Shown here in pieces: positions 1-64,000 of a DNA stretch of 64,000 nt. A program made the translations under genes and the position numbers. This DNA is from Gemmataceae bacterium (GTDB lineage: Bacteria > Planctomycetota > Planctomycetia > Gemmatales > Gemmataceae), in the NCBI GenBank assembly GCA_028288765.1, contig JAQGHQ010000360.1:1-64000 (forward strand), in the 5' to 3' direction. Numbering within the stretch: position 1 is the stretch's first letter; the number at the start of each line of letters is the position of its first letter. The notes beneath the pieces were generated by a model. That model did not search any database, was not told the DNA's origin, and saw only the letters and a program-made list of their open reading frames with translations.

Positions 1-2
1 CC

Positions 3-1565
3 GCGACCTACTACGCCAAGTACCGGGATGCCGCGGGCGTAGTCCAGCTGGTGACGACCGGTTGCCGGGACCGCCAGGCGGCCGAGCAGTTGTTGAAGAA
101 GTGGGAGCGGGAGGTCGAGCAGATCAAAACCGGCACCCTCGACCGGAAGGCCCTCGACGTGGCCCGGCTGGCGGGCGCCCCGCTCAAAGAACACCTCGCC
201 GCGTATGAGCGGTCTCTGATCGCTGCAGAGGTCTCGGACGTATACCGGGCGAACGTCCTGCGGGCGGTCCGGAAAGTGGCCGGAGACTGCGGGTTCACGA
301 CGGCGGCCGACCTCGATGTTTCAGCTGTCGAGAACTGGTTGGGAGCCCGGATCGGCGAGGGGATGAGTGCCCGGAGCCGGAACTACTACCGGCAATCCGT
401 GATCACATTCGCTAACTGGTGCGTCCAGACCGGCCGATTGTCGGCTCACGACCTCGACCGGTTGCCGAAGTCGGACGAGAGGGCGGACCCGCGGCGGCAG
501 CGACGGGCGCTGACCGAGGAGGAGTTGATGCGGGTGCTGGCGGTGGCGGTGGTTCGCCCGCTGGCCGACGCCCGGACGATCCGCCGGGGCAACCGGAAGG
601 GGGAAGCGTTCGCCGACCTGAAGCCGGAAACGGTCGCCCGGTTGCAGGCGCTGGGACGGGAGCGAGGACTGATTTACAAGACGCTGCTCCTGACCGGTCT
701 GCGGCGGAATGAACTCCGGACCCTGACCGTGGGGCAACTCGACCTGACCCCCGGGGCCGCATTCCTCCAGCTGGAGGCCGGAGACGAGAAGAACCGGGAG
801 GGAAATGCGGTCGCGATTCGAGATGACCTGGCTGCGGATCTTCGGAGTTGGTTGGAGGATGAGCTCGTCGCCACTCAGGCGAAGGGGCGGGAGACAGGTG
901 AGCCGATCCCGATGCGTCTGCCGCCAGAGTCGCGGGTGTTCACGGTCCCAGGCGGATTGCGGCTGATTCTCGACCGGGATCTGAACGCGGCAGGTATCCC
1001 AAAGCGGGACGACCGGGGGCGGACGGTAGATGTTCACGCGATGCGGACAACGTTCGGGACGTTGATGAGCCGGGCGGGAGTCGCCCCGCGGACAGCACAA
1101 GCCGCCATGCGGCATTCGGACATCAAGTTGACGATGGGGGTGTACACCGACCCGCGGCTGCTCGACGTCCGAGGGGCGGTGGAGAAACTCCCGGCGCTGC
1201 CTTTGCCGCGTGGAGAGAATTCAGGGACTGCGGGGGAGATGCCGGCACCCGGGACGTGTAACGGGGTCGGAAGCAATCCGAATTCGGTTGCACCAGCGGT
1301 TGCACCAACTCGGTGCAACCGGGGTCATTTCGGGGCAAGTCCTGGCACGGAGGCCAGATCGTCGGGGCCGGATAACCGGAGTCCGGAAGTCGTCGGAAGT
1401 GCATACCCTGTCAACGAAAAACCCCCGGTGACCTTGGGAGTCACCGGGGGTCATCGAGTCGGGCCGGCGGGATTTGAACCCACGACCTCTTGCACCCCAA
1501 GCAGGCATACAACTCATCGGCACAACCGACACGAACGCTCCGATCGTCCCGACCCGAACTTTTAG
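3..1565 (+). CDS. Tyrosine recombinase/integrase of an outer, older element (5' end outside window)
   Basis: A site-specific tyrosine recombinase. The frame is open from base 3 and reads integrase-like sequence (ATYYAKYRD) before any start codon, so the gene begins left of the window. A SAM-like core-binding region precedes the catalytic core, which has Arg in TGLRRNEL (near 702), the HAMR box (near 1035), a second His in RHSD and the Tyr nucleophile in GVYTD (near 1143), so the active site looks intact. The recognisable fold ends near 1200. The frame then runs another 120 codons through GGTTGCACC boxes, a terminator hairpin and the whole att repeat to 1565, so the true C terminus is uncertain. 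It lies outside the attL of the 39.5-kb prophage and points into it, as expected for the tRNA-proximal integrase of an earlier insertion. The final residues (GPAGFEPTTS) are just tRNA sequence read in frame. Confidence 0.85.
   Translation, partial: ATYYAKYRDAAGVVQLVTTGCRDRQAAEQLLKKWEREVEQIKTGTLDRKALDVARLAGAPLKEHLAAYERSLIAAEVSDVYRANVLRAVRKVAGDCGFTTAADLDVSAVENWLGARIGEGMSARSRNYYRQSVITFANWCVQTGRLSAHDLDRLPKSDERADPRRQRRALTEEELMRVLAVAVVRPLADARTIRRGNRKGEAFADLKPETVARLQALGRERGLIYKTLLLTGLRRNELRTLTVGQLDLTPGAAFLQLEAGDEKNREGNAVAIRDDLAADLRSWLEDELVATQAKGRETGEPIPMRLPPESRVFTVPGGLRLILDRDLNAAGIPKRDDRGRTVDVHAMRTTFGTLMSRAGVAPRTAQAAMRHSDIKLTMGVYTDPRLLDVRGAVEKLPALPLPRGENSGTAGEMPAPGTCNGVGSNPNSVAPAVAPTRCNRGHFGASPGTEARSSGPDNRSPEVVGSAYPVNEKPPVTLGVTGGHRVGPAGFEPTTSCTPSRHTTHRHNRHERSDRPDPNF
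1285..1321. repeat. Three GGTTGCACC boxes (two direct, one inverted)
   Basis: GGTTGCACC occurs at 1286-1294 and 1298-1306, and inverted (GGTGCAACC) at 1312-1320. All lie in the low-complexity 3' tail of the integrase frame, about 140 bp from the att repeat. This spacing suits integrase arm-type binding sites, but that is inference. One more copy is at 39676-39684 near the other end of the prophage. Confidence 0.45.
1417..1451 (-). terminator. Rho-independent terminator downstream of the tRNA 3'-half copy
   Basis: A 12-bp perfect stem (1421-1432 with 1440-1451, 7-nt loop) is followed on the minus strand by five T. It lies 5 bp beyond the att repeat in the direction of tRNA-Pro transcription. 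Before the 39.5-kb prophage inserted it would have terminated tRNA-Pro, and it overlaps the 3' end of the outer integrase frame. Confidence 0.7.
1457..1503. repeat. attL: 47-bp copy of the tRNA-Pro 3' half
   Basis: Identical over 47 bp to 40965-41011. It holds the T arm, variable region, anticodon and part of the anticodon stem of tRNA-Pro, but the 5' half of the tRNA does not follow, so it is not a tRNA gene. It separates an outer integrase (left) from the prophage integrase (right). Confidence 0.93.
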
Positions 1566-1611
1566 GCCCATCTTCCCCAGTGTCTCATCCATACGAGATA
1601 GACCCGGGTGA

Positions 1612-2559
1612 ATGGCGCTTCTAGAACTCGGTATGCCCTCCACCACCGCCGCGGACCTCGTCCGCCACTTCCTCGGCATCCTCGACCTGGCCGCCTCAAC
1701 GGGCCGGACTGACCCCCAGACCCGGGACTGGTATTACTACCAGTTCCGTCACCTGCTCCGGGCCAAGGACCCGCTCGGCGCCGCGATCGCCGACCGCGAC
1801 GCGGCCGAGCTGGTCCCGGAGGACCTCGCCGGCACCCCGTACACCTTTCACTTCGTACGGGCCGTCCGCTGCCTATTCCGGTGGGCCCACGCCTCGAAGC
1901 GGATTCCTGAGTATCGGTTCGGCAAATTCCAGGGCCCGCCCTGTGGCCAGCGTGAGCGGGTGCTATCGCTGGCCGAGTATCGTCAGGTGACCCGGCGAGC
2001 CGGCCGGGCGTTGCGAACGATCCTGCCCTTTTTGCGCCGCACCCTGGCGCGGCCCGGGGAACTGCGCGGCCTCCGGTGGCGGGATCTGTATCTCGACAAG
2101 CAGGTGATCCGGCTCACCAAGTTCAAGGCGCGGGATCGCCGGCGGGACAATGTCCGGGTGCGGGTGATCCCGCTCACCGCCGTCGTGGTGAGATGGCTAC
2201 GGCACTTACAACGAGTCCGGGCCTGGCTTCCCGATGACCACGTCTTCGTCAACTCGCGCGGCCGCCCCTGGACGAAGAACGCTCTCCGCCTGGCCATGCA
2301 CCGCGCGGCAGCGGCCGCCGGGGTTAATGTCGCCGAGGGGGAACGGGTCGTGTGCTACACCCTCCGACACACCGGCGCGACGGAAGCGACCCGGCGCGGG
2401 GTCCGGGACCGGGCGCTGGCCGATATCCTCGGGCACACCTCGACCAGGACGACGGCGCGGTACCAGCATCTCGCCGAGGAGGACCTCGTCGCCGTGATGG
2501 AGACCGCGACCGGCCGTGGTGCGCGCGCTCGTACCGGAAAAGAAAAAAGCCCCGCGTAG
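1612..2559 (+). CDS. Prophage tyrosine integrase
   Basis: Tyrosine recombinase of 315 aa, the usual size for a phage integrase, that would join attP with the tRNA-Pro attB. The N-terminal 100 residues form the core-binding domain (FVRAVRCLFRWAH). The catalytic core shows Arg in LARPGELRG (near 2055), YTLRHTGAT as box II with Tyr in the usual first His position, LGHT and the Tyr nucleophile in ARYQH (near 2461). It starts 108 bp inside attL and reads into the element, the classic integrase-next-to-att arrangement. The ribosome binding site is weak; ATG 1633 is an alternative start. A weak copy of the phage-wide palindrome covers its last codons, and a terminator for opposing transcription follows. 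Confidence 0.92.
   Translation: MALLELGMPSTTAADLVRHFLGILDLAASTGRTDPQTRDWYYYQFRHLLRAKDPLGAAIADRDAAELVPEDLAGTPYTFHFVRAVRCLFRWAHASKRIPEYRFGKFQGPPCGQRERVLSLAEYRQVTRRAGRALRTILPFLRRTLARPGELRGLRWRDLYLDKQVIRLTKFKARDRRRDNVRVRVIPLTAVVVRWLRHLQRVRAWLPDDHVFVNSRGRPWTKNALRLAMHRAAAAAGVNVAEGERVVCYTLRHTGATEATRRGVRDRALADILGHTSTRTTARYQHLAEEDLVAVMETATGRGARARTGKEKSPA
2516..2537. promoter_or_regulatory. Weak copy of the phage 22-bp palindrome
   Basis: Matches 18 of 22 positions of the palindrome described at 22583. The right part (GCTCGTACC) is intact, with one mismatch in the core (GCGCGC in place of CGAGCG) and degenerate ends. It lies within the last codons of the integrase gene. As a coding-region hit with mismatches it may be chance. 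Confidence 0.35.
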
Positions 2560-2568
2560 TGCGGGGCT
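2543..2568 (-). terminator. Terminator of the parAB operon
   Basis: An 8-bp GC-rich stem (2548-2555 with 2561-2568, 5-nt loop) is followed by a run of T on the minus strand. It sits 26 bp past the parB stop and overlaps the 3' end of the converging integrase gene. Confidence 0.8.
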
Positions 2569-2593
2569 CACTCGCCGATAACCCTCGATCGAG

Positions 2594-3409
2594 TCATCCG
2601 GCTTTCTGCTTGCCGCCACCGCCGAGCTGGTCGAGGACCTCGCCCAGGGCGGCGATCGCCGCCGCGTCAGTCACCACCTTCCGGTGGGTGACGGTGACCG
2701 TCACCCCGTCGGACAGTCTGAACTCACGCCGCTTGACCTCGCCCGACTTGCCCGGCTTCTTGGCCCGGCCGCGGCCGAGATCCCGGGTCACCAGCTTCAA
2801 CGCGTCGGCCCGTGAGACCTCGCCCGCGTCGATCCGCCGCTGTTCTTCCTCCGGCAGCTTGAGCAGGGCCAGGGCCCGGCTGACCCGGGCCGGGCTCAGG
2901 TGCAGCTGCTCGGCCAGTGTCTTCCCGTCCCACCCCTGTTCCTTCATGGTGTCGGCGAACGCCCGGGCCTCCTCGACCGGGCGTAGGTCGGCCCGCATGA
3001 GGTTTTCGATCAGCTGGTTCTTGCGGATCTGGGCGGCGGACACCCCGTCGTCGGCGATCGTGGCCCGGAACGTTTTCTTCCCGGCCATCTTGCAGGCCCG
3101 CCAGCGGCGCTCGCCGGCGATGATGACGTACACCTTCCTCTCGTCGTCCCAGCGGACGTTGCCCGGGGTCAGCTGGCCCTCGTCCCGGATCGAGTCCGCC
3201 AGCTGCTTCAGCTCGGCCTCGTCGAAGATTTTCCGGGTCTGCTCGTCGGCGACAACCCGGTCGATGTCCAGGTCGAAGACGTCCTGAACCCGGGTCCGCC
3301 CGTCCAGCTTGCTCACCGCCGGCGGCGCGTTCCCCGCTGGCCGCACGCCGGCGTCCTCTCTCATGTTTTCCCCGTGCTCGGCCACGAGGCGAAGGAGCTT
3401 GGCGCTCAT
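2594..3409 (-). CDS. parB: ParB-type partition protein
   Basis: ParB/Spo0J-family protein of 271 aa. The N-terminal ParB domain (about residues 40-150) has IAGERRWRACK and IENLMRADLRPVEEA, matching the conserved GERR and ENLQR boxes that bind and hydrolyse CTP in the family. A helix-turn-helix follows (TLAEQLHLSPARVSRALALL, about residues 160-180), then a short basic C-terminal region. The start is ATG 3409, overlapping the parA stop as ATGA, so the two are translationally coupled. The DNA site it binds is unknown; the dispersed 22-bp palindromes of this prophage are candidates. parAB in an integrated phage suggests that it can also be kept as a plasmid, or that the genes now serve another role. 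Confidence 0.9.
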   Translation of the reverse strand: MSAKLLRLVAEHGENMREDAGVRPAGNAPPAVSKLDGRTRVQDVFDLDIDRVVADEQTRKIFDEAELKQLADSIRDEGQLTPGNVRWDDERKVYVIIAGERRWRACKMAGKKTFRATIADDGVSAAQIRKNQLIENLMRADLRPVEEARAFADTMKEQGWDGKTLAEQLHLSPARVSRALALLKLPEEEQRRIDAGEVSRADALKLVTRDLGRGRAKKPGKSGEVKRREFRLSDGVTVTVTHRKVVTDAAAIAALGEVLDQLGGGGKQKAG

Positions 3410-4215
3410 GCGGCGTCCTTTCTCTTCAGGGTATCGGCCATCCGGTCGGTCAGCTCGTCCGCCACGGCCTGGACGAGCGCGGAGGCCTTGAGCTTCGGCT
3501 TCAACAGGGTCACCGGGCCGCGGGCCGCCGCGGCCTCCTTGTAGGCGGCCATCAGCGGGATCACGGCCGCGAAGATCATCGGGCCGTGAATGCTCCGGAG
3601 GGTCTGCTCGTACCCTTCCTGGATCGCCTCCTTCTTCCGCTGGTTGACGAGGTACCCCGCGATCCGGAGTTTCGGGTTCACCTTTTCGCGGACCTCCTCG
3701 ACCAGCCGCTGCACGTGGATCACCGCCTGGGCGCCGAACGGGTCGGCCAGGATCGGTGAGACGACGTAGTCGGACGCGGCCAGTGCCGCCCACCCGAGGA
3801 GCCCGCTGGTGTTCGGGCCGGTGTCGATCACCACCAGGTCGAACCGGTCCCGGACCTCGGCCAGGAACCGGCGGACTACGTGCTGGGCCTCGCCGGCCTC
3901 GGCCGGGTGCGGGCGATTGAACGACTCCAGGGTGTCGCTGGAGGGTACGACCGCCAGCCGGTCGAACCGGGTCGGCCGGATCACGTCGTCCGGCGCCGGA
4001 TCGTACCGCGGGTCGAACAGCCCCGCGGCCGTGGCCGAGGGGTGCAGGGCCTCGACCACCGACGGGCCGAAGCAGACCCGGGACAGGCTCCCCTGCCCGT
4101 CGAGGTCGAGGCAGAGGACCCGGGCCCCGCCGGCGACGAACGCCCCGGCCAGACTGAGGGACATGGTCGTCTTCCCCGTGCCCCCCTTGCGCGCGAGCAG
4201 GCTGATCGTGAGCAT
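3406..4215 (-). CDS. parA: ParA-type partition ATPase
   Basis: ParA/Soj-family ATPase of 269 aa with the deviant Walker A motif RKGGTGKTT at residues 7-15, a Walker A' region (CLDLDGQGSLSR) and a Walker B-like VVIDTGPNTSG. In the family it binds DNA non-specifically as ATP dimers and is released by ParB, moving the DNA. The chosen ATG (4215) follows GAGG by 5 nt; a longer frame upstream adds 27 residues that do not fit the fold. There is no N-terminal helix-turn-helix, so it belongs to the short ParA type that does not repress its own promoter directly. It is followed by parB with a 4-bp overlap. Confidence 0.92.
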   Translation of the reverse strand: MLTISLLARKGGTGKTTMSLSLAGAFVAGGARVLCLDLDGQGSLSRVCFGPSVVEALHPSATAAGLFDPRYDPAPDDVIRPTRFDRLAVVPSSDTLESFNRPHPAEAGEAQHVVRRFLAEVRDRFDLVVIDTGPNTSGLLGWAALAASDYVVSPILADPFGAQAVIHVQRLVEEVREKVNPKLRIAGYLVNQRKKEAIQEGYEQTLRSIHGPMIFAAVIPLMAAYKEAAAARGPVTLLKPKLKASALVQAVADELTDRMADTLKRKDAA

Positions 4216-4355
4216 GTCGACCTCGGGTGAAAAGGGGTGTACTCCAGGATGCCCGGAATTCGGCCGAAGGGTTGGCGCGCGAAAAGGAACGGTCAAGATT
4301 CCATCGTGAAATCGGTGCAGACGTGAGGGTCGGGAAAGGGCTATCGTGGGGCGGA

Positions 4356-4703
4356 TCAGACCGCGGTCAGGAACCGGTGAGTTTCAGCGACAAGGGCTTC
4401 AGCCGGGGGGTGTGCGTCGACCCGCCGGCAGTACCGCTCGTACTGGATCTGCTCGCTCCGGAGGAAGGTGTCGATCTCCCCGGCCAGCTCGGAGCGCCAC
4501 CGGGCCTCGGTCGTCCGACCCGCGGCCAGCTCGACACGGACCTGCGCCGTGCGGATGACCATCCGCCCGACCCAGGTCCCGATCGCCAGCTCGCGGACAT
4601 CGCGGGTGAGTCGAGGGCAGGTGGACGTGTGCCAGTCACGAAGGGTCGCGCACAGGTCCTGCCACCGGCCGGCGACGACCAGGTCGCGGATTGTGGTCTT
4701 CAT
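4356..4703 (-). CDS. Unknown phage protein, 115 aa
   Basis: Not recognised. A soluble, Arg-rich, largely helical protein starting MKTTIRDLVVAGRWQDLCATLRDWHTS with no signal peptide or membrane segment. Its ATG overlaps the stop of the upstream gene (ATGA at 4700-4703), so both are likely co-translated, and parA follows after 140 bp. It may belong to the same transcript as parAB and could be an accessory partition or control protein, but nothing in the sequence proves this. Confidence 0.65.
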   Translation of the reverse strand: MKTTIRDLVVAGRWQDLCATLRDWHTSTCPRLTRDVRELAIGTWVGRMVIRTAQVRVELAAGRTTEARWRSELAGEIDTFLRSEQIQYERYCRRVDAHPPAEALVAETHRFLTAV

Positions 4704-5188
4704 GCTTCGATGAGGACCTCGACGTGATCGGGGCAGTGCGGACACCCGTCGTCGGCCAGCCGTAAGTAGTCGCCGACCTGGTCGACCGGCAGGCGTTCGG
4801 CGAGGGCCCGTTCGACCTCGGCCAGCAGCTCGCGGCGCATCTCGTCACGCGGGGTGTCGTCGAACCAGTTCAGGAACCAGCGGCAGGCGGCCGGTTCGCG
4901 TAGGCGCTGATCGGCCTCGAAGCAGACCCGGGCGAAGAACTCCTCGACCTCGCCGACCACTTCGAGCGATTCCCCGATCCACCCGCAGTAGCCGAGGGCG
5001 CAGGCGGCCTCGACCGGCCAGTCCTGAACCGTCATGAGCGGGGGCGGTGTCGTCGTGCTCCCCTGGGTCAGCCGTGGGTCATCCTCCGTCAAGGCCCGGC
5101 GGAGTGCGACCAGCCCAGCCGTCGAAAGGACCGGCACGAACCCCTCTCGCCAGACGATACGCCAGGTGTCCTGTCGCAAGCTCTCCAT
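4700..5188 (-). CDS. Unknown phage protein, 162 aa
   Basis: Not recognised. The start ATG 5188 has AAGGA 8 nt upstream. The protein is acidic with Trp-rich helices (QDTWRIVWREGF, CRWFLNWFDDT) and a C-terminal CPHC pair (DDGCPHCPDH) that could bind a metal. It is translationally coupled to the next gene. A copy of the 22-bp phage palindrome lies 21 bp upstream of the start, so this gene may head a transcript running through parAB. Confidence 0.65.
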   Translation of the reverse strand: MESLRQDTWRIVWREGFVPVLSTAGLVALRRALTEDDPRLTQGSTTTPPPLMTVQDWPVEAACALGYCGWIGESLEVVGEVEEFFARVCFEADQRLREPAACRWFLNWFDDTPRDEMRRELLAEVERALAERLPVDQVGDYLRLADDGCPHCPDHVEVLIEA

Positions 5189-5208
5189 GATCGTGATCCT
5201 TGAAGCAG

Positions 5209-5230
5209 TAGGTGCGAGCGCTCGAACTGG
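5209..5230. promoter_or_regulatory. 22-bp palindrome copy upstream of the parAB-side operon
   Basis: AGGTGCGAGC joined to GCTCGAAC, matching the phage-wide palindrome with mismatches at the right edge. It lies 21 bp upstream of the ATG at 5188 and between two minus-strand genes. Confidence 0.7.
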
Positions 5231-5274
5231 GGGTGTTTCCCGGGGGCCCGTCCGGGCTCCCGGGGAGGAAGTGT

Positions 5275-5478
5275 TCAAGCCGCGGCCGGGGCTGATTCGC
5301 TCCCGGTCGGTGTCGGGGCGTCCGCGTTGACCTTGGCGGTTACCTGATCCAGCCGGGCGTCGACCACGGCCTGTATCCCGTGGAGCGCCATGGAGATAAT
5401 CGGGCGGCCGGCGAAAACTGTTTCCGCGACCGAGAAGGCGGCGTCGATCGCCTTCTTGACCTGGCTCTTATCCAACAT
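5275..5478 (-). CDS. Unknown small phage protein, 67 aa
   Basis: Not recognised. It begins MLDKSQVKKAIDAAFSVAE with GAGG 8 nt upstream of this ATG; two upstream ATGs are too close to the ribosome binding site. One mildly hydrophobic helix is followed by an Ala/Pro-rich tail. It sits between the lysis-like block and the parAB block. Confidence 0.55.
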   Translation of the reverse strand: MLDKSQVKKAIDAAFSVAETVFAGRPIISMALHGIQAVVDARLDQVTAKVNADAPTPTGSESAPAAA

Positions 5479-5610
5479 CGTCATCACCTCATCAGGGAGA
5501 AGATCGTCAGGTGTGACCCCGGGGCGGCCGCGGTATTGTCTCTCCCTCCAACCCGCCGCACCGACCCGGGGTGTCTCGTTACGCCCGCGGACCGCGGGCC
5601 TTTAGCTGTC

Positions 5611-6057
5611 TCACCGCCACCGGCTTTGGGCCGGGCACTTCCCGTTCGGGCAGGCATCCAGGCTGAGCCCCGCCGCGGCCGGTGGGCTCGTCGGGGCGTC
5701 GGGGCGTCGCTGCATCAACTGAGTCCCGCCGCGGCCGAGGAAACAGTCGTAGACCCCGGGGCGGAACCCGTCGAGGTCCTGGACGTACCCGACCCGCCGG
5801 CCGGCGGCCGGGACGCCGATGTGCAGCACGCCCGACCCGGTCAGGCGGACCTGGTCCCACGTCTGCTCGTATGTCAGCGCTGTCGCGGGGCAGTCGGGGC
5901 AGACCCCGGGGGGGCACGTGCAGTTCACTCCACAGACACAGCGAGCCGACGGCGTCGCCTGCGAGGTCAGCGCCCACGGCCGCGGCGGGTCGCCGGCCAG
6001 GGCCGCGGCCACGACGAGCAGCGAACATCCGAGGGCGCAGATCAGTTTCATCCGCAT
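5611..6057 (-). CDS. Secreted Cys-rich phage protein, 148 aa
   Basis: Function unknown. The start ATG 6057 has GGAGG 7 nt upstream. A signal peptide (MRMKLICALGCSLLVVAAALA, cleavage after ALA) is followed by a dense Cys cluster (CVCGVNCTCPPGVCPDC) that is probably disulfide-bonded or metal-binding, then a region ending in a second Cys pair. It follows a papain-like peptidase gene by 61 bp and another exported protein further upstream, so these products probably act together outside the cytoplasm, for example during lysis or at the host envelope. Confidence 0.7.
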   Translation of the reverse strand: MRMKLICALGCSLLVVAAALAGDPPRPWALTSQATPSARCVCGVNCTCPPGVCPDCPATALTYEQTWDQVRLTGSGVLHIGVPAAGRRVGYVQDLDGFRPGVYDCFLGRGGTQLMQRRPDAPTSPPAAAGLSLDACPNGKCPAQSRWR

Positions 6058-6118
6058 GAACCATCCTCCAGGAGGAACCGGGGAACACATCGACACGGGC
6101 GAGCGATAAGGCACCGAC

Positions 6119-6976
6119 CTATGCGGCGACCGGGTCCGGGATCGGCGGGGCCTGGGGGTCTCGGCGGACGCTGACGATCGCCACGCCGGCGAAGGCCGCC
6201 AGGCCGGCCTGGTCGTGGCCGTTGCCGAAGTAGCTCTCGCCTACCCACGCCCACCCGTCGACGCCCCAGTCACCTCTCCAGCTGTTCTTGGTCCAGGCTC
6301 CCCAGCCGCGGCCGGGGATGTACTCGAGTTCGCCGATCTGCGCTGTGCAGTGGCCGCCGACCTGGCGGCCGTCCCAGTCGGGCAAGAGTCCGTTCGCGTC
6401 GGGGGTGAACCGACCGCCGCAGAAGATGCCGGTGAAGACGGCCTGCTCGCGAATGATCGCGGTGGCTAATTCGTCGAACGTGGTGAACACGAGCTGGTTA
6501 TCCGCTCGGTAGTTGGCGGCCTCGCCGTTCGCGGTCGGGGGGAAACTTCGGGCGAAGATCTCGCCGGGCCCGACGGTAGACCGCAAACAGATGCCGGTGG
6601 TCTCCAGCGCTGTTTTGAGGTCCTCGGGTGTGCTGCCGCGGTCCTGCCCGCCGTTGACCAGGCCGTACAGATAGGTCGGGCTGAATTCGTGATCCGTCTG
6701 ACCCTGGTAGTTCCACGCGGCGGTGAACGCGGCCGCCCCTCCGTGGCCCCCGCAGCTCCCCTGCTGGCCCTGATCCCAGGAGTACCGGAAGAAGCGGCGG
6801 AGCCCGCCACCCTTCTTCGGCCACTGGGAGCGGGGGATCGTCTGGAGGGTCGAGACGTATTGCGGCTGAGCGCGCATGACGCCCATGTCCGCGGGCCGCA
6901 GCCCGAGTCCGACCGTGCGCCCGTCGGGAAGGACGGCGATTTCGTTCCCGCTCGGGTCGGTGGTGATCTGTGCCAA
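6119..6976 (-). CDS. Papain-fold (C1-type) cysteine peptidase
   Basis: Papain-family peptidase of 285 aa. The nucleophile motif is WDQGQQGSCGGHGGAA (Cys near residue 74, preceded by the oxyanion-hole Gln), the catalytic His is in VGGHCTAQIG (near 210), and the Asn motif is WTKNSWRGDWGVDGW (near 231). All catalytic residues are present. There is no signal peptide. The TTG start (6976) is chosen because GGAGA lies 8 nt upstream and the residues just after it are already protein-like. It sits between a holin-like membrane protein and secreted proteins, so a role in lysis, virion maturation or attack on host envelope proteins is inferred; peptidoglycan hydrolases are more usual here. Confidence 0.88.
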   Translation of the reverse strand: MAQITTDPSGNEIAVLPDGRTVGLGLRPADMGVMRAQPQYVSTLQTIPRSQWPKKGGGLRRFFRYSWDQGQQGSCGGHGGAAAFTAAWNYQGQTDHEFSPTYLYGLVNGGQDRGSTPEDLKTALETTGICLRSTVGPGEIFARSFPPTANGEAANYRADNQLVFTTFDELATAIIREQAVFTGIFCGGRFTPDANGLLPDWDGRQVGGHCTAQIGELEYIPGRGWGAWTKNSWRGDWGVDGWAWVGESYFGNGHDQAGLAAFAGVAIVSVRRDPQAPPIPDPVAA

Positions 6977-7018
6977 AGGATCGTCTCCGGTGATGGGCGA
7001 GGAAGGAACGGGAACGGG

Positions 7019-7852
7019 TTACTTGCCGACGACGAGCTTGAAGGCGCCGACCAGGTCCGCATCGGTCGCCGGGAGGACGACGACAGATCGCACAAGGCCC
7101 TTGGTCGCGCCTGAGTTGTCGAGCAGGACCAGCGCAGAGGAACCGGCCGGGAACCTGGCCCTGTCGATGAATGGCTGAAAGAGTGCCAGCTTGGACCGCT
7201 CGTTCGGATCCTGGGTCTGGGTGTCGATCATGTCCAGCTCGTGGCCGCCGGCGACGAGGTACTGACGAAAGGAGGCGGACGCGAGCGCCTGGGCCTGTTT
7301 CGGGTCGAGGTTCGTCCGGTCGGCGACGACGACCCCGAAGAGCTTCCCACCCGGGTTCGGGACCGGGCCGGGCCCGGGCGGCGGCCGCGGGGCCTGGCCG
7401 GAGCCGACGTCAACGACCTTGCGGATCCAGTCCGCGGGCGACTTCGATCCGGCCGGGATCACGACGATCGTCACCCGGCCGGAGGCGCCGGCGACGGCGT
7501 CGATAGTGGTCACCGTCTTGCCCTTGAAGGTTCGCGTCTCGACCTTCCCGGAGCCGCCCACGAACTTGCCGCGGACCTTGAGCGGGCCGGGCTCCTGGGT
7601 GAGCGTGACGAGCCCCGCGGGGAAGGCCTCGACCATGACGTCGACGTCGCTGTCGATCACGTAGAGCGAGTCGGCCGCGAGAGCCGGCACGGCGCTCGGG
7701 TCGGGTACCGGTGGCGGGGGCGGCGCGGGAACGGGGATGTCCGGGAAGCGGATCGCCGGGACCGGGGGCGGTGCCGTGTCGGCCCCGCGGGAGCGGGAGA
7801 CCGTCAGGAGGACCTCGACCAGGATCACGACGAGAAACAAGAGGACCCGCAT
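7019..7852 (-). CDS. Exported Pro-rich phage protein, 277 aa
   Basis: Function unknown. It has an N-terminal signal peptide or anchor (MRVLLFLVVILVEVLLTV), a Pro-rich stretch (residues 27-55), a beta-rich domain (about 60-150), a second Pro-rich linker and a C-terminal alpha/beta-like domain (GKLFGVVVADRTNLDPKQ onward). GAGG 6 nt upstream of ATG 7852 lies inside the end of the preceding holin-like gene, so the two are probably coupled. Confidence 0.72.
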   Translation of the reverse strand: MRVLLFLVVILVEVLLTVSRSRGADTAPPPVPAIRFPDIPVPAPPPPPVPDPSAVPALAADSLYVIDSDVDVMVEAFPAGLVTLTQEPGPLKVRGKFVGGSGKVETRTFKGKTVTTIDAVAGASGRVTIVVIPAGSKSPADWIRKVVDVGSGQAPRPPPGPGPVPNPGGKLFGVVVADRTNLDPKQAQALASASFRQYLVAGGHELDMIDTQTQDPNERSKLALFQPFIDRARFPAGSSALVLLDNSGATKGLVRSVVVLPATDADLVGAFKLVVGK

Positions 7853-7855
7853 TCG

Positions 7856-8164
7856 TCACCTCGGGGAATGGTTGAGGAGGGCATCATCGAGACGGTGGTT
7901 CAGCGTCTCGAGCTGGGTAGTGACCTGGGTGAGGCCACCCGCCAGCTTCTCGAAAGCGGAATCGCGTCGGGTCAGATCACGCTCGTGCCGATCGTCCAGT
8001 TCCTTCCGCTCGGCTGTGAACCGGGTGACCAGGTCTGTGATGGTCGCCTGGTGCAACTGGAAGGCGTCCGGGATGACCTTCCAGCCGAACCAGACGATGA
8101 TCACGACCAGCACCGTGAAGGAGCCGCCCTGAACGAGGACCTGGAGGTAAGCCGGATCGGGCAT
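7856..8164 (-). CDS. Holin-like small membrane protein with coiled coil
   Basis: 102 aa: one transmembrane helix near the N terminus (FTVLVVIIVWFGWKVI, about residues 16-31) followed by a long charged coiled coil (RFTAERKELDDRHERDLTRRD). This layout resembles single-span holins or holin-like spanin partners, but assignment rests on topology and position only. It is the first gene of the lysis-like block. Upstream lies the conserved pair of palindromes at 8251-8305 that recurs in front of the head operon, so it is probably expressed with the late genes. Confidence 0.65.
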   Translation of the reverse strand: MPDPAYLQVLVQGGSFTVLVVIIVWFGWKVIPDAFQLHQATITDLVTRFTAERKELDDRHERDLTRRDSAFEKLAGGLTQVTTQLETLNHRLDDALLNHSPR

Positions 8165-8250
8165 GAGACCGCCCCGCGGAGGAGTATCCCCCTCATCAAA
8201 GCCGGGTCCGGCGGGAGCGGAAGTGGGGAAGTGGCGGGCGGGGGGAAAGG

Positions 8251-8305
8251 CGTACAGGGGCTGTACGATTCCGGGTCGGGCCGGAGGTGCGAGCGCTCGA
8301 ACCTC
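8251..8305. promoter_or_regulatory. Late-type control region: 17-bp palindrome plus 22-bp palindrome (lysis block)
   Basis: CGTACAGGGGCTGTACG at 8251-8267 and, after 16 bp, a 22-bp palindrome at 8284-8305 (left GAGGTGCGAGC, right GCTCGAACCTC). The same pair recurs at 28254-28312, and the flanking bases also look alike. Here the 17-bp palindrome is 86 bp upstream of the next minus-strand start, and there 85 bp. A phage promoter with binding sites for one or two regulators is inferred. Confidence 0.75.
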
Positions 8306-8361
8306 AGTCGGGCGGCGGGCGGACGAGGCAGGTCACCTCGTCCCGTCAGTAAGCTTCACGG

Positions 8362-8592
8362 TCATTTCTTGGCGGACGGAGTATTGGCCTCTGCGGCCGC
8401 CTTGTCGTCCCGGTCCATCCGCTCGGAGGTCGCGAGTCGGATGTAGGCGGACAGGGACAGGCCGATCCGGTCGGCGTGCTCGCCGACCTTTTCGATCCAT
8501 GCGGGGTCGGCCTTGAGGTCGACCCTGTCCCTCGTCTTGTTCTTCTCGTTCCGCGGTCGGGGCACAGCCCTGGTCCTGTGGGGTACTGCCAT
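8362..8592 (-). CDS. Ribbon-helix-helix DNA-binding protein
   Basis: 76 aa with a basic N-terminal arm and an Arc/CopG-like region: strand RVDLKADPAWIEKV, then GLSLSAYIRLATSERM, the helix pair typical of ribbon-helix-helix repressors. These act as dimers that insert a beta ribbon in the major groove and usually repress their own promoter. Upstream of ATG 8592 are four TACGTA-type boxes and a hairpin (8593-8716) that look like its operator. It is divergent from the prepilin-like gene at 8764, so it probably controls that gene, itself, or the lysogenic switch. No other lysogeny repressor was recognised in the prophage. Confidence 0.75.
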   Translation of the reverse strand: MAVPHRTRAVPRPRNEKNKTRDRVDLKADPAWIEKVGEHADRIGLSLSAYIRLATSERMDRDDKAAAEANTPSAKK

Positions 8593-8716
8593 AGTACGTA
8601 CTTCCTCCGGACAAATTACGTAACGAGCCAGAAAGATTCGAGCCGTATTCAATGCGTCTTGAATACGGAATGATTCCGGATTCGAGCTTGTGATTACGTA
8701 TACAGTACGTACAATA
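8593..8716. promoter_or_regulatory. Divergent operator region: TACGTA boxes and a perfect hairpin
   Basis: The intergenic region between the ribbon-helix-helix gene and the prepilin-like gene has TACGTA boxes near 8595, 8627, 8695 and 8705, in contexts AGTACGTAC or ATTACGTA. Between them a perfect 10-bp inverted repeat (8643-8652 with 8659-8668, 6-nt loop) and two GATTCGAG repeats occur. Short repeated palindromes beside a ribbon-helix-helix gene suggest autoregulation. Confidence 0.6.
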
Positions 8717-8763
8717 GCGCGGCAACGTCGGTTCTGCCCTATCCCTTCGCCCCGAGGTCTCCC

Positions 8764-9624
8764 ATGCGTGTCTCTCGCGAACGATCCGCTTTCACCGTCA
8801 TCGAGTTGCTGGTCGTCATCGCCATCATCGGCCTGCTGATCGGGTTGTTGCTCCCGGCCGTCCAGACGGTCCGGGACACTGCCCGCCGTGCCCAGGTCAC
8901 CACGGACATCGCCCAACTCAGCAACGCCGTCGGCGTGTTCCAGTCCGAGACCGGCAACGTCCCGCTCCTTTCCGGCGGAGGCCCGAACGGGGAATTCCGG
9001 TTGCAAACGAGCTACGCGGATCCCGCAAACCCGGGACAGTGGCTCGGGTGGCCGGAGGTGGTTTGGTTGAAGTCGGTGTGGCCGTACATGGGGATGACCG
9101 ACAACGGGCTCCGGCTCAACGGGGCAGTGGTCACGACGACGCTCCTCGACGGGAACCAGGCCCTCGTCTTCTGGCTGACGGGCGGTGAGTACAGCGGCTT
9201 CCAAGGGTTCTCGAAGAACAAGGCCCAGCCGTTCACGCCTCCGACCCCGGCGGGAGCCGGGGCGGTCGCCGAGCAGCGGCAGGGGCCGTACGTCGCCGTC
9301 ACTCTGAACCGTGTGACCGACCCCGCGACAAACATGGTGGATGGGCGGCTTCGGGACATCTACGGCCGCCCCTACGCCTGCTTGGGCTACGTCGCGGCGA
9401 TCAACAATTACCCCAACGTGAAGAGCTTCGGGGTCGCCCCGTATACCGACGCGAACGGGCGGTTCTGGAGTAAGTCGACGGTCCAGATCATCTCGGCCGG
9501 GAAGGACGGTCAGTTCGGCCCAGGCGGGTCGCTGACACCGGGGACGGGCGCGTGGGCGACGAATCAGCCGGGGTGGGACGACCAGGCCAATTTCAAGACG
9601 TCGATGCTCGGAGTGAAGGAGTAG
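8764..9624 (+). CDS. Prepilin-like protein (type IV pilin/pseudopilin N-terminal signal)
   Basis: 286 aa. The N terminus RSAFTVIELLVVIAIIGLLIGLLLPAVQ is a class III (prepilin) signal, cleaved before Phe, with the conserved Glu at mature position 5 and a hydrophobic helix as in planctomycete DUF1559-like pseudopilins. The C-terminal 230 residues form a beta-rich domain. It is the only plus-strand gene inside the late region of the prophage and stands alone with its own upstream region, so it looks like a cargo (moron) gene expressed from the lysogen. Its last 32 bp overlap the converging hldE gene. Confidence 0.82.
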   Translation: MRVSRERSAFTVIELLVVIAIIGLLIGLLLPAVQTVRDTARRAQVTTDIAQLSNAVGVFQSETGNVPLLSGGGPNGEFRLQTSYADPANPGQWLGWPEVVWLKSVWPYMGMTDNGLRLNGAVVTTTLLDGNQALVFWLTGGEYSGFQGFSKNKAQPFTPPTPAGAGAVAEQRQGPYVAVTLNRVTDPATNMVDGRLRDIYGRPYACLGYVAAINNYPNVKSFGVAPYTDANGRFWSKSTVQIISAGKDGQFGPGGSLTPGTGAWATNQPGWDDQANFKTSMLGVKE

Positions 9625-10954
9625 CGAACGCCGGGGCGGTCGCGCGGATCCGCTCGACCAGGGCGGACGTCGACCGCCCGGGCGTCGTCCCGAGGATCCG
9701 GACGATGCCCCCGTGCCGCTCGACCGTGGCCGCCTCTGGTAGCTCGTCCCCCGCATATCCCCCGCCCTTCACCCACACGTCCGGCCGACAGACGTCGAGC
9801 AGCTCGGCGGGCGTGTTCTCGGCGAACGCACACACGTAGTCCACGCACGCGAGGCCCGCCAGGACCGCGAGCCGGTCGGCCAGGTGGTTGACCGGGCGGC
9901 CGAGACCCTTCAGTCTCGTCACGCCGGCGTCATCGTTCACGGCGACGGCCAGGACGTCGCCGATCTGCCGGGCCTCGGCCAGCATCCGAGTGTGCCCGGC
10001 GTGGAGTAGATCGAAGCATCCGCCCGTCATCACCACCCGCCGGCCGCGTGCCCGCTCGCCGGCTAGCCGGTCGGCAAGGCCCGCGCGGTCGAGGACCTTC
10101 CCGCCCCCGGCCAGCTCGGCCGCCAGCTCGGCACGGGTGACCGGCGTCGCCCCGTGTCGCCCGACCTTGATCCCGGCCGCCCGGTTGGCCAGGTCGCAGG
10201 CCTCGTCCCAGATCGCCCCAGATGCCATGCACACCCCGAGCACCGCCAGGACCAGGTCCCCGCACCCCGTCACGTCCACCGCCGGCCGGGCCCGGGTCGG
10301 GTAGTCGACCGCACCGGCACGGCGGGGGTAGTGCGTCATCCCTTGCGGCCCGTCGGTGACGATCACCCCGTAGACCAACCGTTCCCACCAGCCGGCGGAC
10401 TCCCGCTTGTGGCGATCGTACGCCCCGTCCCACTCGGCCCGGTTGCATTTGATCAGAGTCGCCGCGCGGTACTCTTCCCAGGTGCTCCCCGGGGCGGGGT
10501 CGACCAGACACTGGATCCCGCGGTCGGCCGCACCCTCGATCACCGTCCGGAGGACGCCCGGGGTACAGGCGCCCTTTCCGTGGTCGGCGATCAGCACCAC
10601 GTCTGCATCGTCCAGCCCCGCCCGGAGATGGGCGAGGATCTCGGACAGCTGGGCCCGGGTGAGGGCCCCGGCGTCAGTGTCGTGCCGCCAGACCTGACGG
10701 CCGCCGGCGAAGTGTCGCACCTTCAGCGACGGCGGGCCGGTCACCAGGTCGACGGTAGCGCCCAGCGCTGCCACCATCGCCGCGACCGCACCGGCCCCGC
10801 CCGGGCGCTCCTCCCGGCGCTCCTCGGTGAACACCGGGCAGCCCGAGGCCTCGGCGGCGAACCGGTCGCACCGCCCGTGGATGTCCACGTCGCGCATCAT
10901 GTCCCCGACGACGAGCACGCGGCGGCCGGGGACCTGGTCGAGTACGTTACCCAT
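9593..10954 (-). CDS. hldE: Bifunctional D-glycero-beta-manno-heptose-7-phosphate kinase / heptose-1-phosphate adenylyltransferase
   Basis: 453 aa matching the two-domain HldE (RfaE) layout. The N-terminal PfkB-type kinase (1-285) has VVGDMMRDVDIHGRCDR, the anion-hole/catalytic motif DVTGCGDLVLAVL and GPQG. The C-terminal nucleotidyltransferase (about 310-445) has GGCFDLLHAGHTRML with the HxGH motif and VKGGGYAGDELPEA. The family makes ADP-heptose from heptose 7-phosphate in two non-adjacent steps, so GmhA/GmhB or host equivalents would be needed. It begins 3 bp after the glycosyltransferase fusion gene. In this phage the ADP-heptose presumably feeds the heptosyltransferase-like domain next door. 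Confidence 0.92.
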   Translation of the reverse strand: MGNVLDQVPGRRVLVVGDMMRDVDIHGRCDRFAAEASGCPVFTEERREERPGGAGAVAAMVAALGATVDLVTGPPSLKVRHFAGGRQVWRHDTDAGALTRAQLSEILAHLRAGLDDADVVLIADHGKGACTPGVLRTVIEGAADRGIQCLVDPAPGSTWEEYRAATLIKCNRAEWDGAYDRHKRESAGWWERLVYGVIVTDGPQGMTHYPRRAGAVDYPTRARPAVDVTGCGDLVLAVLGVCMASGAIWDEACDLANRAAGIKVGRHGATPVTRAELAAELAGGGKVLDRAGLADRLAGERARGRRVVMTGGCFDLLHAGHTRMLAEARQIGDVLAVAVNDDAGVTRLKGLGRPVNHLADRLAVLAGLACVDYVCAFAENTPAELLDVCRPDVWVKGGGYAGDELPEAATVERHGGIVRILGTTPGRSTSALVERIRATAPAFATPSLRASTS

Positions 10955-10957
10955 GTA

Positions 10958-13546
10958 TCAGAACCTCACGATGGCCTGGTCCCTTGCCCCGCGCTCCACC
11001 CGGCCGCCGAACCGCTCGTGGAGCGCCCGGGCCACGCCGGGGGTCAGGGGCCAGTTGTAGTCGTCCCACACGATCACCCCGCCGGCGGTCATCCGCGGGG
11101 CGAAGTAGTCGCAGGCGGCCAGGGTCGTCTGGTAGGTGTCGCCGTCGACGTGGGCGAACCGGTACCGGGCCCGGTCCGGGGCGGTCCCCGGGAAGACGCC
11201 CACGTGGTACAGCGCCCGCGGGTTGTCGACGTAGGCCCGGGTCTCCGCCTCGGCCGCGGCGAACTCCCCGGCGGCGTGCCCCCCGGCCGCGTCGTCCGCC
11301 GGCAGGCCCGCGAACGTGTCGAACAGGTGCAGGGTCGCGGGTGTGGCGTACCGGCCGATCAGCCGGGCCGTCCCGCCCCGGTACACCCCGACCTCGGCGA
11401 CGTCGCCTGGCAGGTGGTTGGTGCGCAGCACCTCGTCCCGGATCACGGCCAGGCGGTCGGCCGAGACGAGCGACCGGTCGGCGGTCGCGGGCAGGACGAC
11501 CCCGTCGACCGCGGCGAGGATCTGGGCGGGGGTGATCTGGTTCAGGCTCGGACACTGAGGGGAGCACGTTTCCTTTCGATACGGGCGCTGCCAGTAGCAC
11601 CCGCGGCAGGCGAGCGGACCCGTGACCCACCGGACAGACGGGTAACAGCTGAACACACACTCGCCCGTCGTCTGGCCAGTCAGGACCACCGCCGGGGCCC
11701 CGAGCGCACCGGCCAGGTGCGACAGGCCGGAGTCGAGGCCGACGACGCACGCGGCGTTGAGCATGATCCCGGCCACCCGCTCCGGGCCCGCGCCGATCAC
11801 CTTCGGCGACGTGAGCGCCGCGGCCCGCTGGGGGTCGTCGGCCAGGACGACGGTCCGGTACCCGGCGGCGGCCAGGAGCCGTTCGAGGGTCAGCCACCCG
11901 GGCACGCTGTACTCCCGGTCCGACCAGTAGCTGAACGGGCACAGGACCACCGCCCCGGCGTGGTCCCGGCCCGCGGCCCGGACCGCGGCCGGATCCCGCA
12001 GCCGGGGAAGGACCGGGTCGCCCACGGCCCCGATGTTGTCCATGTACCTGCGGATCCGCGGCTTCGCCCCCCGGGTCGTGAGCTCGTGATGGTAGTCCGC
12101 GTTCGCCTGCCGGTCCGGGCCCCCGAGTATCCGGCTGGCGTTGTGGTCCCAGTCCCCGGCCCGGACCTCGGTCGTCCCGAACTCGAACAGCCGGACGAAT
12201 GGCAGCGCCCGCGGCCCGCACTTATAGATGATCGGGATCCGGGGGTTGTCCCTCGCCAGGGCGGCGACCGCCAGCATCCCCTGCACCCCGTCGCCGACCC
12301 CCTGGCACCCCATGTTCACGACGACCGGCCCCGGCGGCGGGGGGGCAGGGAGGAGGGAGGCGTACAGGGCCTGGACCCGGTTTTCGAGCGGCAGGCCGTA
12401 GGGCACGAGCTTCGTCCCGCTGCGATGGACGAACACCGTCGCCCCGGCGTGCCCGAGCAGGTAGGTGTGCTTCGCCCCGGGCACGTGCTCGGCGGTCCCG
12501 AGGACGTACGGGACCCGCCCGGTGGCCGCGAACGCGACCCTCATCGCGTCCTGGTCGCCGAGCATCCGCACGAAGTAGTGGGCGGCCCGGTGGCAGATCC
12601 ACCGGGCCAGCGAGAGTTCGCGCCACGCGTCCGGCCGGCGGATCACCACCTGCCCGCTCTGGATCGGGGGCACGTCGCCCGGGCCCGCCGGCCAGACCTC
12701 CGGCCATTTCAGGTGGTTACTCGCGGTCGGGTGCGTGTCGGTCCAGCACGCGAACCCGGTCGGGCCGGCCAGGTCCAGGAGGAACGACGGGTCCCGGACC
12801 GGGTACAGGTCCGCGTCCAGCCAGAGCGCGGTTTCGAATCGAGTCTGGGCCAGGGCCTCCAGCTTCGCCGCCCACCCCGCCCACTCGGGGTGATCCGCGG
12901 GGATGCCGGGCGGACTGCACTCGTCGTCCAGGGCGATGAGGTCGACCCCGAGCCCGGCGAGCTGGTCGGCCCGGATGCCGCCGGCGGCCGGGCGGTGGTA
13001 CACCTCGACCGGGAGAGTACACCCCGCCTCCCGTAGCAGGCGGACGAGGACGACCACGCCCGGCCAGTAGATCCCCTCGCCGGCGGTGACGATGCCCCGG
13101 CCCGAGCCACCGGGATAAGGGGCGGGTGGGGCCGCGAGCCGGGCCTCCAACCCGGCCCGGTGGGTAGCGACCGCGTCGGCGGGGGGCGCCTCGGCCTCGT
13201 AGTCCGGACAAGATGCGCACGGCTGGACGTGCGGGCCCACGTACTCGCGGGTGCATCGGTCCCGCGCGCCGGCCGGCTCGAAGCATTGTCGGACGTGCCG
13301 ACCCTCCTGGTTGCCGCACAACTTGCACGTCTCGATCACCTTTCCCTCGTGGACGCAGGGCGACCGGACGACGGGGAGCGAGAGGGCCGGGGCTTGTTGG
13401 ACCGGGACGCACTCGGCCGGATTCCCGCCCATAGCCTTGCGGATCTCCGGGCGATGCCACCAGCTCCAGCAATGGCCGCAGTCCCGTCCGTAGACGTAGG
13501 GCTCGCCCTTGCGGACGTTGTCGCAGATACAGCCGTGTCTCATCAT
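10958..13546 (-). CDS. Fused Cys-rich / glycosyltransferase / GT9-like heptosyltransferase / TylF-type methyltransferase
   Basis: 862 aa. Residues 1-140: Cys-rich, zinc-ribbon-like segments (CKLCGNQEGRH, CASC). About 150-400: a glycosyltransferase-like domain with the DxD motif ALWLDADLYPVRD (near 244). About 410-670: a GT9 (ADP-heptose transferase)-like domain ending AACVVGLDSGLSHLAGALGA, followed by a Cys cluster. About 700-862: a TylF/macrocin O-methyltransferase-like domain (GDVAEVGVYRGGTARLIG, LFDTFAGLP, HVDGDTYQTTL). The start overlaps the stop of the tail protein gene as ATGA, and hldE follows. It probably builds and methylates a heptose-containing glycan on the virion or the host surface. 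Domain order is seen; substrates are inferred. Confidence 0.85.
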   Translation of the reverse strand: MMRHGCICDNVRKGEPYVYGRDCGHCWSWWHRPEIRKAMGGNPAECVPVQQAPALSLPVVRSPCVHEGKVIETCKLCGNQEGRHVRQCFEPAGARDRCTREYVGPHVQPCASCPDYEAEAPPADAVATHRAGLEARLAAPPAPYPGGSGRGIVTAGEGIYWPGVVVLVRLLREAGCTLPVEVYHRPAAGGIRADQLAGLGVDLIALDDECSPPGIPADHPEWAGWAAKLEALAQTRFETALWLDADLYPVRDPSFLLDLAGPTGFACWTDTHPTASNHLKWPEVWPAGPGDVPPIQSGQVVIRRPDAWRELSLARWICHRAAHYFVRMLGDQDAMRVAFAATGRVPYVLGTAEHVPGAKHTYLLGHAGATVFVHRSGTKLVPYGLPLENRVQALYASLLPAPPPPGPVVVNMGCQGVGDGVQGMLAVAALARDNPRIPIIYKCGPRALPFVRLFEFGTTEVRAGDWDHNASRILGGPDRQANADYHHELTTRGAKPRIRRYMDNIGAVGDPVLPRLRDPAAVRAAGRDHAGAVVLCPFSYWSDREYSVPGWLTLERLLAAAGYRTVVLADDPQRAAALTSPKVIGAGPERVAGIMLNAACVVGLDSGLSHLAGALGAPAVVLTGQTTGECVFSCYPSVRWVTGPLACRGCYWQRPYRKETCSPQCPSLNQITPAQILAAVDGVVLPATADRSLVSADRLAVIRDEVLRTNHLPGDVAEVGVYRGGTARLIGRYATPATLHLFDTFAGLPADDAAGGHAAGEFAAAEAETRAYVDNPRALYHVGVFPGTAPDRARYRFAHVDGDTYQTTLAACDYFAPRMTAGGVIVWDDYNWPLTPGVARALHERFGGRVERGARDQAIVRF

Positions 13547-15438
13547 GGCCCCGTGATTGTCATAGTGCCCGACCCGGGTGTGATGAACGCACCGACGGTT
13601 AGACCAGTTACCGACAACGGCCCACAGCTGTAAGGACCGGAATTCCCGGCCGGCCACGGGGCTCCGCCGGTCGCGTAACCGAGGACATATTGACTGCTGG
13701 GCGAGAACCCGAATGCCAGCGGATTATTCGTGTTGCCCGGAACCGTGAATTCCCACAATCCCGACGTGGCGTTGTACGTGCTCGTATATGTGCCATTCCC
13801 CCACTGAGCGGAGCCCGACACGGTCAGGTGCAAGACCGACGACGACGTCAGCCCGCACGGGCCGCCGTGGGGACTGCCGCCCCCGCTCCCCGACCCGCAC
13901 GGCCCCGGAGGTGGGAACGTGGTGTCGAATGTGATGGAGGCGTTGTAAAGCAGTCCTGCGACGGAACACGGCGAGCTTGGACAAGTCTGGAACACGGCCG
14001 GGCCGACGTTGCCACTGCCAGATATCGCGTTAGGACTGCACACTTCTGTTAATGGAACAAACAGTTGAATCGCCGGAGTTCCCGGGCACCCGCCACCGGT
14101 GGGGTTGCAGGAACTCGGTATGGCTCCGCTCGGACATCCGGTAATTTCCAGAATCCACTGGGGGCACACGTTAACTAAAAGCGAGACACACAAAGGTATA
14201 TTACATCCACAGATTGTACCCGCTGGGATCAGCGCGGTCAGGCCTCCGGCGTTGAAGTCGTACGTCAACTCCCCGGACCACGTGTACGTCGGCCCGCCGC
14301 CGGGAACCGTGAACACCAGAGTGCATGACGCTGTGTTGAAATGGGTGCTACAGCACGAAACTGCTTGCTGACAGGAAGCCCACTTGACCGCCACAGTGAA
14401 CAGGTTGTACGCCGGCCCGAGTTTGGTTTCGTTTGCACAGCAGATGACGTCGACGCCCGAATTGCCGCCGGAGAAGTACAGCGTCTGGTTCAAAGGGTCG
14501 GCGCAGCTGTATCTCAAATGGTACGTGCCGGTGAACCCGGTGCCGCTCCCGGACCCGCCGCACGGAGGATTCGTCCCGAGCCCGGAAATGAAGAGATCGG
14601 GGTCGTCGTCGGTGGTGGAGTCCCAGAACAGTGTCATCGGGCCCTGGCTGAGACAGGTGCAGAAGTTGTCGCCAACTGCGCTCGTCCAGCCCGACCCGTC
14701 CCACTTCAGGGTGTGGGTCTGGTTCGGGATGCCGGACATGTTGCCAGACTTGGAATAAACGGTGACGGTCCAGCAGTCGTATTTGGTCGCCCCGGCGATG
14801 AAGCCCTCACCGCCACACGCGGCGGTACCGGCGGGTGGGCCGCCGTTGAAGTTCGGGGGCGTGACGTCCCCCACCAGCACGAGGGCCCACGCGAGCCCGG
14901 CCCCCGACCCGGATCCGCCGGCCGCGGCGTCGTGCGCGATGATCGGGATTCCGCCGACCGCGGCACTCTGCAGATAGGATGTCACCCCCGCAACCGGGAC
15001 AGCCCGGGTGTGACTCGGATCGCTGAGCTTGACTTGGCAGACCGCTAACCCGGACGTCACGGCGCGGGCGAAGCCCTGGCCTCGGGCCGGCTCGATCGTG
15101 ATGCAAATCGGATCCATCGGGCCGGTCGGGGCCCGGCCGGCGAACGCGGGGCGACGTTGGACGTTGAACGAGTTCGGCGGGGCCATGTCGATCGTTGGCG
15201 TCCCGTATCCCTGCACGGACCACTCGGGCAGCGCTGCACCCCCGGACCCGTTCGGGTTCTGCACCAGGCAGAGATTGGCCCCGTTGTTCTTGAAATCGAG
15301 CGGGTTGCCCGTGGTGTTGTTCTGCCCCCCGAGCCGGGTCCGGTGGTACGCCTGGGCAGCTTTCATCAGCTGGTTCCAGGTCCTGGCCGGGATCTCGATC
15401 GGCTGGCCGGGGGACACCTCGGCGAACGGGTCGGTCAT
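13543..15438 (-). CDS. Large Cys/Gly/Ser-rich tail or receptor-binding protein candidate
   Basis: 631 aa. The N terminus MTDPFAEVSPGQPIEIPARTWNQLMKAAQ is a short helical segment, followed by a long beta-rich sequence full of Gly, Ser, Thr, Asn and about 40 Cys (for example CCANETK, CCSTHFNTASC), with low-complexity GSGSG linkers. No catalytic motif was seen. It lies at the distal end of the tail genes, after the tape measure, and is coupled to the glycosyltransferase fusion, so a tail-tip or fibre protein that may itself be glycosylated is inferred. The high Cys content suggests disulfides, which is unusual for phage fibres. ATG 15438 follows the preceding stop by 4 bp. Confidence 0.72.
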   Translation of the reverse strand: MTDPFAEVSPGQPIEIPARTWNQLMKAAQAYHRTRLGGQNNTTGNPLDFKNNGANLCLVQNPNGSGGAALPEWSVQGYGTPTIDMAPPNSFNVQRRPAFAGRAPTGPMDPICITIEPARGQGFARAVTSGLAVCQVKLSDPSHTRAVPVAGVTSYLQSAAVGGIPIIAHDAAAGGSGSGAGLAWALVLVGDVTPPNFNGGPPAGTAACGGEGFIAGATKYDCWTVTVYSKSGNMSGIPNQTHTLKWDGSGWTSAVGDNFCTCLSQGPMTLFWDSTTDDDPDLFISGLGTNPPCGGSGSGTGFTGTYHLRYSCADPLNQTLYFSGGNSGVDVICCANETKLGPAYNLFTVAVKWASCQQAVSCCSTHFNTASCTLVFTVPGGGPTYTWSGELTYDFNAGGLTALIPAGTICGCNIPLCVSLLVNVCPQWILEITGCPSGAIPSSCNPTGGGCPGTPAIQLFVPLTEVCSPNAISGSGNVGPAVFQTCPSSPCSVAGLLYNASITFDTTFPPPGPCGSGSGGGSPHGGPCGLTSSSVLHLTVSGSAQWGNGTYTSTYNATSGLWEFTVPGNTNNPLAFGFSPSSQYVLGYATGGAPWPAGNSGPYSCGPLSVTGLTVGAFITPGSGTMTITGP

Positions 15439-15442
15439 TTCA

Positions 15443-16465
15443 TCACCCCAGTCCGAGCAGGGTGTAGGGCGCCGGCTTGTACACCTGCTCCACATAGGCC
15501 GCGGCGGGCACCTGAAGCATCAGGCCGGCGACGCTCGCGTCCCGGTAGGCCACCCACAAAAACTCCCACCCCCGCTTCAGCGGGACGGTGATGGCCCCGA
15601 GGGGGATGTTCGAGACGTTCGGGCTGGCTGCGAACTTGTGGTGAAAGGTCCAGATCTGCCCCGGCTTACAGGTTCCCGTGGCGCCGAGGTACAGCAACGT
15701 GCCGACCGGGAACTGGTACCAGAGCGCCTGGTTCGTCCGCCCGACCATTCCCAGGAGGGTCCGCAGGTAGGGCAGCTGGGCGGGGTAGACCTGGACGGTG
15801 ACCCCGAACTCCATGTGCCCGGTGTAGACGTCGCACCCGTTGATCCGGTCTTTGTCGACCGCGATCGCCCCCTGGTAGTTCGGGGCGTTCGGGTCGATCT
15901 GGCTGAAGTTCGATTGATAGGCCCACGTCACCGACCCGTCGGCGATCACCCCGCCGGTCCCGGTCGGGCCCGAGCCGACGAGGGACGACACCCCTCCGGA
16001 GGTGCATTTGTAGAGGTTGCCCCCGTTCGTCACCTGGTCGTTGACGTTGTAAGTGATCCCCCCAACCCACTGCGCGGCAAACCCGCTCGTCGGGGTGACC
16101 GCCCAGACCGTCCCCAGGGACTGGGTGATGTGCGCGGTGGCGGCCGTCAGGTCGACGCTGATCTCGGGCCCGAGGGTCGACGAGTCGTCCGGCTGGGTCG
16201 GCGTAGTCGGGCTGGTGTCGTTCTGGGTCTCGGCCGAGAACCCGTACTTGACCGTCACGTCCCAGACGCCGCCCCCGATCGGGTCACAGTTGATCTCCTG
16301 CCGCGGCAACCCGTCCCACAGGAACGGCGAGACGAGGAGCGTGGCCGCGTAGATCGCGTTCTGGTCGGTCGAGTATTTGGCGATCCAGTGCAGTGTCTCG
16401 TCGGCCGCGTTGACCGTATGGTGCAGCTTCCGCGAGTCGTGCCGCTCGTAGAGGACGATGGCCAT
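15443..16465 (-). CDS. Distal tail structural protein, 340 aa
   Basis: Directly follows the tape measure gene (1 bp gap), the usual place of a distal tail protein. The N-terminal third begins MAIVLYERHDSRKLHHTVNAADET. The middle holds a segment like a small carbohydrate-binding module (ITYNVNDQVTNGGNLYKCTSGG, about residues 137-158). The rest is beta-rich. No enzymatic motif was recognised. Role inferred from position. Confidence 0.72.
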   Translation of the reverse strand: MAIVLYERHDSRKLHHTVNAADETLHWIAKYSTDQNAIYAATLLVSPFLWDGLPRQEINCDPIGGGVWDVTVKYGFSAETQNDTSPTTPTQPDDSSTLGPEISVDLTAATAHITQSLGTVWAVTPTSGFAAQWVGGITYNVNDQVTNGGNLYKCTSGGVSSLVGSGPTGTGGVIADGSVTWAYQSNFSQIDPNAPNYQGAIAVDKDRINGCDVYTGHMEFGVTVQVYPAQLPYLRTLLGMVGRTNQALWYQFPVGTLLYLGATGTCKPGQIWTFHHKFAASPNVSNIPLGAITVPLKRGWEFLWVAYRDASVAGLMLQVPAAAYVEQVYKPAPYTLLGLG

Positions 16466-16466
16466 G

Positions 16467-18209
16467 TCACCTGAACCTCATCGCGTTGACGAGGGCGTTC
16501 AGGTCCTTGGCGGCCTGGGGGGCTGCGGCGAGCTTGTTGTTGATCCCGAGCACCGCGTCGAGCTGTCTCTTCCCGAGCGTGTCGTTGTACCCGAGCTGTT
16601 GGTTGAACGGCCCGCTGAAGACCCCCTTCGCCGCGTCGAACAGGGTCGTCATCAGCTCCTGCTTCCGGTGCCGCTCGAACTCCAGGTCCTCGGCCGGCCG
16701 CCCCCCCACGCCCGGCCCGCCCGGCTTCATCGCCCCTTTCCTGGCGCGGTCGGCCAGTTCGCCGACCGCGGCCTTGGCCTCGTCCCGGGCCTTCTGGGCG
16801 ATGGCCAGTTGCTCGTCGCGGAACTTCCTGTTCGCCGCGGCCGTTTCCTTGCTCATCTGCCCCAGCTGTTTGTGCAGGTCCTCGTTCAGCTTGGCCCCGG
16901 AATCCAGGCTCCCGGTTTTGATCGCCTCATACCAGCTCATCCAGTTCGCCATCCCGCGGGCGAGGGCGTCGGTGATATCGTGCCAGCCGTCGACGACCGA
17001 GTCCTTGAACGTCACCCACTGCTTCGTCAGGAACAACATCGTGTCGGCCCAGATGGCTGAGAGCCCTGCGGTGGCGATCTTGCCCGCGAGTTCGAGGTCC
17101 CCGCTGGACAGCGCCGCGACGATCCCGGACCAGGCGTCCTTGGCGGTCTCGGCCACGGAGTCGAACGACGCCTTCAGGTCGGTGGTGAACTGCTTGCCGC
17201 TCTCCGTCTGGGTCGCCCACAGCACCCCGAGGCCGACGACCGCGGCGGACACGAGCCCGATCGGCGACAGCACGAGTCCGAGGCCCGACCCGATCAGGCC
17301 GATCCCGGTGGATACCGCCCCGAGCACGGTCCCGGCCGTACTCAGGACCGCCCCGAAGGCCATGAACGCCATGCCGCCGGCGACGAGCCCGGCGGCCACG
17401 GCCGCGACCGTCACCACGATCCCCCGGTTCTCCTTGATCCATTCGCGGAAGTCGCTGATCCCCTTGCGGACGTGCTCGCTCAGGTTCGCGATCTTGGTCC
17501 CGGTCGGGAGCAGTTCCATGCCGACCTGGAGGACCCCGTACTTGAGCTGCTGCCAGGTCGCCGTGTAGGCCTTCATGATCTGCTTGGACTGGTCGGCCTG
17601 CTCGGGGTCCATCACCGCCCCGGCGTCCTTCGCGGCGTCGCGCAGCTCGTCGAGCCCGGCCGCCCCTTTTTCCAGCCAGGGAAGCATGGACTTCATCCCG
17701 AGCGAGTCCGCCGCCCGTAACCGGTCCGCGGCGACGGGGATGCCCTTGATCTTCTCGGCGATCTTGTCCAGCTGCTCATCGATGGGAAGATTGAGGAGGT
17801 CCCGGCCTTTGAGCCCGCGGAGCCCCTCGATCAGCTCGTCGTTGCTGTCCGCGGCGTGGCTGATCCGTTCCTCGAGGCTGCCGATGGTGTCGCCGAACTG
17901 GTCGAGGCCGACACCGGCCCGCTCGAACCCGAACGCGAGGGCCGAGACGCTCTCGGTCGTGGAGCCGAACCGCTTGGCGAGTGTCTGGATCTGGTCGCCG
18001 CGGGAGACCGCGTCGGTGAACACCTTGCCGATCGGGGCCAGGACGCCCGCGCCCGCGCCGGCCATTGTCGCGCCGACCTTGGTCATCGCGCCGCCCCACG
18101 ACTGCAACCGCTTCTTAGCGCTGTCGAGGCCGCGCGTGAGCATGTTGTCCTGGAGGAACAGCTCGACGAACGCGGCCCCCGCTCGGATCGCCCCGCTCCC
18201 GGCAGCCAT
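16467..18209 (-). CDS. Tape measure protein
   Basis: 580 aa with the typical make-up of a tape measure: an N-terminal region with GAIRAGAAFVEL, long helices, a central hydrophobic block (GIVVTVAAVAAGLVAGGMAF to VGLGVLWA, about residues 265-335) with two to three membrane-spanning stretches, then a charged coiled coil (KFRDEQLAIAQKARDEAKAA). At about 0.15 nm per residue it would set a tail near 87 nm. The ATG has GGGGAG 5 nt upstream. It is preceded by the G/GT genes as in lambdoid siphophages. A 22-bp palindrome lies 13 bp upstream of the start. Confidence 0.9.
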   Translation of the reverse strand: MAAGSGAIRAGAAFVELFLQDNMLTRGLDSAKKRLQSWGGAMTKVGATMAGAGAGVLAPIGKVFTDAVSRGDQIQTLAKRFGSTTESVSALAFGFERAGVGLDQFGDTIGSLEERISHAADSNDELIEGLRGLKGRDLLNLPIDEQLDKIAEKIKGIPVAADRLRAADSLGMKSMLPWLEKGAAGLDELRDAAKDAGAVMDPEQADQSKQIMKAYTATWQQLKYGVLQVGMELLPTGTKIANLSEHVRKGISDFREWIKENRGIVVTVAAVAAGLVAGGMAFMAFGAVLSTAGTVLGAVSTGIGLIGSGLGLVLSPIGLVSAAVVGLGVLWATQTESGKQFTTDLKASFDSVAETAKDAWSGIVAALSSGDLELAGKIATAGLSAIWADTMLFLTKQWVTFKDSVVDGWHDITDALARGMANWMSWYEAIKTGSLDSGAKLNEDLHKQLGQMSKETAAANRKFRDEQLAIAQKARDEAKAAVGELADRARKGAMKPGGPGVGGRPAEDLEFERHRKQELMTTLFDAAKGVFSGPFNQQLGYNDTLGKRQLDAVLGINNKLAAAPQAAKDLNALVNAMRFR

Positions 18210-18222
18210 GACGTCTCCCCAC

Positions 18223-18244
18223 GAGGTGCGAGCGCTTGTACCTC
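18223..18244. promoter_or_regulatory. 22-bp palindrome copy before the tape measure gene
   Basis: Left GAGGTGCGAGC, right GCTTGTACCTC. It fills the gap between the end of the GT frame (stop at 18243) and the tape measure start (18209), 13 bp upstream of the ATG and overlapping the stop codon by 2 bp. Confidence 0.8.
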
Positions 18245-18931
18245 ACGCCAGTCCGACCAGCGCCTGGCGCAACAGCGCGATCCCGCCCGCCGTCTCGCGC
18301 CGGAGGGTCTCTTCGGACTTCGGCCGCGGCGGGGGCTTGGGCGGACGGAAGTCTTCCGGGATGAGGTCGAACGGGTCCTCCCCTTCGAACACCCGGGCGG
18401 CCACCATCACCGCCAGCCCGGCGACCCGGGTCCACTCCCCGCGGACCCGTCCGTCGGCGGCCCAGACGAGTTCCCGGAGGGTCCGGGAGCTGCCGTCGAT
18501 CCCGGTGACGCCGGCGAGCTCCCAGCCGGTCCGTCGGAGCCAGCCAGGATCGTTTCGAGGCTGGTCAGGGCCCTCGCCATCACCCGGTCCATCGCCCCCG
18601 TCCGTAGCTCGGCGAACCGTTTTGCGAGCGGCGGGGGCTGGGAAAAATCCACGATGGCTTCCTCGATCGCCCCGGCCGCGTCGAACAGGGCCTGGCCGTC
18701 GAACCGGCGGGCGAACTGCTCGGGCGTAATGCCCGCGGCGGCCGCCTCCCGCTCGCACAGCTGCCACAGGACCTGGCCGTACCGCCGGCGGTCCTCCGCG
18801 ATCGCGGCGAGCAACTTGAAATCCTTGGCGACCGCCTCGACGTCGAGGCCCGCGGCCTGCAGCTCGTCCAGGTCCCCGAGCGTGATCCGCAGCTTCCAGG
18901 TCTTGCCGTCGGCGTCCACGAACGCGGCCAT
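18243..18931 (-). CDS. Tail assembly chaperone GT (read through by -1 frameshift from G)
   Basis: The reading frame that starts at 18931 is protein-like up to about MDRVMARALTSLETIL (near 18555) and then becomes Gly/Pro/Ser junk. From about that point the -1 frame is protein-like (RTGWELAGVTGIDG, TLRELVWAADGR, FEGEDPFDLIPEDF) and stops at 18243. This is the G/GT arrangement that sits before the tape measure gene in many siphophages; GT binds the tail tube protein and tape measure during assembly. No canonical XXXYYYZ slippery heptamer was found at the switch, so a non-standard slip site or a one-base error are both possible. Ends given are those of the joined product. Confidence 0.7.
18407..18931 (-). 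CDS. Tail assembly chaperone G (unshifted product)
   Basis: 174-aa frame from ATG 18931, starting MAAFVDADGKTWKLRITLGDLDEL. The first 120 residues are an acidic helical protein (QALFDAAGAIEEAIVDF); the last 50 are Gly/Pro/Ser/Ala low complexity, as expected of an out-of-frame tail. It sits between the HK97 gp10-like gene and the tape measure. If the -1 shift is programmed, both this and the longer GT product are made. Confidence 0.68.
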   Translation of the reverse strand: MAAFVDADGKTWKLRITLGDLDELQAAGLDVEAVAKDFKLLAAIAEDRRRYGQVLWQLCEREAAAAGITPEQFARRFDGQALFDAAGAIEEAIVDFSQPPPLAKRFAELRTGAMDRVMARALTSLETILAGSDGPAGSSPASPGSTAAPGPSGNSSGPPTDGSAGSGPGSPGWR

Positions 18932-18937
18932 AGGTCC

Positions 18938-19378
18938 TCACTTGATCAGGTTGCGGAGGTCGCCTTTCACCTTGTCCAGCTCGACCGCGAACGCCGGCCC
19001 CATGAACGGCCGCGGGCGGATCCGGACGGTCCGGGTGGCCGTGCCCCCGCGGAGCCGCTCGCGGAGCGTCGCCGTCCCGCCCTCCTCCAGCGACCGCGGG
19101 GCCCCGGTCGCGGACCCCGCCACCGTCGGCCCGACCACGACGCTCCGCGCTGTCGGGTCGTACCCGAAGAAGATGTACTTCTTGAGGACGTTCGTGTGGG
19201 AGCTGGGCGGTTGGCCGGGGGCGGACGGGGCCTTCCGCTTGCGGATGCTCGTCTTCGCCCGCTGCCGCACGAACGCCCCGGCCTTCGAGAGGATCTTCCG
19301 CTCGGCCGGCGGGACCTTCTTCATCACGGCGGCGGAGTCGAAGAAGGTCTGCCGGACCCGCGCCAGGTCAAAGGCCAT
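18938..19378 (-). CDS. HK97 gp10-like tail completion protein
   Basis: 146 aa. A basic N-terminal half (AKTSIRKRKAPSAPGQPPSSHT) leads to a beta-rich half (KYIFFGYDPTARSVVVGP) and the RPRPFMGPAF ending typical of HK97-gp10-like neck/tail proteins, which end with a conserved RPFMxPA motif before a C-terminal helix. It lies between the tail tube gene (1 bp gap) and the G chaperone. It probably takes part in joining head and tail. Confidence 0.78.
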   Translation of the reverse strand: MAFDLARVRQTFFDSAAVMKKVPPAERKILSKAGAFVRQRAKTSIRKRKAPSAPGQPPSSHTNVLKKYIFFGYDPTARSVVVGPTVAGSATGAPRSLEEGGTATLRERLRGGTATRTVRIRPRPFMGPAFAVELDKVKGDLRNLIK

Positions 19379-19379
19379 G

Positions 19380-19868
19380 TCAGGCGCTCATCGCGGTGTA
19401 GGTGATCGAGCTGGCCCCCGCCACGGCGTCCGCGGGGGCCCCGTTGATGGGGATGCACGGCTTCAGGGTGAACGCCCGGTAGTCGAGCTTGTCCAGCCCC
19501 TCGTCCTCTTCCCACTTGAACACCTTCATGTCGCAGCGCACGCCCCGGCTCCCGTTCGTGCCGATCGGCCCGTCGAGGATGAGGACGTCGAGCGGCGCGT
19601 TCGCGATGAACGCGGCCTCCATCAGGATGTACCCGTTGGTGTCGCCGTCGTCGGACCGGATCGTCCCCTCGAACTCGATCTCCCGCATGATGGATTCGGT
19701 GAGCTTGACCGGGTACGCCCGCATGCTCGCCTCGGCCTCGGCCCGGCTCATGGCGATCTTCGCCTCGGCGACGTTGTTCATGGCGCTCCAGGTCGGCGTC
19801 GCGTAGGTACCGCCGTTGGCCGCGATGACGCCCTTGAACCCGAATTTCACCTTCGCGCCGGTGCTCAT
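19380..19868 (-). CDS. Major tail (tube) protein
   Basis: 162 aa. MSTGAKVKFGFKGVIAANGG, then a beta-rich sequence (IMREIEFEGTIRSDDGDTNGYILMEAAF, DMKVFKWEEDEGLDKLDYRAFTLKP) of the size and style of lambda V/HK97-type tail tube proteins, with the position expected between the tail terminator candidate and gp10-like gene. The ATG overlaps the preceding stop (ATGA). It would polymerise around the tape measure. Confidence 0.78.
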   Translation of the reverse strand: MSTGAKVKFGFKGVIAANGGTYATPTWSAMNNVAEAKIAMSRAEAEASMRAYPVKLTESIMREIEFEGTIRSDDGDTNGYILMEAAFIANAPLDVLILDGPIGTNGSRGVRCDMKVFKWEEDEGLDKLDYRAFTLKPCIPINGAPADAVAGASSITYTAMSA

Positions 19869-20380
19869 ATGGTCGCTCCCGTCAGGTCGGTCGGTTCTTG
19901 CAGGACTACCCGGACCTCGGCCCAGAACGCCCGGTCCTGGATCACGATGTCGATGTCGTACACGTCCGCTTCGGCGGCCTCGTCGGGGGCCGGGAAGGCC
20001 TGGGTCACGAGCTGCCCGGCCAGGACGAGGGCCGGGTTCCGCAGCGGGTTAAAGATCATCTGCTCGACGAACCCGACCCGCGCGTCCATCCAGGCCACCG
20101 GCGGGCTGCCGGACCCGTCCGTGTACCGCTCGACGGTCAGGACGGTCACCCGGTGCTTCCGCCACAGCATGTCCCGCGAGGCCTGGGCCGGGGACTCGTA
20201 CTTCGTGGGGAACACGAGCACCTGGCGGCCGGCCAGGCGGGTGTTCACGTCTTCCGCCGTCAACCCGATGTCCGGGTCGTAGACCCGGCTGACGGCACTC
20301 GGTGCGGCCGGGACCCACGCGGTCTGGATCATGCTCACGACCGAATCGCAGACGTCGAGGATCCGGGCCAGCGTGCTCAC
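19865..20380 (-). CDS. Tail terminator-like connector protein
   Basis: 171 aa with a GTG start (20380) overlapping the previous stop as GTGA. It begins MSTLARILDVCDSVVSMIQTAW and continues as an alpha/beta protein (VLVFPTKYESPAQASRD, HRVTVLTVERYTD, DIDIVIQDRAFWAEVRVVL). This size and gene order (before the tail tube) match tail terminator or head-tail connector proteins, but no sequence motif proves it. Confidence 0.65.
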   Translation of the reverse strand: MSTLARILDVCDSVVSMIQTAWVPAAPSAVSRVYDPDIGLTAEDVNTRLAGRQVLVFPTKYESPAQASRDMLWRKHRVTVLTVERYTDGSGSPPVAWMDARVGFVEQMIFNPLRNPALVLAGQLVTQAFPAPDEAAEADVYDIDIVIQDRAFWAEVRVVLQEPTDLTGATI

Positions 20381-20862
20381 CGCCCTCCCTCCCCGACCAG
20401 GTCCGCGAGCATCCCGCCCAGCTGGGCCAGACGTCCGGCCGTGCCGGGCCGCGAGGCCGTAGCCGGGCGATCCTGCACGGCGTCGGCGTGGAACCTCGCC
20501 TTCCTTGCTGCGGTCGCCCCGTCCCCTTGCCAGTCGATGTCGTAGAGGACCTGGCCCGGCTTGAGCCCCACGCGGGTCACGACCGCCTTGGGCAGGTCCA
20601 TGCTCGACACCGTCACGGCCGTCCCCGGGGCGAGCACGGTCCGCCGCACGGGCGGGACCGGCCCGCCAACCACCTCCTGAACGCTGTCGCCGTGGAACCG
20701 CTGTCTCCGCTTCACCGTCGACCCGTCGTCCTGCCACTCGACGTCGTAGGTCAGCGGGTTCAGGCCGGTCGTCAGCTCGGCCGCGACGACCACCGCGCCC
20801 GGGAGCTCGAGCCCGCTCACGGCCACCGGGCACCCGGGAGCGAGGAGGGTCAGGAGCGGCAT
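20377..20862 (-). CDS. Phage connector-region protein made of two internal repeats
   Basis: 161 aa. Two copies of a 57-residue unit: LLAPGCPVAVSGLELPGAVV...FHGDSVQEV and VLAPGTAVTVSSMDLPKAVV...FHADAVQD, each beta-rich and holding YD(V/I)(E/D)WQ(D/G)DG. The duplication is visible by eye; function is unknown. The ATG shares one base with the preceding stop (TGATG). Located among head-tail connector genes. Confidence 0.7.
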   Translation of the reverse strand: MPLLTLLAPGCPVAVSGLELPGAVVVAAELTTGLNPLTYDVEWQDDGSTVKRRQRFHGDSVQEVVGGPVPPVRRTVLAPGTAVTVSSMDLPKAVVTRVGLKPGQVLYDIDWQGDGATAARKARFHADAVQDRPATASRPGTAGRLAQLGGMLADLVGEGGR

Positions 20863-21263
20863 CAGGTCACCCGCTTCGTATGGCACCGGTAGAGGGTGCG
20901 CTGCTGGTCGCTGAACCGCCACACGGGCTCGCCGTTCGAAGTCATCAGCTCGAACACCATCGGCAGGCCGGTCTGCGGGTCGAGGACGTTGGGGTCGGTG
21001 ACCTGGTCGCCCTTCTGGGGGAGCGTCCGCGATCCGCCCAGGACGAGACTCGCGACCGGGACCAGGTAGTCCCGTTCGGCGGTCGAGACCGATGCCCCGG
21101 GCGTCTTCGTCTCGCGGGTGAATTCGGACGTCCCGGGCCACGCGTTCGTCAGGCCCACCGACTGGCCGGTCGAGGCCCGGCTGTATGTGAGCGGCAACGG
21201 CCCGGCCGCCGCGGCAGCCTGGCGGGCGAGGAGTGCCTTCATTCCCGCGGCGAGAAGGCCCAT
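20862..21263 (-). CDS. Head-tail adaptor-region protein, 133 aa
   Basis: Not firmly assigned. It starts MGLLAAGMKALLARQ, then a beta-rich body (YSRASTGQSVGL, SVSTAERDYLVPVASLVL, GDQVTDPNVLD, MVFELMTSNGEPVWRFSD). The pattern of a helix followed by a small beta barrel resembles phage head-tail adaptor/stopper proteins, and it sits in the correct cluster. Confidence 0.62.
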   Translation of the reverse strand: MGLLAAGMKALLARQAAAAAGPLPLTYSRASTGQSVGLTNAWPGTSEFTRETKTPGASVSTAERDYLVPVASLVLGGSRTLPQKGDQVTDPNVLDPQTGLPMVFELMTSNGEPVWRFSDQQRTLYRCHTKRVT

Positions 21264-21266
21264 CGG

Positions 21267-21518
21267 TCAACCTTCCGCGGAGGCGGGTGGCACCGGGACC
21301 TTGCCGATCATGTGCCGCAGGTCGGCCGCGTGCTGGTAGACCAGCCGTCTCGGGGGGCCGAGACCGGCCCCCTTCAGGAGCGCCGCGGTGATCTCGTCGT
21401 GAGGCGGCGGGACGAGCTGGCACACGGCCACCACGTCCCCCGCGGTCACGCATGCCAGCGCTTCCGGGGTATCCGGCAGCGGGGCGAGGGTCGCCTTTAA
21501 CTTGTCCAGCGCGGTCAC
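21267..21518 (-). CDS. Small connector-region protein, 83 aa
   Basis: Not recognised. MTALDKLKATLAPLPDTPEALACV with helical segments and LVYQHAADLRHMIGKVP. It is 3 bp upstream of the 133-aa adaptor-region gene and 40 bp after the decoration-like gene, so it is part of the head/connector operon. Confidence 0.6.
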   Translation of the reverse strand: MTALDKLKATLAPLPDTPEALACVTAGDVVAVCQLVPPPHDEITAALLKGAGLGPPRRLVYQHAADLRHMIGKVPVPPASAEG

Positions 21519-21558
21519 GGTCTGCTCCTCGCCGATACCCGGGGCTTAGATCCCTTGG

Positions 21559-22542
21559 TCAGTTCGATCCGGTGACGGTCGCCGACTGGAGTTTCACGTC
21601 CCCGGCCGCCCCGGTCGTGTAGCTCGACCCGGTGATGACGATGCTGATCGGGGCGTTCTCGGGCAGGGTCAGGGGCTGGCCGGGCTGGGCCCCGCCGTGG
21701 GTCGCCCCGAGGATGGCGAACACCATCCCGGTCATCTGTGTGTTCGATCCGGGCGCCCCGTACTTCGTGAGCTGGGCCCCGCCCTGGAACGCGACGTTGT
21801 TGTTCGTCGCCGTCCAGGTCCCGGAGTCGCAGATCGGGGTCCCGGCCGTGACCGTCCCGCCCGAGATGATCCCGTTGGTGACGACCTGGCCGGCCATCGT
21901 CGGGTTGACGAACAGCTTGAACCGCTTGTTGTTGGCGGTCCCCCCGGTCTGCCCGGAGAAGGCGATCGTGATCTGACGGAAGGCCACATCCAACACGCTG
22001 GCCGGGAGGACGCACCCCCAGAGGATGTCGTCGGTCAGGTCCGCCCCGTTCTGGGCGATCGGGTTCCCGGCCCCGACGGCGAGGTTGCCCTCGGTCCGGA
22101 AGGTGGCGAGGGCGGCCGAGAGCAGGGCCGACCCGAACAGGGTGAGGGCGTTCGACGCCTCGACCCGGCGGTCCGGCTCGTGCAAGACGAAGCACGGCCC
22201 GGCCGCCCCGGTCGGCCCGCCGTCGGATACCAGCCCGGCCGGCCCCGTGACGATCCACCCGAACGGGACCACGCCGGGCGTGCCGGCGACGCTCGTCACC
22301 TGCTGGGTGGCCGGGTTCCAGTAGCAATAGGTCCCGTTCCCGTAGGCCGCGTCCGCGGCGACCTGGTAGATCCCGCCGACGTACAGGTTGCCCTGGGTGA
22401 TCGCGAGCCCGATCCCCACCGGGTTGTCCACGTCCGCGATGAACGTCAGGTCGTTCTGGACGATCACGTCGCCCGCGTTGTAAGCCACGGCGGGGAACGT
22501 CTGGACCCCCCACCGCGGGCCGCAAATGTACTTCGCCATCAT
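21559..22542 (-). CDS. DUF2190-like capsid decoration/structural protein
   Basis: 327 aa. The N-terminal 120 residues resemble the DUF2190/capsid-stabilising type: FPAVAYNAGDVIVQNDL, VGIGLAITQ and GTPGVVPFGWIVTGPAG. The C-terminal 200 residues are beta-rich with many Thr, Asn and Gly (TNGIISGGTVTAGTPICDSGTW), perhaps a surface-exposed domain. It follows the capsid gene as decoration proteins usually do. ATG 22542 has GGGAG 8 nt upstream; the second ATG is an alternative. A perfect 22-bp palindrome lies 40 bp upstream. Confidence 0.7.
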   Translation of the reverse strand: MMAKYICGPRWGVQTFPAVAYNAGDVIVQNDLTFIADVDNPVGIGLAITQGNLYVGGIYQVAADAAYGNGTYCYWNPATQQVTSVAGTPGVVPFGWIVTGPAGLVSDGGPTGAAGPCFVLHEPDRRVEASNALTLFGSALLSAALATFRTEGNLAVGAGNPIAQNGADLTDDILWGCVLPASVLDVAFRQITIAFSGQTGGTANNKRFKLFVNPTMAGQVVTNGIISGGTVTAGTPICDSGTWTATNNNVAFQGGAQLTKYGAPGSNTQMTGMVFAILGATHGGAQPGQPLTLPENAPISIVITGSSYTTGAAGDVKLQSATVTGSN

Positions 22543-22582
22543 GACCGGGACTCCCTCTGACGTCTGATCTCTTAGCGCTGCC

Positions 22583-22604
22583 GAGGTACGAGCGCTCGTA
22601 CCTC
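22583..22604. promoter_or_regulatory. Perfect copy of the phage 22-bp palindrome
   Basis: Left GAGGTACGAGC and right GCTCGTACCTC are exact reverse complements, making this the best copy of the motif. It is centred in the 79-bp gap between the capsid gene and the decoration-like gene. Other copies start at 5209, 8284, 18223, 28291, 33063 and 35295, with a weak one at 2516. As RNA it could also fold as a 9-bp hairpin. Confidence 0.88.
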
Positions 22605-22621
22605 CACCCTCTTGATCCGGA

Positions 22622-25096
22622 TCACGCGCCCGGCGACTTGACTCCCGCCCTCGGGTTCTGCATCGCCGCGCCGTAGTCGTGGAACCCGCGGATATCGATC
22701 CCGAGTTCGTTAAAGTTGGCCTGGGCGGTCTGGACGGTCGGCGTCTCCTGGCCGTTGAGGAACGCCATCTCGATCGAGGACAGGCCGGTCAGTTGCGGGT
22801 TGGCGAACAGGTACCACGCCAAGGCCGAGAAGCCCGTGTACAGCGGGTTCTGGAGGTACGGCACCTTGACCGGTTTGAACCTCCCCTTGAAGGCGTTTTC
22901 CTGCGGCTGCTTGGCCGCGGTCGCCCCGCCGTACACGATGAACTGCGAGTTCATCAGGCTCACCGCCTGGGAGTCCAGGGCCGGCGGGTAGATGAGGATC
23001 GCCGGCTCGACGCCCAGGGGCTGGCCGTTCGCTTTCACCTGCATGTCGAACAGGGTCACCGCGGCCTGCAGCCCGTCGACCGAGAGGGCCGACCCGGCCC
23101 CGGCCGCGACCAGGTTCGACTGGATCGCCCCGCCCCCGAGCGCGTTCGGGGCCGTGTTCCGGTTGAAGTAGAACGCGTTGCCGTCGGTCCAGTTCGGCGG
23201 GTTGAGGAAGAGCGTCCAGAACAGCTTGGAGATCGAATCCGAACACCCCACGCCGAGGAGCATCGGGACCGTGGTGAGGCCGCTGATGTCGTCGTTGATG
23301 ATCATTTGCCGCGAGATCTTGAGCATCCGGGCAAACGTGTCGATCTGGTTCGCGTAGGGCTCATCGGTGAGCGCGGCGGACTGGATCTGCCCGTCGGCGT
23401 TCAGCTTCAGGAACAGCATGTCCCCGGTCACGTTGATCGACTTGGTCGGCTTGAAGTCCTTGACCGGCCGGGTGGTGCAGACCTCTTTCCAGGCCATGTT
23501 GGCGTTGAGGTACCCGGTCAGCAGGAACTTGTTGAGCACGTTGGCCAACAGGTTCTGGATCGAGATCGTGCTCCCGCCGTCGGCGCGGATGTCCCGCGAC
23601 CGGAAGGCGCACTGCAACACCTCCTCGATGTTGCCGACGCCGATCCGGGTGTCGCCCTTGTACCCCCCGCCCCGGGCCGCGATCGTCAGGACCTGGTGCA
23701 GGTCGATGCCGCCCTTGTAGAGCTTCCGGGCCGAGTCGAGGACCTGCTCCGAATAGGCGGCCTTGAAATCCGACTGGACCTCCCGCTGCACTTCTTCCGG
23801 GACCCGGCGGTCGGAGGCTTCGAGCCCCTGGCCGCCCTGGTAGAAGGAGTTGTTCAGGAGCTTGGTGGCGCCGCCCAGCTGGAGGATGGCCGCCTCGATC
23901 ACCGACTGGTTCCGGAGCGGATCGGACGGGCTGTACCAGTGCGGGCCAGGCTCCTGCCGGCTCCCGCGGATGGTCTCGACCCGGATCTTCTTCGCCACCT
24001 GATCAGGGGACCAGCCCGCCTTGATCGCGTGCTCGGCGAGCGGCACCTCGACCGTCTTGCGGTTGCGGGTGATCTGGATCATCAGGCCTGGGTGGGCGGC
24101 GGTGTGGCCCTGGATCCCCGCGATCCGCGCCTGCTCGGCCCGGATGGCTTTGATGTCCCGCCGGCCGGCCGCCTTCGTGTCCGAGGGCGCATCGTCGTCG
24201 TCGTCGTCCTCGTCCGAGGCCTCGGTGTCCTTCCCCTTGTCCGTGTCCTCGTCCTCCTCGTCCTCGTCCTCGTCGTCCTGCTCGTCGTACTCGGCCCGGA
24301 GCTTGGCCTTCATCTTGTCCGTCATGTCGGCCGTGTCGCCGTACCCCTCGGCCTCGCACCACTTGTTGAAGTCGGTGTCCGCGGCCTCGGTGTCCTTGGT
24401 CTTGTCCTCGTCCTCGTCCGCGGCGCGGATCCGCCGGCCGGACACGGCCCGCTTCCCGCCCTTCGCTCCGCCCGCGATCCTCTTACCGTTCTTGACCCTC
24501 TTCATGGTCTTCCCCTGGTTCGCGGCGACGAGCGCCGACGTTTGGTCATCCGCCCCGATCACCACAAACGAGACTTCCCGCAATTTGGTCTTCCGCACGA
24601 CGTTGACCGGCCCCTCGAACTCCCGACCGTTGACGTTGACCGTCAGGCCGTCGCCGATGAACTCCGTCTTCAGCGACTTGGCCCCGATCGACATTTGCCA
24701 CTTCAGCCCGTCGTCCGCGAGCTGGATGATGTCTTTCGCGGCCGGCCGGTTCTCGAAGAAGGTCCCAGTCAGCCGGAGCTTTCCGCCCTCGATCGCGGCT
24801 GTCTTCGACTGGGCGACCACGTACTCCCGGACCGGGCGGTCGGAACTCCAGCCGGGCCCGTGGTTGTCCAGGACCGGGAACACCTCATCGCCGAGGTCGA
24901 ACCCCTCCAGGTCGCACACCACGGGGTATCCCCACCCCATCGCGGACTGGTCGAGCGGGCCGCCCGTGTAGGCGATCACGTCGAACGTCCGCGGCTTCTT
25001 CTTGCCGTTCGCGCCCGGGGCCTCGGCCGCGCGGATCGTGACGGTCCCGACGATCCCCAGCTCGTCCGGGTCAGACTTCGACGGGGACTTTGGCAC
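22622..25096 (-). CDS. Prohead protease-acidic linker-major capsid fusion
   Basis: 824 aa in three parts. Residues 1-165: prohead protease-like, with FPVLDNHGPGWSS (His near 77) and WQMSIGAKSL (Ser near 135), the expected catalytic pair of HK97-type proteases. About 200-305: an extremely acidic stretch (DEQDDEDEDEEDEDTDKGKD), likely the scaffold or delta domain removed on maturation. About 340-824: major capsid protein with ISRQMIINDDISGL and a C-terminal capsid-like half, reminiscent of Mu gpT-type heads. The GTG start 25096 has GGAGG 9 nt upstream; ATG 25132 is possible but has a poorer site. The gene overlaps the portal gene by 26 bp. Self-cleavage to release the capsid protein is inferred. 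Confidence 0.85.
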   Translation of the reverse strand: MPKSPSKSDPDELGIVGTVTIRAAEAPGANGKKKPRTFDVIAYTGGPLDQSAMGWGYPVVCDLEGFDLGDEVFPVLDNHGPGWSSDRPVREYVVAQSKTAAIEGGKLRLTGTFFENRPAAKDIIQLADDGLKWQMSIGAKSLKTEFIGDGLTVNVNGREFEGPVNVVRKTKLREVSFVVIGADDQTSALVAANQGKTMKRVKNGKRIAGGAKGGKRAVSGRRIRAADEDEDKTKDTEAADTDFNKWCEAEGYGDTADMTDKMKAKLRAEYDEQDDEDEDEEDEDTDKGKDTEASDEDDDDDDAPSDTKAAGRRDIKAIRAEQARIAGIQGHTAAHPGLMIQITRNRKTVEVPLAEHAIKAGWSPDQVAKKIRVETIRGSRQEPGPHWYSPSDPLRNQSVIEAAILQLGGATKLLNNSFYQGGQGLEASDRRVPEEVQREVQSDFKAAYSEQVLDSARKLYKGGIDLHQVLTIAARGGGYKGDTRIGVGNIEEVLQCAFRSRDIRADGGSTISIQNLLANVLNKFLLTGYLNANMAWKEVCTTRPVKDFKPTKSINVTGDMLFLKLNADGQIQSAALTDEPYANQIDTFARMLKISRQMIINDDISGLTTVPMLLGVGCSDSISKLFWTLFLNPPNWTDGNAFYFNRNTAPNALGGGAIQSNLVAAGAGSALSVDGLQAAVTLFDMQVKANGQPLGVEPAILIYPPALDSQAVSLMNSQFIVYGGATAAKQPQENAFKGRFKPVKVPYLQNPLYTGFSALAWYLFANPQLTGLSSIEMAFLNGQETPTVQTAQANFNELGIDIRGFHDYGAAMQNPRAGVKSPGA

Positions 25097-27926
25097 GGCG
25101 CCGCGCCTCCGTTTTGGTTCCGGCCCGGCCATACTTCTCGTGCGTCTTGCGCGAGTAGTAGGTGTCGTGGGCCCCGGCGTGTTCCTTCTTCCGCTCCTCG
25201 TACCCGGCCTTCTCGGCGGTCTCGGCCTCCTGGTCGAGCTGGTCCAGCTCGGCCTGGTGGCGGGCGTCGCGGTCGGCCTGGGCCTTCTCGAACTCCTCCT
25301 GCCTGGCGTCGGCGGCGGCGGACCGCTTCTGGTCGAGGGCCTCGTCCTCGGCATCGCGCCCGGACTGCCCCTTCTCGTCCGCTTCGTCCCGCGTCTGCTG
25401 CCGGGCGTCGTCGTCGTCGGACCGCTTGTTCTCGACGACCTCCCAGGCGTCGTCCTCCTGCTGTCGCTTCGCCTCCCGGTCGGCGTCTTCCTTGTCCCGT
25501 TGGGCCTGCCGCCCCTCGTCTTCCGTGTCGCGGGCCTCGGTGGTGTCGTTCGAGACGTCTTCCTGCAGCTTCTGCTCGGCCGCGTACCGGGCGTCGTATT
25601 TGGCCTGCGCCTCCTGGTCCTGCTGGTCGTACTTCTCGTCGACCCCCTCGCGCTCCTCGTCGTGCTTGGCCTCCAGCTCGTCGCGGTGGTCCCCGCGGTC
25701 GTCCTCGGCGACCCCGTCCTTGTCGAGCTGCTTTTCGAGGTCCGCTTTTTCCTGCTCCTGCCGCGCGGCCAGGTCCTTGTGCTCGGCCGCCCGGTCCTGT
25801 TTGATCTGCTTGTCCGCGGCCTCCACCTCGTCGTTCATTGCCTCTTCTTCGGCCTTGGCCCGTTTCTCCTCGGCCGCGTCTTCCCGGGTCCGCTGGCGTT
25901 CGGTGTCCTTGTCCTCGCGCTCGCGGGTCTTTTTGGTGTCGGCGTCCTCGCGCTCGCGGGCTTTCTCCGCTGCCTCCCGCTCCTTGTCCTCTTTGGCCCG
26001 CTGCCGCTCCGTGTCCTGGTCTTCCTTGGCGCGGGTCTTTTTGGTGTCGGCGTCCTCGCGGTCACGAGCCTTCCCGATGGCCTTGTCTTCCGTCTCGGCC
26101 GAGGTGGTCGCGTGTTCCTCGATCTTCTGGTGGGCCTTTTCGTGTTCGTCGTTCTCGGCCTGGTGGCGATGCTCGGCGTCGGCCCGCTTGTCCTCGTGCT
26201 TCTCGTCCGCGGCCGCGTCCTGGTCGGACCACCGGTCGTGATGCTCGGCGTGGTCGTCGTGGCCTTTGCCCCCGGCCGACCCGCCCCCGCTGCCGAACTT
26301 GCCGTCCGCGGCGTGCTCCACGCCGTTGTCGTCCTTGCCGGCGCGGATGAGCCGGCCGGTCGCGTCCACGTGGAAGCGGGCCTTCGTGTCCGTCGGGGGC
26401 GGTGACCCGGGCGGGGTTGCGGCCGGGATCTCCGGGGCCTTGTGGAGTAGGGCCTCGACCGGGATCTGGAACTCGCCGGCGAGCTTGTAGGCGTAGGCCG
26501 TTTCCTCGGCCGTCTGGCGCAGTGCGATCCGCCAGTCCTCACCCTTCTCGGCGTAGATCGCCGACAGGGTCTTGGTCCCGTTCTGCAGCTCCAACTGCTG
26601 GGCCTGCTGCTCTTCGAGCGGGTTGATGCTCTCCGCGCTGTCCCAGAACCAGCGGTGCGGGAGGTCGGCGATCGTGAGGTCGTCGGGCAGGAGGCCGGGG
26701 ATCTCGACGGCCTCCTCCAGCCAGGCGGCGAGGATCTTGTCGAGGACGCACTCGACCAGGAGCTGCCGGTCGACCCGCTGCATCCGGTGATACCCGAGGT
26801 GTTCGAGCCGGCCGGACGAGTAGTTGGACCCGCTGAAGTCGCCCATCGCGATCGTCAGCGGGATCCCGAGGCACCGGCAGATTTCCCGGAGCAGGACCCG
26901 GACGAACATTTCGTACGTCGTCGCGGGCTGGGTCGCGGCCAGGCCGGTGACGTCAGTCCCCCACGGCAGGGTGGTGAGCATTCCCCGGTGGAGCTGGAGC
27001 CGTTCGAACGGTTCCGGGTCCGCCGGGTCGACGTTGGCGGGCACCTGCGTCTTCATGAACAGGGCCATGTCGGCCGCGGCCTCGGCCGCGGCCAGCACCG
27101 CCTTGGTGAACCGCCTCAGCTGGGCGAACAGGTCGAGGGCCGGGGTGAGCTCCGGGACGCCGCGGGCCTGCCCGGGCCGGTCCTTCCGGAACCAGTGGCA
27201 CACGTCCCGCGGCCGCCAGCGGTCGTACTTGAGCGGGTTCAACTGCGGGATGAACAGGTCGCCCGGGTGATGCCGGAGGACGTGGTACTCGGCCGGGTTT
27301 CCCAGGCGATCCAGCACCAGGCCGTCGACCCAGAAGTAATCGGTGAACCCGGGGTCCGGGGTGGTGACCTGGTCGGATTCGATCACGACCACGTCGAGCT
27401 GCACCGCGTCCTCGACGTCGAGCGTCCGCACGTCCACGTCGGGGCTCGACGGGTCCTGGGGCTGCTGCCCGAACGTCCGCGCGAGGTTCCGGTTGGTCAC
27501 GAGCAGGCCGAAGGCCTCGCCGTCCTGCACCTTGGCCTTGGCCATGAGCCGCAACTTGTCGGCCAGGCCGATCGCCCGGGCCCAGTTGTGCCAGGCGTTC
27601 TGTACTGCCCGGTTGATGCCCACGTCGCCGGAGCGGACCTGTATGCGCGGCCCCGACCCGATGAGGTCGTTGGACAGGCTGTTGGTGATGCCGCGGAAGT
27701 AGCTGTTGTTCGCGGCCTCGTACCGGCTGCGGATCTTCAGGGTCTTCCTGACCTGGAACGAGTTCGCGGCCCGGGCCGAGAGGTAATCCGTCCCCCGCCA
27801 GAGCGGTTCGTTCTCGTGGGTGGTCTCGGCCCCCTCGTACCGCCCCTGGACGTTCCGGCCCCGCTGCGGCGGGCCGGATCGCCCGCCGCCGAACACCCGC
27901 CCCAGGAGTCGTCCGAACCGACTCAC
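25071..27926 (-). CDS. Portal protein with a 400-residue charged coiled-coil extension
   Basis: 951 aa. Residues 1-510 look like a lambda gpB-type portal: LKIRSRYEAANNSYFRGITNSL, VQDGEAFGLLVT, GRLEHLGYHRMQRVDRQLL. After a Pro-rich link and a GKFGSGGGSAGGKG linker (about 545) comes a 400-residue run of Asp, Glu, Lys, Arg and Ala built from related units (EDADTKKTRAKEDQDTERQR, EDADTKKTREREDKDTERQR), ending in a basic tail. Typical portals are near 500-550 residues. The GTG start 27926 has GGGGAG 6 nt upstream and overlaps the previous stop. The extension could act as scaffold or organise internal DNA; that is a guess. Confidence 0.87.
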   Translation of the reverse strand: MSRFGRLLGRVFGGGRSGPPQRGRNVQGRYEGAETTHENEPLWRGTDYLSARAANSFQVRKTLKIRSRYEAANNSYFRGITNSLSNDLIGSGPRIQVRSGDVGINRAVQNAWHNWARAIGLADKLRLMAKAKVQDGEAFGLLVTNRNLARTFGQQPQDPSSPDVDVRTLDVEDAVQLDVVVIESDQVTTPDPGFTDYFWVDGLVLDRLGNPAEYHVLRHHPGDLFIPQLNPLKYDRWRPRDVCHWFRKDRPGQARGVPELTPALDLFAQLRRFTKAVLAAAEAAADMALFMKTQVPANVDPADPEPFERLQLHRGMLTTLPWGTDVTGLAATQPATTYEMFVRVLLREICRCLGIPLTIAMGDFSGSNYSSGRLEHLGYHRMQRVDRQLLVECVLDKILAAWLEEAVEIPGLLPDDLTIADLPHRWFWDSAESINPLEEQQAQQLELQNGTKTLSAIYAEKGEDWRIALRQTAEETAYAYKLAGEFQIPVEALLHKAPEIPAATPPGSPPPTDTKARFHVDATGRLIRAGKDDNGVEHAADGKFGSGGGSAGGKGHDDHAEHHDRWSDQDAAADEKHEDKRADAEHRHQAENDEHEKAHQKIEEHATTSAETEDKAIGKARDREDADTKKTRAKEDQDTERQRAKEDKEREAAEKAREREDADTKKTREREDKDTERQRTREDAAEEKRAKAEEEAMNDEVEAADKQIKQDRAAEHKDLAARQEQEKADLEKQLDKDGVAEDDRGDHRDELEAKHDEEREGVDEKYDQQDQEAQAKYDARYAAEQKLQEDVSNDTTEARDTEDEGRQAQRDKEDADREAKRQQEDDAWEVVENKRSDDDDARQQTRDEADEKGQSGRDAEDEALDQKRSAAADARQEEFEKAQADRDARHQAELDQLDQEAETAEKAGYEERKKEHAGAHDTYYSRKTHEKYGRAGTKTEARRRAKVPVEV

Positions 27927-28168
27927 TGAAAGCTCCCCGGGTTGCCGGCACAAGGGCCGGGGTGGATGGGGAGCTGGGGGGCGCCGATGAGCCGGGTGAA
28001 CCGCAGGCCGCGGTGCTTGAGCCCGGCTGCCGCGCAGGCGGCCTTGAACTGGATGCCGAGGACGAGGTCGGCCACCGTACGGCCGGTCGCGGTCTGCCCG
28101 TCGTTGGACGACGTCAGTGGCTGAGTGAGAGCCGTGTCGATCGAGCTGGTGTCGGCCGGGGTATCCAT
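27923..28168 (-). CDS. Small head-tail joining (gpW-position) protein, 81 aa
   Basis: 81 aa between terminase-side genes and portal, where lambda carries gpW. N-terminal Thr/Ser/Asp-rich helix (DTPADTSSIDTALTQ), a helix KAACAAAGLKHRGLRF and a Pro-rich tail. Sequence similarity to gpW is not evident, so the role is positional. It overlaps the portal start as GTGA. The paired palindromes at 28254-28312 lie upstream, making this the probable first gene of the head operon. Confidence 0.55.
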   Translation of the reverse strand: MDTPADTSSIDTALTQPLTSSNDGQTATGRTVADLVLGIQFKAACAAAGLKHRGLRFTRLIGAPQLPIHPGPCAGNPGSFQ

Positions 28169-28225
28169 CGGAGTGTCCCTCGGGGGGCCTTCACTCCACG
28201 ATGGCGGGTCGCAGGCGGAAGGGAA

Positions 28226-28435
28226 TCAGGTGGCGGGATGGAAGGCGGGGATTCGTACAGGGTCTGTACGAAGTGGGGTTCGGCAGGGGTGAGGTGCGAG
28301 CGCTCGAACCGGGCGCACCCTCGGTTCGTACCTCGATCGCACGCCCGGCGTGTAGTAGCACCGCCAGCACAGGCCATGCGGCCGGGTCATTCGTCGGGCT
28401 GAGCAAAACAGACAGAGCAGAGCACGCGCCGTCAT
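28226..28435 (-). CDS. Small zinc-finger-like protein
   Basis: 69 aa. The first 40 residues hold CLFCSARRMTRPHGLCWRC followed by YYTPGVRSRYEP, a CxxC...CxxC zinc-knuckle typical of small proteins in planctomycete mobile DNA. The remaining residues are Pro/Arg-rich and less convincing, and their coding region overlaps both palindromes of the head-operon control region. The start overlaps the preceding stop (ATGA). The true end may be earlier, or the regulatory sites lie within the gene. Confidence 0.55.
   Translation of the reverse strand: MTARALLCLFCSARRMTRPHGLCWRCYYTPGVRSRYEPRVRPVRALAPHPCRTPLRTDPVRIPAFHPAT
28254..28312. promoter_or_regulatory. Late-type control region: 17-bp plus 22-bp palindromes (head operon)
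   Basis: CGTACAGGGTCTGTACG at 28254-28270 and, after 20 bp, a 22-bp palindrome copy at 28291-28312 (left GAGGTGCGAGC, right GCTCGAACC plus two mismatches). A further half site CGTACCTCG is at about 28327-28335. The 17-bp palindrome is 85 bp upstream of the ATG at 28168, almost the same as the matching pair at 8251-8305. Confidence 0.75.
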
Positions 28436-28773
28436 TTTCCGTCGTTCGGAATTATGATGGGTTCGGCGGGTTGGTCATCAGCAGGGTTTGCGCCAAGGAA
28501 GGCGGAGAGCAACGCTTCGTTCCTCGCCATTGCCATCTTTACTCCCGCCTCCTGGAAGTGGGCGTTCTGTTCGGCCAGCTCTACGCACAGGGCGGCAAGA
28601 GCGTCCTCGAACGAATTGAAGCCACCGCTTTGCCATGCGGTCAGAAAGGTCTTGACGATGGGGCTTCGGTACGCCAACCGCCAGAGTTCTTCAATCGCTG
28701 TCCGTCGCCTGGACTCGTCCCGCTGGGAATGAGCCCACAGTCTGTACCATAAGTCTCGTTCGCTCGTCTTCAT
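28432..28773 (-). CDS. Unknown phage protein, 113 aa
   Basis: Not recognised. MKTSERDLWYRLWAHSQRDESRRR, then helical segments rich in Ala, Glu and Phe, ending PAEPIIIPNDGK. It is bracketed by ATGA overlaps with the terminase gene and the zinc-finger-like gene, so it is part of the packaging operon. Confidence 0.65.
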   Translation of the reverse strand: MKTSERDLWYRLWAHSQRDESRRRTAIEELWRLAYRSPIVKTFLTAWQSGGFNSFEDALAALCVELAEQNAHFQEAGVKMAMARNEALLSAFLGANPADDQPAEPIIIPNDGK

Positions 28774-30935
28774 GTTCCGTCCCTCTTGCCCTTCTGCACC
28801 TCGGACCACTTTACCTTCTTTCGCTCGGCCTGGGGAACGGCGCCCTCCCCTGCGGCCTGGCCGGCCGACCAGCTCAGGCCCTGGACGCTCGCGGCGACGG
28901 CCGCCCCGACCAGGCAATCCCACCAGTGATTGTCGCGCCCCGGCAGGGCCTTCCATTCCTCGACGACCCGCCCCCCGCTCTGCCGGGTCACCGCGACTGG
29001 GTACTCGGCGGTGCAGTGGTCCGCGAACAACCGGTGCCCACCCGCTTGCGGCGCGTGCAGACGGAGACACCCCGCTCCCCCCTCGGCGGTGCGGAGACGC
29101 TCGGCGACGAAGGTCTTCCACCCGTTCGTATCGAACGTGACGTGCCGCCCTCGGCCGGCCGCGCCGATCGACAGTCGCCAGCCCTGGCCGGCCCGCTCCC
29201 CGGGCTTCAGCTGCCAGCTGCTCATCGGGTTCGAGCTGGCGCCGATGAACTTCCCGTGCGATGGGTACAACGTGGCGGCGAACGGCGATCGCCGGCAGAA
29301 CTCGTACACCAGGTCCGTCCCGGGTCCCCAGTTCGCGTCGACCATGCACCGCTCGACCGACAGCTCCGCCCCGGTCCCCTCCTGCAAGTACCCCTTGCCG
29401 AGGATCCGCGTGGTGACCGCCTTCAGCCCGCCGTAGATCGCGGCCTCCTGCTGGCCCGCGTACTCGGGCAGATCGGTCAGGGACGGCCGGACGTCGGCCG
29501 AGCTGAAGTAGGTCCGGCGCTGGTCGGGGTACTCCCCGTAGTCGATCACGGACCCGCCGAACCGTTCATCCCAGGAGACCACCAGGTACCACAGCAGGTG
29601 AGCGCCCACGTCGACGAAGGCGGTGAGGCGGGTACACGAGCGCGGGACGATCCGGGTGGCCAGGTTGGTGACCCGGGCGGCCAGCTCGCCGGCGTCGAGC
29701 CGGTCCACCCCGACCGGCCCGCGGGACTCGGGCCGGTTCTGGTACTCGGCCATGAACGCGGCCCGGTCGCGGCAGTACAGGTGCATGGCGTGCTGGATCG
29801 CCGACACCTCCCCGTCGAGCTTGCGATCCTCCCAGCTCGCTTCCGCCCCCGCCTCCAGCTCGGCCTGGTGGGCGACGTAGTACGCATTCGATCCCGCGAA
29901 GTCCGGCGGTTCGAGCTGGGCACAGCTGCGGTAGATCTCGAAGTAGGAATCCCAGGCGATCAGGTTGGTCGGGAGCGACACCAGCATCCCGGTCCGCTCG
30001 CCCCGCCAAAACGGGTGTTTCTCGCGGTCGAGGATCTGGTCGATGAAGTCGCCCTGCTCGATCACCGTACACGGCATCACCGCGGCGATCGACTGGCCCG
30101 GGCCGGCCATGCCGAGGACGTCCGCGCTGACCAGCTGCTCGCGGTCCGTGTTCTGCAACTTGCTCCGGGCCGACTCGTGCGTCTGGGGATCGTCGAGCAG
30201 GACGAAGTCCGGGCGGATCGCCTCCCCGGTCATGAGGGTCAGGTTCGAACCGCGGATCCCCTCGCCGGTGAGCCCGGACGCGCTCACGACCGCCCCCGAG
30301 GTCGGGACCATCCCGTCGGCCCGGAGGGGCCAGTGCTTGGGCCAGTTCGGGGGCGGGGGTACGGTCGGGAAGACGATCCGGTCGGCGGTCCACTCGATCA
30401 TCGTGGGCGCGTCCAGGCACGTCTGGCCGGCGGAGCGATTGGCGATACCAGCGAGACGGCGGATCGCGTGCGAGATCTCGGGGAAGTCCTCGACGAAGAG
30501 GGGCAGGAACCGGGTGTAGACCTTCAGGGCGGCCAGCGTGTCCTTGGCCTTCTCGGCGTTCGCCCCGATCACGAACACGTACCGGCGGATCGCGTAGGCC
30601 AGGGCCCACAGCGCGGCCATGCGGCACAGGGTCGTCTTGCCGCTCCCCCGCGCCATGGCGAACGCGAACAGGGCCCCGAGCAGGGCCGCTTCCTCAATGC
30701 GGGCGATCGCCGTCAGGTGATCCCTCGACCAGCCGAGGGAGAAGGCGTCGGGGTTGTAGATCTCGCAGAAGACCCGGAGCGATTCCCGCCCCCGATCGCG
30801 CCGGCCGATGTCCCCGATCGGCGGCACGGGCCCGATCTCGCGCCCCTTGGCCGACTTCTCGCGGGAGATGTCGGCCTGCTTCTCCCGGTAGGCGTCGTAG
30901 TCGTCGCCGGCCGGCGTGGAGGTGCGTTTAGCCAC
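28770..30935 (-). CDS. Terminase large subunit (GpA-like)
   Basis: 721 aa. The ATPase half has Walker A AMARGSGKTTLCRM (near residue 98) and Walker B PDFVLLDDPQTHE (near 243). The nuclease half has TAFVDVGAHLLWYLVVSW and a late acidic patch GRDNHWWDCLVGAAVAA. The length and style fit GpA-type large terminases, which cut and pump DNA into the prohead through the portal. It begins 8 bp inside the end of a small zinc-ribbon gene. No typical small terminase with helix-turn-helix was found nearby; the 75-aa gene at 31157 is the only positional candidate. Confidence 0.92.
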   Translation of the reverse strand: MAKRTSTPAGDDYDAYREKQADISREKSAKGREIGPVPPIGDIGRRDRGRESLRVFCEIYNPDAFSLGWSRDHLTAIARIEEAALLGALFAFAMARGSGKTTLCRMAALWALAYAIRRYVFVIGANAEKAKDTLAALKVYTRFLPLFVEDFPEISHAIRRLAGIANRSAGQTCLDAPTMIEWTADRIVFPTVPPPPNWPKHWPLRADGMVPTSGAVVSASGLTGEGIRGSNLTLMTGEAIRPDFVLLDDPQTHESARSKLQNTDREQLVSADVLGMAGPGQSIAAVMPCTVIEQGDFIDQILDREKHPFWRGERTGMLVSLPTNLIAWDSYFEIYRSCAQLEPPDFAGSNAYYVAHQAELEAGAEASWEDRKLDGEVSAIQHAMHLYCRDRAAFMAEYQNRPESRGPVGVDRLDAGELAARVTNLATRIVPRSCTRLTAFVDVGAHLLWYLVVSWDERFGGSVIDYGEYPDQRRTYFSSADVRPSLTDLPEYAGQQEAAIYGGLKAVTTRILGKGYLQEGTGAELSVERCMVDANWGPGTDLVYEFCRRSPFAATLYPSHGKFIGASSNPMSSWQLKPGERAGQGWRLSIGAAGRGRHVTFDTNGWKTFVAERLRTAEGGAGCLRLHAPQAGGHRLFADHCTAEYPVAVTRQSGGRVVEEWKALPGRDNHWWDCLVGAAVAASVQGLSWSAGQAAGEGAVPQAERKKVKWSEVQKGKRDGT

Positions 30936-31137
30936 GGGGCAACCCTGATAGGTCGAATGGGTCGCCGTCGACGCCGGTGTACCAGAGGAACTTCAGGCCG
31001 CAATAAGGGCAGTACGAGGGTTGGTGTTCGGGGGCGTGCCGAACCCACCAAATGTTCTCGCACCGCATGCACCGGCACTGGCTCACCCGAACGTCTTCCT
31101 CGTCGTCCGCCTTCAGGCTGTGGGTGTGCTTGAGCAT
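30928..31137 (-). CDS. Zinc-ribbon protein, 69 aa
   Basis: MLKHTHSLKADDEEDVRVSQ followed by CRCMRCENIWWV and CPYCGLKFLW, a four-Cys zinc ribbon. AGG 6 nt upstream of the ATG gives a good start. It overlaps the terminase start by 8 bp, so it is translated with it. It may act in packaging control or DNA binding. Confidence 0.72.
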   Translation of the reverse strand: MLKHTHSLKADDEEDVRVSQCRCMRCENIWWVRHAPEHQPSYCPYCGLKFLWYTGVDGDPFDLSGLPRG

Positions 31138-31156
31138 TCTTCACCTCATCGGCAGC

Positions 31157-31384
31157 TCAATCCGCCGTCGCCCGGGCCAGTTCGAGTTCCACCCTCTTAT
31201 CCAGGGTCAGGGCCTGGAAGTGCCCCCACTGGGCTGCCAGAACCGTATCGACAACCTGCTTGGCCTCGTCCGGTTTCATGGCCGGGATCAGCGGGACAAG
31301 CTCGCCGAGCCTGAGCCGAATCTGCTCCCACAGCGCGATCCAGGCGTCTTGATCCGCGGTCGTCTCCGGCTCGCCGTCGCGCAC
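31157..31384 (-). CDS. Unknown helical phage protein, 75 aa
   Basis: Not recognised. The GTG start at 31384 is chosen because AGGAGG lies 8 nt upstream; a GTG three codons earlier is too close to it. All-helical (AWIALWEQIRLRLGELVPL, AKQVVDTVLAAQWGHFQAL). It heads the gene group leading into the large terminase, so a small-terminase-like role is possible but unproven. Confidence 0.6.
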   Translation of the reverse strand: MRDGEPETTADQDAWIALWEQIRLRLGELVPLIPAMKPDEAKQVVDTVLAAQWGHFQALTLDKRVELELARATAD

Positions 31385-31556
31385 TGCGGGCACCTCCTGA
31401 TCAAAAAACTAACTGTGTCCCTATTTCCAGCTGTTCCCGTAGCGGCGCACAGTACAGAAGGCGCAGGAAGGACCCAAGGGAAACAAAAGAAGGCAGTTAG
31501 AATGACGATCGACCAAACAACAATCGTCACACCGACTTTCGTCGTTGTATCGTCGG
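31385..31556. other. Intergenic region before the packaging genes
   Basis: No gene. Locally A-rich (CAAAAAACTAACTG, GAAACAAAAGAAGG) compared with the GC-rich surroundings, which suits a promoter for the minus-strand packaging genes, but no convincing -35/-10 pair was identified. Confidence 0.4.
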
Positions 31557-31859
31557 TCAGCTGTTGGCCAGGCTCTCGTACCGCTCGATGGTCCGGATCC
31601 GGTGGCCGCAGTGGGTGCAGGCCTTGACCCTGACCGTACCCCCGATTCGATGGCGGGTGTATTTCACCTTGAGGCGGATGTTAGAGCAGACCGGGCAGGC
31701 CAGCCCGGCCTGCTCCTTGTAGGTCAGGTCGGTCACCTCTTCGCAGGCCGAACACCTACGGGCCCTGGTCACCTTGCCGTCTGGGTGACGGCGGAGACAA
31801 ATGGTATGCAGCCGCTCCCCTCGACAGGCAGAGCAGTGGTAGCCTGCCGCACGACTCAT
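31557..31859 (-). CDS. Double zinc-ribbon protein resembling Ogr/Delta or NrdR-type fingers
   Basis: About 100 aa with two consecutive four-Cys ribbons: CSACRGERLHTICLRR...CSACEEVTDL, and CPVCSNIRLKVKYTRH...CTHCGHRIRTIERYES. The second, with CxxC, an Arg/Tyr-rich stretch, CxxC and a T-x-E-x-Y ending, is like the P2 Ogr/Delta late-gene activators and the zinc ribbon of NrdR. ATG 31859 is preferred, although a GTG 18 codons upstream is in frame. It stands apart from its neighbours. A regulator of the phage late operons is a reasonable guess. Confidence 0.62.
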   Translation of the reverse strand: MSRAAGYHCSACRGERLHTICLRRHPDGKVTRARRCSACEEVTDLTYKEQAGLACPVCSNIRLKVKYTRHRIGGTVRVKACTHCGHRIRTIERYESLANS

Positions 31860-32152
31860 GAGGGCCAGCGCTCTCACCAGGTGGGACGGCCAATGAGAAG
31901 ATTCCCCGCGCACGGAGTGGCGGGGACGCTCCGGTCCTTGAAGTGGTCCAGATTACCCATCTTAACAACAGGTCAGCTCAGAGGAAGGACCACTTGAGAG
32001 GATTACTGGGGGGGGGTTGGCGGATTGTCCTGACCTCTTGACGAAATGAAAAGACCGGCCGGATCGTCCCGCTGTCGCCCATTCAGCGAGATCGTCCCGG
32101 CCGGTCAGAGAGCATGGTAGCTCTCACGATCTCTTGTGTCACGCAAAATCGG
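31860..32152. other. Intergenic region with G tract and terminator
   Basis: No gene seen. Contains a run of nine G at 32008-32016 and, at 32049-32106, the terminator of the preceding minus-strand operon. The stretch 31914-32000 may hold the promoter of the zinc-ribbon gene. Confidence 0.45.
32049..32106 (-). terminator. Terminator ending the early minus-strand operon
   Basis: A 10-bp GC-only outer stem (32053-32062 with 32097-32106) encloses a further small stem, and four T follow on the minus strand. The stem also contains ATCGTCCC as a direct repeat (32063 and 32091). It lies 47 bp past the stop of the gene ending at 32153. Confidence 0.75.
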
Positions 32153-32641
32153 CTACATCGACTCCAGCTGTTGATTCAAGCAGAACCGGATGATACGGAG
32201 CTGCCTTTCGGAGAAGGCGCACGTCAGTGCGGGGCCATCGGCCTCACGAGTGAGCGCCACAATATTCTTGAGGCCCGGGTCGCCGATGTAGGTCGTCACC
32301 AGGGCCCGGACGTCCTCGATCCCTCTTCGGACGGTGTCCGCGTTCTCCCCAGTGCCGAACTCGGGGTCATAGCTGTCGCTTACGGGTCCGGGCATGGCAT
32401 CTCCTAGACCGTTGGACGACTCGATGAATTCCTTCCATGCGGCCTCGGCACCTGGGTCGGCCGGATTAACTGCCGTGCCTGCCGGGGGTGTCTCGTTAAG
32501 GCGCAGTTCGAAGGACAAGTCGATGAGATCCGCGGCCAGATCGGGGTACTCGCTCAGGTACCGTTCGAGTGTGCTGCGGTCGTGGTTCGCCTCGATCGCA
32601 AACGCGTAAAGGACGGATTCTCTGTCGGGTGAGTTCTTCAC
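32153..32641 (-). CDS. Unknown acidic phage protein, 162 aa
   Basis: Not recognised. The GTG start (32641) overlaps the stop of a 24-codon frame (GTGA), which supplies coupling in place of a ribosome binding site. The N-terminal half (YAFAIEANHDRSTLERYLSEYPDLAADLIDLSFELRL) is helical; a Gly/Pro/Asp-rich linker and a helical C terminus (CAFSERQLRIIRFCLNQQLESM) follow. Soluble, last gene before the terminator. Confidence 0.65.
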   Translation of the reverse strand: MKNSPDRESVLYAFAIEANHDRSTLERYLSEYPDLAADLIDLSFELRLNETPPAGTAVNPADPGAEAAWKEFIESSNGLGDAMPGPVSDSYDPEFGTGENADTVRRGIEDVRALVTTYIGDPGLKNIVALTREADGPALTCAFSERQLRIIRFCLNQQLESM

Positions 32642-32712
32642 GTGTTCAGTCGGCCGGTGAGAACGGACCGCTCCAGAGGGGTGAGGTCCCAGACAGCCAG
32701 GACGACGTTCAT
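32638..32712 (-). CDS. 24-residue coupled micro-ORF
   Basis: MNVVLAVWDLTPLERSVLTG plus four residues. AAGGAG lies 8 nt upstream of its ATG. The ATG overlaps the stop of the preceding gene (TGATG) and its own stop overlaps the GTG of the next gene, so it fills the gap between two genes exactly. It is either a small protein or a translational bridge. Confidence 0.5.
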   Translation of the reverse strand: MNVVLAVWDLTPLERSVLTGRLNT

Positions 32713-32948
32713 CAGAAAGGCTCCTTGGGACCGCGGTGCCGTCGTATGCGGTCGCACCGGGGACAGATCAGCCGATGAACTCCGTCGCGCTTTCGTTCCG
32801 CGACCCATCCAGCCTTTGTAGCCTTGGCCAGGATGAGAAGGTCGTCGGGACCATGGTGTTCGGGCGACGAGGCGCCACAATTCACACACAAGGTCCACCA
32901 CAGCCCTTTTCCGTTCGAAAACAGGTACTCGGTGTAGGTGGTGGTCAT
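32712..32948 (-). CDS. Zinc-ribbon protein, 78 aa
   Basis: MTTTYTEYLFSNGKGLWWTLCVNCGASSPEHHG and later LICPRCDRIRRHRG: a CxxC...CxxC ribbon around a helix (DDLLILAKATKAGWV). Its ATG overlaps the stop of the large ParB-like gene. Function unknown; nucleic-acid binding is likely for this class. Confidence 0.68.
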   Translation of the reverse strand: MTTTYTEYLFSNGKGLWWTLCVNCGASSPEHHGPDDLLILAKATKAGWVAERKRDGVHRLICPRCDRIRRHRGPKEPF

Positions 32949-34804
32949 GCCTTCGAGTCTCCCCGCTCAGACGGGTTGGAGTATCCCACCTCCACGAAAT
33001 CCGGATCCCCGGGCTTGGACAGAAGGCCGAGGTCCTGGAGTTGCTGCTCGGCCGTCTTCTTCGGGGTGCGAGCGCTTGTACCTTTCTCCGGCGCCTTCTT
33101 GACCTCGACCTGGTCGCCCTTCTTGACTTCGGCCTTGATCGCGTCCAGATCGATGCCGAGCACCTTGAACAGCAGCTTGTGGCGGGTGCGATCTTCACCG
33201 GGATAGGACAGCGCTTTCGCGACGGAGAGTTCGGCGATCAGCCCGAATGCTTCCGCCCCGGTGAGATCGACCAGCTCACCGGGGCGGTCCGATCGACCCT
33301 GCCGGCGTTTACGGGCGGCAGTGACTACCTCACCCCAAAACTCATCAACAACGGACACGCAGACGGCGTGCAGGACGTCACCCCAAGGCCCACTCCCCGG
33401 GTTGACCTTAATCAGCCGTTCGGCCGCCGCGGCGGCCAGCTCCTGGCCCCGCCGGCGGACGGCGGCCCATTCCTTCTGTTCCTGCGCACGCTTGGCATCA
33501 GCGGGTGAGCGGTTCGGAGTGTTCGCCTTCACCCCGAGCTGGTGATGGTCCCGGAGGATCTTCGCCGCGGTCGCCTTGTCGACCAGCTCGTGCGGCCGGC
33601 CGGACTGGTCGACCGCGATCACGACCTGGTCGGGCTTGAGATGCTCCTTCAGCAGGGTCTGGTAAGAGCGGTTCCGGCTGTCCTCGTAGCACTTCCCGTC
33701 CAGTTCGACGTAGGGGGAGTGGTAGCTCAGCCGGTTATCCCAGCTGTTGAACAGGCCGCCGGATTGCTTGGCGGTCAACACTTTCTGCCCGGACGTGGCC
33801 GCGGCCTCGACCTGCTTCCGCTGGTGGGCTTGTTCCTTCTTCCGGTAACACGCCGGGTCGAGGCACATATCGGCCCGGATCTCCTTATAGGCCTCGTCCT
33901 CGACCGCGGCATTACCGGCGCGCTTCGGGCACCGTTCACAGCTCGTCGTTCCCTCGACCAGGTCGAGGGCCTTGCGGTCGAACGGGGCCTTCTTCAGCTC
34001 GAGCTGGAAGCACTCGGCGATGAGCGACTTGGTTTCCCTCACGGTGAGGACCTCCGCGCCGTCTTTCGGCGTCGGAGGTTTGTCGCCCGGCTTCCACCAC
34101 CGTTGACCCGCGAGCACGCACTTGGCCAGGGTCTGGCAGGCTTCCTCCGCTGGCACCCGGGCGACCAGCTCGGCGACGATCCGCGGAAGCCGGCCGGAGT
34201 CGACGGCCTTGAGGACCTCGGGTACCAGTCGGACCAGCCGGGCCAGTTTGAGCATGCCGCGGACGTAGGGTAGTTTCTTACCCGTGTTCGTGGCGATCTG
34301 TTCGGGCGACTGTCCTTCCTTGACCAGCGCCTCGTAGCCAGCTGCCTCGTCGCTGATCGACAAGTCCTTGCGCTGCACGTTCTCGATCAACTGGATCACC
34401 CGGACCTGCTCGTCGGTGAGGTCCATGATGTCGACCCGGACAATGTCCCGCTTGGCGATCCGGGACGCCCGGTACCGGCATTCGCCGCAGACGATCTCGT
34501 AATGATCGACTCCGACCCATGCGCCGTGTACGAGTTGGGGGATAACACCTCCTTTCTTTGACGCGGCGATGGGTCGGACGAGCAGCCGTTCAAGCACCCC
34601 GACCTGGCGAATGCTGTCCGCCAGCGAGTCGAGGTAAAGGGGATCGAACGACTTGCGCGGGTTGGTGGGCGACGGCTTGAGCTGAGTGAGTTTCAGTTCG
34701 CAGGGCACCACCGGCGTCGTGGGCGCGACCAGGGGGGCGATCTTGAGGGCGGGGATTGAGGTGGGCGGCCGGGTCTTGCGGGCCGCCGAGCTGACTACGG
34801 TCAT
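32945..34804 (-). CDS. Large ParB/Srx-domain protein with Cys-rich insert
   Basis: 619 aa. The N-terminal ParB/Srx domain (about 40-145) has LKPSPTNPRKSFDPLYLDSLADSI and YEIVCGECRYRASRIAKRD (the GERR box as GECR) and IENVQRKDLS. A KorB-like helical domain follows (GQSPEQIATNTGKKLPYVRGML). Near 290-330 is a Cys set (CERCPKRAGN, CLDPACYRKK) typical of phage ParB-like proteins. The rest is charged and helical. It is too large and too far from parA to be the partition ParB; in phages such proteins are linked to DNA binding, replication or transcription control. One copy of the 22-bp palindrome lies in its coding sequence near the 3' end. Confidence 0.8.
   Translation of the reverse strand: MTVVSSAARKTRPPTSIPALKIAPLVAPTTPVVPCELKLTQLKPSPTNPRKSFDPLYLDSLADSIRQVGVLERLLVRPIAASKKGGVIPQLVHGAWVGVDHYEIVCGECRYRASRIAKRDIVRVDIMDLTDEQVRVIQLIENVQRKDLSISDEAAGYEALVKEGQSPEQIATNTGKKLPYVRGMLKLARLVRLVPEVLKAVDSGRLPRIVAELVARVPAEEACQTLAKCVLAGQRWWKPGDKPPTPKDGAEVLTVRETKSLIAECFQLELKKAPFDRKALDLVEGTTSCERCPKRAGNAAVEDEAYKEIRADMCLDPACYRKKEQAHQRKQVEAAATSGQKVLTAKQSGGLFNSWDNRLSYHSPYVELDGKCYEDSRNRSYQTLLKEHLKPDQVVIAVDQSGRPHELVDKATAAKILRDHHQLGVKANTPNRSPADAKRAQEQKEWAAVRRRGQELAAAAAERLIKVNPGSGPWGDVLHAVCVSVVDEFWGEVVTAARKRRQGRSDRPGELVDLTGAEAFGLIAELSVAKALSYPGEDRTRHKLLFKVLGIDLDAIKAEVKKGDQVEVKKAPEKGTSARTPKKTAEQQLQDLGLLSKPGDPDFVEVGYSNPSERGDSKA
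33063..33084. promoter_or_regulatory. 22-bp palindrome copy inside the ParB-like gene
   Basis: Left GGGGTGCGAGC, right GCTTGTACCTT: 20 of 22 positions fit the consensus. It is inside the coding region (encoding KGTSARTPK), about 120 bp from the 3' end of the gene, and 115 bp upstream of the next minus-strand start at 32948. Confidence 0.65.
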
Positions 34805-34831
34805 GGTCTCCCTTTCAGGTGTGGACCGGGC

Positions 34832-35083
34832 TCAACGCCTGTAGGTCAAGCCGTGGGATTCGATCTGGTGTTCAAAATTGGGGAAGTAAATCCCCACCTC
34901 GTGGAGCGGCAGTTTGTCCCCGTGACACGCGACCCACTCCGGGTTGTTGCTCACGCCGATGTAGGCCGCGACGTCCAGGGCCTCGCCCTGGACAAGAACC
35001 ACGGTGATCGTTTCTGGGTCGGCGTCGGGCAACCGCTCCGACGGGTAGCCGCGGGTTTCGATGCCGATGATCAGACCGGGCAT
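34832..35083 (-). CDS. Unknown phage protein, 83 aa
   Basis: Not recognised. MPGLIIGIETRGYPSERLPDADPETITVVLVQ, a beta-rich start, then VACHGDKLPLHEVGIYF. AAGGGG is 6 nt upstream of the ATG. It precedes the ParB-like gene by 27 bp. Confidence 0.6.
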   Translation of the reverse strand: MPGLIIGIETRGYPSERLPDADPETITVVLVQGEALDVAAYIGVSNNPEWVACHGDKLPLHEVGIYFPNFEHQIESHGLTYRR

Positions 35084-35205
35084 GTGTGACCCCTTCTGGT
35101 CCCGCCCCGGCTAATGCCGGTTCTTCTGGGTGTTATCCCCGGCGTCCGCCTACCATGCGGCCGAAGCCGCTCCCCGGACGGTGCCGGGGCGGGACCGGAG
35201 AGGGA

Positions 35206-35442
35206 TCAACCGTCCTCGACCTGGTCGTCCTCGGCCGACCAGACCATCGGCAGGGCTGGCGGCCGGCCGAGGTCGAGGAGCCATTCGTCCACGTGCTGTT
35301 CGAGCGCTCGCACCTCGTCCGTCCCCTCACCCAGCGCCGCCGCGGCGAGCTGGGCGGTGCGAAGTGTCCTGACGCAATCGACGAAGGAGGGGACGTCGAG
35401 TCGGTCGAGGGGATCGACCGCCGCGGTCTGGGACCGGCTCAT
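35206..35442 (-). CDS. Unknown acidic helical phage protein, 78 aa
   Basis: Not recognised. MSRSQTAAVDPLDRLDVPSFVDCVRTL, then EVRALEQHVDEWLLDLG; acidic, all-helical. The ATG overlaps the stop of the upstream gene. A 22-bp palindrome copy lies within its coding sequence. Confidence 0.6.
   Translation of the reverse strand: MSRSQTAAVDPLDRLDVPSFVDCVRTLRTAQLAAAALGEGTDEVRALEQHVDEWLLDLGRPPALPMVWSAEDDQVEDG
35295..35316. promoter_or_regulatory. 22-bp palindrome copy inside an early gene
   Basis: In the opposite orientation to most copies: left GCTGTTCGAGC, right GCTCGCACCTC, the right half matching exactly. It lies in the coding region of the 78-aa gene (35206-35442), 212 bp upstream of the next start at 35083. 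Confidence 0.6.
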
Positions 35443-35915
35443 AGGTCACCTCCGTCCCGGGAACAGGCCCCGACCGCGGCGAGGACCTCGGCCGGGTCCC
35501 AGCCGGTGATGATGGTCAGGGCCTTCTGCCAGAGCGGATACGTGTCCGGAATCGGATCGCCTGGCAGGACCGACCGCCGGAGCCTGACCAGCTCGACCAG
35601 CACCAGGTCCGTGAGGAAGTCGACCTCGGCTTCCTCCGGGGTGCGGTCGCCGGCGGCGAGGTGGATGAGCTGGCGGGCGAGACTGTAGACCAGCCGCCGG
35701 TGCTCGAGCGCCCAGTCGGTCGCCCGGCCGTGGGTCGTCACGATGCCGGTCAGGACGATCGAGTAGCCGTTGTGGTTGAACTCGGTCGGCGGCAGACACC
35801 CCGAGAACCGGGTGGTGGGGTCGAGCGGGCCTTCTCCATCGGCGAGGAGTCGGATCATGGCCCGCACCGGGGCCGGGGCCGCGCCGAGGAGCGCGGCCCA
35901 CTGCATGGATTTCAC
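35439..35915 (-). CDS. Unknown phage protein, 158 aa
   Basis: Not recognised. The GTG start (35915) overlaps the previous stop as GTGA and has GGAAGG upstream. MKSMQWAALLGAAPAPVRAMIRLL, then a body with helices (LEHRRLVYSLARQLIHLAAGD, EVDFLTDLVLVELVRLRRSVL). Coupled at both ends. Confidence 0.65.
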   Translation of the reverse strand: MKSMQWAALLGAAPAPVRAMIRLLADGEGPLDPTTRFSGCLPPTEFNHNGYSIVLTGIVTTHGRATDWALEHRRLVYSLARQLIHLAAGDRTPEEAEVDFLTDLVLVELVRLRRSVLPGDPIPDTYPLWQKALTIITGWDPAEVLAAVGACSRDGGDL

Positions 35916-36136
35916 GACCGCCTTCCTTTCTGGCGGCCGGCCGCACGTGCGACCGGCTGCCGGCTGGTAGGACGGGGACCGCGGCCCGCGACCGGGTCCG
36001 AGGTGAGGACGACGTGGGCTTCGCAGGCCGGAGCCTGACGGGTGTATTCCCGCCGGCCGGTCCGCCGGTTCAGCACCGGGCAATCGACGATGTACATCGC
36101 GCGGTTGTTGCACCAGTCGCAGGTTTCTCGCTTCAC
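35912..36136 (-). CDS. Small zinc-binding-like phage protein, 74 aa
   Basis: MKRETCDWCNNRAMYIVDCPVLNRRTGRR, with CDWC and later DC and ACEAH as likely metal ligands, followed by a basic Arg/Pro-rich tail. ATGA overlap upstream. It is one of at least five small Cys-paired proteins in the early region. Confidence 0.6.
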   Translation of the reverse strand: MKRETCDWCNNRAMYIVDCPVLNRRTGRREYTRQAPACEAHVVLTSDPVAGRGPRPTSRQPVARAAGRQKGRRS

Positions 36137-36372
36137 TTCGATTCCTCCTTCGCGGCGGCGGCCGCGATGGCGGCCTTGTTGAGCGGGTCGGACATAATGC
36201 GCAGCTTGCCGGCGATCGTCAGCACAGCCGCGAGTAAAGCTGGCGTCGAGCGGTGGATCCTCACCAGCGCCAGGGCGAGGAGATCCTTCTCCCCCTTGGT
36301 CAGCAGAGGATCCACCGGTCCGACCTGGTCGACCTGGTCGACCAGGTCGAGGGGTTGCTTGGTGGCGGTCAT
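36133..36372 (-). CDS. Phage protein, paralogue of the 36369 gene, 79 aa
   Basis: Function unknown. Its core LLTKGEKDLLALALVRIHRSTPALLAAVLTIAGKLRI aligns with LTATEKELLALALLCLGNRKRNTPGLLTAVVELAAKLGI of the gene just upstream, so the two are tandem duplicates. Helical, no signal. ATGA overlaps at both ends. Confidence 0.68.
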   Translation of the reverse strand: MTATKQPLDLVDQVDQVGPVDPLLTKGEKDLLALALVRIHRSTPALLAAVLTIAGKLRIMSDPLNKAAIAAAAAKEESK

Positions 36373-36779
36373 TGGGACTGCCCCTCCTTCTGGGCGTGGG
36401 CGATCCATGCCGCCCCGCGGATCCGCAGATGTGACGAGATGCCGAGCTTGGCGGCCAGCTCGACGACTGCGGTCAAGAGCCCGGGCGTGTTCCTCTTCCG
36501 GTTGCCGAGGCAGAGGAGCGCCAGGGCGAGCAATTCCTTTTCGGTCGCGGTCAGGGGTTTGGGCTCGTCCCGCGGTTCGAACGGGAGCGAGGGCCGCGTC
36601 AGGACGGCCAGGAGCGTATCGACCCGCCGCTCCAGGTCCCGGCATTCCCGGACCGTGGAATGCGAGCTGGGCACGGCGGCTTTGAGCAGCTGGCGTTGCT
36701 TGACCCTCATCCGGTCGACCAGGTCGGCGAACGCGGATGCGGTCGGCTGGAGCTGTTCGAAGGCAGGGTCGGGCGTCAT
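36369..36779 (-). CDS. Phage protein, paralogue of the 36133 gene, 136 aa
   Basis: Function unknown. It starts MTPDPAFEQLQPTASAFADLVDRMRVKQRQ. The C-terminal half is the duplicated helical domain shared with the next gene; the N-terminal half is an extra coiled-coil-like region (DRMRVKQRQLLKAAV, RECRDLERRVDTLLAVL). ATGA overlaps at both ends. Confidence 0.68.
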   Translation of the reverse strand: MTPDPAFEQLQPTASAFADLVDRMRVKQRQLLKAAVPSSHSTVRECRDLERRVDTLLAVLTRPSLPFEPRDEPKPLTATEKELLALALLCLGNRKRNTPGLLTAVVELAAKLGISSHLRIRGAAWIAHAQKEGQSQ

Positions 36780-37135
36780 GCCGCACCTCCTTTCTGCACC
36801 TGGGGCGTCTTCAGGCCCGTCTGGGCCCCGGGCTTCCCGTCCAGCCAGTCGAGGATCTGCCGGTCGGTAATCGTCCACCCGTCGCCCCAGTCCCTCACCA
36901 CCAGCTGCTTGAGGACCTGGTAGTTCGCCCGGGCCCGGCCGGGCAGCCCACTGGCGTCGAGGATCAGGGCCAGCGCGAGCTGGGCCGGCCCGTCGCCGGC
37001 GAACCCCCACTCGAACCCGTGGGTGTGGTTCACGACCAGCATCGACGGCCCGGGCGACAGCTCGGCCGTGTACCCGTACTCCTCGACCGTCACGAAGGTC
37101 CGGCCACCGAATCGGTACCCGCGGTAGGTCTTCAT
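36776..37135 (-). CDS. DUF6166-like protein (copy 2), 119 aa
   Basis: MKTYRGYRFGGRTFVTVEEYGYTAEL, NHTHGFEWGFAGDGPAQLALALILDAS and a C-terminal WTITDRQILDWLDG: the pattern of the DUF6166 family, small proteins of unknown function often in phages and plasmids. It is the second of two tandem copies; the first starts at 37464. The ATG overlaps the stop of copy 1. Confidence 0.78.
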   Translation of the reverse strand: MKTYRGYRFGGRTFVTVEEYGYTAELSPGPSMLVVNHTHGFEWGFAGDGPAQLALALILDASGLPGRARANYQVLKQLVVRDWGDGWTITDRQILDWLDGKPGAQTGLKTPQVQKGGAA

Positions 37136-37464
37136 GCCGCGTCCCTCCCGGGTGGGGGGATCTCGGCGAGCCACTGGAGAATCGCGCGGTCGGTGATCGA
37201 CCACTCGTCCTGCCAGTGGTTCACGAAAGCCCACTTGAAGACCTGGTAGATGGACTCACTCAACGGCGGGTTGTCGGAGGCGTCGAGCAGGAGCCCCAGC
37301 GCGAGCTGCGCCGGGCCCGACCCGCCATATCCCCAGTTGAATCCGCCGGGGCTGTGGTTGCGGACCCTTTGCGACGGGCCCGGGTCCAAGGGGCGGACCC
37401 GGCCTCGCTCCTCGACCGTGACGATCGCCCGGCCGTCGACGCGGATCCCGTGATAGGTCCTCAT
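37132..37464 (-). CDS. DUF6166-like protein (copy 1), 110 aa
   Basis: MRTYHGIRVDGRAIVTVEERGRVRPL, NHSPGGFNWGYGGSGPAQLALGLLLDAS and WSITDRAILQWL show the DUF6166 core. Roughly half identical by eye to copy 2 just downstream. Coupled to both neighbours by ATGA overlaps. The function of the family is unknown. Confidence 0.78.
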   Translation of the reverse strand: MRTYHGIRVDGRAIVTVEERGRVRPLDPGPSQRVRNHSPGGFNWGYGGSGPAQLALGLLLDASDNPPLSESIYQVFKWAFVNHWQDEWSITDRAILQWLAEIPPPGRDAA

Positions 37465-37652
37465 GACCTACCTCCCTTCCGCATGCGAATCGCCTGTTCG
37501 AGACGACCGGCCTGGAAGGCCACCGTGTGATTCTGCTCCCTGATCTCGGCGAACCAGGGGTCGTCGAGCGGGAGCTTGGCCAGCCGAGTCTGCAATTCGG
37601 CGACCTGGTCGAGGAGCTTCTTGCTCTCGATCAACACAAGATCCCGCTTCAT
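37461..37652 (-). CDS. Unknown helical phage protein, 63 aa
   Basis: MKRDLVLIESKKLLDQVAELQTRLAKL, coiled-coil-like, then DPWFAEIREQNHTVAFQAGRLEQAIRM. ATGA overlaps at both ends. No family recognised. Confidence 0.6.
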   Translation of the reverse strand: MKRDLVLIESKKLLDQVAELQTRLAKLPLDDPWFAEIREQNHTVAFQAGRLEQAIRMRKGGRS

Positions 37653-37960
37653 AGCCCACCCCCTTCCACTGCCGGGGGGGTGGCGAGCTGGTCCGCCTCG
37701 GCGAGCGCGAGCAGGACCCGGTCGAGGGCCGCGTCGACGTCCGCCACGTGGGCCGTCAGAGGGACGCGCGACAGACGCAGGTCGACCAGCTTCTCCAGAC
37801 CGCTGCACAGCGCCCATCCGCCTTTGGACGGGGTCGACCGCAGGGCCCTCTGCGCGGTCCGCATCCGCCGCACCAGCGCTGCCAGGGAGAGGTATTCGGC
37901 CGCGAGATCGCGGACGGGCGTCGTCGCCCCGTCCGATCCGATGATGACGTCGCGCATCAT
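37649..37960 (-). CDS. Unknown phage protein, 103 aa
   Basis: MMRDVIIGSDGATTPVRDLAAEYLSLAALVRR, basic middle and acidic helical end (DVDAALDRVLLALAEAD). The first ATG overlaps the preceding stop. No family recognised. Confidence 0.6.
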   Translation of the reverse strand: MMRDVIIGSDGATTPVRDLAAEYLSLAALVRRMRTAQRALRSTPSKGGWALCSGLEKLVDLRLSRVPLTAHVADVDAALDRVLLALAEADQLATPPAVEGGGL

Positions 37961-38169
37961 GCACCCCCTTTCGCCGGCGGGGGGTAGTCATCGATGGGCT
38001 TGACGATGTCGTCGTTGCAGGCCCGGAAGGAGTCGTAGACGAACTCCCCGTCGAGCTGCTCACTGACCCGCCGCGCGGCGTCAGCGAACCCGGGGCGGAG
38101 CAGGCCGAGGTAGGCGAGGGCCAGAAGGATGAGCCCGCGATCCTCCTCGGTCAGGACGATGGGGTACAT
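37957..38169 (-). CDS. Unknown phage protein, 70 aa
   Basis: MYPIVLTEEDRGLILLALAYLGLLRPGFADAARRVSEQL. The motif of a polar start followed by LxxLALxxLG recurs loosely in several neighbours (36133, 36369), suggesting a diverged family of early proteins. Starts on a TGATG overlap. Confidence 0.6.
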   Translation of the reverse strand: MYPIVLTEEDRGLILLALAYLGLLRPGFADAARRVSEQLDGEFVYDSFRACNDDIVKPIDDYPPPAKGGA

Positions 38170-38705
38170 CACCCACCCCCTTCCGTCGGCTGGTCGGCCG
38201 TGGCGAATTCGAACACGCGGATCGTGTCGCCGTGATCGTTGAGGACCGCGACGGGGTTGAGGGGGATGAGGCCGCCGCCGGAGTAGTTGCACGGGCCCGG
38301 GCCACCGTGCGGCAGTTTGGGGCTGCTGAACGGCCGGAGGTCGATGGCCTCCCTCCGTGCCCCGGCCCACCGGCCGACGCAGGAGTAAGCCACGGCCTCG
38401 ACCGGGGCCCCGGCCGCCTTCCAGTCGGCCGTGCTGGCGACATGGCCGCAAGCCGGGCAGACCCACTTCCAGGCCATCTCGTCCGGACCGAACCGCCGGG
38501 CGCCTTCCTCACGCCACTCCGCCGCGGTCATCGGGGCCTTTGGGGACGGAGACGTGGGTGCGGTCTGCCTCGGCCGAGCGCACTGCGGGCAGTCGCATTC
38601 CATCCGGCAGACGTCGCCACGGTGGCCACACTTCGAGCACCTGACCGGGCCCCCGGTCAGGCGGTTCGACTGGTGGCACCAGCTACAGCTTTGCGAGGAG
38701 ATCAC
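38169..38705 (-). CDS. VVA0879-like Cys-rich protein, 178 aa
   Basis: The GTG start (38705) overlaps the previous stop. N-terminal zinc-ribbon segments (CSWCHQSNRLTGGPVRCSKC, CDCPQC) are followed by a domain with MTAAEWREEGARRFG, WVCPACGHVAS, CVGRWAGARREA and CNYSGGGLIPLNPVAVL, matching the VVA0879-type phage protein as I recall it. The family function is unknown. The ribbon-plus-domain fusion is visible in the sequence. Confidence 0.7.
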   Translation of the reverse strand: MISSQSCSWCHQSNRLTGGPVRCSKCGHRGDVCRMECDCPQCARPRQTAPTSPSPKAPMTAAEWREEGARRFGPDEMAWKWVCPACGHVASTADWKAAGAPVEAVAYSCVGRWAGARREAIDLRPFSSPKLPHGGPGPCNYSGGGLIPLNPVAVLNDHGDTIRVFEFATADQPTEGGG

Positions 38706-38968
38706 CGGCCACCCCCTTTCAGCTTCGGGACCGGCATCTTGTCGCGGGCCTGCTGGAGTCGACCGATCGCCCACTCGATCAGCCGGCGGCCGTCGGAGAT
38801 CTGCATCAGGGACTTGGCCAGGGTGGCGAGGTCGCCATCCTTTCCCCAGGCCGCGTCCAGGTCGGCGATCGCCTGGCGGAGGGAGACCTCGGCCGCGTCG
38901 ATCGCGGCGAGCTTGTCCATCACCGTCGGGGCCGGCTGGTGCTGACCCCGGTTTGGGAGCGCACACAT
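38702..38968 (-). CDS. Unknown helical phage protein, 88 aa
   Basis: MCALPNRGQHQPAPTVMDKLAAIDAAEVSL, then all-helical (RQAIADLDAAWGKDGDLATLAKSL). A second ATG 16 codons in is an alternative start. Follows the 215-aa gene with no gap. Function unknown. Confidence 0.55.
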   Translation of the reverse strand: MCALPNRGQHQPAPTVMDKLAAIDAAEVSLRQAIADLDAAWGKDGDLATLAKSLMQISDGRRLIEWAIGRLQQARDKMPVPKLKGGGR

Positions 38969-39616
38969 CTACGCACCCCCTTTCCGCGGCAGTGCGGGCG
39001 GGAGGATCAGCGGACGGGATGGGGCGGGGATCGGACCGGGGAAGGGGAGGACGTCGGCCGGGCCGTCGTCGGGGGAGGTGGTGTCGGGGTCGCCGAGCTG
39101 GGGCGTGGGGAAGGGATCACCTGGCTTCCAGGTGACCGTTTCGAGCTGGTCCGGGAGGACCCGCCAGATCCGGGCCATCTGGGCACGGGGGTCGAACGGA
39201 GGGGTTCGCAGGGCCGCATGCCGGGCCCCGTGCTTGTTGTCGTCCTCGCAGATGCCGACGCGGAACGCGGCGCTTCGAACCTCGGTCCGGATCACGGTAA
39301 AGACATGGCCTTCGAAGCCCGCACGGAAGGCGGGCAGATTCACCATCGTCTCAGGACTGAACCAGATGACCGGCGTCCATTGCGTTCCGTCGAGGTACAG
39401 GATCGCGGGGGCATAGGCGACTAAGTAGCAGGTCGGGTTACGGCGGCAGGTGGCGCAGCCGTGGAGGAGGTGAGGAACATGCTGTCGGTCGTCCCAGTGG
39501 ACCTGGGTGTACCATCTCGGACCGATCGGCCGGAGGTACGACGTCTTCAGGGTGTTGTTGTAAATGCGGAACTTGGGTGCGTGCGTGATTGCACGCCCCC
39601 GATCTAAGGGGAGCAT
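38969..39616 (-). CDS. Unknown phage protein, first early gene, 215 aa
   Basis: Not recognised. ATG 39616 is the best in-frame start, although it lacks a clear ribosome binding site and the frame is open further upstream. Contains FRIYNNTLKTSYLRPIG, CATCRRNPTCYLVAYAP and a Pro-rich acidic C terminus. It is the right-most gene of the early minus-strand operon and abuts a 650-bp non-coding region. Confidence 0.55.
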   Translation of the reverse strand: MLPLDRGRAITHAPKFRIYNNTLKTSYLRPIGPRWYTQVHWDDRQHVPHLLHGCATCRRNPTCYLVAYAPAILYLDGTQWTPVIWFSPETMVNLPAFRAGFEGHVFTVIRTEVRSAAFRVGICEDDNKHGARHAALRTPPFDPRAQMARIWRVLPDQLETVTWKPGDPFPTPQLGDPDTTSPDDGPADVLPFPGPIPAPSRPLILPPALPRKGGA

Positions 39617-40263
39617 GAGAAGTGCCGTTGCACTGCTGGGCTGTCGGCCGCACCCAGGCCACCTCTTCGTGAGATGGTTGCACCCTGAATGCGTTTCGTA
39701 CGCCTTCAACTTCGCAGTGGGGCCAAGTGTAATCGACCGATTGGCGGGCTGCAAACTGAACAGGCGCGCGCCGTGGGGAGGATTTCCGAATCCGCCGGTT
39801 TCGTCTCAAAAAGGCGCGCCCTTTGCTTCGCGTGCGCACGTGCGCGCGCACCCACGATTGGCTCTTGAGAAGAGTAGGAAACGGGCTTCTACCCCTACCC
39901 CTACCCCTACCCCTACCCACACCGATTTATCTCACCGGGAACTCAAGCGCTAATACGGCGCGAGGATAGGTAGAGGCAAGGCGCGCGCACGTTCAAAACC
40001 GGCAAAAAAAATCAGAACCCCGAGAGTTAGAAGAAAAAAACCACGAGCTCATGCCGGAACCTGGCGCCTTACAGGCGCCCGGCGCGGACCGGGTGGCGAT
40101 GACGAAGGGCGAGGGTAGAATGGCCCCCACCTTCCCGCGGAACGGTGCAGGGACGCCGACGGCTGCAGGGACGCAGCCCATGAAGGCGACCGGAGCTGGT
40201 CGGCACACTGCCCCCCACGTGGGGGCAGCTGTGTTTCAGGCCGGTCACCGGCGGGCCTAGGCA
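39617..40263. other. Non-coding right-end region with repeats (candidate early promoter, origin or att arm)
   Basis: No gene supported. It holds AGGCGCGC at 39762, 39812 and 39979, a run of alternating purine/pyrimidine (CGTGCGCACGTGCGCGCGCA, about 39831-39850), the hexamer repeat at 39890-39919, two A tracts (near 40006 and 40035), a GGTTGCACC box (39676-39684) and a CCCCCACGTGGGGG palindrome (40212-40225). Early transcription toward 39616 must begin here. Confidence 0.5.
39890..39919. repeat. TACCCC hexamer repeat, five units; G-quadruplex motif on the minus strand
   Basis: Four perfect TACCCC units and a fifth ending TACCCA. On the minus strand this gives four GGGG tracts separated by TA, a classic G-quadruplex pattern, in the non-template strand for early minus-strand transcription. 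Confidence 0.85.
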
Positions 40264-40788
40264 TCATGGGCGAGTGATCGAAAACGGCTTGTTGCCCCTG
40301 CTCGTATCGCCGGCCGTGCAGATGAAGTAAACAATCACCTCTTCGCCATCCTTCGCTTTGGGAAGGTCAAATCCTTTCGGGATCTCCAAGCCCAACAGGA
40401 GTTCGGCTTCGTTTTTGGGGTCCTTTCCCTTGAAAGGAACCCCCACGTCACCCGCTCTCCTGTGAAGCGGAGTCAGCCCAGGTCGATCGATGTAAGCCAG
40501 CCTGAATGCAAGGGTCTTTCCCTTGTATTTCGCGGTGTGGTCGATGAAATCGGAGATCAGATCGTTTTGAACCCGCAGAGACTGTGCGTTCCGAACGGCC
40601 AAGATCGCCGCTTGAAGTTTCGCTTGTTCTCCCGGGTCCTTCGTCTGGGCGAGGGCCTTTTCCAAAACCTGGGTGGCTTCTTCGATCGCTTTATCTGCGG
40701 GAGTTTTCGCCGGCTGAGTGAAGGCTCGATCGACGACCGCAGCCGACAAGACCAGGACCAGTGCGAAGCGGAGTAGGGACGTTCCCAT
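40264..40788 (-). CDS. Exported protein at the prophage right end, 174 aa
   Basis: Function unknown. Signal peptide MGTSLLRFALVLVLSAAVVDRAFT, then a helical region (EEATQVLEKALAQTKDPGEQAKLQAAILAV) and a beta-rich C terminus (KDGEEVIVYFICTAGDTSRG). It lies between the phage non-coding region and attR, so it travels with the element. It reads like a cargo gene rather than a virion gene. Confidence 0.7.
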   Translation of the reverse strand: MGTSLLRFALVLVLSAAVVDRAFTQPAKTPADKAIEEATQVLEKALAQTKDPGEQAKLQAAILAVRNAQSLRVQNDLISDFIDHTAKYKGKTLAFRLAYIDRPGLTPLHRRAGDVGVPFKGKDPKNEAELLLGLEIPKGFDLPKAKDGEEVIVYFICTAGDTSRGNKPFSITRP

Positions 40789-40819
40789 CACACCCCTCGT
40801 GGTATCCGGCCAAGAAATG

Positions 40820-40861
40820 AAAAAAGCCCCCGCCGCAGGTACGAAGCTACGGCGGGGGCTT
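40820..40861 (-). terminator. Terminator downstream of tRNA-Pro, supplied by the prophage
   Basis: A 12-bp stem (40824-40835 with 40850-40861, 14-nt loop) is followed by six T on the minus strand. It lies about 105 bp past the tRNA-Pro 3' end and inside the prophage, replacing the terminator displaced to 1417-1451. Confidence 0.8.
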
Positions 40862-40964
40862 GTCTCGGTAACCAGGTGCAAACCAGCTACCGAAACGGTG
40901 GTGCGCTCCCCCAGAATGATACCAGGGGTTCGAACCTTTGCCATACCGTCGCGAGCGGCATGGC

Positions 40965-41041
<77 letters not shown>

Positions 41042-41057
41042 TGCTCTCGACAACTGC

Positions 41058-41086
41058 TTTGTAACCAATCCCCCCCCACCCGGCAA
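41058..41086 (-). promoter_or_regulatory. Promoter of tRNA-Pro
   Basis: On the minus strand, -35 TTGCCG (41081-41086), a 17-bp spacer that includes eight G, and -10 TACAAA (41058-41063), placing transcription start about 10 bp before the tRNA 5' end. Confidence 0.6.
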
Positions 41087-41271
41087 CTGTGTTTGCCCCG
41101 ACCGCCCCGGACCCGCTAAAGCCCGCTCCCTTGAATCCGCACCCGCGGCCCGTTAGCCTCAACTGGAGACCCGTTTCCACCGCCGGCCCACGGCCCGACC
41201 CCGGCCAACACAACCCGCCCGGCGGCGTTGAACCTGATAAATACCTTTCGCCGCAACACACTGGGGGACTG

Positions 41272-42657
41272 ATGCCACTCTTCCGCCCCGCCTCCTGGAC
41301 GCTCCTCGCTGCCACCGGGTTCGCACTCGTCGCCGGGTCGACGTCCGCACCCGCCCGCCAGCCGGCCAATAACGACCTCCCGAGACAGCCACCCGCCTAC
41401 CGCGAAGTCTCGGTCCTCAAGACAGCCAGGGGCCTCAGCGACCAGAAAAAAGCCAAAGAAGCCTTCGCCGCGTTCGCCCAGTACAACGCCGAATACATCA
41501 GCCACCCCAGGGTCTACACCGCCCCGCAGGAGTTCCGCCCCGAACCGGCCCCGCCCGGGTCCCCGCCGCCCCCGAGCACCGCCGACGCCCTCATTACGGA
41601 ACTCAACCGACACATCCTCGTCCCCTTCCCGATCCAGCAGTCCGGGCCGATCGTTACCCAAGACGAGGCCGACTACATCCGGGAACTCGGGGCAGCGCTA
41701 GACGTCGCCCTCAAGGATGTGATCGAAAAGAATCCCGAACGGGTCGTCCGGGTCAACGCCACCCGGATGCTCGCTGCCGCCTGCCGGTCCGGCGCCACCG
41801 CCCACTACCCCACCGTCACCGGCCTGATCACTAACCCGGCCAACCCCCCGGAAGTCAAGTACTACGCCCTCCAGGCCGCGGCCAACCTGCTCGCCGCCTA
41901 CGACCTCAACGACTACCGCTCCCGCAAACACAGCAACAAGCCGAAAGAAGTCGCCGCCCTGATCGCCGCCGTCCAGGACGCCATCCTGAACCCCGACGCC
42001 CTCGTCCCCGCACCCGCCGGAGCTGCCCTCCCGCCGGACCAATTGCAGGTGCGCGGGTTCATCCGCCGGCAGGCCGTTCGGGCCCTCGCCCAGGTCCGGT
42101 TCGCCGAGTTCAAGGTGCCCGACGGGCCGACCCTGTACCCCGCGTTCACCCTCGCCCAGGTGGCCGTGTCCGACCCGGTCCTCGCCCCCCCCCCCGCCGA
42201 GGCCGAGATCGCCGAGGCGGTCATCGGGATCTGCAACATGACGCCCCCCCGCGGCCAGGCGGCGCAGCCTTACGCCTACGCGATGGCCGACGCCATCGCC
42301 ACCGGGCTCATCACCTTCGCCACCCCCCGGGCGGCCAGCCCCGCGGACAAGTCCCTACCGTGGCGCGGCTACGCCGCCAGGCTGAACGACGCCCTGAAGC
42401 TCTGGCGGGGCCTCTTTGATGCGAATTTCGACCCGGCCAGGCCGACCGGCTTCGCCCCGGGCGTTGCCCCGAAGCCCGTCGAGGACCTCGCGGCCCAGGC
42501 CGAGTCCCGGGTCCTGTCCCCGATGGACGGCGCCGGCCCCATCGACGTCAAAGGGCTCCGGCTCTTCCGCGACGACAAGAACATCCGGGGGGACTCGAAG
42601 TGGACCCTTACCCCGTTCGGCGATAACCCCAAATTGGTGATCCCGAAGAAGAATTGA
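41272..42657 (+). CDS. Exported planctomycete protein with helical repeats, 461 aa
   Basis: Function unknown. ATG 41272 begins a signal peptide (LFRPASWTLLAATGFALVAG). The mature protein is Ala/Pro-rich with HEAT-like helical stretches (VRVNATRMLAAACRSG, KYYALQAAANLLAAYDL, FIRRQAVRALAQVRFAEF), suggesting a protein-binding scaffold in the periplasm or outer compartment. It is the first chromosomal gene right of the tRNA and reads away from it. Confidence 0.78.
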   Translation: MPLFRPASWTLLAATGFALVAGSTSAPARQPANNDLPRQPPAYREVSVLKTARGLSDQKKAKEAFAAFAQYNAEYISHPRVYTAPQEFRPEPAPPGSPPPPSTADALITELNRHILVPFPIQQSGPIVTQDEADYIRELGAALDVALKDVIEKNPERVVRVNATRMLAAACRSGATAHYPTVTGLITNPANPPEVKYYALQAAANLLAAYDLNDYRSRKHSNKPKEVAALIAAVQDAILNPDALVPAPAGAALPPDQLQVRGFIRRQAVRALAQVRFAEFKVPDGPTLYPAFTLAQVAVSDPVLAPPPAEAEIAEAVIGICNMTPPRGQAAQPYAYAMADAIATGLITFATPRAASPADKSLPWRGYAARLNDALKLWRGLFDANFDPARPTGFAPGVAPKPVEDLAAQAESRVLSPMDGAGPIDVKGLRLFRDDKNIRGDSKWTLTPFGDNPKLVIPKKN

Positions 42658-42754
42658 CGCTCCCCGGGCCGGACAGCCCGCGGTAATCACCCGCTTCCAC
42701 TGGATCGTCCCTTGCGCCGAGGACAGCCGTTGTCCCGCCGTCGGCGGGGCGACC

Positions 42755-42809
42755 CCCGAAGCGAACGAGCCCGGCCGAGAATATCTCGGCCGGGCTCGTT
42801 CGCTTCGGG
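42755..42809 (+). terminator. Perfect 26-bp hairpin (3-nt loop) downstream of the 461-aa gene
   Basis: 26 bp (42755-42780) are perfectly complementary to 42784-42809 with a 3-nt loop. No T run follows, so it may be a terminator that works without one, an mRNA 3' stabiliser, or a scar. It lies between the exported protein and the decayed transposase. Confidence 0.6.
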
Positions 42810-42857
42810 AGGAGGTGTCGAGCCTCCAGATCCGAAAGCCTGGTGAAAAACACGGGC

Positions 42858-43619
42858 TCATGATGCGGTCGGGGTGGTGGCAGGCAACCCGAGCAGCACG
42901 CGGACCGCCCCTGGGACCGCGACCTTGAGATTGCTCACCCACTGGAACACGGCCACGTACAGGTGAAGGTAATGCTTGCTCCCCCCGCGGAACGGTCGGG
43001 GAAGGTTCGGAGGGCGGCCCACAGTCCTTCGAGGGTGTTGTCATGCACCTCCCGGACCCCATCCCCGTCGTCGTCCCGGGCCCACTCCCGTTGGCCCGGG
43101 GAGTGGTTCACCGTGGCATGCTCCCGACCCGCCGCGGGCACCCGGGCGTACCCCGACCATTCATCCGTGTATACGGTCGACCACGCGATCGTATGGTCTG
43201 TCACGGACCCGGTCAGTGTCTCTTGGTCCGTTCGTTCGACGACCTCCAGGACGACTTCCCCGGTCGCTCGGCTGACGATCCCGACCACCGGCGGGCGGTC
43301 GTTGGCGAAGTTCCCGTGCCCCCGCCGCTTGTTCGCCCGGCGGCGGGGTGGGTCGTCCGGGTCCGCATGCGGGACCCCTTTTCCCCCCGCATTCTGGAAC
43401 ATCTCATCGGCTTCGGTCTCCGTCCCGGGGACCGCCCCGACCCGCGGCCACCGCGGCCAACCCCTGGAGCCGGTGCCGGAGGTACAACAGGTGCATCCGG
43501 TCGCACCCGAGTTCGCGGGCCAGCCGGAGCGCCCCGGATGCCGGATCCGGATCGGGTATTCGCCCGACCAAGCCAGGTCCGTGCTGTGTTGAAAGGCTCG
43601 CGTGGCGGCCCGCCAGCAA
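42858..43619 (-). pseudogene. Decayed IS1595-family transposase
   Basis: The middle frame shows the DDE domain: EADEMFQNAGGKG, HADPDDPPRRRANK, RPPVVGIVSRATGEV, VYTDEWSGYARV, NHSPGQREWARDDDGDGV, EVHDNTLEGLWAALRTF. The C terminus (RPFRGGSKHYLHLYVAVFQW) is in another frame, consistent with loss of one base near 43000. The N-terminal part (GRIPDPDPASGALRLAREL, CDRMHLLYLRHRLQG) is in a third frame, joined near 43430. With at least two frameshifts the gene is inactive. No convincing terminal inverted repeats were found. Confidence 0.82.
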
Positions 43620-44434
43620 CCGAGGGTTTCAACCGAGCACCATGTCTACCCAGAGCCGTGGACATGCCACCCAGACCAAGGTATTCGCCCGACCGATCTC
43701 AGTCATGTCCACCCCAAGCCGTGGACACGCCACCCTGACCAATGGGACTGTCTCAGTGGGTTCGTGTATCAGGCATCCGGTAGGTGTAAAGCGACCAGCA
43801 GAATGACGAATACACGAGGGACAAGTCGTCTTGTCGGGCACGCTCTGCGTGCGGGTTCGCTAACAAAAACCGGCACCCCGAGCGTGCCCGACGAAGCGTG
43901 CGGAACGAATCGCGGGTCTGCTTCTTCCTATCGCCCGCCTCATTGTCGGACGCCAGCATGTCGCCCGCCCCTCCTCCATCAAGCGAATCCGGGCGGAGCT
44001 CGGCAAGGAGGAGCCCACTGGGGCGTGGTCGAGGAGAAGGGTCGGGAGTTGGTGTGGGTCGGAAAGCTGTTCGGCCTGAACGCCCCGCCGGTAGGGGCCC
44101 GCGCGGCCTGGGACGAGATCACCACCCTTCATCCCGGCCGGGCGACCGTACTAGTCGACTCGGCCGTCCGAAAGGATCAGGAGGAAGCAGTCCTTACCGC
44201 CCGCCGGATCACCCAGATGTGCTCGACCGCCACCGGGACCACTGGAAAGACCGAGTCCTCCGGGTTCTCTACCCCGTGGAAGGTGTGGCACAGAACCTCG
44301 AGTCCCCGAACTCGAAACCCGGTTACCCGCCGGGATGAGAAGCCGCGGATCAGCTCCACGCCCTCGACACCCGGGCCGATAATCGGGGTAGAATACACCG
44401 AACCATCGGCCAGGAAGTTGTGGAGGGCGTGCGG
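43620..44434. other. Intergenic region with mobile-element debris
   Basis: No intact gene. Holds a 38-bp near-repeat at 43641-43678 and 43704-43741 (5 mismatches, 63-bp period) and GTATTCGCCCGACC at 43556 and 43681. A stretch at 44030-44200 is open in one frame (VWVGKLFGLNAPPVG) but has no start or partner, so it may be another gene remnant. Confidence 0.5.
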
Positions 44435-45364
44435 ATGTCTGGCGTTCGGTATTGCGCGGTGCCTCTCCTGTTGGCGGTCGCGGCCGTGTCGGGGGCAGCC
44501 CCGGATACTCTCCCGACAGCCAAGCCCTTACTCCCCGTCCGCGTCGAGCGGGGGATCACCTATTCGGCCGCCGGGGGCGAAAAGCTCCTGCTCGACGTCG
44601 CGACCCCGGCGGGCGGCGGACCGTACCCGGCCGTCCTTCTCCTGCACGGCGGGGCGTGGCGGGGCGGGAGCCGTACCGACCTGTCCCGGGCGGGCAAGGA
44701 CAAGGACGGGAAGCCGACCCCGAGCGTGATCGAGACGGTCGCCGCACACGGGTACGTCGCCGCCACGGCCGCCTACCGGCTCGCGCCGAAGCACATATTC
44801 CCGGCCCAGATCGAAGACGCCCGGACGGCCGTCCGGTTCCTCCGGGCGAACGCCGGGAAGTATAGCCTCGACCCGGACAAGGTCGGGGCCATCGGGTTCT
44901 CCGCCGGCGCCCATCTCGCCCTGCTGCTCGGCACGGCCGACAGGTCCGCCGAGTCCGACGGCGCCGAGTACCCCGAACAGTCCGGCCGCGTGACGTGCGT
45001 GGTCAGCTTCTTCGGCCCGACCGACCTGAGCCTCTACGCCGCCAGCCCGGGGCTCGAAGATGCGTACATGGTCCCGCTGCTCGGGAAGGAGTGTAAGACC
45101 GATCCGGCAGTCTACAAGCGGGCCTCGCCCATCGAATGCGTGACCAAGGACGACCCGCCGGTCCTCATGATCCACGGGACGGCCGACGTGATCGTCCCGG
45201 TGATCCACTCGGAGCGGATGCTGAAGAAACTCCAGGACGCCGGGGTGACCGCGGAACTCATCACGGTGAAGGGCGGGGGGCATGGGTGGACCGGACCGGT
45301 GGTGGCGAAGACCACCGCGGACGCGGTCCGGTTCCTCGACGAGCACCTGAAGGGGAAGAAATGA
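44435..45364 (+). CDS. Exported alpha/beta-hydrolase (BD-FAE/acetyl-esterase type)
   Basis: 309 aa. Signal peptide MSGVRYCAVPLLLAVAAVSG. The esterase fold has the oxyanion motif LLHGGAWRGGS, the nucleophile elbow GFSAGAH, a late acid region (IHGTADVIVPVIHS) and the His in GGGHGWTGP, so the catalytic triad appears complete. The family deacetylates or cleaves ester bonds in polysaccharides or small esters. ATG 44435 has GGAGG 8 nt upstream. It leads a three-gene operon: the next gene overlaps by ATGA. Confidence 0.88.
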   Translation: MSGVRYCAVPLLLAVAAVSGAAPDTLPTAKPLLPVRVERGITYSAAGGEKLLLDVATPAGGGPYPAVLLLHGGAWRGGSRTDLSRAGKDKDGKPTPSVIETVAAHGYVAATAAYRLAPKHIFPAQIEDARTAVRFLRANAGKYSLDPDKVGAIGFSAGAHLALLLGTADRSAESDGAEYPEQSGRVTCVVSFFGPTDLSLYAASPGLEDAYMVPLLGKECKTDPAVYKRASPIECVTKDDPPVLMIHGTADVIVPVIHSERMLKKLQDAGVTAELITVKGGGHGWTGPVVAKTTADAVRFLDEHLKGKK

Positions 45365-45600
45365 CCGGAAGTCTCCGGCGAGCGGGAGGCATGAGCTCAC
45401 CGAGTGACCCCGACCCCGATCGTAACTCGAGGCCCGAACTCGGGGGGCTTATGCCCCCCGCTCGCCTTTTCTTCTTCGTCGTCGTTGTCGCCGCCCTCGT
45501 CTTGCCCGTCTTCGCCCACGGGTGTCACGGGGACGACGTGGATCACGAGCCGGGGTTCACCCCGCCGGCGACCCACCCCGAACCGGAACTCCGCCCATGA
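45361..45600 (+). CDS. Small membrane protein, 79 aa
   Basis: Starts on an ATGA overlap with the esterase and ends on an ATGA overlap with the DUF2330 gene. One transmembrane segment (LFFFVVVVAALVLPVFAHG, about residues 36-54) is followed by an acidic Pro-rich tail (DDVDHEPGFTPP). Function unknown; the coupling on both sides supports it being real. Confidence 0.62.
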   Translation: MTGSLRRAGGMSSPSDPDPDRNSRPELGGLMPPARLFFFVVVVAALVLPVFAHGCHGDDVDHEPGFTPPATHPEPELRP

Positions 45601-46790
45601 TCCGCATCATTCCTCCCGTCGTTCTGGCTGCCGTCCTGGCCGCCGGGGTGGCGGCCGTCCCAACGGCCGCCCCGGCCTGCGCCCCGGCCCCGCCGTCCGG
45701 GGAGCGGGTGGACATCGCCGCCGAGACCGCTCTCATCATCTGGGACGAGGCGAACAAGACCGAGCATTTCATCCGCCGGGCCACCTTCCAAAGTACCGCG
45801 TACGACTTCGGGTTCCTCGTCCCCACCCCGCACCGACCGGACCTGGGTGTGGCGAGCGACGAGGTGTTCGACCACCTCGCCCGGGTCACCGCCCCGAAGG
45901 TCGAATACCACACCCGGACGCCCTCGCCCGGGTGCGGCGGGGCGGCGAGGGGGGAGAAGTCCGCCGAGGAATCTCCGGCCGGGGCGACCGGGGTGGTGGT
46001 GCTGGAACAGAAGCGGGTCGGGGACCACGACACGGTGGTGGTGGCGTTCCAGCGGGGCAAGGCCGACGACCCGGTGGCCGGGGCGGGGGAGCTGGCCGCG
46101 TGGTTGCAGCGTCACGGGTACGGGTTCGGCGACAACCTGAAGGCGTGGCTCGTCCCGTATGTACGGGACAACTGGGTCGTGACCGCGTTCCGGATTGCCG
46201 GGCAAAAGCCGGGACCGGACGGCCCGGGGCCGGCGCCGGCCTCGACGAAGCGGCCGGGCGCTGCGGCCGGCCCCGGCACGGGCGGCAGGACCGGGCTGCG
46301 GGCCACCCCGGTCCGGATGTCGTTCCGGACCGCCCGCCCGTTCTACCCCTACCGCGAGCCCGCCGACCAGCGGGACGATCAGGCGAAGTCCGTACCCCGG
46401 TCGTTGCGGGTCTACGTCGTCGCCGACAAGCGGGTCGGGGGTACGCTCGGCGACGGGGCGGTGACCTGGCCCGGCCGAACGCTCTGGGCGGACCAGCTCT
46501 CGCCCGACGAGCGGCAGGCTGTAACGGCAGACGCGAAACTTCCCGCCGGGCTGCCGGCCGGGCAGCTGTGGCTGACCGAGTTCGAAGACCACTCGACCCC
46601 ACGGCCGGGCACGGACGAGGTGTACTTCGCTCCGTCCGCGGACCAATCCCCGGTCGCCCGCTCCCCGATCATCCATTACACCGACGACTGGACCCCGTGG
46701 TATGTTGGCCTGGTCGGCTGCTGCGGGCTGCCCGCAATCCTGCTCTTGGTCGGCGGGGTTGTGGTGTGGCAGCTGGCCCGGCAGCGCTGA
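45597..46790 (+). CDS. DUF2330-type membrane protein, 397 aa
   Basis: Signal peptide MIRIIPPVVLAAVLAAGVAA, then the DUF2330 pattern (ACAPAPPSGERVDIAAETALIIWDE, HFIRRATFQSTAYDFGFLVPTP, VFDHLARVTAP). The domain is followed by a Pro/Gly-rich linker, a second beta-rich part and a C-terminal transmembrane helix (GLPAILLLVGGVVVWQL), giving an outward-facing, membrane-anchored protein. The domain function is unknown. Last gene of the esterase operon. Confidence 0.8.
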   Translation: MIRIIPPVVLAAVLAAGVAAVPTAAPACAPAPPSGERVDIAAETALIIWDEANKTEHFIRRATFQSTAYDFGFLVPTPHRPDLGVASDEVFDHLARVTAPKVEYHTRTPSPGCGGAARGEKSAEESPAGATGVVVLEQKRVGDHDTVVVAFQRGKADDPVAGAGELAAWLQRHGYGFGDNLKAWLVPYVRDNWVVTAFRIAGQKPGPDGPGPAPASTKRPGAAAGPGTGGRTGLRATPVRMSFRTARPFYPYREPADQRDDQAKSVPRSLRVYVVADKRVGGTLGDGAVTWPGRTLWADQLSPDERQAVTADAKLPAGLPAGQLWLTEFEDHSTPRPGTDEVYFAPSADQSPVARSPIIHYTDDWTPWYVGLVGCCGLPAILLLVGGVVVWQLARQR

Positions 46791-47402
46791 GACTTGACCA
46801 GCTAAACACAAATAGAATTGTGAGTAACTAATCGCATAAATTGTCGATATAATTATTATTGATTAGTGATGGCGCAATTCACACATGAAGGATAGCTCCT
46901 TGTCCCGGTCCGCCGTCGCAAGGAGACCGGCTGCTCACTTGTAACCCCCTCTGGTCATCGGCGGGCTGCCGGTGAGGGCCTGTCCGGGCCACATGTCCAT
47001 TTGCGCAACCGACCGGGCTCGGGCGGAGAAGCGTAGCCCCGCCTCAATGCGGCGCTCATCGACGTCTCAAGCGAGCTATCGATATCAACAAACGTATAGT
47101 TAACGAGAGTTAATCACCGCCGGCTCAGTCGCCCGAGTCGCGTACGCGGTTCGGAAACCCGCAAATCTTAACCAATCTTAACAAATTAACTTGGTTGTTT
47201 TGCCGAAAGGCGTGTGTGGTTCAGGGGTTCTGGAGACGTTGTGGGAAGTGTGCAAATGGGCTCGGGCGGGTGGTATTGCCACCCTGTGGGGACGGGATCT
47301 CTGTTACCGGTTTCAGGGGAAAACGGACCACCCGCTCGCGCGCCCGACGGGGTACGCCGATGTCATTTCGACACCGGCACCCGGAGGTCCGAGATCGGCG
47401 GG
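46791..47402. other. Intergenic region: AT-rich patch and dispersed repeat
   Basis: No gene. 46800-46880 is strongly AT-rich against the local background. 47095-47360 is one copy of the roughly 265-bp inverted dispersed repeat. The region separates two converging genes. Confidence 0.6.
47095..47360. repeat. Dispersed repeat, copy 1 (inverted relative to 57408-57670)
   Basis: Shares with the reverse complement of 57408-57670 an exact 20-bp block (47163-47182 with 57581-57600), GTTAACGAGAGTTAA near 47100, CACCGCCGGCT, GCGTGTGTGG, TTGCCACCCTGT and CACCCGCTCGCG, in the same order. By eye about three quarters of positions match. Confidence 0.75.
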
Positions 47403-48785
47403 TTACGGCTTCGGGATCGGGATCGGGAGGATGTTGTCCCCGAACAGCTTCTGTCCGGTGCCGACCAGCTGCTGCTGCGCCTGGTCCTTGCTCAGGTTGA
47501 ACGTCAGGTTCGACAACACCCGCCGGGTTTCGAGCAGCGCGGGGTCGTTCGGCCCGTCGAACTGGCCGACGGTGACAATGCTCCCGCTGCGGGTGTGCAG
47601 GACGAACGCCTCCAGCATCCACAGCTGCCCGCCCGGTCCCTTCATCTCGCGGAGCGCCTTCGCCAGGGCCTCCGCCTGCTCGGCCCCGGCCCGCAATACG
47701 TCCCCCCCCTTCCCGAACGAGAGCTTCCGCATCATCGAGCTGTCTTCGTCCTTCGACTGGAACGTGACCGGGGCGGAGAACGACTTCACCCCGAGCGTCC
47801 AGTTCCGGGTCGCCTTCAGCAGGCTGTACGGACGGCCCTCGTTCAACCGGACCACGAACGGGTCGAGCCCGGTCGACTGCGCGGGGGCCGACTTCGGGGC
47901 GGCCGGGTTCTTCACCATCATCGCCTGGCCGAACGGGTTCAGGAAGGTCTTCTCGATGACCTGCTTGCCATCCGGTCCGGTCCCGGCGAGCGCTCCGCCG
48001 TCCATCAGCCTGACATCTTGCGGGGCCGGCCACTTCTTCACCACGGCCAGCGCCTTCACCGCCTCGTCCTCGGTCGCGAACGGGCCGGTCAGGACGCCGA
48101 TCTGGTCCCGATACCGGAACGTCTGGAACCGGACCCGGGTGTCCGGCTCGAGGAATTCCATCCCCTGCAGCTGACTCTTCTGCCGGTAACCATCCAGCGA
48201 GGCGGCGAAGGCACTGGCCCGCTGCCGGGCCGTCGCCATGGCCACCGCCTCGGCCCGCTTCTCCTCTGAAATGTGTTCGTACAGGTAAACTCGCGCCCGG
48301 TGGGTCAGCTGGACATAGTTCGCGAGGCCCTCGGCCAGCTGGAGGGCGGTCATGCCGGGGTCCCTAGGGTCAGGCCGGGCCGGGCGGGAGTAGCTTTTCA
48401 AGAGGATGAAGTACGCCCCCTCCTCGGCCCGCAGTGCGAGCGGGTGGTTCGACCCGAGGGCGGACGGGATTTCGACCGGGGCGGGCGGGGTTGTGGCCGG
48501 GACGCCCGCCCGGAAGCCGGGGCTGGGGGTCATGGTCGCGCCTGCGGGCTGGAACCCGTCGGCCGGCGGAACATATCCACCGGCGGGCGGTGTAGGGACC
48601 GACGGGGTTCCGACCGGCTGTCCACCGCCGACCGGCGCAGAGACGGGTTGTACTCCCCCAAAAGGCAGGGTAGTTTGGGGTTGCGGCACACCACCTGGGA
48701 TGCGGTCGGCCACGAACTGGGCGACCACCGCCGACCCGCTGAGCACCACGGCCACACCAACCCCCAGCACCTGCGACCAGCGCAT
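47403..48785 (-). CDS. Exported Pro-rich planctomycete protein, 460 aa
   Basis: Function unknown. Signal peptide MRWSQVLGVGVAVVLSGSAVVA, a Pro/Gly/Val-rich low-complexity segment (about 28-105), then a conserved-looking body with GAYFILLKSYSRPARPD, YRDQIGVLTGPFATEDEAVKALAVVK (SPOR-like in style), and a C-terminal domain (LWMLEAFVLHTRSGSIVTVG). A role in binding or sensing at the cell surface is possible. Monocistronic; the dispersed repeat follows its 3' end. Confidence 0.75.
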   Translation of the reverse strand: MRWSQVLGVGVAVVLSGSAVVAQFVADRIPGGVPQPQTTLPFGGVQPVSAPVGGGQPVGTPSVPTPPAGGYVPPADGFQPAGATMTPSPGFRAGVPATTPPAPVEIPSALGSNHPLALRAEEGAYFILLKSYSRPARPDPRDPGMTALQLAEGLANYVQLTHRARVYLYEHISEEKRAEAVAMATARQRASAFAASLDGYRQKSQLQGMEFLEPDTRVRFQTFRYRDQIGVLTGPFATEDEAVKALAVVKKWPAPQDVRLMDGGALAGTGPDGKQVIEKTFLNPFGQAMMVKNPAAPKSAPAQSTGLDPFVVRLNEGRPYSLLKATRNWTLGVKSFSAPVTFQSKDEDSSMMRKLSFGKGGDVLRAGAEQAEALAKALREMKGPGGQLWMLEAFVLHTRSGSIVTVGQFDGPNDPALLETRRVLSNLTFNLSKDQAQQQLVGTGQKLFGDNILPIPIPKP

Positions 48786-49057
48786 GGTCCACCCCCTTTG
48801 CCGCGGCACGAACTGTTCCCCGAGTGCGTCGTGCCATACCCGAGGGGAGGCGGTCGTTCCAGAGGAAATCGAGGGAATTCCTGGACTTCCGCCCCGGCAG
48901 TCTGGGCGGCCGGGGCGGGACGTGTGAAGATTCTGGAAAAGAGGATCGGCTTGACACGCCCGCCTGGCGCAGCTGAGATACAACAATCTTTTCTGGTCCC
49001 CCTCCCGCCGTCCGAGCGAACGCCCGGTCGGTTCCTAGCGTACAGGTATTCAGGGAC

Positions 49058-49687
49058 GTGTCGGACTCCCACCGCCAACCGCCGGACTCCGACGAACAGC
49101 TCCTGGCCCGTCTTCGGGACGGGGACCGCGGGGTGTTCGGCCCACTCGTCCGCCGGTACGAGCGGGAGCTGTACGGCTACCTCCGCCGCTACATCGGGGA
49201 CGACGACCTGGCGGACGACGTGTTCCAGAACACGTTCGTGCAGGTGTTCCTCAAGATCCAGCAGTACGAGCCGGGCCGGCCGGCCCGCCCGTGGCTGTAC
49301 GCGATCGCCACCAATCAGGCGATCGACGCGCTGCGGAAGAAGAACCGGCGGGCCGACCGGCGGGCCGACGCACTCGTGGCCCCGGACGACGACGGGGAGC
49401 CCCGCCCGCTGTTCGAGCTGATCCCGTCCCCGGACTCCGGCCCGCCCGACCAGGCCGACCGGGCTGAGCAGCGGGAACTGGTCCGGGCCGCGGTCGACCG
49501 GCTCCCCGACCTACTCCGGCAGGTGGTCTTGCTCGCGTACTTCCAGGGGATGAAGTACAGGGACATCGCCGACGCCCTGGACATCCCCGTCGGGACGGTG
49601 AAATCCCGGTTGCACGCCGCCCTCGTGAAGTTGACCGAGGAGTGGGCCGGGATGAACGCGGAGTGCGAGGTGCGGAACGCGGAATAG
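49058..49687 (+). CDS. RNA polymerase ECF-type sigma factor
   Basis: 209 aa. Region 2 (LLARLRDGDRGVFGPLVRRYERELYGYLRRYIGDDDLADDVFQNTFVQVF) with the RPWLYAIATNQAIDALRKKNR end, a 50-residue Pro/Asp-rich linker, and region 4 (LPDLLRQVVLLAYFQGMKYRDIADALDIPVGTVKSRLHAAL) with its helix-turn-helix. It directs RNA polymerase to a specific promoter set. GTG 49058 has only a weak ribosome binding site. The next gene is its likely anti-sigma partner, 59 bp downstream. Confidence 0.93.
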   Translation: MSDSHRQPPDSDEQLLARLRDGDRGVFGPLVRRYERELYGYLRRYIGDDDLADDVFQNTFVQVFLKIQQYEPGRPARPWLYAIATNQAIDALRKKNRRADRRADALVAPDDDGEPRPLFELIPSPDSGPPDQADRAEQRELVRAAVDRLPDLLRQVVLLAYFQGMKYRDIADALDIPVGTVKSRLHAALVKLTEEWAGMNAECEVRNAE

Positions 49688-49746
49688 GTCGTCGGGCCGG
49701 CCCGACACGGCGAGAGCCGCCCGACAGATCGCTCGGACCCACGACC

Positions 49747-50757
49747 ATGACGGACGAAGACTTCATCGGTTACGCCCTGGACCTGCTCGACCCGGACGAA
49801 CGGGCGGCGGTCGACGCGCATCTGACCGCGAACCCGGGTGCCGCCGCCCAGTTCGACCTGATCCGTGCCGCGCTCGCCCCGCTCGAGGCCGACCGGGAGG
49901 ACGACCCGCCCCCACCGGCGCTCGCGACCCGTACGGTCGCCCGGCTCGCCGCCTGTCTCGTGGCAGAGGGGACCCGGCCGGCCGAGCCGACTCCCGTTGA
50001 TGACGTCCTCCGCAGCGTCCCCTCGCTCTCTGTCAGCCCCCCGACCCCGACTCACCGCCCGGTCCCGACGGACGGGCCGGAGTCCCGGGCCGTCGGCGGG
50101 CGGTTCCGGGCCGACCTCGTGGTCGCGGCCGGTATCGGGCTGGTCGCGGTCGGGCTCGCCCTGTCGTTCGTGAACCGCGCCCGGCACGCGAACGATCTGC
50201 TCGCCTGTCAGAACAACATGCAGACCCTCCACCAAGGCCTGACCGGGTACGCTGACGCCCACGCCGGCAGGTTCCCGCAGGTCGGGGTCGAGGGATACCC
50301 GACCGCCGGGTCGTTCGTGTCGGCCCTGGTCGATGCCGGGCAGTGCCCGCCCGGGTTTCACCCCATCTGCCCGGCCGCCCCGCGGCCCGACCCGACCGAC
50401 GTACCCACGGGGCTGTCGGCCCCGGTCACTCCAGTTGCCTACGCCTACCCCCTCGGGCATCGGGCCCCTGGCGGGGCGGTCCTCGGGGTGTGGCGATCGG
50501 CCGACCCGGCCGACGAGAACGACCTGATCCCGATCGCCGCCGACTACCCGACGGCCGCCGCCTCCCCTGGGTCGGGCCCGACTTCTCCGCACGGGTGGGG
50601 CCACAACGTCCTGTACATTGGTGGGAACGTCCGGTTTGCCACCACCTCGGCCGTCGGGGTAAACGGGGACGACATCTACCGCAACCAGTTCGGCCAAGTA
50701 GCCGCGGGGGTGGACCGGTCCGATGCCGTCCTCGGCCGAGCTCAAGACCGCCCGTAG
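49747..50757 (+). CDS. Anti-sigma-like membrane protein fused to a DUF1559-like extracytoplasmic domain
   Basis: 336 aa. The N-terminal 60 residues (FIGYALDLLDPDERAAVDAHLTANPGAAAQFD) match anti-sigma N termini in style but lack the HxxxCxxC zinc motif. One transmembrane helix follows (DLVVAAGIGLVAVGLALSFV, about 123-142), then an outside domain (ANDLLACQNNMQTLHQGLTGYADAHAGRFP to GHNVLYIGGNVRF) that resembles the C-terminal half of planctomycete DUF1559 pseudopilin-like proteins. It probably holds the sigma factor at the membrane and senses an outside cue. Topology is seen; the sensing role is inferred. Confidence 0.75.
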   Translation: MTDEDFIGYALDLLDPDERAAVDAHLTANPGAAAQFDLIRAALAPLEADREDDPPPPALATRTVARLAACLVAEGTRPAEPTPVDDVLRSVPSLSVSPPTPTHRPVPTDGPESRAVGGRFRADLVVAAGIGLVAVGLALSFVNRARHANDLLACQNNMQTLHQGLTGYADAHAGRFPQVGVEGYPTAGSFVSALVDAGQCPPGFHPICPAAPRPDPTDVPTGLSAPVTPVAYAYPLGHRAPGGAVLGVWRSADPADENDLIPIAADYPTAAASPGSGPTSPHGWGHNVLYIGGNVRFATTSAVGVNGDDIYRNQFGQVAAGVDRSDAVLGRAQDRP

Positions 50758-51085
50758 GACCGAAGTGAACTGTTCTCGGTCTTTGGTCTGATAAATCTCT
50801 TCGGGCGCGAATCCGTACAACGGCTCCCTTTTGATGTTTGGAAGTCGCATCAGCTCGCGGTCTGCGAGGCCGGCACACTTTTTGGAACTTTCCACCCGCC
50901 CGTATCGTCTTACTGTACCTGCTTTTCCCCCCCCCATTGCGACTCTCTCCGGGTCTGTTCTGCCCACAGCAGAAACCGATCATTTCGCGCACGCAGGTGC
51001 CCACAGGGCTGGTACATGTATTAGAATTGACCCGAGCCGGGGATCCCATAACCCCGGTTCACCGGGTGGTGTGACGGAGGCTGTT
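50758..51085. other. Intergenic region upstream of the HD-GYP gene
   Basis: Nothing that can be called a gene. No clear repeats or terminator were seen. The upstream portion continues GC-rich sequence; the promoter for the HD-GYP gene must lie here. Confidence 0.4.
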
Positions 51086-52693
51086 GTGAAGCGGACTATC
51101 CGGCTACGCGGGGTCAGTGGCGAAGTGAAAGGCCGGATGTGGGAGTCGGAATCCCTCCTCCGCGCCGGCCGCCTAGCGGCTCTTGAGATCGTGCTGGACG
51201 ACAGCTCCGTCAGCCGCCGGCACGCCGAGGTCCGGCTTGGCACCGAGGGGTGGTACGTCCGCGACCTGGAGAGCACGAACGGGACGTACGTGAACGGAGT
51301 CCGGATCGGCCCCGGGGAGCAACCGATCCGCCCGCGGGACATCGTCCAGTTCGGGAAGGTGGCGGTGGTCGTCGAGACGAACGATCCCAACACCGAGGGC
51401 CCCCCGTCGAATCAGTTGGTGGTTGCCGCCACCCCGTCGAGCTACGAAGAAGGGCTGCGGCGGATCGCATACGACCGGAATGAGATGCCCCGGGCCGGGG
51501 ACCAGCTCTTCGCCCTGCTGCGGGCCGGGCACCACTTCGTCCACACCCAGGGCGAGGACCAACTCCTCGACAACATCCTGAACGACGCGGTCAGCGTGCT
51601 CGACGCCCAGCGGGGCGCGATCGTCCTGGCCGAGGGGGATGGGCCGGAGCCCCAGCTCCGCCTCCGGGCCCTGGCGGTCGGACACGGGGAGCCGGCCGGC
51701 CGGTTCCACTACTCAAAGAAGTTGACCCACCGGGTGTTCGCCAAGGGCGAGTCGGTGCTGTACGGGGCGCTGAACGAGGACGACGAGCTGAAGATCACCC
51801 AGAGCATGCACGACGGGGCGATGGCGTCGGTCCTGTGCGTGCTCCTGCGGACCCCGCGGCGGCGGATCGGCGTCCTCCACCTCGACCGGAGCTTCTGGCA
51901 GAACCCGTTCACCGAAGACGACCTGCACCTGGCCGACGCCCTCGCCGCACACGTCTCGGCCGCGATCGAGAGTGCCCAGCTGCTCCGCAAGCAGAAGGAC
52001 CTGTTCCTCAAGACGATTACCATCCTGGCCCAGGCGGTTGAACTCCGGGACGACTACACCGGCGGGCACACCCAGCGGGTGACCCGGTACGCCACCCTGC
52101 TCGCTAGCCACCTGGAACTCCCGGACGATCAGCTGGAGCTGATCAAGCTCGGGACCCCGCTGCACGACATCGGGAAGATCGGGATCGACGACGCGATCTT
52201 GCGCAAGCCCGGCCGGCTGACCGCCCAGGAATTCGCGATCATGCAGGAGCACACGACGAAGGGGGCGGAGATCCTCTCCACGATCACGGAGATGCAGCCG
52301 ATCATCCCGATCGTCCGGAACCACCACGAACGGTGGGACGGGACCGGCTACCCGGACCGCCTGGCCGGGGCTGAAATCCCATTCCTGGCCCGGATCGTGG
52401 CGGTGGCCGACGCATTCGACGCGATGACCTCGAACCGCCCGTACCACGAGGGGAGGAAGGGGAAGCCGGCGGCGGCGGCCTTCGCGGAGGTGGAGAAGAT
52501 GGCCGGCCGGCAGTTCGACCCGCGCTGCGTGGCCGGGTTCCTGGCGATCCGGGATCAGGTCGTTCAGGCAATGGCCGAGCTGATGCCGGACTCCGACGTC
52601 CGTGAGCCTGGCCCGGTGCTCGTCACCAGCCCCACTGCCGCCCTGGAAACCGACTCGCGCCCGCTGCCGGCCCACGCACACACCACGGGGTGA
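51086..52693 (+). CDS. FHA-GAF-HD-GYP signalling protein (cyclic-di-GMP phosphodiesterase type)
   Basis: 535 aa. Residues 1-100: FHA domain (SRRHAEVRL, LESTNGTYVNGVRIG), binding phosphothreonine. About 160-315: GAF-like (DAQRGAIVLAE, GVLHLDRSF). About 330-500: HD-GYP with GGHTQRVTRYA, TPLHDIGKIGIDDAI, and HHERWDGTGYPDRLAG, all metal ligands and the GYP motif present, so it can be expected to degrade cyclic-di-GMP. The GTG start 51086 has GGAGG 5 nt upstream. The combination suggests control by a Ser/Thr kinase and a small ligand. Monocistronic. Confidence 0.9.
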   Translation: MKRTIRLRGVSGEVKGRMWESESLLRAGRLAALEIVLDDSSVSRRHAEVRLGTEGWYVRDLESTNGTYVNGVRIGPGEQPIRPRDIVQFGKVAVVVETNDPNTEGPPSNQLVVAATPSSYEEGLRRIAYDRNEMPRAGDQLFALLRAGHHFVHTQGEDQLLDNILNDAVSVLDAQRGAIVLAEGDGPEPQLRLRALAVGHGEPAGRFHYSKKLTHRVFAKGESVLYGALNEDDELKITQSMHDGAMASVLCVLLRTPRRRIGVLHLDRSFWQNPFTEDDLHLADALAAHVSAAIESAQLLRKQKDLFLKTITILAQAVELRDDYTGGHTQRVTRYATLLASHLELPDDQLELIKLGTPLHDIGKIGIDDAILRKPGRLTAQEFAIMQEHTTKGAEILSTITEMQPIIPIVRNHHERWDGTGYPDRLAGAEIPFLARIVAVADAFDAMTSNRPYHEGRKGKPAAAAFAEVEKMAGRQFDPRCVAGFLAIRDQVVQAMAELMPDSDVREPGPVLVTSPTAALETDSRPLPAHAHTTG

Positions 52694-52745
52694 ACGGGTT
52701 CATGGGGTATCGTGACCTGCCTTCGTCCGGCCGCGCGGGCGGCAA

Positions 52746-53309
52746 TCACTTCTTCGCCCCGGGCATCGGGGCGCCGTCCGGCTCTCCCTCCTTCGGCCGG
52801 GGAAAGATCTCCTGGATCCGCTTCCACCGGGCGTCGTACTCGGCGCGTCGGGCTGCCATTCCCGGGCGGTCGGGCACGTCCGGATCCTTCGGCGGGGGCG
52901 GGTCCGCGAACAGGGCGTCGTGGGTCGCATCCACCTCCTTGCGGCTGTACCGCTCGGCCCGAACAAGCTTCCCGGCGGAATCGTACACCGTCACCTCGAA
53001 CCGGTCGTCGGCCGGCCGGGCCCGGTCGAAACTCACTTGCATCACCACCTTCCCGCCGGCGACCCGCTTCTCCGCTCGCAACGAGAACGTGTCGACCCCG
53101 AGCTGGTACGCCTGAGTGCCGACCATCACGTCGAGAAGTCCCTGATGGTCGAACCGCTCGGCCGGGGTGAACGCCTTGTCCCAGCTCGTATCGAGTTCCT
53201 TTTGTGTATCGCCCTCGAACCGCTTGGGCATCGGGGTCGGCATCGGGCCGCACCCGACGAACGTGGCGGCCAGCGCGCACGCCAGCCCGGGTAGCGCGAA
53301 CCGCTTCAT
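52746..53309 (-). CDS. Lipoprotein, 187 aa
   Basis: MKRFALPGLACALAATFVGCGPMP is a lipoprotein signal with FVGC as lipobox. The mature protein has a beta-rich part (FEVTVYDSAGKLVRAERYS) and a charged C terminus. Function unknown. Its 3' end converges on the HD-GYP gene. Confidence 0.78.
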   Translation of the reverse strand: MKRFALPGLACALAATFVGCGPMPTPMPKRFEGDTQKELDTSWDKAFTPAERFDHQGLLDVMVGTQAYQLGVDTFSLRAEKRVAGGKVVMQVSFDRARPADDRFEVTVYDSAGKLVRAERYSRKEVDATHDALFADPPPPKDPDVPDRPGMAARRAEYDARWKRIQEIFPRPKEGEPDGAPMPGAKK

Positions 53310-53851
53310 CGCGGACCTCCGGGAATACGGGGGATGGAGACTCGGTGACCGCGCCGCCCGGCAGACCGTGTGATGTGGGTCTCGGCTCCGGGCCGGCGTT
53401 ACTGGATCTGATCCCGACGCCGGGCGATTATTCCGCCGGATTCGACCGGGACCGGAAGAGAAAGTTCGGGGCCGCGGTCCCCGCGATCATGACTTCACAC
53501 GGCAGTCCCATGCCGCCGTACGAATCTTGGCGGGAAAGGCGAACGAGTCGGGCAGGTCCGGAGGTAGTCGTGGGTCAGTCCGAGGGCGACGTCGTGCGGC
53601 GGCCAGGGCATCGTCGTGACGTGGAGATCCCAGCCGATCAGCACCGCACGCGGGACAGTGGGTGAGGATGTCGAGGTGGTCACACCGGGCGGCGGCCAGG
53701 ATTGGCATCGGGGAGAAGTCCCGACTCTCGTTCACCGCCGGGCGAGTGACACCAGGGTGTCCAGACCGCACAGCCTCGGCTTTCCTACCTGGGTGTGGAC
53801 AGATTCGTGGACGAGCAGTTATTCGTCCTTGATCATGCTCCGTCCTCCGAA
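53310..53851. other. Intergenic region, possible gene remnant
   Basis: No gene supported. On the minus strand, fragments such as CDHLDILTHCPACGADRL and HDVALGLTHDYLRTC look protein-like but lie in different frames (about 53495-53720), so a decayed gene is possible. Confidence 0.4.
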
Positions 53852-53900
53852 ACACGAACACCCCCGGTCGCGGCCAAGCCGCGACCGGGGGTGTTCGTGT
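53852..53900 (-). terminator. 23-bp perfect hairpin downstream of rho
   Basis: 53852-53874 are perfectly complementary to 53878-53900 with a CAA loop, 29 bp past the rho stop. No T run follows. Similar in form to the hairpin at 42755-42809. Confidence 0.7.
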
Positions 53901-53928
53901 CTGCGAACCGCTGGCTCGCACCCGCCGG

Positions 53929-55410
53929 TCAGCTGAGGTTCATGCCCAGCAGGAACTCGGCGTTCGATTTCGACTTCCGCGACCGGTTGACGATCAGTTC
54001 CATCGCCTCCACCGGGTGCATGTCGGCCAGCACCTTCCGGAGCATCCGGATCCGCTCGTACTCGTCCGGGTGGAGCAGCAGCTCCTCCTTCCGCGTCCCG
54101 CTCCGGTTCACGTCGATCGCGGGGTACACCCGCTTCTCGACCAGCCGACGGTCCAGGTGGAGTTCGCTGTTGCCCGTCCCCTTGAACTCCTCGAAGATCA
54201 CCTCGTCCATCCGGCTCCCGGTGTCGATCAGGGCGGTCGCCAGGATGGTCAGGCTGCCGCCCTCCTCGACGTTCCGGGCCGCCCCGAAGAACCGCTTCGG
54301 CTTCTGCATCGCGTTCGAGTCCAGACCGCCGGAGAGCAGCTTCCCGCCGCCCGGGGCCTCGGTGTTGTGCGCCCGGGCCAGCCGGGTGATCGAGTCGAGC
54401 AGGATGACCACGTCCCGCTTCATCTCGACCATCCGCTTCGCCTTCTCCAGCACGATCTCGGCGACGTGGATGTGCTCCTCCGGCGGCTCGTCGAACGTGC
54501 TCGCCACCACCTCCGCGTTCGGGCTGTTTACCAGCCGCTGCATTTCCGTCACTTCCTCCGGCCGCTCGTCGACCAGCAGGACGAAGACGTACGACTCCGG
54601 GTGGTTCTTGATGATGGCGTTCGCCATCTTCGAGAGCAGGATCGTCTTCCCGGTCCGCGGCGGGGCCACGATCAGCCCCCGCTGCCCCTTCCCGACCGGG
54701 GTGACGAGATCCACGATCCGCATCGACAGCTCGTCCGGGGCGGTTTCGAGCGACAGCCGCTTGTCCGGGTGGAGCGGGGTCAGGTCTTCGAAGCTGGTGA
54801 CCGCGGTGCCCTCGTCCGGGGCCTTCCCGTTGACCAGCTCGATCTGCATCAGGGCGAAGTTGTCCTGGTTCTCGATCGGCAACCGGATCGGCCCCTCGAC
54901 CACCAGCCCGGTGCGGAGGCTCATCCGCCGGATCTGGGACGGGGAGACGTAGATGTCCTCCGGGCTGGCCAGGTAGTTGTGGGCCTGGCTGCGGAGGAAC
55001 CCGTACCCGTCGGGCAGGACCTCGAGCGTGCCCGACCCGCGGACCACCTCGCCCCGCTCGATCTGCCGGCGGACGATGCCGACGATCAGCTGGGCCCGGT
55101 TCATCCCGGTGTGCTCGTGGATGCCCTCTTTTTCCGCGAGCTTGAACAGGTTGGGCATCGGCATCCGGTACAGGTCGTCGAGCCGACAGCCGCTCCCCGC
55201 GGGACGCGCGGCCGGGCGCTCGACCCGGTCCGGGGCACGATCGACCGGCGCGGGTGTGACCGCCGGGGGTGGGACGTGCCCGGCGGGCGATATGGGGGCG
55301 GTCGTTGGACCGACCTCGCCGGGCTTGCGAAGAGGCCGCTTGGCAGCGGCGGCACGAAGGGAAGAGGGCCGCGGCAGCGGCGACCCTTCGACGCCCTTGG
55401 CGTCGGGCAT
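53929..55410 (-). CDS. rho: Transcription termination factor Rho
   Basis: 493 aa. After a Pro/Ala-rich 70-residue extension come the Rho N-terminal helical domain ([22 protein letters not shown]), the RNA-binding OSD domain ([37 protein letters not shown]) and the ATPase ([69 protein letters not shown]). It is a hexameric RNA helicase that ends transcription. ATG 55410 has GAGG 8 nt upstream. Walker A is APPRTGKT instead of the common GPPRAGKT. Confidence 0.97.
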
Positions 55411-55909
55411 AACGAAGTCCTCGAGCTGGGGTAGAAAACAGGACGCGGGGCGATCGGTCGCCACCGGTCGGATAGGGGGGCCGTTTATCCTGCCCCCGGA
55501 ACGGTCACAGGGGGAGCCCGTTCCCCCCGGGAACACACACGGTCAGGGTCCGCATGGACTTCCCCCGCGGCCGGCCGAGCCGGCCCTCGTGATCCTTCGG
55601 GTCGCGAGAGCCGGTGTTGGTGCAACGTCGTGGGGAGTAAGTCGAGACGCGCGGCTGGCTTTACGTTTACTTCGCGAGAGTCGGCCGCGCGGGAAAGTGT
55701 GGGCTACTAACCCAACCAATCAATCAGAGTTTAAATGATTCACGCGGAACGTCAATGGGATTATATCCCGGGTACCGCAGATTTCCAGCCCGAGTTCTCG
55801 GACGGTGCCATCTTCTTGCCCGGGGATGGCAGCCACTCCCGAACCCGCGCACAATAGGGCCGGTCTGACGGGTGGCGGCGTGGACCGCCCTCCCCACACT
55901 GGGTCCCCC
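55411..55909. other. Divergent promoter region of rho and the AAA gene
   Basis: No gene. Contains a comparatively AT-rich part (about 55705-55770) that probably holds promoters. Rho-type genes often have long untranslated leaders, but no specific element was recognised. Confidence 0.4.
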
Positions 55910-56137
55910 ATGCCCTTACTCACCCGCCCCGATGAGTTGTCGGAGCTCATCGCCCCGACCGAGCTGGCGGCGCTGGCCTACCCGGCCGCGGTGGCCGAGG
56001 TCGGGGCCGCCCTCCTCCGCCGGCTCCCGTGTCTCGTCGAGTGCCCGAAGGAGGTCGTGCCCTTTTTTGCCCAGGCGCTCCGGGCTCATCTCAAGCCTCA
56101 CAACCTCCGGTGCATCCCGATCGACGGCCGGGCCTAG
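55910..56137 (+). CDS. AAA-type protein, N-terminal part, ended by in-frame TAG
   Basis: 75 residues from ATG 55910: MPLLTRPDELSELIAPTELAALAYPAAVAEVGAALLRR to IDGRA, then TAG (56135-56137). The same frame continues without a gap as TNDRTPLLSTGLVGNMRHTLLD into the AAA protein starting at 56183, so this is the front of one protein split by a single stop codon. Either a nonsense mutation or read-through. See the following feature. Confidence 0.6.
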   Translation: MPLLTRPDELSELIAPTELAALAYPAAVAEVGAALLRRLPCLVECPKEVVPFFAQALRAHLKPHNLRCIPIDGRA

Positions 56138-56182
56138 ACGAACGACCGCACCCCCCTCCTTTCCACCGGTCTCGTCGGGAAC

Positions 56183-57403
56183 ATGCGGCACACGCTGCTC
56201 GACACGGTTCGGGGGGCGCTGGCCGATTCGGTGGTCGTCTTCCCGCACCTCGACCTGATGTCCGGTGGGCCGTCACCGTCGGCCGAGGCCCGCGAACTGA
56301 CCGCGCTACTCGTCGAGAACCCCGAACTCCTGTGGGTCGGGTTCAAGGACCCCGGGGCGGTGCTGCCCCGGTCGGTCGAACAGCTCCCGCTCTGCCGGGT
56401 GCGGGTCGGCGGGGTATCGCGGGACCGGCTCAGATCCCTCGTCACCCGGCGGGAAGCGCGGAAGTTCGGCCCGGAAGTGAATCTCGCCCTGCTGCACCGG
56501 CAGGTGTCCGGACTCAACGTGGTCCAGCTCCGGAAGTACCTCGCCGCGTTAGATCGGGAAGACCTGCCGGCGGATTCCGGGAAAGCTTACTCGGAGCTGC
56601 GCCGGCTCACCCTACCGCACGGGCTCTGCGTCCCGGACGAGACGTTCGACAGTATCGGCGGCTACGATCTGGCGAAAGAGCGGTTGCGGGACGACGTCCT
56701 CGGCGTGCTGGCCCGGCTCGACGCCGCGCCGACTCCCGCCGACCGCGCCCGGCTGGAACACATCCTCCCGCGCGGGGCTCTGCTCGCCGGGCCGCCGGGG
56801 GTGGGGAAGCGGTTGTTCGCCCGGGCGCTGGCGAACGCCATCGGCGGCGTGGTCCTCGAAACCACCGGGGCGGAACTCAAGAGCCGCTTCCTGGGCGGGA
56901 GCGAGGAGAACCTGCGGCTACTCTTCGCGAAGGCCCGGCAGGCGGCCCCGGCGGTACTCCTGTTCAAGGAACTCGACGCATTCGCGGCCCGGCCTACGAA
57001 GGGGGTGGCGGAACCGTCGCTGTTTCTCCAGCTGGTGCAGGAACTGGACGCCCTGCTGCCGGGTGAGCTGGTGCTGGCGGTCGGTACGGTCCCGACCGCC
57101 GACGGACTCGACCCGGCTCTCGTCCAGCCGGGCCGGTTCGAGCTGGTGATCGAACTCGGCCCGCCGACACCGCTGTACCGCGAGGCGATCCTGCGGAAGG
57201 CGGCGGAGGTGGTGGGCCTGACCCTTTCGGCCGATGCGGTCGCACGGGTGGTGGAACTATCCGCGGACCCACCCTCCAATCCGCCGTACCACGGGGCGAG
57301 GCAGGCGGCCCTGTGTCGCGGACTGGCCTGGCTCCGGGCCCGGGAACCGAGGCCCGACCCGATCACTGCCCGCGAAGCGGAACGGGTCTGGGGGATGTTG
57401 TAG
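56183..57403 (+). CDS. AAA-type ATPase (main part), apparently degenerate active site
   Basis: 406 residues in the same frame as the preceding 75. N-terminal domain, then an AAA module near 170-340: Walker A LLAGPPGVGKRLFA intact; Walker B region AVLLFKELDAFA with Lys where the metal-binding Asp is usual but Glu kept; and LDPALVQPGRFELV with Gln in place of the first Arg of the arginine-finger region. This suggests weak or no ATP hydrolysis. If the upstream TAG is real, translation here may begin at ATG 56183 without a clear ribosome binding site. It might be a pseudogene in progress. The dispersed repeat begins directly after its stop. Confidence 0.72.
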   Translation: MRHTLLDTVRGALADSVVVFPHLDLMSGGPSPSAEARELTALLVENPELLWVGFKDPGAVLPRSVEQLPLCRVRVGGVSRDRLRSLVTRREARKFGPEVNLALLHRQVSGLNVVQLRKYLAALDREDLPADSGKAYSELRRLTLPHGLCVPDETFDSIGGYDLAKERLRDDVLGVLARLDAAPTPADRARLEHILPRGALLAGPPGVGKRLFARALANAIGGVVLETTGAELKSRFLGGSEENLRLLFAKARQAAPAVLLFKELDAFAARPTKGVAEPSLFLQLVQELDALLPGELVLAVGTVPTADGLDPALVQPGRFELVIELGPPTPLYREAILRKAAEVVGLTLSADAVARVVELSADPPSNPPYHGARQAALCRGLAWLRAREPRPDPITAREAERVWGML

Positions 57404-57407
57404 ATGG

Positions 57408-57670
57408 GCGAACCCGTCGGGCTCGCGAGCGGGTGATCCGTTTCCCCCGAACTCGGTGACGGTAATGCCGCCTCAACAGGGTGGCAAAACCACCCGTCTG
57501 AGACCAAATGCGCGTTCCCAAAAACTCTTCCGGAACCCCCGGGCCACACACGTCTTCCGGCAAGTTAAGCGAGGTGAACGGTTAAGATTGGTTAAGATTT
57601 TCTGGTTTTCCGACCGGCGCTCGTCGCGTCGGGCGACCAAGCCGGCGGTGGTTAACTCTCGTTAACTCGT
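57408..57670. repeat. Dispersed repeat, copy 2 (inverted relative to 47095-47360)
   Basis: Reverse complement of this stretch follows copy 1 in order: GCGAGCGGGTG, CAGGGTGGCAAAACCACCCG, CCACACACG, the exact 20-bp block at 57581-57600, AGCCGGCGGTG and GTTAACTCTCGTTAAC. As with copy 1 it starts within about 50 bp of a gene's stop codon and points the same way relative to that gene. Confidence 0.75.
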
Positions 57671-57815
57671 TAACGGTAACCGTTCACGGGGTGAATGCCT
57701 CGAAAATAGGGCGATTTTCGGCCCGAGTGCCCGTTTTTCGGTCGATTGACAACCGGGTGTCGCAAAAAACGGCCTGAAATCATGGGCGTTCACCCCGTGA
57801 ACGGTTACCGTTAAC
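57669..57815. repeat. 147-bp element with 31-bp terminal inverted repeats
   Basis: 57669-57699 is the reverse complement of 57785-57815 with one mismatch; each arm holds GTTAACGGTAACCGTTCACG. Inside are a smaller hairpin (CGAAAAT at 57701 with ATTTTCG at 57714) and two A/T tracts with complementary CCGTTTTT and AAAAACGG. No reading frame. MITE-like in form, or a large cruciform site. Confidence 0.8.
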
Positions 57816-58508
57816 TATGCATTTGTCCATATCGACAGGCTATATTACGGATATTGATTATATATATAATTCATTAATATATTTCATATTTCTATATGGC
57901 ACGGCACCTTTCAGGACGACACCATGCGCCACTTCGCAGTGGTGCAGACGGTTTATGTCGGGCGGGACGCCGCGGTCGTCGAGCCGACGGCTGGCCGGGA
58001 GCCGGGCGTAATCGGCAAGGTCTCCGGGCCGAAGGCCGAGCCTCACCAGGAACCGGCCGTCGGGGCCGAGCATGACCGGCGCCGGCACATCCCGATGAGG
58101 TCCTGATCGGCCTCCCCCCCACCGGCCGTACAGCCGCCGGAACTCCTCCCCGCCCGTCTCGGTGCGGTCAACCCGGATCTTTGCCGTCGTTGTTCCCTGC
58201 CCGGGCCCGGGCCGCTATGGTCTCGGGGATGAGGCTGTGGGCCGCCGGGGCGGGTCGTCCGGCCTATAACTCCTCCAAGAAGAAGAGAGCGATTCTTCGG
58301 GTACGAGTGTCGGCCCACCGGGGATCGCCGTTCGTCACCCGTTGACAGGCGCCCCGGCCCGCCGCCCGAGCGCCGGCTGTGTGAGTGCGATGGTTCGTCG
58401 AAATCCTCGGCGGGAGGGCGGGGCGTTCACCCCAACGGGGTGGGAGCCCTGAGCCACCGATCCTCGGGGATAGCGACAGTTCATGAACGCGACCCAGGAG
58501 TCACCGAA
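57816..58508. other. Intergenic region before glgX, AT-rich at left
   Basis: 57816-57900 is very AT-rich (TATATATATAATTCATTAATAT). A minus-strand frame at 57858-58088 (starting MPAPVMLGPDGRFLVRLGLR) looks protein-like for 50 residues but has a weak start and an AT-rich end, so it is not called. Nothing else is seen. Confidence 0.45.
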
Positions 58509-60842
58509 GTGGACGGCGAGCTTGTCGGTACGACCCCGGCCTGGCCGGTTGCGCCCGCCCCCTCCGACTCCCGGCCGCCCGCCCACCTCCCATTTCAGAC
58601 CAGCCGCGGCCGCCCCCTCCCGCTCGGGCCGTCGGCCGTCCGGGACGGGGTCAACTTCGCCCTCCTGTGCCGGCACGGAACGGAAGTCGCCCTGCTCATC
58701 CTCCCGCCGTACGGGGGGGACCTCCCCCTCGCGGTGATCCCGCTCGACTGCCGGCGGAACCGGACCGGGGACCACTGGCACATTCAGGTCTACGAGCTGC
58801 CGGACACGTTCTGCTTCGGGTGGCGGGTGAACGGGCCGGACGGGATGTTCCACCGGTTCGACCCGACGCGGACCCTGCTCGACCCGGCCGCCTCCATGAT
58901 CTCGGACGGGCGGGGGTGGGCCGCGACGTGCGAGATCGACCCGGACCGGACCACCCGCCGCAGCCTGTACCGCCGGGGCCGCCTGTACGAGTGGGAGGAC
59001 GACCGCCCCCCGCTCACCCCGCTCGAAGACTCGGTCGTGTACGAGGTCCACGTCCGCGGGTTCACCTGGCACCCGTCCGCCGGGGCCAAGTTCCCCGGCA
59101 CCTACGCCGGGCTGGTGGAGAAGATCCCGTACCTGAAGGACCTCGGGGTCACCGCGGTCGAGCTGATGCCGGTGTTCGAGTGGGACGAGTGCGACTGCCC
59201 GTTCACCAACCCCGAGACCGGCGAACGGCTGACCAACTTCTGGGGGTACAACCCGATCGCGTTCGCGGCCCCGAAAGCGGCGTTCGCCGCGACCGCCCGG
59301 GAGCACACCCAGACGTACGAATTCCGGGACATGGTCAAGGCGTTCCACCGGGCCGGGATCGAGGTCATCCTCGACGTGGTGTTCAACCACACCGGGGAGG
59401 GCGACGACCGCGGCCGGACGTACTCGTTCCGCGGGCTCGACAACGAGCTCTACTACCTGCTCGACGACCAGGGCCGGTACCTGAACTACTCCGGGGTCGG
59501 GAACACGGTGAACTGCAACCACCCGGTCGTCCGCGACCTGATCATGACCTGCCTGCGGTACTGGGTCGGGGACATGCACGTGGACGGGTTCCGGTTCGAC
59601 CTCGCGAGCATCCTCGGCCGGGACCGGCGGGGGAACGTGATGGTCGAGCCGCCGGTGATCGAGAGCATCACCGAGGACGGGGTGATCGCCGACACGAAGC
59701 TGATCGCCGAACCGTGGGACGCGGCCGGCCTGTACCAGGTCGGGCGGTTCCCGTTCGGCCGGCGGTGGTGCGAGTGGAACGGGCACTACCGGGACGACGT
59801 CCGCCGGTTCTGGCGCGGCGACCCGGGGACGGCCGCCGCCCTGGCCGCGCGCGTCTGCGGCAGCGCCGACATCTACCAGTGGAGCGGCCGGCTCCCCCGG
59901 CACTCGGTCAATTTCGTCACCTGTCACGACGGGTTCACCCTCAACGACCTGGTCAGCTACGACCACAAGCACAACGAGGCGAACGGGGAGCAGAACCGCG
60001 ACGGCCTGGACGACAACGTCTCGTGGAACTGCGGGGCCGAGGGCCCGACCGACGACCCGGCCGTGCTCGCCCTGCGGCGGCGGCAGGCCCGGAACCTGAT
60101 GGCCACCCTCCTGCTCTCGCAGGGGGTGCCGATGATCCTGGGCGGGGACGAGTTCCTCCGCACCCAGAAGGGGAACAACAACGCCTGGTGCCAGGACAAC
60201 GAGGTGTCGTGGGTGGACTGGAAACTGGCGGAGGAGAACGCGGACTTCCTGCGGTTCACCCGGGAGATGATCGGGCTGCGGAAGCGGCACCCGGCCCTGC
60301 GGCGGAGGCGGTTTTTCGTCGGGGAGATCCGGCCGGGGGCGGCCGAGTGGCCGGGGGCCGGGCCGTTCCCCCACTCCGGCCCGGTCCGCCCGGAGGAGGC
60401 CGCGCTCGCCCCGGACGGGCGGGGCCACGCGGCCGGGCCGGACGGCCCACCCCCCGACGGGTCGGCGCCCGGCCCCCGCCCGGTCACGGCCCCGGCCCTG
60501 GCGGACATCCACTGGCACGGCACGGAGCCGTACCGGCCGGACTTCGGGTACTACGTGCGGACCCTGGCGTTCAGCCTGGACGGGCGGTTCCCCGGGCAGG
60601 AGCTGGGCCGCATGCCCCCGCCGCTGGACACCGACTTCTACGTGGCGATGAACGCCTGGTGGGAACCGGTCCGGTTCCGCATCCCGGTGTCCCCGACCCG
60701 GCGGCGGTGGCGGCGGGTGGTGGACACCGCCCGGCCGGCCCCGGACGACGTCGTCCGCGAGGCGGACGGTCCGGTCGTCCCGGAGGGGTCGTTCTACACC
60801 CTCGAGTCGCATTCGCTCGTCGTGCTGGTGAGCGAGATGTGA
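58509..60842 (+). CDS. glgX: Glycogen debranching enzyme / isoamylase-type GH13
   Basis: 777 aa. N-terminal CBM48-like domain (GRPLPLGPSAVRDGVNFALLCRHG), then the GH13 barrel: DSVVYEVHVRGFTWHP, DVVFNHTGEG, the nucleophile Asp in HVDGFRFDLAS, the acid/base Glu in KLIAEPWDAAG and the third Asp in FVTCHDGFTLNDL. It hydrolyses alpha-1,6 branches of glycogen-type glucan. GTG 58509 has AGGAG 8 nt upstream; in-frame GTG 58440 is a weaker option. Near residue 605 the C-terminal region carries a Pro/Gly/Ala-rich insert of about 50 residues. Next gene starts 56 bp later. Confidence 0.92.
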   Translation: MDGELVGTTPAWPVAPAPSDSRPPAHLPFQTSRGRPLPLGPSAVRDGVNFALLCRHGTEVALLILPPYGGDLPLAVIPLDCRRNRTGDHWHIQVYELPDTFCFGWRVNGPDGMFHRFDPTRTLLDPAASMISDGRGWAATCEIDPDRTTRRSLYRRGRLYEWEDDRPPLTPLEDSVVYEVHVRGFTWHPSAGAKFPGTYAGLVEKIPYLKDLGVTAVELMPVFEWDECDCPFTNPETGERLTNFWGYNPIAFAAPKAAFAATAREHTQTYEFRDMVKAFHRAGIEVILDVVFNHTGEGDDRGRTYSFRGLDNELYYLLDDQGRYLNYSGVGNTVNCNHPVVRDLIMTCLRYWVGDMHVDGFRFDLASILGRDRRGNVMVEPPVIESITEDGVIADTKLIAEPWDAAGLYQVGRFPFGRRWCEWNGHYRDDVRRFWRGDPGTAAALAARVCGSADIYQWSGRLPRHSVNFVTCHDGFTLNDLVSYDHKHNEANGEQNRDGLDDNVSWNCGAEGPTDDPAVLALRRRQARNLMATLLLSQGVPMILGGDEFLRTQKGNNNAWCQDNEVSWVDWKLAEENADFLRFTREMIGLRKRHPALRRRRFFVGEIRPGAAEWPGAGPFPHSGPVRPEEAALAPDGRGHAAGPDGPPPDGSAPGPRPVTAPALADIHWHGTEPYRPDFGYYVRTLAFSLDGRFPGQELGRMPPPLDTDFYVAMNAWWEPVRFRIPVSPTRRRWRRVVDTARPAPDDVVREADGPVVPEGSFYTLESHSLVVLVSEM

Positions 60843-60898
60843 CCCGACCAGCTGCTTATCCCCCGGCCGACCGAGAGGGGTGACGGGAGGAGGATGAG

Positions 60899-62008
60899 AT
60901 GGCGGATGCCCCGAGCGACCGCGTCGAGATCTACCGGGCCGGCGGGCTGCCCGAGGCTCATGCCCTCGTCCTCCTGTTAGACGGTGAGGGAATCCCGGCC
61001 TGGATTGACAACGAGCTCCTTCAGGCCGCCCTCGGCGACCTGCCCCTCGGCTGGGCCACCGCCCCCCGGGTGACCGTCAGCCGCGCCCAAGAGGCCGCCG
61101 CCCGGGCGCTCCTGGCCCGGTTCCAGAAGCCTCCCGCCGGTACGCCCAGGGGCGCCGCGACGGGGGACCTGGACTGCCTGGCCTGCGGAGCCACGATGGG
61201 AACCGCCCACGCCTGCCCGGCGTGCGGGTGGTCGTACCGACAGGACCCGGAGCCCGACGCGGAGCCGCCCGCCGCCGGCCCTGAAGCCGGGACCGCCGCC
61301 CCGGCTTCAGGAACGGAGGCGATCCCGTCACCCGGCGGGGCCGAGTCCCCGAGCGGCCTGTCACGCCCGGCCCTGTGGGGGGAGGTGGCCGCCGTTCTGG
61401 CCGTGGGCGTCGTCCCCAACCTGGCCGCGGCGGTGGCGTCCGCGTGCAGCCCCACCCCGCCCCCGCCATACTGGGTCGACGCGGTCCAGTTGACCGCCCT
61501 GAGTGGGTGCCAGATCTTCGTGACACTGTACCTGATCCACCGGAGCGGGGAGGGGTGGGGCCGGTTCGGGATCGCCCGCCCGAGGGGATCAGACCTCGTC
61601 CTCGGGCTTGTCCTGACGACCATGGCCGGCCTCCTCTGGGCCGCCCTGCCGGACTTTCCGTCCGGGGGCTCGAAGCCGGGCGGGTACCCCTTCCCACTCC
61701 CCCGGTACCCGGCCGACTTCGCGCTGTTGGTCGTCAAGTACGGGACGGCGACATTCGCCGAGGAGCTCGTGACCCGGGCCTACCTGGTGACCCGTCTGGA
61801 GGTCCTGCTGCGTTCTCGGACCGAGGCGGTGCTCGTCGCCGCCGTCCTGTTCGCATCCTACCACATCTACCAGGGGGCCGAGGCGGTGGTGTATGCCCTC
61901 GCGTTCGGGGTCATGTACGGGGCGGTCTTCTTGGTCCTCCGGCGAGTCTGGCCGCTCGCGGTCGGGCACGCCCTGTACGACATCCAGATCGAATTGCTGG
62001 CGGTCTGA
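60899..62008 (+). CDS. DUF2007-zinc ribbon-CPBP intramembrane protease fusion
   Basis: 369 aa. Residues 1-75: DUF2007-like domain (VEIYRAGGLPEAHALVLLLDGEGIPAW). About 95-117: zinc ribbon (CLACGATMGTAHACPACGW). A Pro/Ala/Gly linker, then a multi-span membrane domain with the CPBP (Abi/Rce1-like) motifs FAEELVTRAYL, FASYHIYQG and GHALYDIQ. The EExxxR glutamates become EELVTR and both His motifs are present. The role may be processing or sensing of a membrane or peptide signal. GGAGG lies just upstream of the ATG. Confidence 0.82.
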   Translation: MADAPSDRVEIYRAGGLPEAHALVLLLDGEGIPAWIDNELLQAALGDLPLGWATAPRVTVSRAQEAAARALLARFQKPPAGTPRGAATGDLDCLACGATMGTAHACPACGWSYRQDPEPDAEPPAAGPEAGTAAPASGTEAIPSPGGAESPSGLSRPALWGEVAAVLAVGVVPNLAAAVASACSPTPPPPYWVDAVQLTALSGCQIFVTLYLIHRSGEGWGRFGIARPRGSDLVLGLVLTTMAGLLWAALPDFPSGGSKPGGYPFPLPRYPADFALLVVKYGTATFAEELVTRAYLVTRLEVLLRSRTEAVLVAAVLFASYHIYQGAEAVVYALAFGVMYGAVFLVLRRVWPLAVGHALYDIQIELLAV

Positions 62009-62192
62009 CGGCCCGGTCCGGTCTTGACTTGCGTGATTCGACGCCGTCCTCGGCGGGCCGGGTGGAGCGCCCGGGACCGCCGACTGAACCGCCGCCGGTC
62101 ACTTCCGCCCGCGTGTCGTTATAATTCTCCCGTCCTCTCGACATCGTACCGGGGCGCGGTGCCCCGCCGGCACTTTCGTGGAGTGATGCCCG
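62009..62192. other. Intergenic region before the prolyl oligopeptidase
   Basis: No gene. Short region with a GGAG ribosome binding site at its right end. Confidence 0.4.
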
Positions 62193-64000
62193 ATGCGCAC
62201 GTCCCGCTGGGCCGCGGCCCTGGCCGCCGCCGCCCTGACCGTCTTCGCCGTGACCGCGCAGGAGACCAAGTTGATGTACCCCGAGACCAAGAAGGGCGAC
62301 GTGGTCGACGACTACCACGGGACCCGGGTCCCCGACCCGTACCGGTGGCTCGAAGACGACGTCCGCACGGCGAAGGACGTGGCCGCGTGGGTCGAGGCCG
62401 AGAACAAGGTGACGCACGCCTTCCTCGAATCGATCCCGCAGCGGGAGGCGATCCGGAAGCGGATCACCGCGCTGTGGGACTACGAGAAGATCTCCGCCCC
62501 GTTCAAGGCCGGGGGGAAGTACTTCTTCTTCAAGAACAACGGGCTCCAGAACCAGAGCGTGCTGTTCGTCCAGGACGCCCTCGACGCCGAGCCCCGAATG
62601 CTCCTCGACCCGAACACCTGGAGCAAGGACGGGACGATCGCCCTGGCCGGTCTCGCGGCCACCGACGACGGAAAGTACCTGGCCTACGGGAAGGCCGTGG
62701 CCGGGTCGGACTGGAACACCTGGCACGTCCTCGACGTGGCCGGCGGGCACGCCCTCGCGGACGAACTGAAGTGGGTGAAGTTCAGCGGCGCGTCGTGGAC
62801 GCCCGACGGCAAGGGGTTCTTCTACAGCCGGTTCCCCGAGCCGGGGAAGGACGCCGCGTTCCAGGCCCTGAACGAGAACCAGAAGCTGTACTACCACCGG
62901 CTCGGCACGCCGCAGGCCGACGACGTACTCGTCTACCAGGTGCCCGACCACCCGAAGTGGACGGTGGGAGGCCACGTCAGCGAGGACGGCCGGTATCTGA
63001 TCGTCGCCGTGGGCGACGGGACGACCAGCCGAAAGGTCCGGGTGGTGTACAAGGACCTCGCCGAGCCGTACGGGCTGCCGGTCGAGCTCGTCCCGAACCA
63101 CGAGAACAAATTCTCGTTCCTGGGCAACGACGGCCCGGTGTTCTACTTCCGGACCGACTTCCACGCCCCGAAGTACCAGGTGGTCGCTGTCGACACCCGG
63201 CGCCCGGAGAGCGCGACCTGGAAGACGATCGTCCCCGAGGCCAGGGAGACGCTCGAGGACGTGAACCTAGTCGGCAACCTGTTCGTGTGCAACTACCTGC
63301 GGGACGCGAAGACCCTGGTGAAGGTCCACGACCTGGCCGGGGCGTTCGTCCGCGAGGTGGAACTGCCCGGGATCGGGACCGCCGCCGGGTTCGGCGGGCG
63401 GCGGACGGAGACCGAGACCTTCTACACCTACATCAGCTTCACGACCCCGCCGACCGTCTACCGGTACGACCTGATCACCGGCAAGAGCACCCTGCTGCGG
63501 CAGCCGAAGGTGAAGTTCGACCCGGCGCGGTTCGAGGTGAAGCAGGTCTTCTATCCGAGCAAGGACGGGACCAAGGTCCCGATGTTCATCGCCCACCGGA
63601 AGGGGGTCGAGCTCGACGGGACGAACCCGACCCTCCTGTACGGGTACGGAGGGTTCAACATCTCCCTGCCCCCGGCGTTCTCGATCAGCCGGGTGCAGTG
63701 GATGGAGATGGGCGGGGTGCTGGCGGTGGCGAACCTGCGGGGCGGCGGGGAGTACGGGGACGCGTGGCACCGGGCGGGCACGAAGTTGACCAAACAGAAC
63801 GTGTTCGACGACTTCATCACCGCGGCCGAGTACCTGGTCCGGGAGAAGTACACGAGCCCGAAGAAACTGGCGATCCAGGGCGGGAGCAACGGCGGGCTGT
63901 TGGTGGGGGCCTGCATGACGCAGCGGCCGGACCTGTTCGGGGCGTGCCTGCCGGCGGTCGGGGTGATGGACATGCTGCGGTTCCAGAAGTTCACCGCCGG
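62193..64000 (+). CDS. Prolyl oligopeptidase family serine peptidase (3' end outside window)
   Basis: 602 codons are present and the frame is open to the window edge. Signal peptide MRTSRWAAALAAAALTVFAVTA, then YPETKKGDVVDDYHGTRVPDPYRWLED, the family's N-terminal signature, a beta-propeller region (about 75-420), and the peptidase domain with KVPMFIAHRKG, TLLYGYGGFNISLPP and the nucleophile motif IQGGSNGGLLVGA (Ser near 566). The catalytic Asp and His lie beyond the end. It cuts after proline in short peptides. GGAG lies 9 nt before the ATG. Probably periplasmic. Confidence 0.93.
   Translation, partial: MRTSRWAAALAAAALTVFAVTAQETKLMYPETKKGDVVDDYHGTRVPDPYRWLEDDVRTAKDVAAWVEAENKVTHAFLESIPQREAIRKRITALWDYEKISAPFKAGGKYFFFKNNGLQNQSVLFVQDALDAEPRMLLDPNTWSKDGTIALAGLAATDDGKYLAYGKAVAGSDWNTWHVLDVAGGHALADELKWVKFSGASWTPDGKGFFYSRFPEPGKDAAFQALNENQKLYYHRLGTPQADDVLVYQVPDHPKWTVGGHVSEDGRYLIVAVGDGTTSRKVRVVYKDLAEPYGLPVELVPNHENKFSFLGNDGPVFYFRTDFHAPKYQVVAVDTRRPESATWKTIVPEARETLEDVNLVGNLFVCNYLRDAKTLVKVHDLAGAFVREVELPGIGTAAGFGGRRTETETFYTYISFTTPPTVYRYDLITGKSTLLRQPKVKFDPARFEVKQVFYPSKDGTKVPMFIAHRKGVELDGTNPTLLYGYGGFNISLPPAFSISRVQWMEMGGVLAVANLRGGGEYGDAWHRAGTKLTKQNVFDDFITAAEYLVREKYTSPKKLAIQGGSNGGLLVGACMTQRPDLFGACLPAVGVMDMLRFQKFTA

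Follow-up and report, generated by a model that had tools for sequence, protein, structure and literature searches.

A lambda-family portal gene extended by a charged 11-residue-repeat rod in a prophage of a planctomycete-type genome

The window analyzed here, a stretch of 64,000 nucleotides, contains a prophage of a planctomycete-type genome. Its head genes lie on the minus strand in the order found in the lambda family: terminase, portal, and protease/capsid. Upstream of the portal gene is the gene for the terminase large subunit (28770..30935, minus strand), which was recognized by PF20454 and by a PHROG terminase match. Downstream is a gene in which a protease, an acidic linker, and a major capsid protein are fused (22622..25096, minus strand; PF25209, a weak match to PF04586, and PHROG labels for head maturation protease and major head). 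This gene probably starts at GTG 25096, with ATG 25132 as an alternative, and its precursor aligns with those of 2 related loci, L032 and L040. In addition, a ParB-like protein (ParB_N and HTH_ParB) is encoded upstream of the terminase gene (32945-34804, minus strand), and a PfkB/cytidylyltransferase gene stands beside a large glycosyltransferase-methyltransferase gene at 9593-13657 (minus strand), near the phage structural genes. In L040 and L032 as well, glycosyltransferase-like ORFs follow the capsid gene.

The portal gene itself (25071..27926, minus strand) is complete and forms a single open frame. Its product of 951 amino acids is counted from GTG 27926, the best start, which has GGGGAG ahead of it; TTG 27953 is an alternative. 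The stop codon occupies 25071-25073. The ORF lies on the minus strand, and plus-strand translation of the same interval is interrupted by internal stops. The GC content at third codon positions is 0.94 in the portal core and 0.91 in the C-terminal extension, and that at second positions is low throughout both. These values are typical of coding DNA, so that the extension is neither shifted nor noncoding, and the full-length frame with its steady codon-position signature argues against a frameshift. The first-pass annotation, which had read the gene as a portal with a coiled coil attached, named a frameshift or a separate start for the coil as what would refute it. Neither was found: the sole ATG inside the extension frame is codon 706, which has a weak Shine-Dalgarno sequence and is not conserved in L032. 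The single open frame rules out the coil as a separate gene or a frameshift product.

The N-terminal part of the protein (26472..27926, minus strand) is a portal of the lambda family. Pfam Phage_portal_2 (PF05136) matches residues 64-393 with an E-value of 3.4e-57 and a score of 194.6 bits, against a gathering cut-off of 32.9, and the family profile aligns, up to the end of the core, with portals of known structure, namely 8gtd, 8vhx, and 8k38 (lambda B). The AF2 model of this region has pLDDT values mostly between 80 and 97, and Foldseek matched it to the portals of phage Chi, R4C, and lambda, with TM-scores by target of 0.66-0.72. The likeness to lambda gpB thus covers both the fold over the full length of the core and the position between the terminase and protease/capsid genes. 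These results bear out the portal identity proposed earlier, with a core of about 485 residues rather than the 510 first estimated. Where lambda gpB (533 amino acids) stops at the crown, however, the window protein goes on for some 440 residues more.

This extension begins with a Gly/Pro-rich linker between the portal crown and the remainder of the protein (26217..26471, minus strand). AF2 assigned low pLDDT values (29-41) to model residues ~498-570, indicating a disordered stretch of ~75-85 residues. The extension as a whole, given in the first-pass annotation as a glycine linker and a coil of 400 residues, is better described as a disordered linker of ~85 residues plus a helical part of ~360. 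Within the linker lies a junction motif, AGKDDNGVEHAADGKFGSGGGSAGGKG (26262..26342, minus strand); the window junction is also written as AGKDDNGVEHAADGKFGSGGG or KDDNGVEHAADGKFGSGGG. Near-identical copies of the motif occur in head-region proteins of L206, L207 (twice), and L239. A pattern for EHAADGKFG matched only 4 stretches in IMG/VR, and a pattern for HAADGKFG occurred once in 95 family genomes, in the window gene itself, and in none of the 94 relatives.

The linker leads into a highly charged rod of ~362 residues (25131..26216, minus strand), composed for 35% of Asp and Glu and for 20% of Lys and Arg, with a net charge of -48 per chain. AF2 modeled it, as a monomer and with moderate confidence, as 4 helices (51, 108, 102, and 76 residues) with short loops between them. 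The rod had been annotated as a 400-residue repetitive coiled coil made of related EDADTKKTR units. A long charged repeat region is indeed present within the portal polypeptide, but each unit proves to be 11 residues long. Residues of the same charge recur in excess at lag 11 (z = 5.8; z = 6.7 for the rod of L032), and a repeat model with K = 11 scored 177 on the window rod, compared with 88-99 (~92) for shuffled sequences. The register persists over ~33 units with few slips. When 2.0 Mb of sequence from 244 loci was scanned, all 16 windows with a lag-11 z above 3 fell in the window and L032 proteins, which places the pattern well above chance; no other 11-residue charged modules were found in these loci. 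A heptad model (K = 7) did no better than shuffles and was rejected in favor of the 11-residue repeat. As the repeats are not heptads and contain only ~0.8 large hydrophobic residues each, the term “coiled coil” is doubtful. The suggestion that the rod organizes DNA is weakened in turn, as a net charge of -48 per chain makes DNA binding unlikely. At the DNA level, 2 direct repeats of 108 nt (72% identical; 25851..26066, minus strand) encode 2 RxREDADTKKTR blocks, and this partial duplication shows repeat growth.

The shape of the rod raises the question of whether 12 copies form a helical tube that extends the portal channel into the head and guides the DNA. Helical barrels at the portal C-terminus are known from P22 (PMC4992974) and from crAss001, where residues 672-739 span about 80 Å (PMC10172136), and both share with the window protein a long helical C-terminal stretch that would project toward the head interior. 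In these portals, however, the helices are continuous with the crown, whereas the disordered linker of ~75-85 residues parts crown from rod in the window protein, and loops break the rod into separate helices. The DNA-piloting protein H of phiX174 uses 11-residue helical repeats as well (PMC7354561), the same repeat length that dominates the window rod. It is a different protein at a different location, however, and forms a tube, while the window rod was modeled as a monomer only. Moreover, its sequence (taken from PMC7354561) contains 2.3 large hydrophobic residues per 11, about 3 times the 0.8 counted in the rod. The disordered linker, the scarcity of large hydrophobic residues, and the net charge of each chain together make a P22-like barrel decidedly improbable.

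The extension could not be assigned by similarity. Pfam and PHROG gave no match over it, thus detecting no effector domain, and a PDB sequence search with the rod returned nothing better than an E-value of ~0.6. Searches for the rod module found no match in the 95 family genomes outside the source genome, none in phages by tblastn (in which the low-complexity filter limits the search), and none in viral contigs other than L032.

The comparison with related portals drew on 138 ORFs (122 distinct) from viral contigs and planctomycete genomes in which the portal C-terminus is intact. Scans of genome contigs with the portal core returned no relatives; searches of whole genomes across the phylum Planctomycetota gave further portal frames, none of which exceeds 646 amino acids. 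Outside the window and L032 copies, the tail beyond the core has a median length of 28 and a maximum of 128 residues, versus ~440-470 residues in the window copies and 378 in those of L032. Among ~120 distinct relatives, L032 (IMG/VR 3300031753_000018), whose portal core is 62% identical to that of the window, is the only other with a comparable charged-repeat extension, answering the call in the first-pass annotation for the same fusion in other phages. The accompanying statement that the protein is far beyond normal portals holds against close relatives, with tails of at most 128 residues, but not in general, as fusions of 750-2,084 amino acids exist elsewhere. In L032, the extension starts with PAGSPEGGQFAPKGGGG (longer form, RNPAGSPEGGQFAPKGGGGGG), continues with a rod predicted from sequence alone as one 138-residue helix (pLDDT ~90), and is followed by a second junction (DERGRFAPKAGG), a 54-residue helix, and a small 4-helix domain. 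A fold search with this extension gave nothing significant. Several distant portal relatives (L033-L039) share a different C-terminal addition of ~139 residues ending in KGSTWDAYGKGRQAWDGWGGDAGRTWANR, another modular tail.

The closest relative, L040 (core 66-70% identical), has the same gene order as the window and an acidic capsid linker, but lacks the extension. A more distant locus, L157 (L157:4497-6248), has neither the linker nor the extension; its protease-capsid precursor is without the acidic linker found in the window, L032, and L040. The strongly supported tree, (L157,(L032,(window,L040))), makes L040 the sister of the window and leaves L157 outside, implying either a single gain of the rod followed by its loss in L040 or two separate gains. 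Since the window and L040 share their last codons, which overlap the start of the capsid gene (25074..25130, minus strand; CCAAAGTCCCCG is common to both in a comparison of the gene-end DNA), the rod must have been cleanly inserted or deleted between the core and these final codons. The similarity score of the window and L032 rods, 170, exceeds that of composition shuffles (mean 125, maximum 166), but shuffles that preserve the register reach 192, so that common descent is not proven.

These comparisons bear on the earlier proposal of a built-in scaffold that contacts the acidic linker of the capsid precursor. In a fuller version of this model, rods on the portal would touch the scaffold-like linker between protease and capsid, start procapsid assembly around the portal, and perhaps be cut by the prohead protease. 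Charged helical proteins are frequent among phage scaffolds. In HK97, the capsid protein has a scaffold domain that binds the portal via coiled-coil towers (PMC10275583). The acidic linker is present in the window, L032, and L040. However, the HK97 scaffold touches the portal wing rather than the C-terminus, and rod and acidic linker are both net negative. L040 encodes a homologous precursor with its acidic linker and no rod, L157 does without both, and the rod is absent from more than 100 other relatives. As the nearest relative makes the same kind of capsid precursor without it, a scaffold function is disfavored, and we regard it as quite unlikely; rather, the extension appears to be an accessory module than an obligatory part of assembly.

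The patchy presence of the rod on the tree, the internal 108-nt duplication, and the clean insertion between the core and the conserved last codons would also suit a near-neutral expansion, in which a charged 33-nt repeat grew at a permissive site near the gene end and was tolerated without any special function. This is unlikely in our view, as more than 360 codons remain open and have the GC3 of coding DNA, and the ~33 units hold their 11-residue register with few slips. In addition, L032, with a core only 62% identical, shows the same charge pattern and carries defined modules after it.

The junctions were compared as well. While tblastn with the short junction peptides gave no match owing to the low-complexity filter, degenerate DNA patterns did recover junctions. 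The pattern for PEGGQFA matched 42 stretches in IMG/VR. Apart from a few that match by chance, these place the motif between modules of head-region proteins. Over 2 pattern scans of IMG/VR, the junction was found C-terminal of a head domain in 14 proteins, the head domains being Portal_Mu, Phage_portal, Phage_portal_3, the lambda portal, MuF, and the S78 protease. Recognized domains downstream of the junctions include Zeta toxin, ART-PolyVal, FAD oxidoreductase, metallopeptidase-like, Tis1-type, and LPD13 domains; junction proteins without a head domain contained ADPrib_exo_Tox, NUDIX, or topoisomerase IB. Junctions of the PEGGQFA type join Phage_portal to a metallopeptidase-like domain (L165) and MuF to LPD13 (L179) or a Tis1 domain (L199), and occur with the S78 protease (L175), Phage_portal_3 (L181 and L189), and Portal_Mu (L197). 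The pattern for the window form recovered Phage_portal_3 with ART-PolyVal (L237) or Zeta (L241), Portal_Mu with ART-PolyVal (L227), and another lambda-family portal (L239:3624-5900), with the junction GKDATGHEHAADGKFGKGG. The largest portal fusions among the loci examined are 2 Portal_Mu proteins of 2,084 and 2,068 amino acids (L200:3474-9725 and L201:461-6664), in which 2 SPEGGQFAPKDG junctions separate Portal_Mu, FAD oxidoreductase-like, and Zeta toxin domains.

The full KDxxGHEH-AADGKFGSGG junction recurs in L206:3654-6581, L207:8858-11683, L222, and L239:3624-5900. The L206 protein combines both variants, AADGKFGSGG and KGSGxGGGQFT, each after KDxxGHEH; they separate a metalloprotease-like part, in which an HExxH-type sequence was recognized by eye, from a helical part and a topoisomerase IB domain. 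The junction occurs twice in L207, which also has a MuF-like neighbor.

Effector fusions to portal and MuF domains have been published before (PMC5512222, PMC5576092), and the effectors are presumed to enter the virion and to be injected (Iyer 2017, PMC5512222). The window protein resembles these fusions, including the MuF polymorphic toxins (Jamet 2017), in that one ORF encodes a head protein, then a glycine-rich junction, and finally a separate module at the C-terminus, and its junction motif is the same as those of L239, L200, L241, and L237. Sharing a junction with cargo-bearing head proteins is a feature defined here rather than a published criterion: the word “linker” does not appear in PMC5512222 or PMC5576092, and we found no paper on a phage GGQF motif, which does not prove its absence from the literature. 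As other phages attach cargo to head proteins with such junctions, the window extension begins with a cargo-type junction. It differs in that its module is a charged repeat rod with no recognized enzymatic domain. With no recognizable effector domain after the junction, the cargo reading rests on junction and position; as neither Pfam nor PHROG matched the extension, we class the protein as sharing the architecture of these fusions, not as a polyvalent protein.

On balance, we somewhat favor the reading of the gene as a portal-cargo fusion, in which the cargo is a nonenzymatic charged helical rod serving as an accessory internal head protein. The N-terminal ~485 residues would act as a normal lambda-type portal subunit, from which the flexible glycine-rich junction, of the kind used by many phages, would hang the ~360-residue rod. 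In lambda gpB, the C-terminal domain is the crown (PMC10721106). Since the crown faces the head interior and the portal C-terminus follows it, the rod is expected inside the head. Portal incorporation alone would bring 12 extensions of ~50 kDa, about 600 kDa in all, into the head, where they would stay anchored close to the portal and around the DNA, unless proteolysis releases them. Our best guess for the rod is a mechanical or packing role inside the head, or that of a stalk bearing other modules, such as the helical domain behind the second junction of L032; it may modulate DNA packing or ejection and would be dispensable for head assembly.

More speculatively, the sites at which cargo is attached to portal, MuF, and protease proteins may bear a junction signal common to phages and dedicated to this use (KDxxGxEH-AADGKFGSGG, SPEGGQFA-GGG, or DERGRFA-GG), possibly for processing or loading, and the rod, as a purely structural cargo, may belong to a new class of capsid-internal, portal-tethered proteins that shape DNA packing or ejection; we hold this combined proposal to be less likely than not. 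The recurrent motif offers a simple handle for finding cargo borne by portal, MuF, and protease proteins in unannotated viral genomes. The window and L040, with and without the rod at the same locus, make the role of an internal head protein directly testable, and fusion to the portal would be an automatic 12-copy route for placing a protein inside the phage head.
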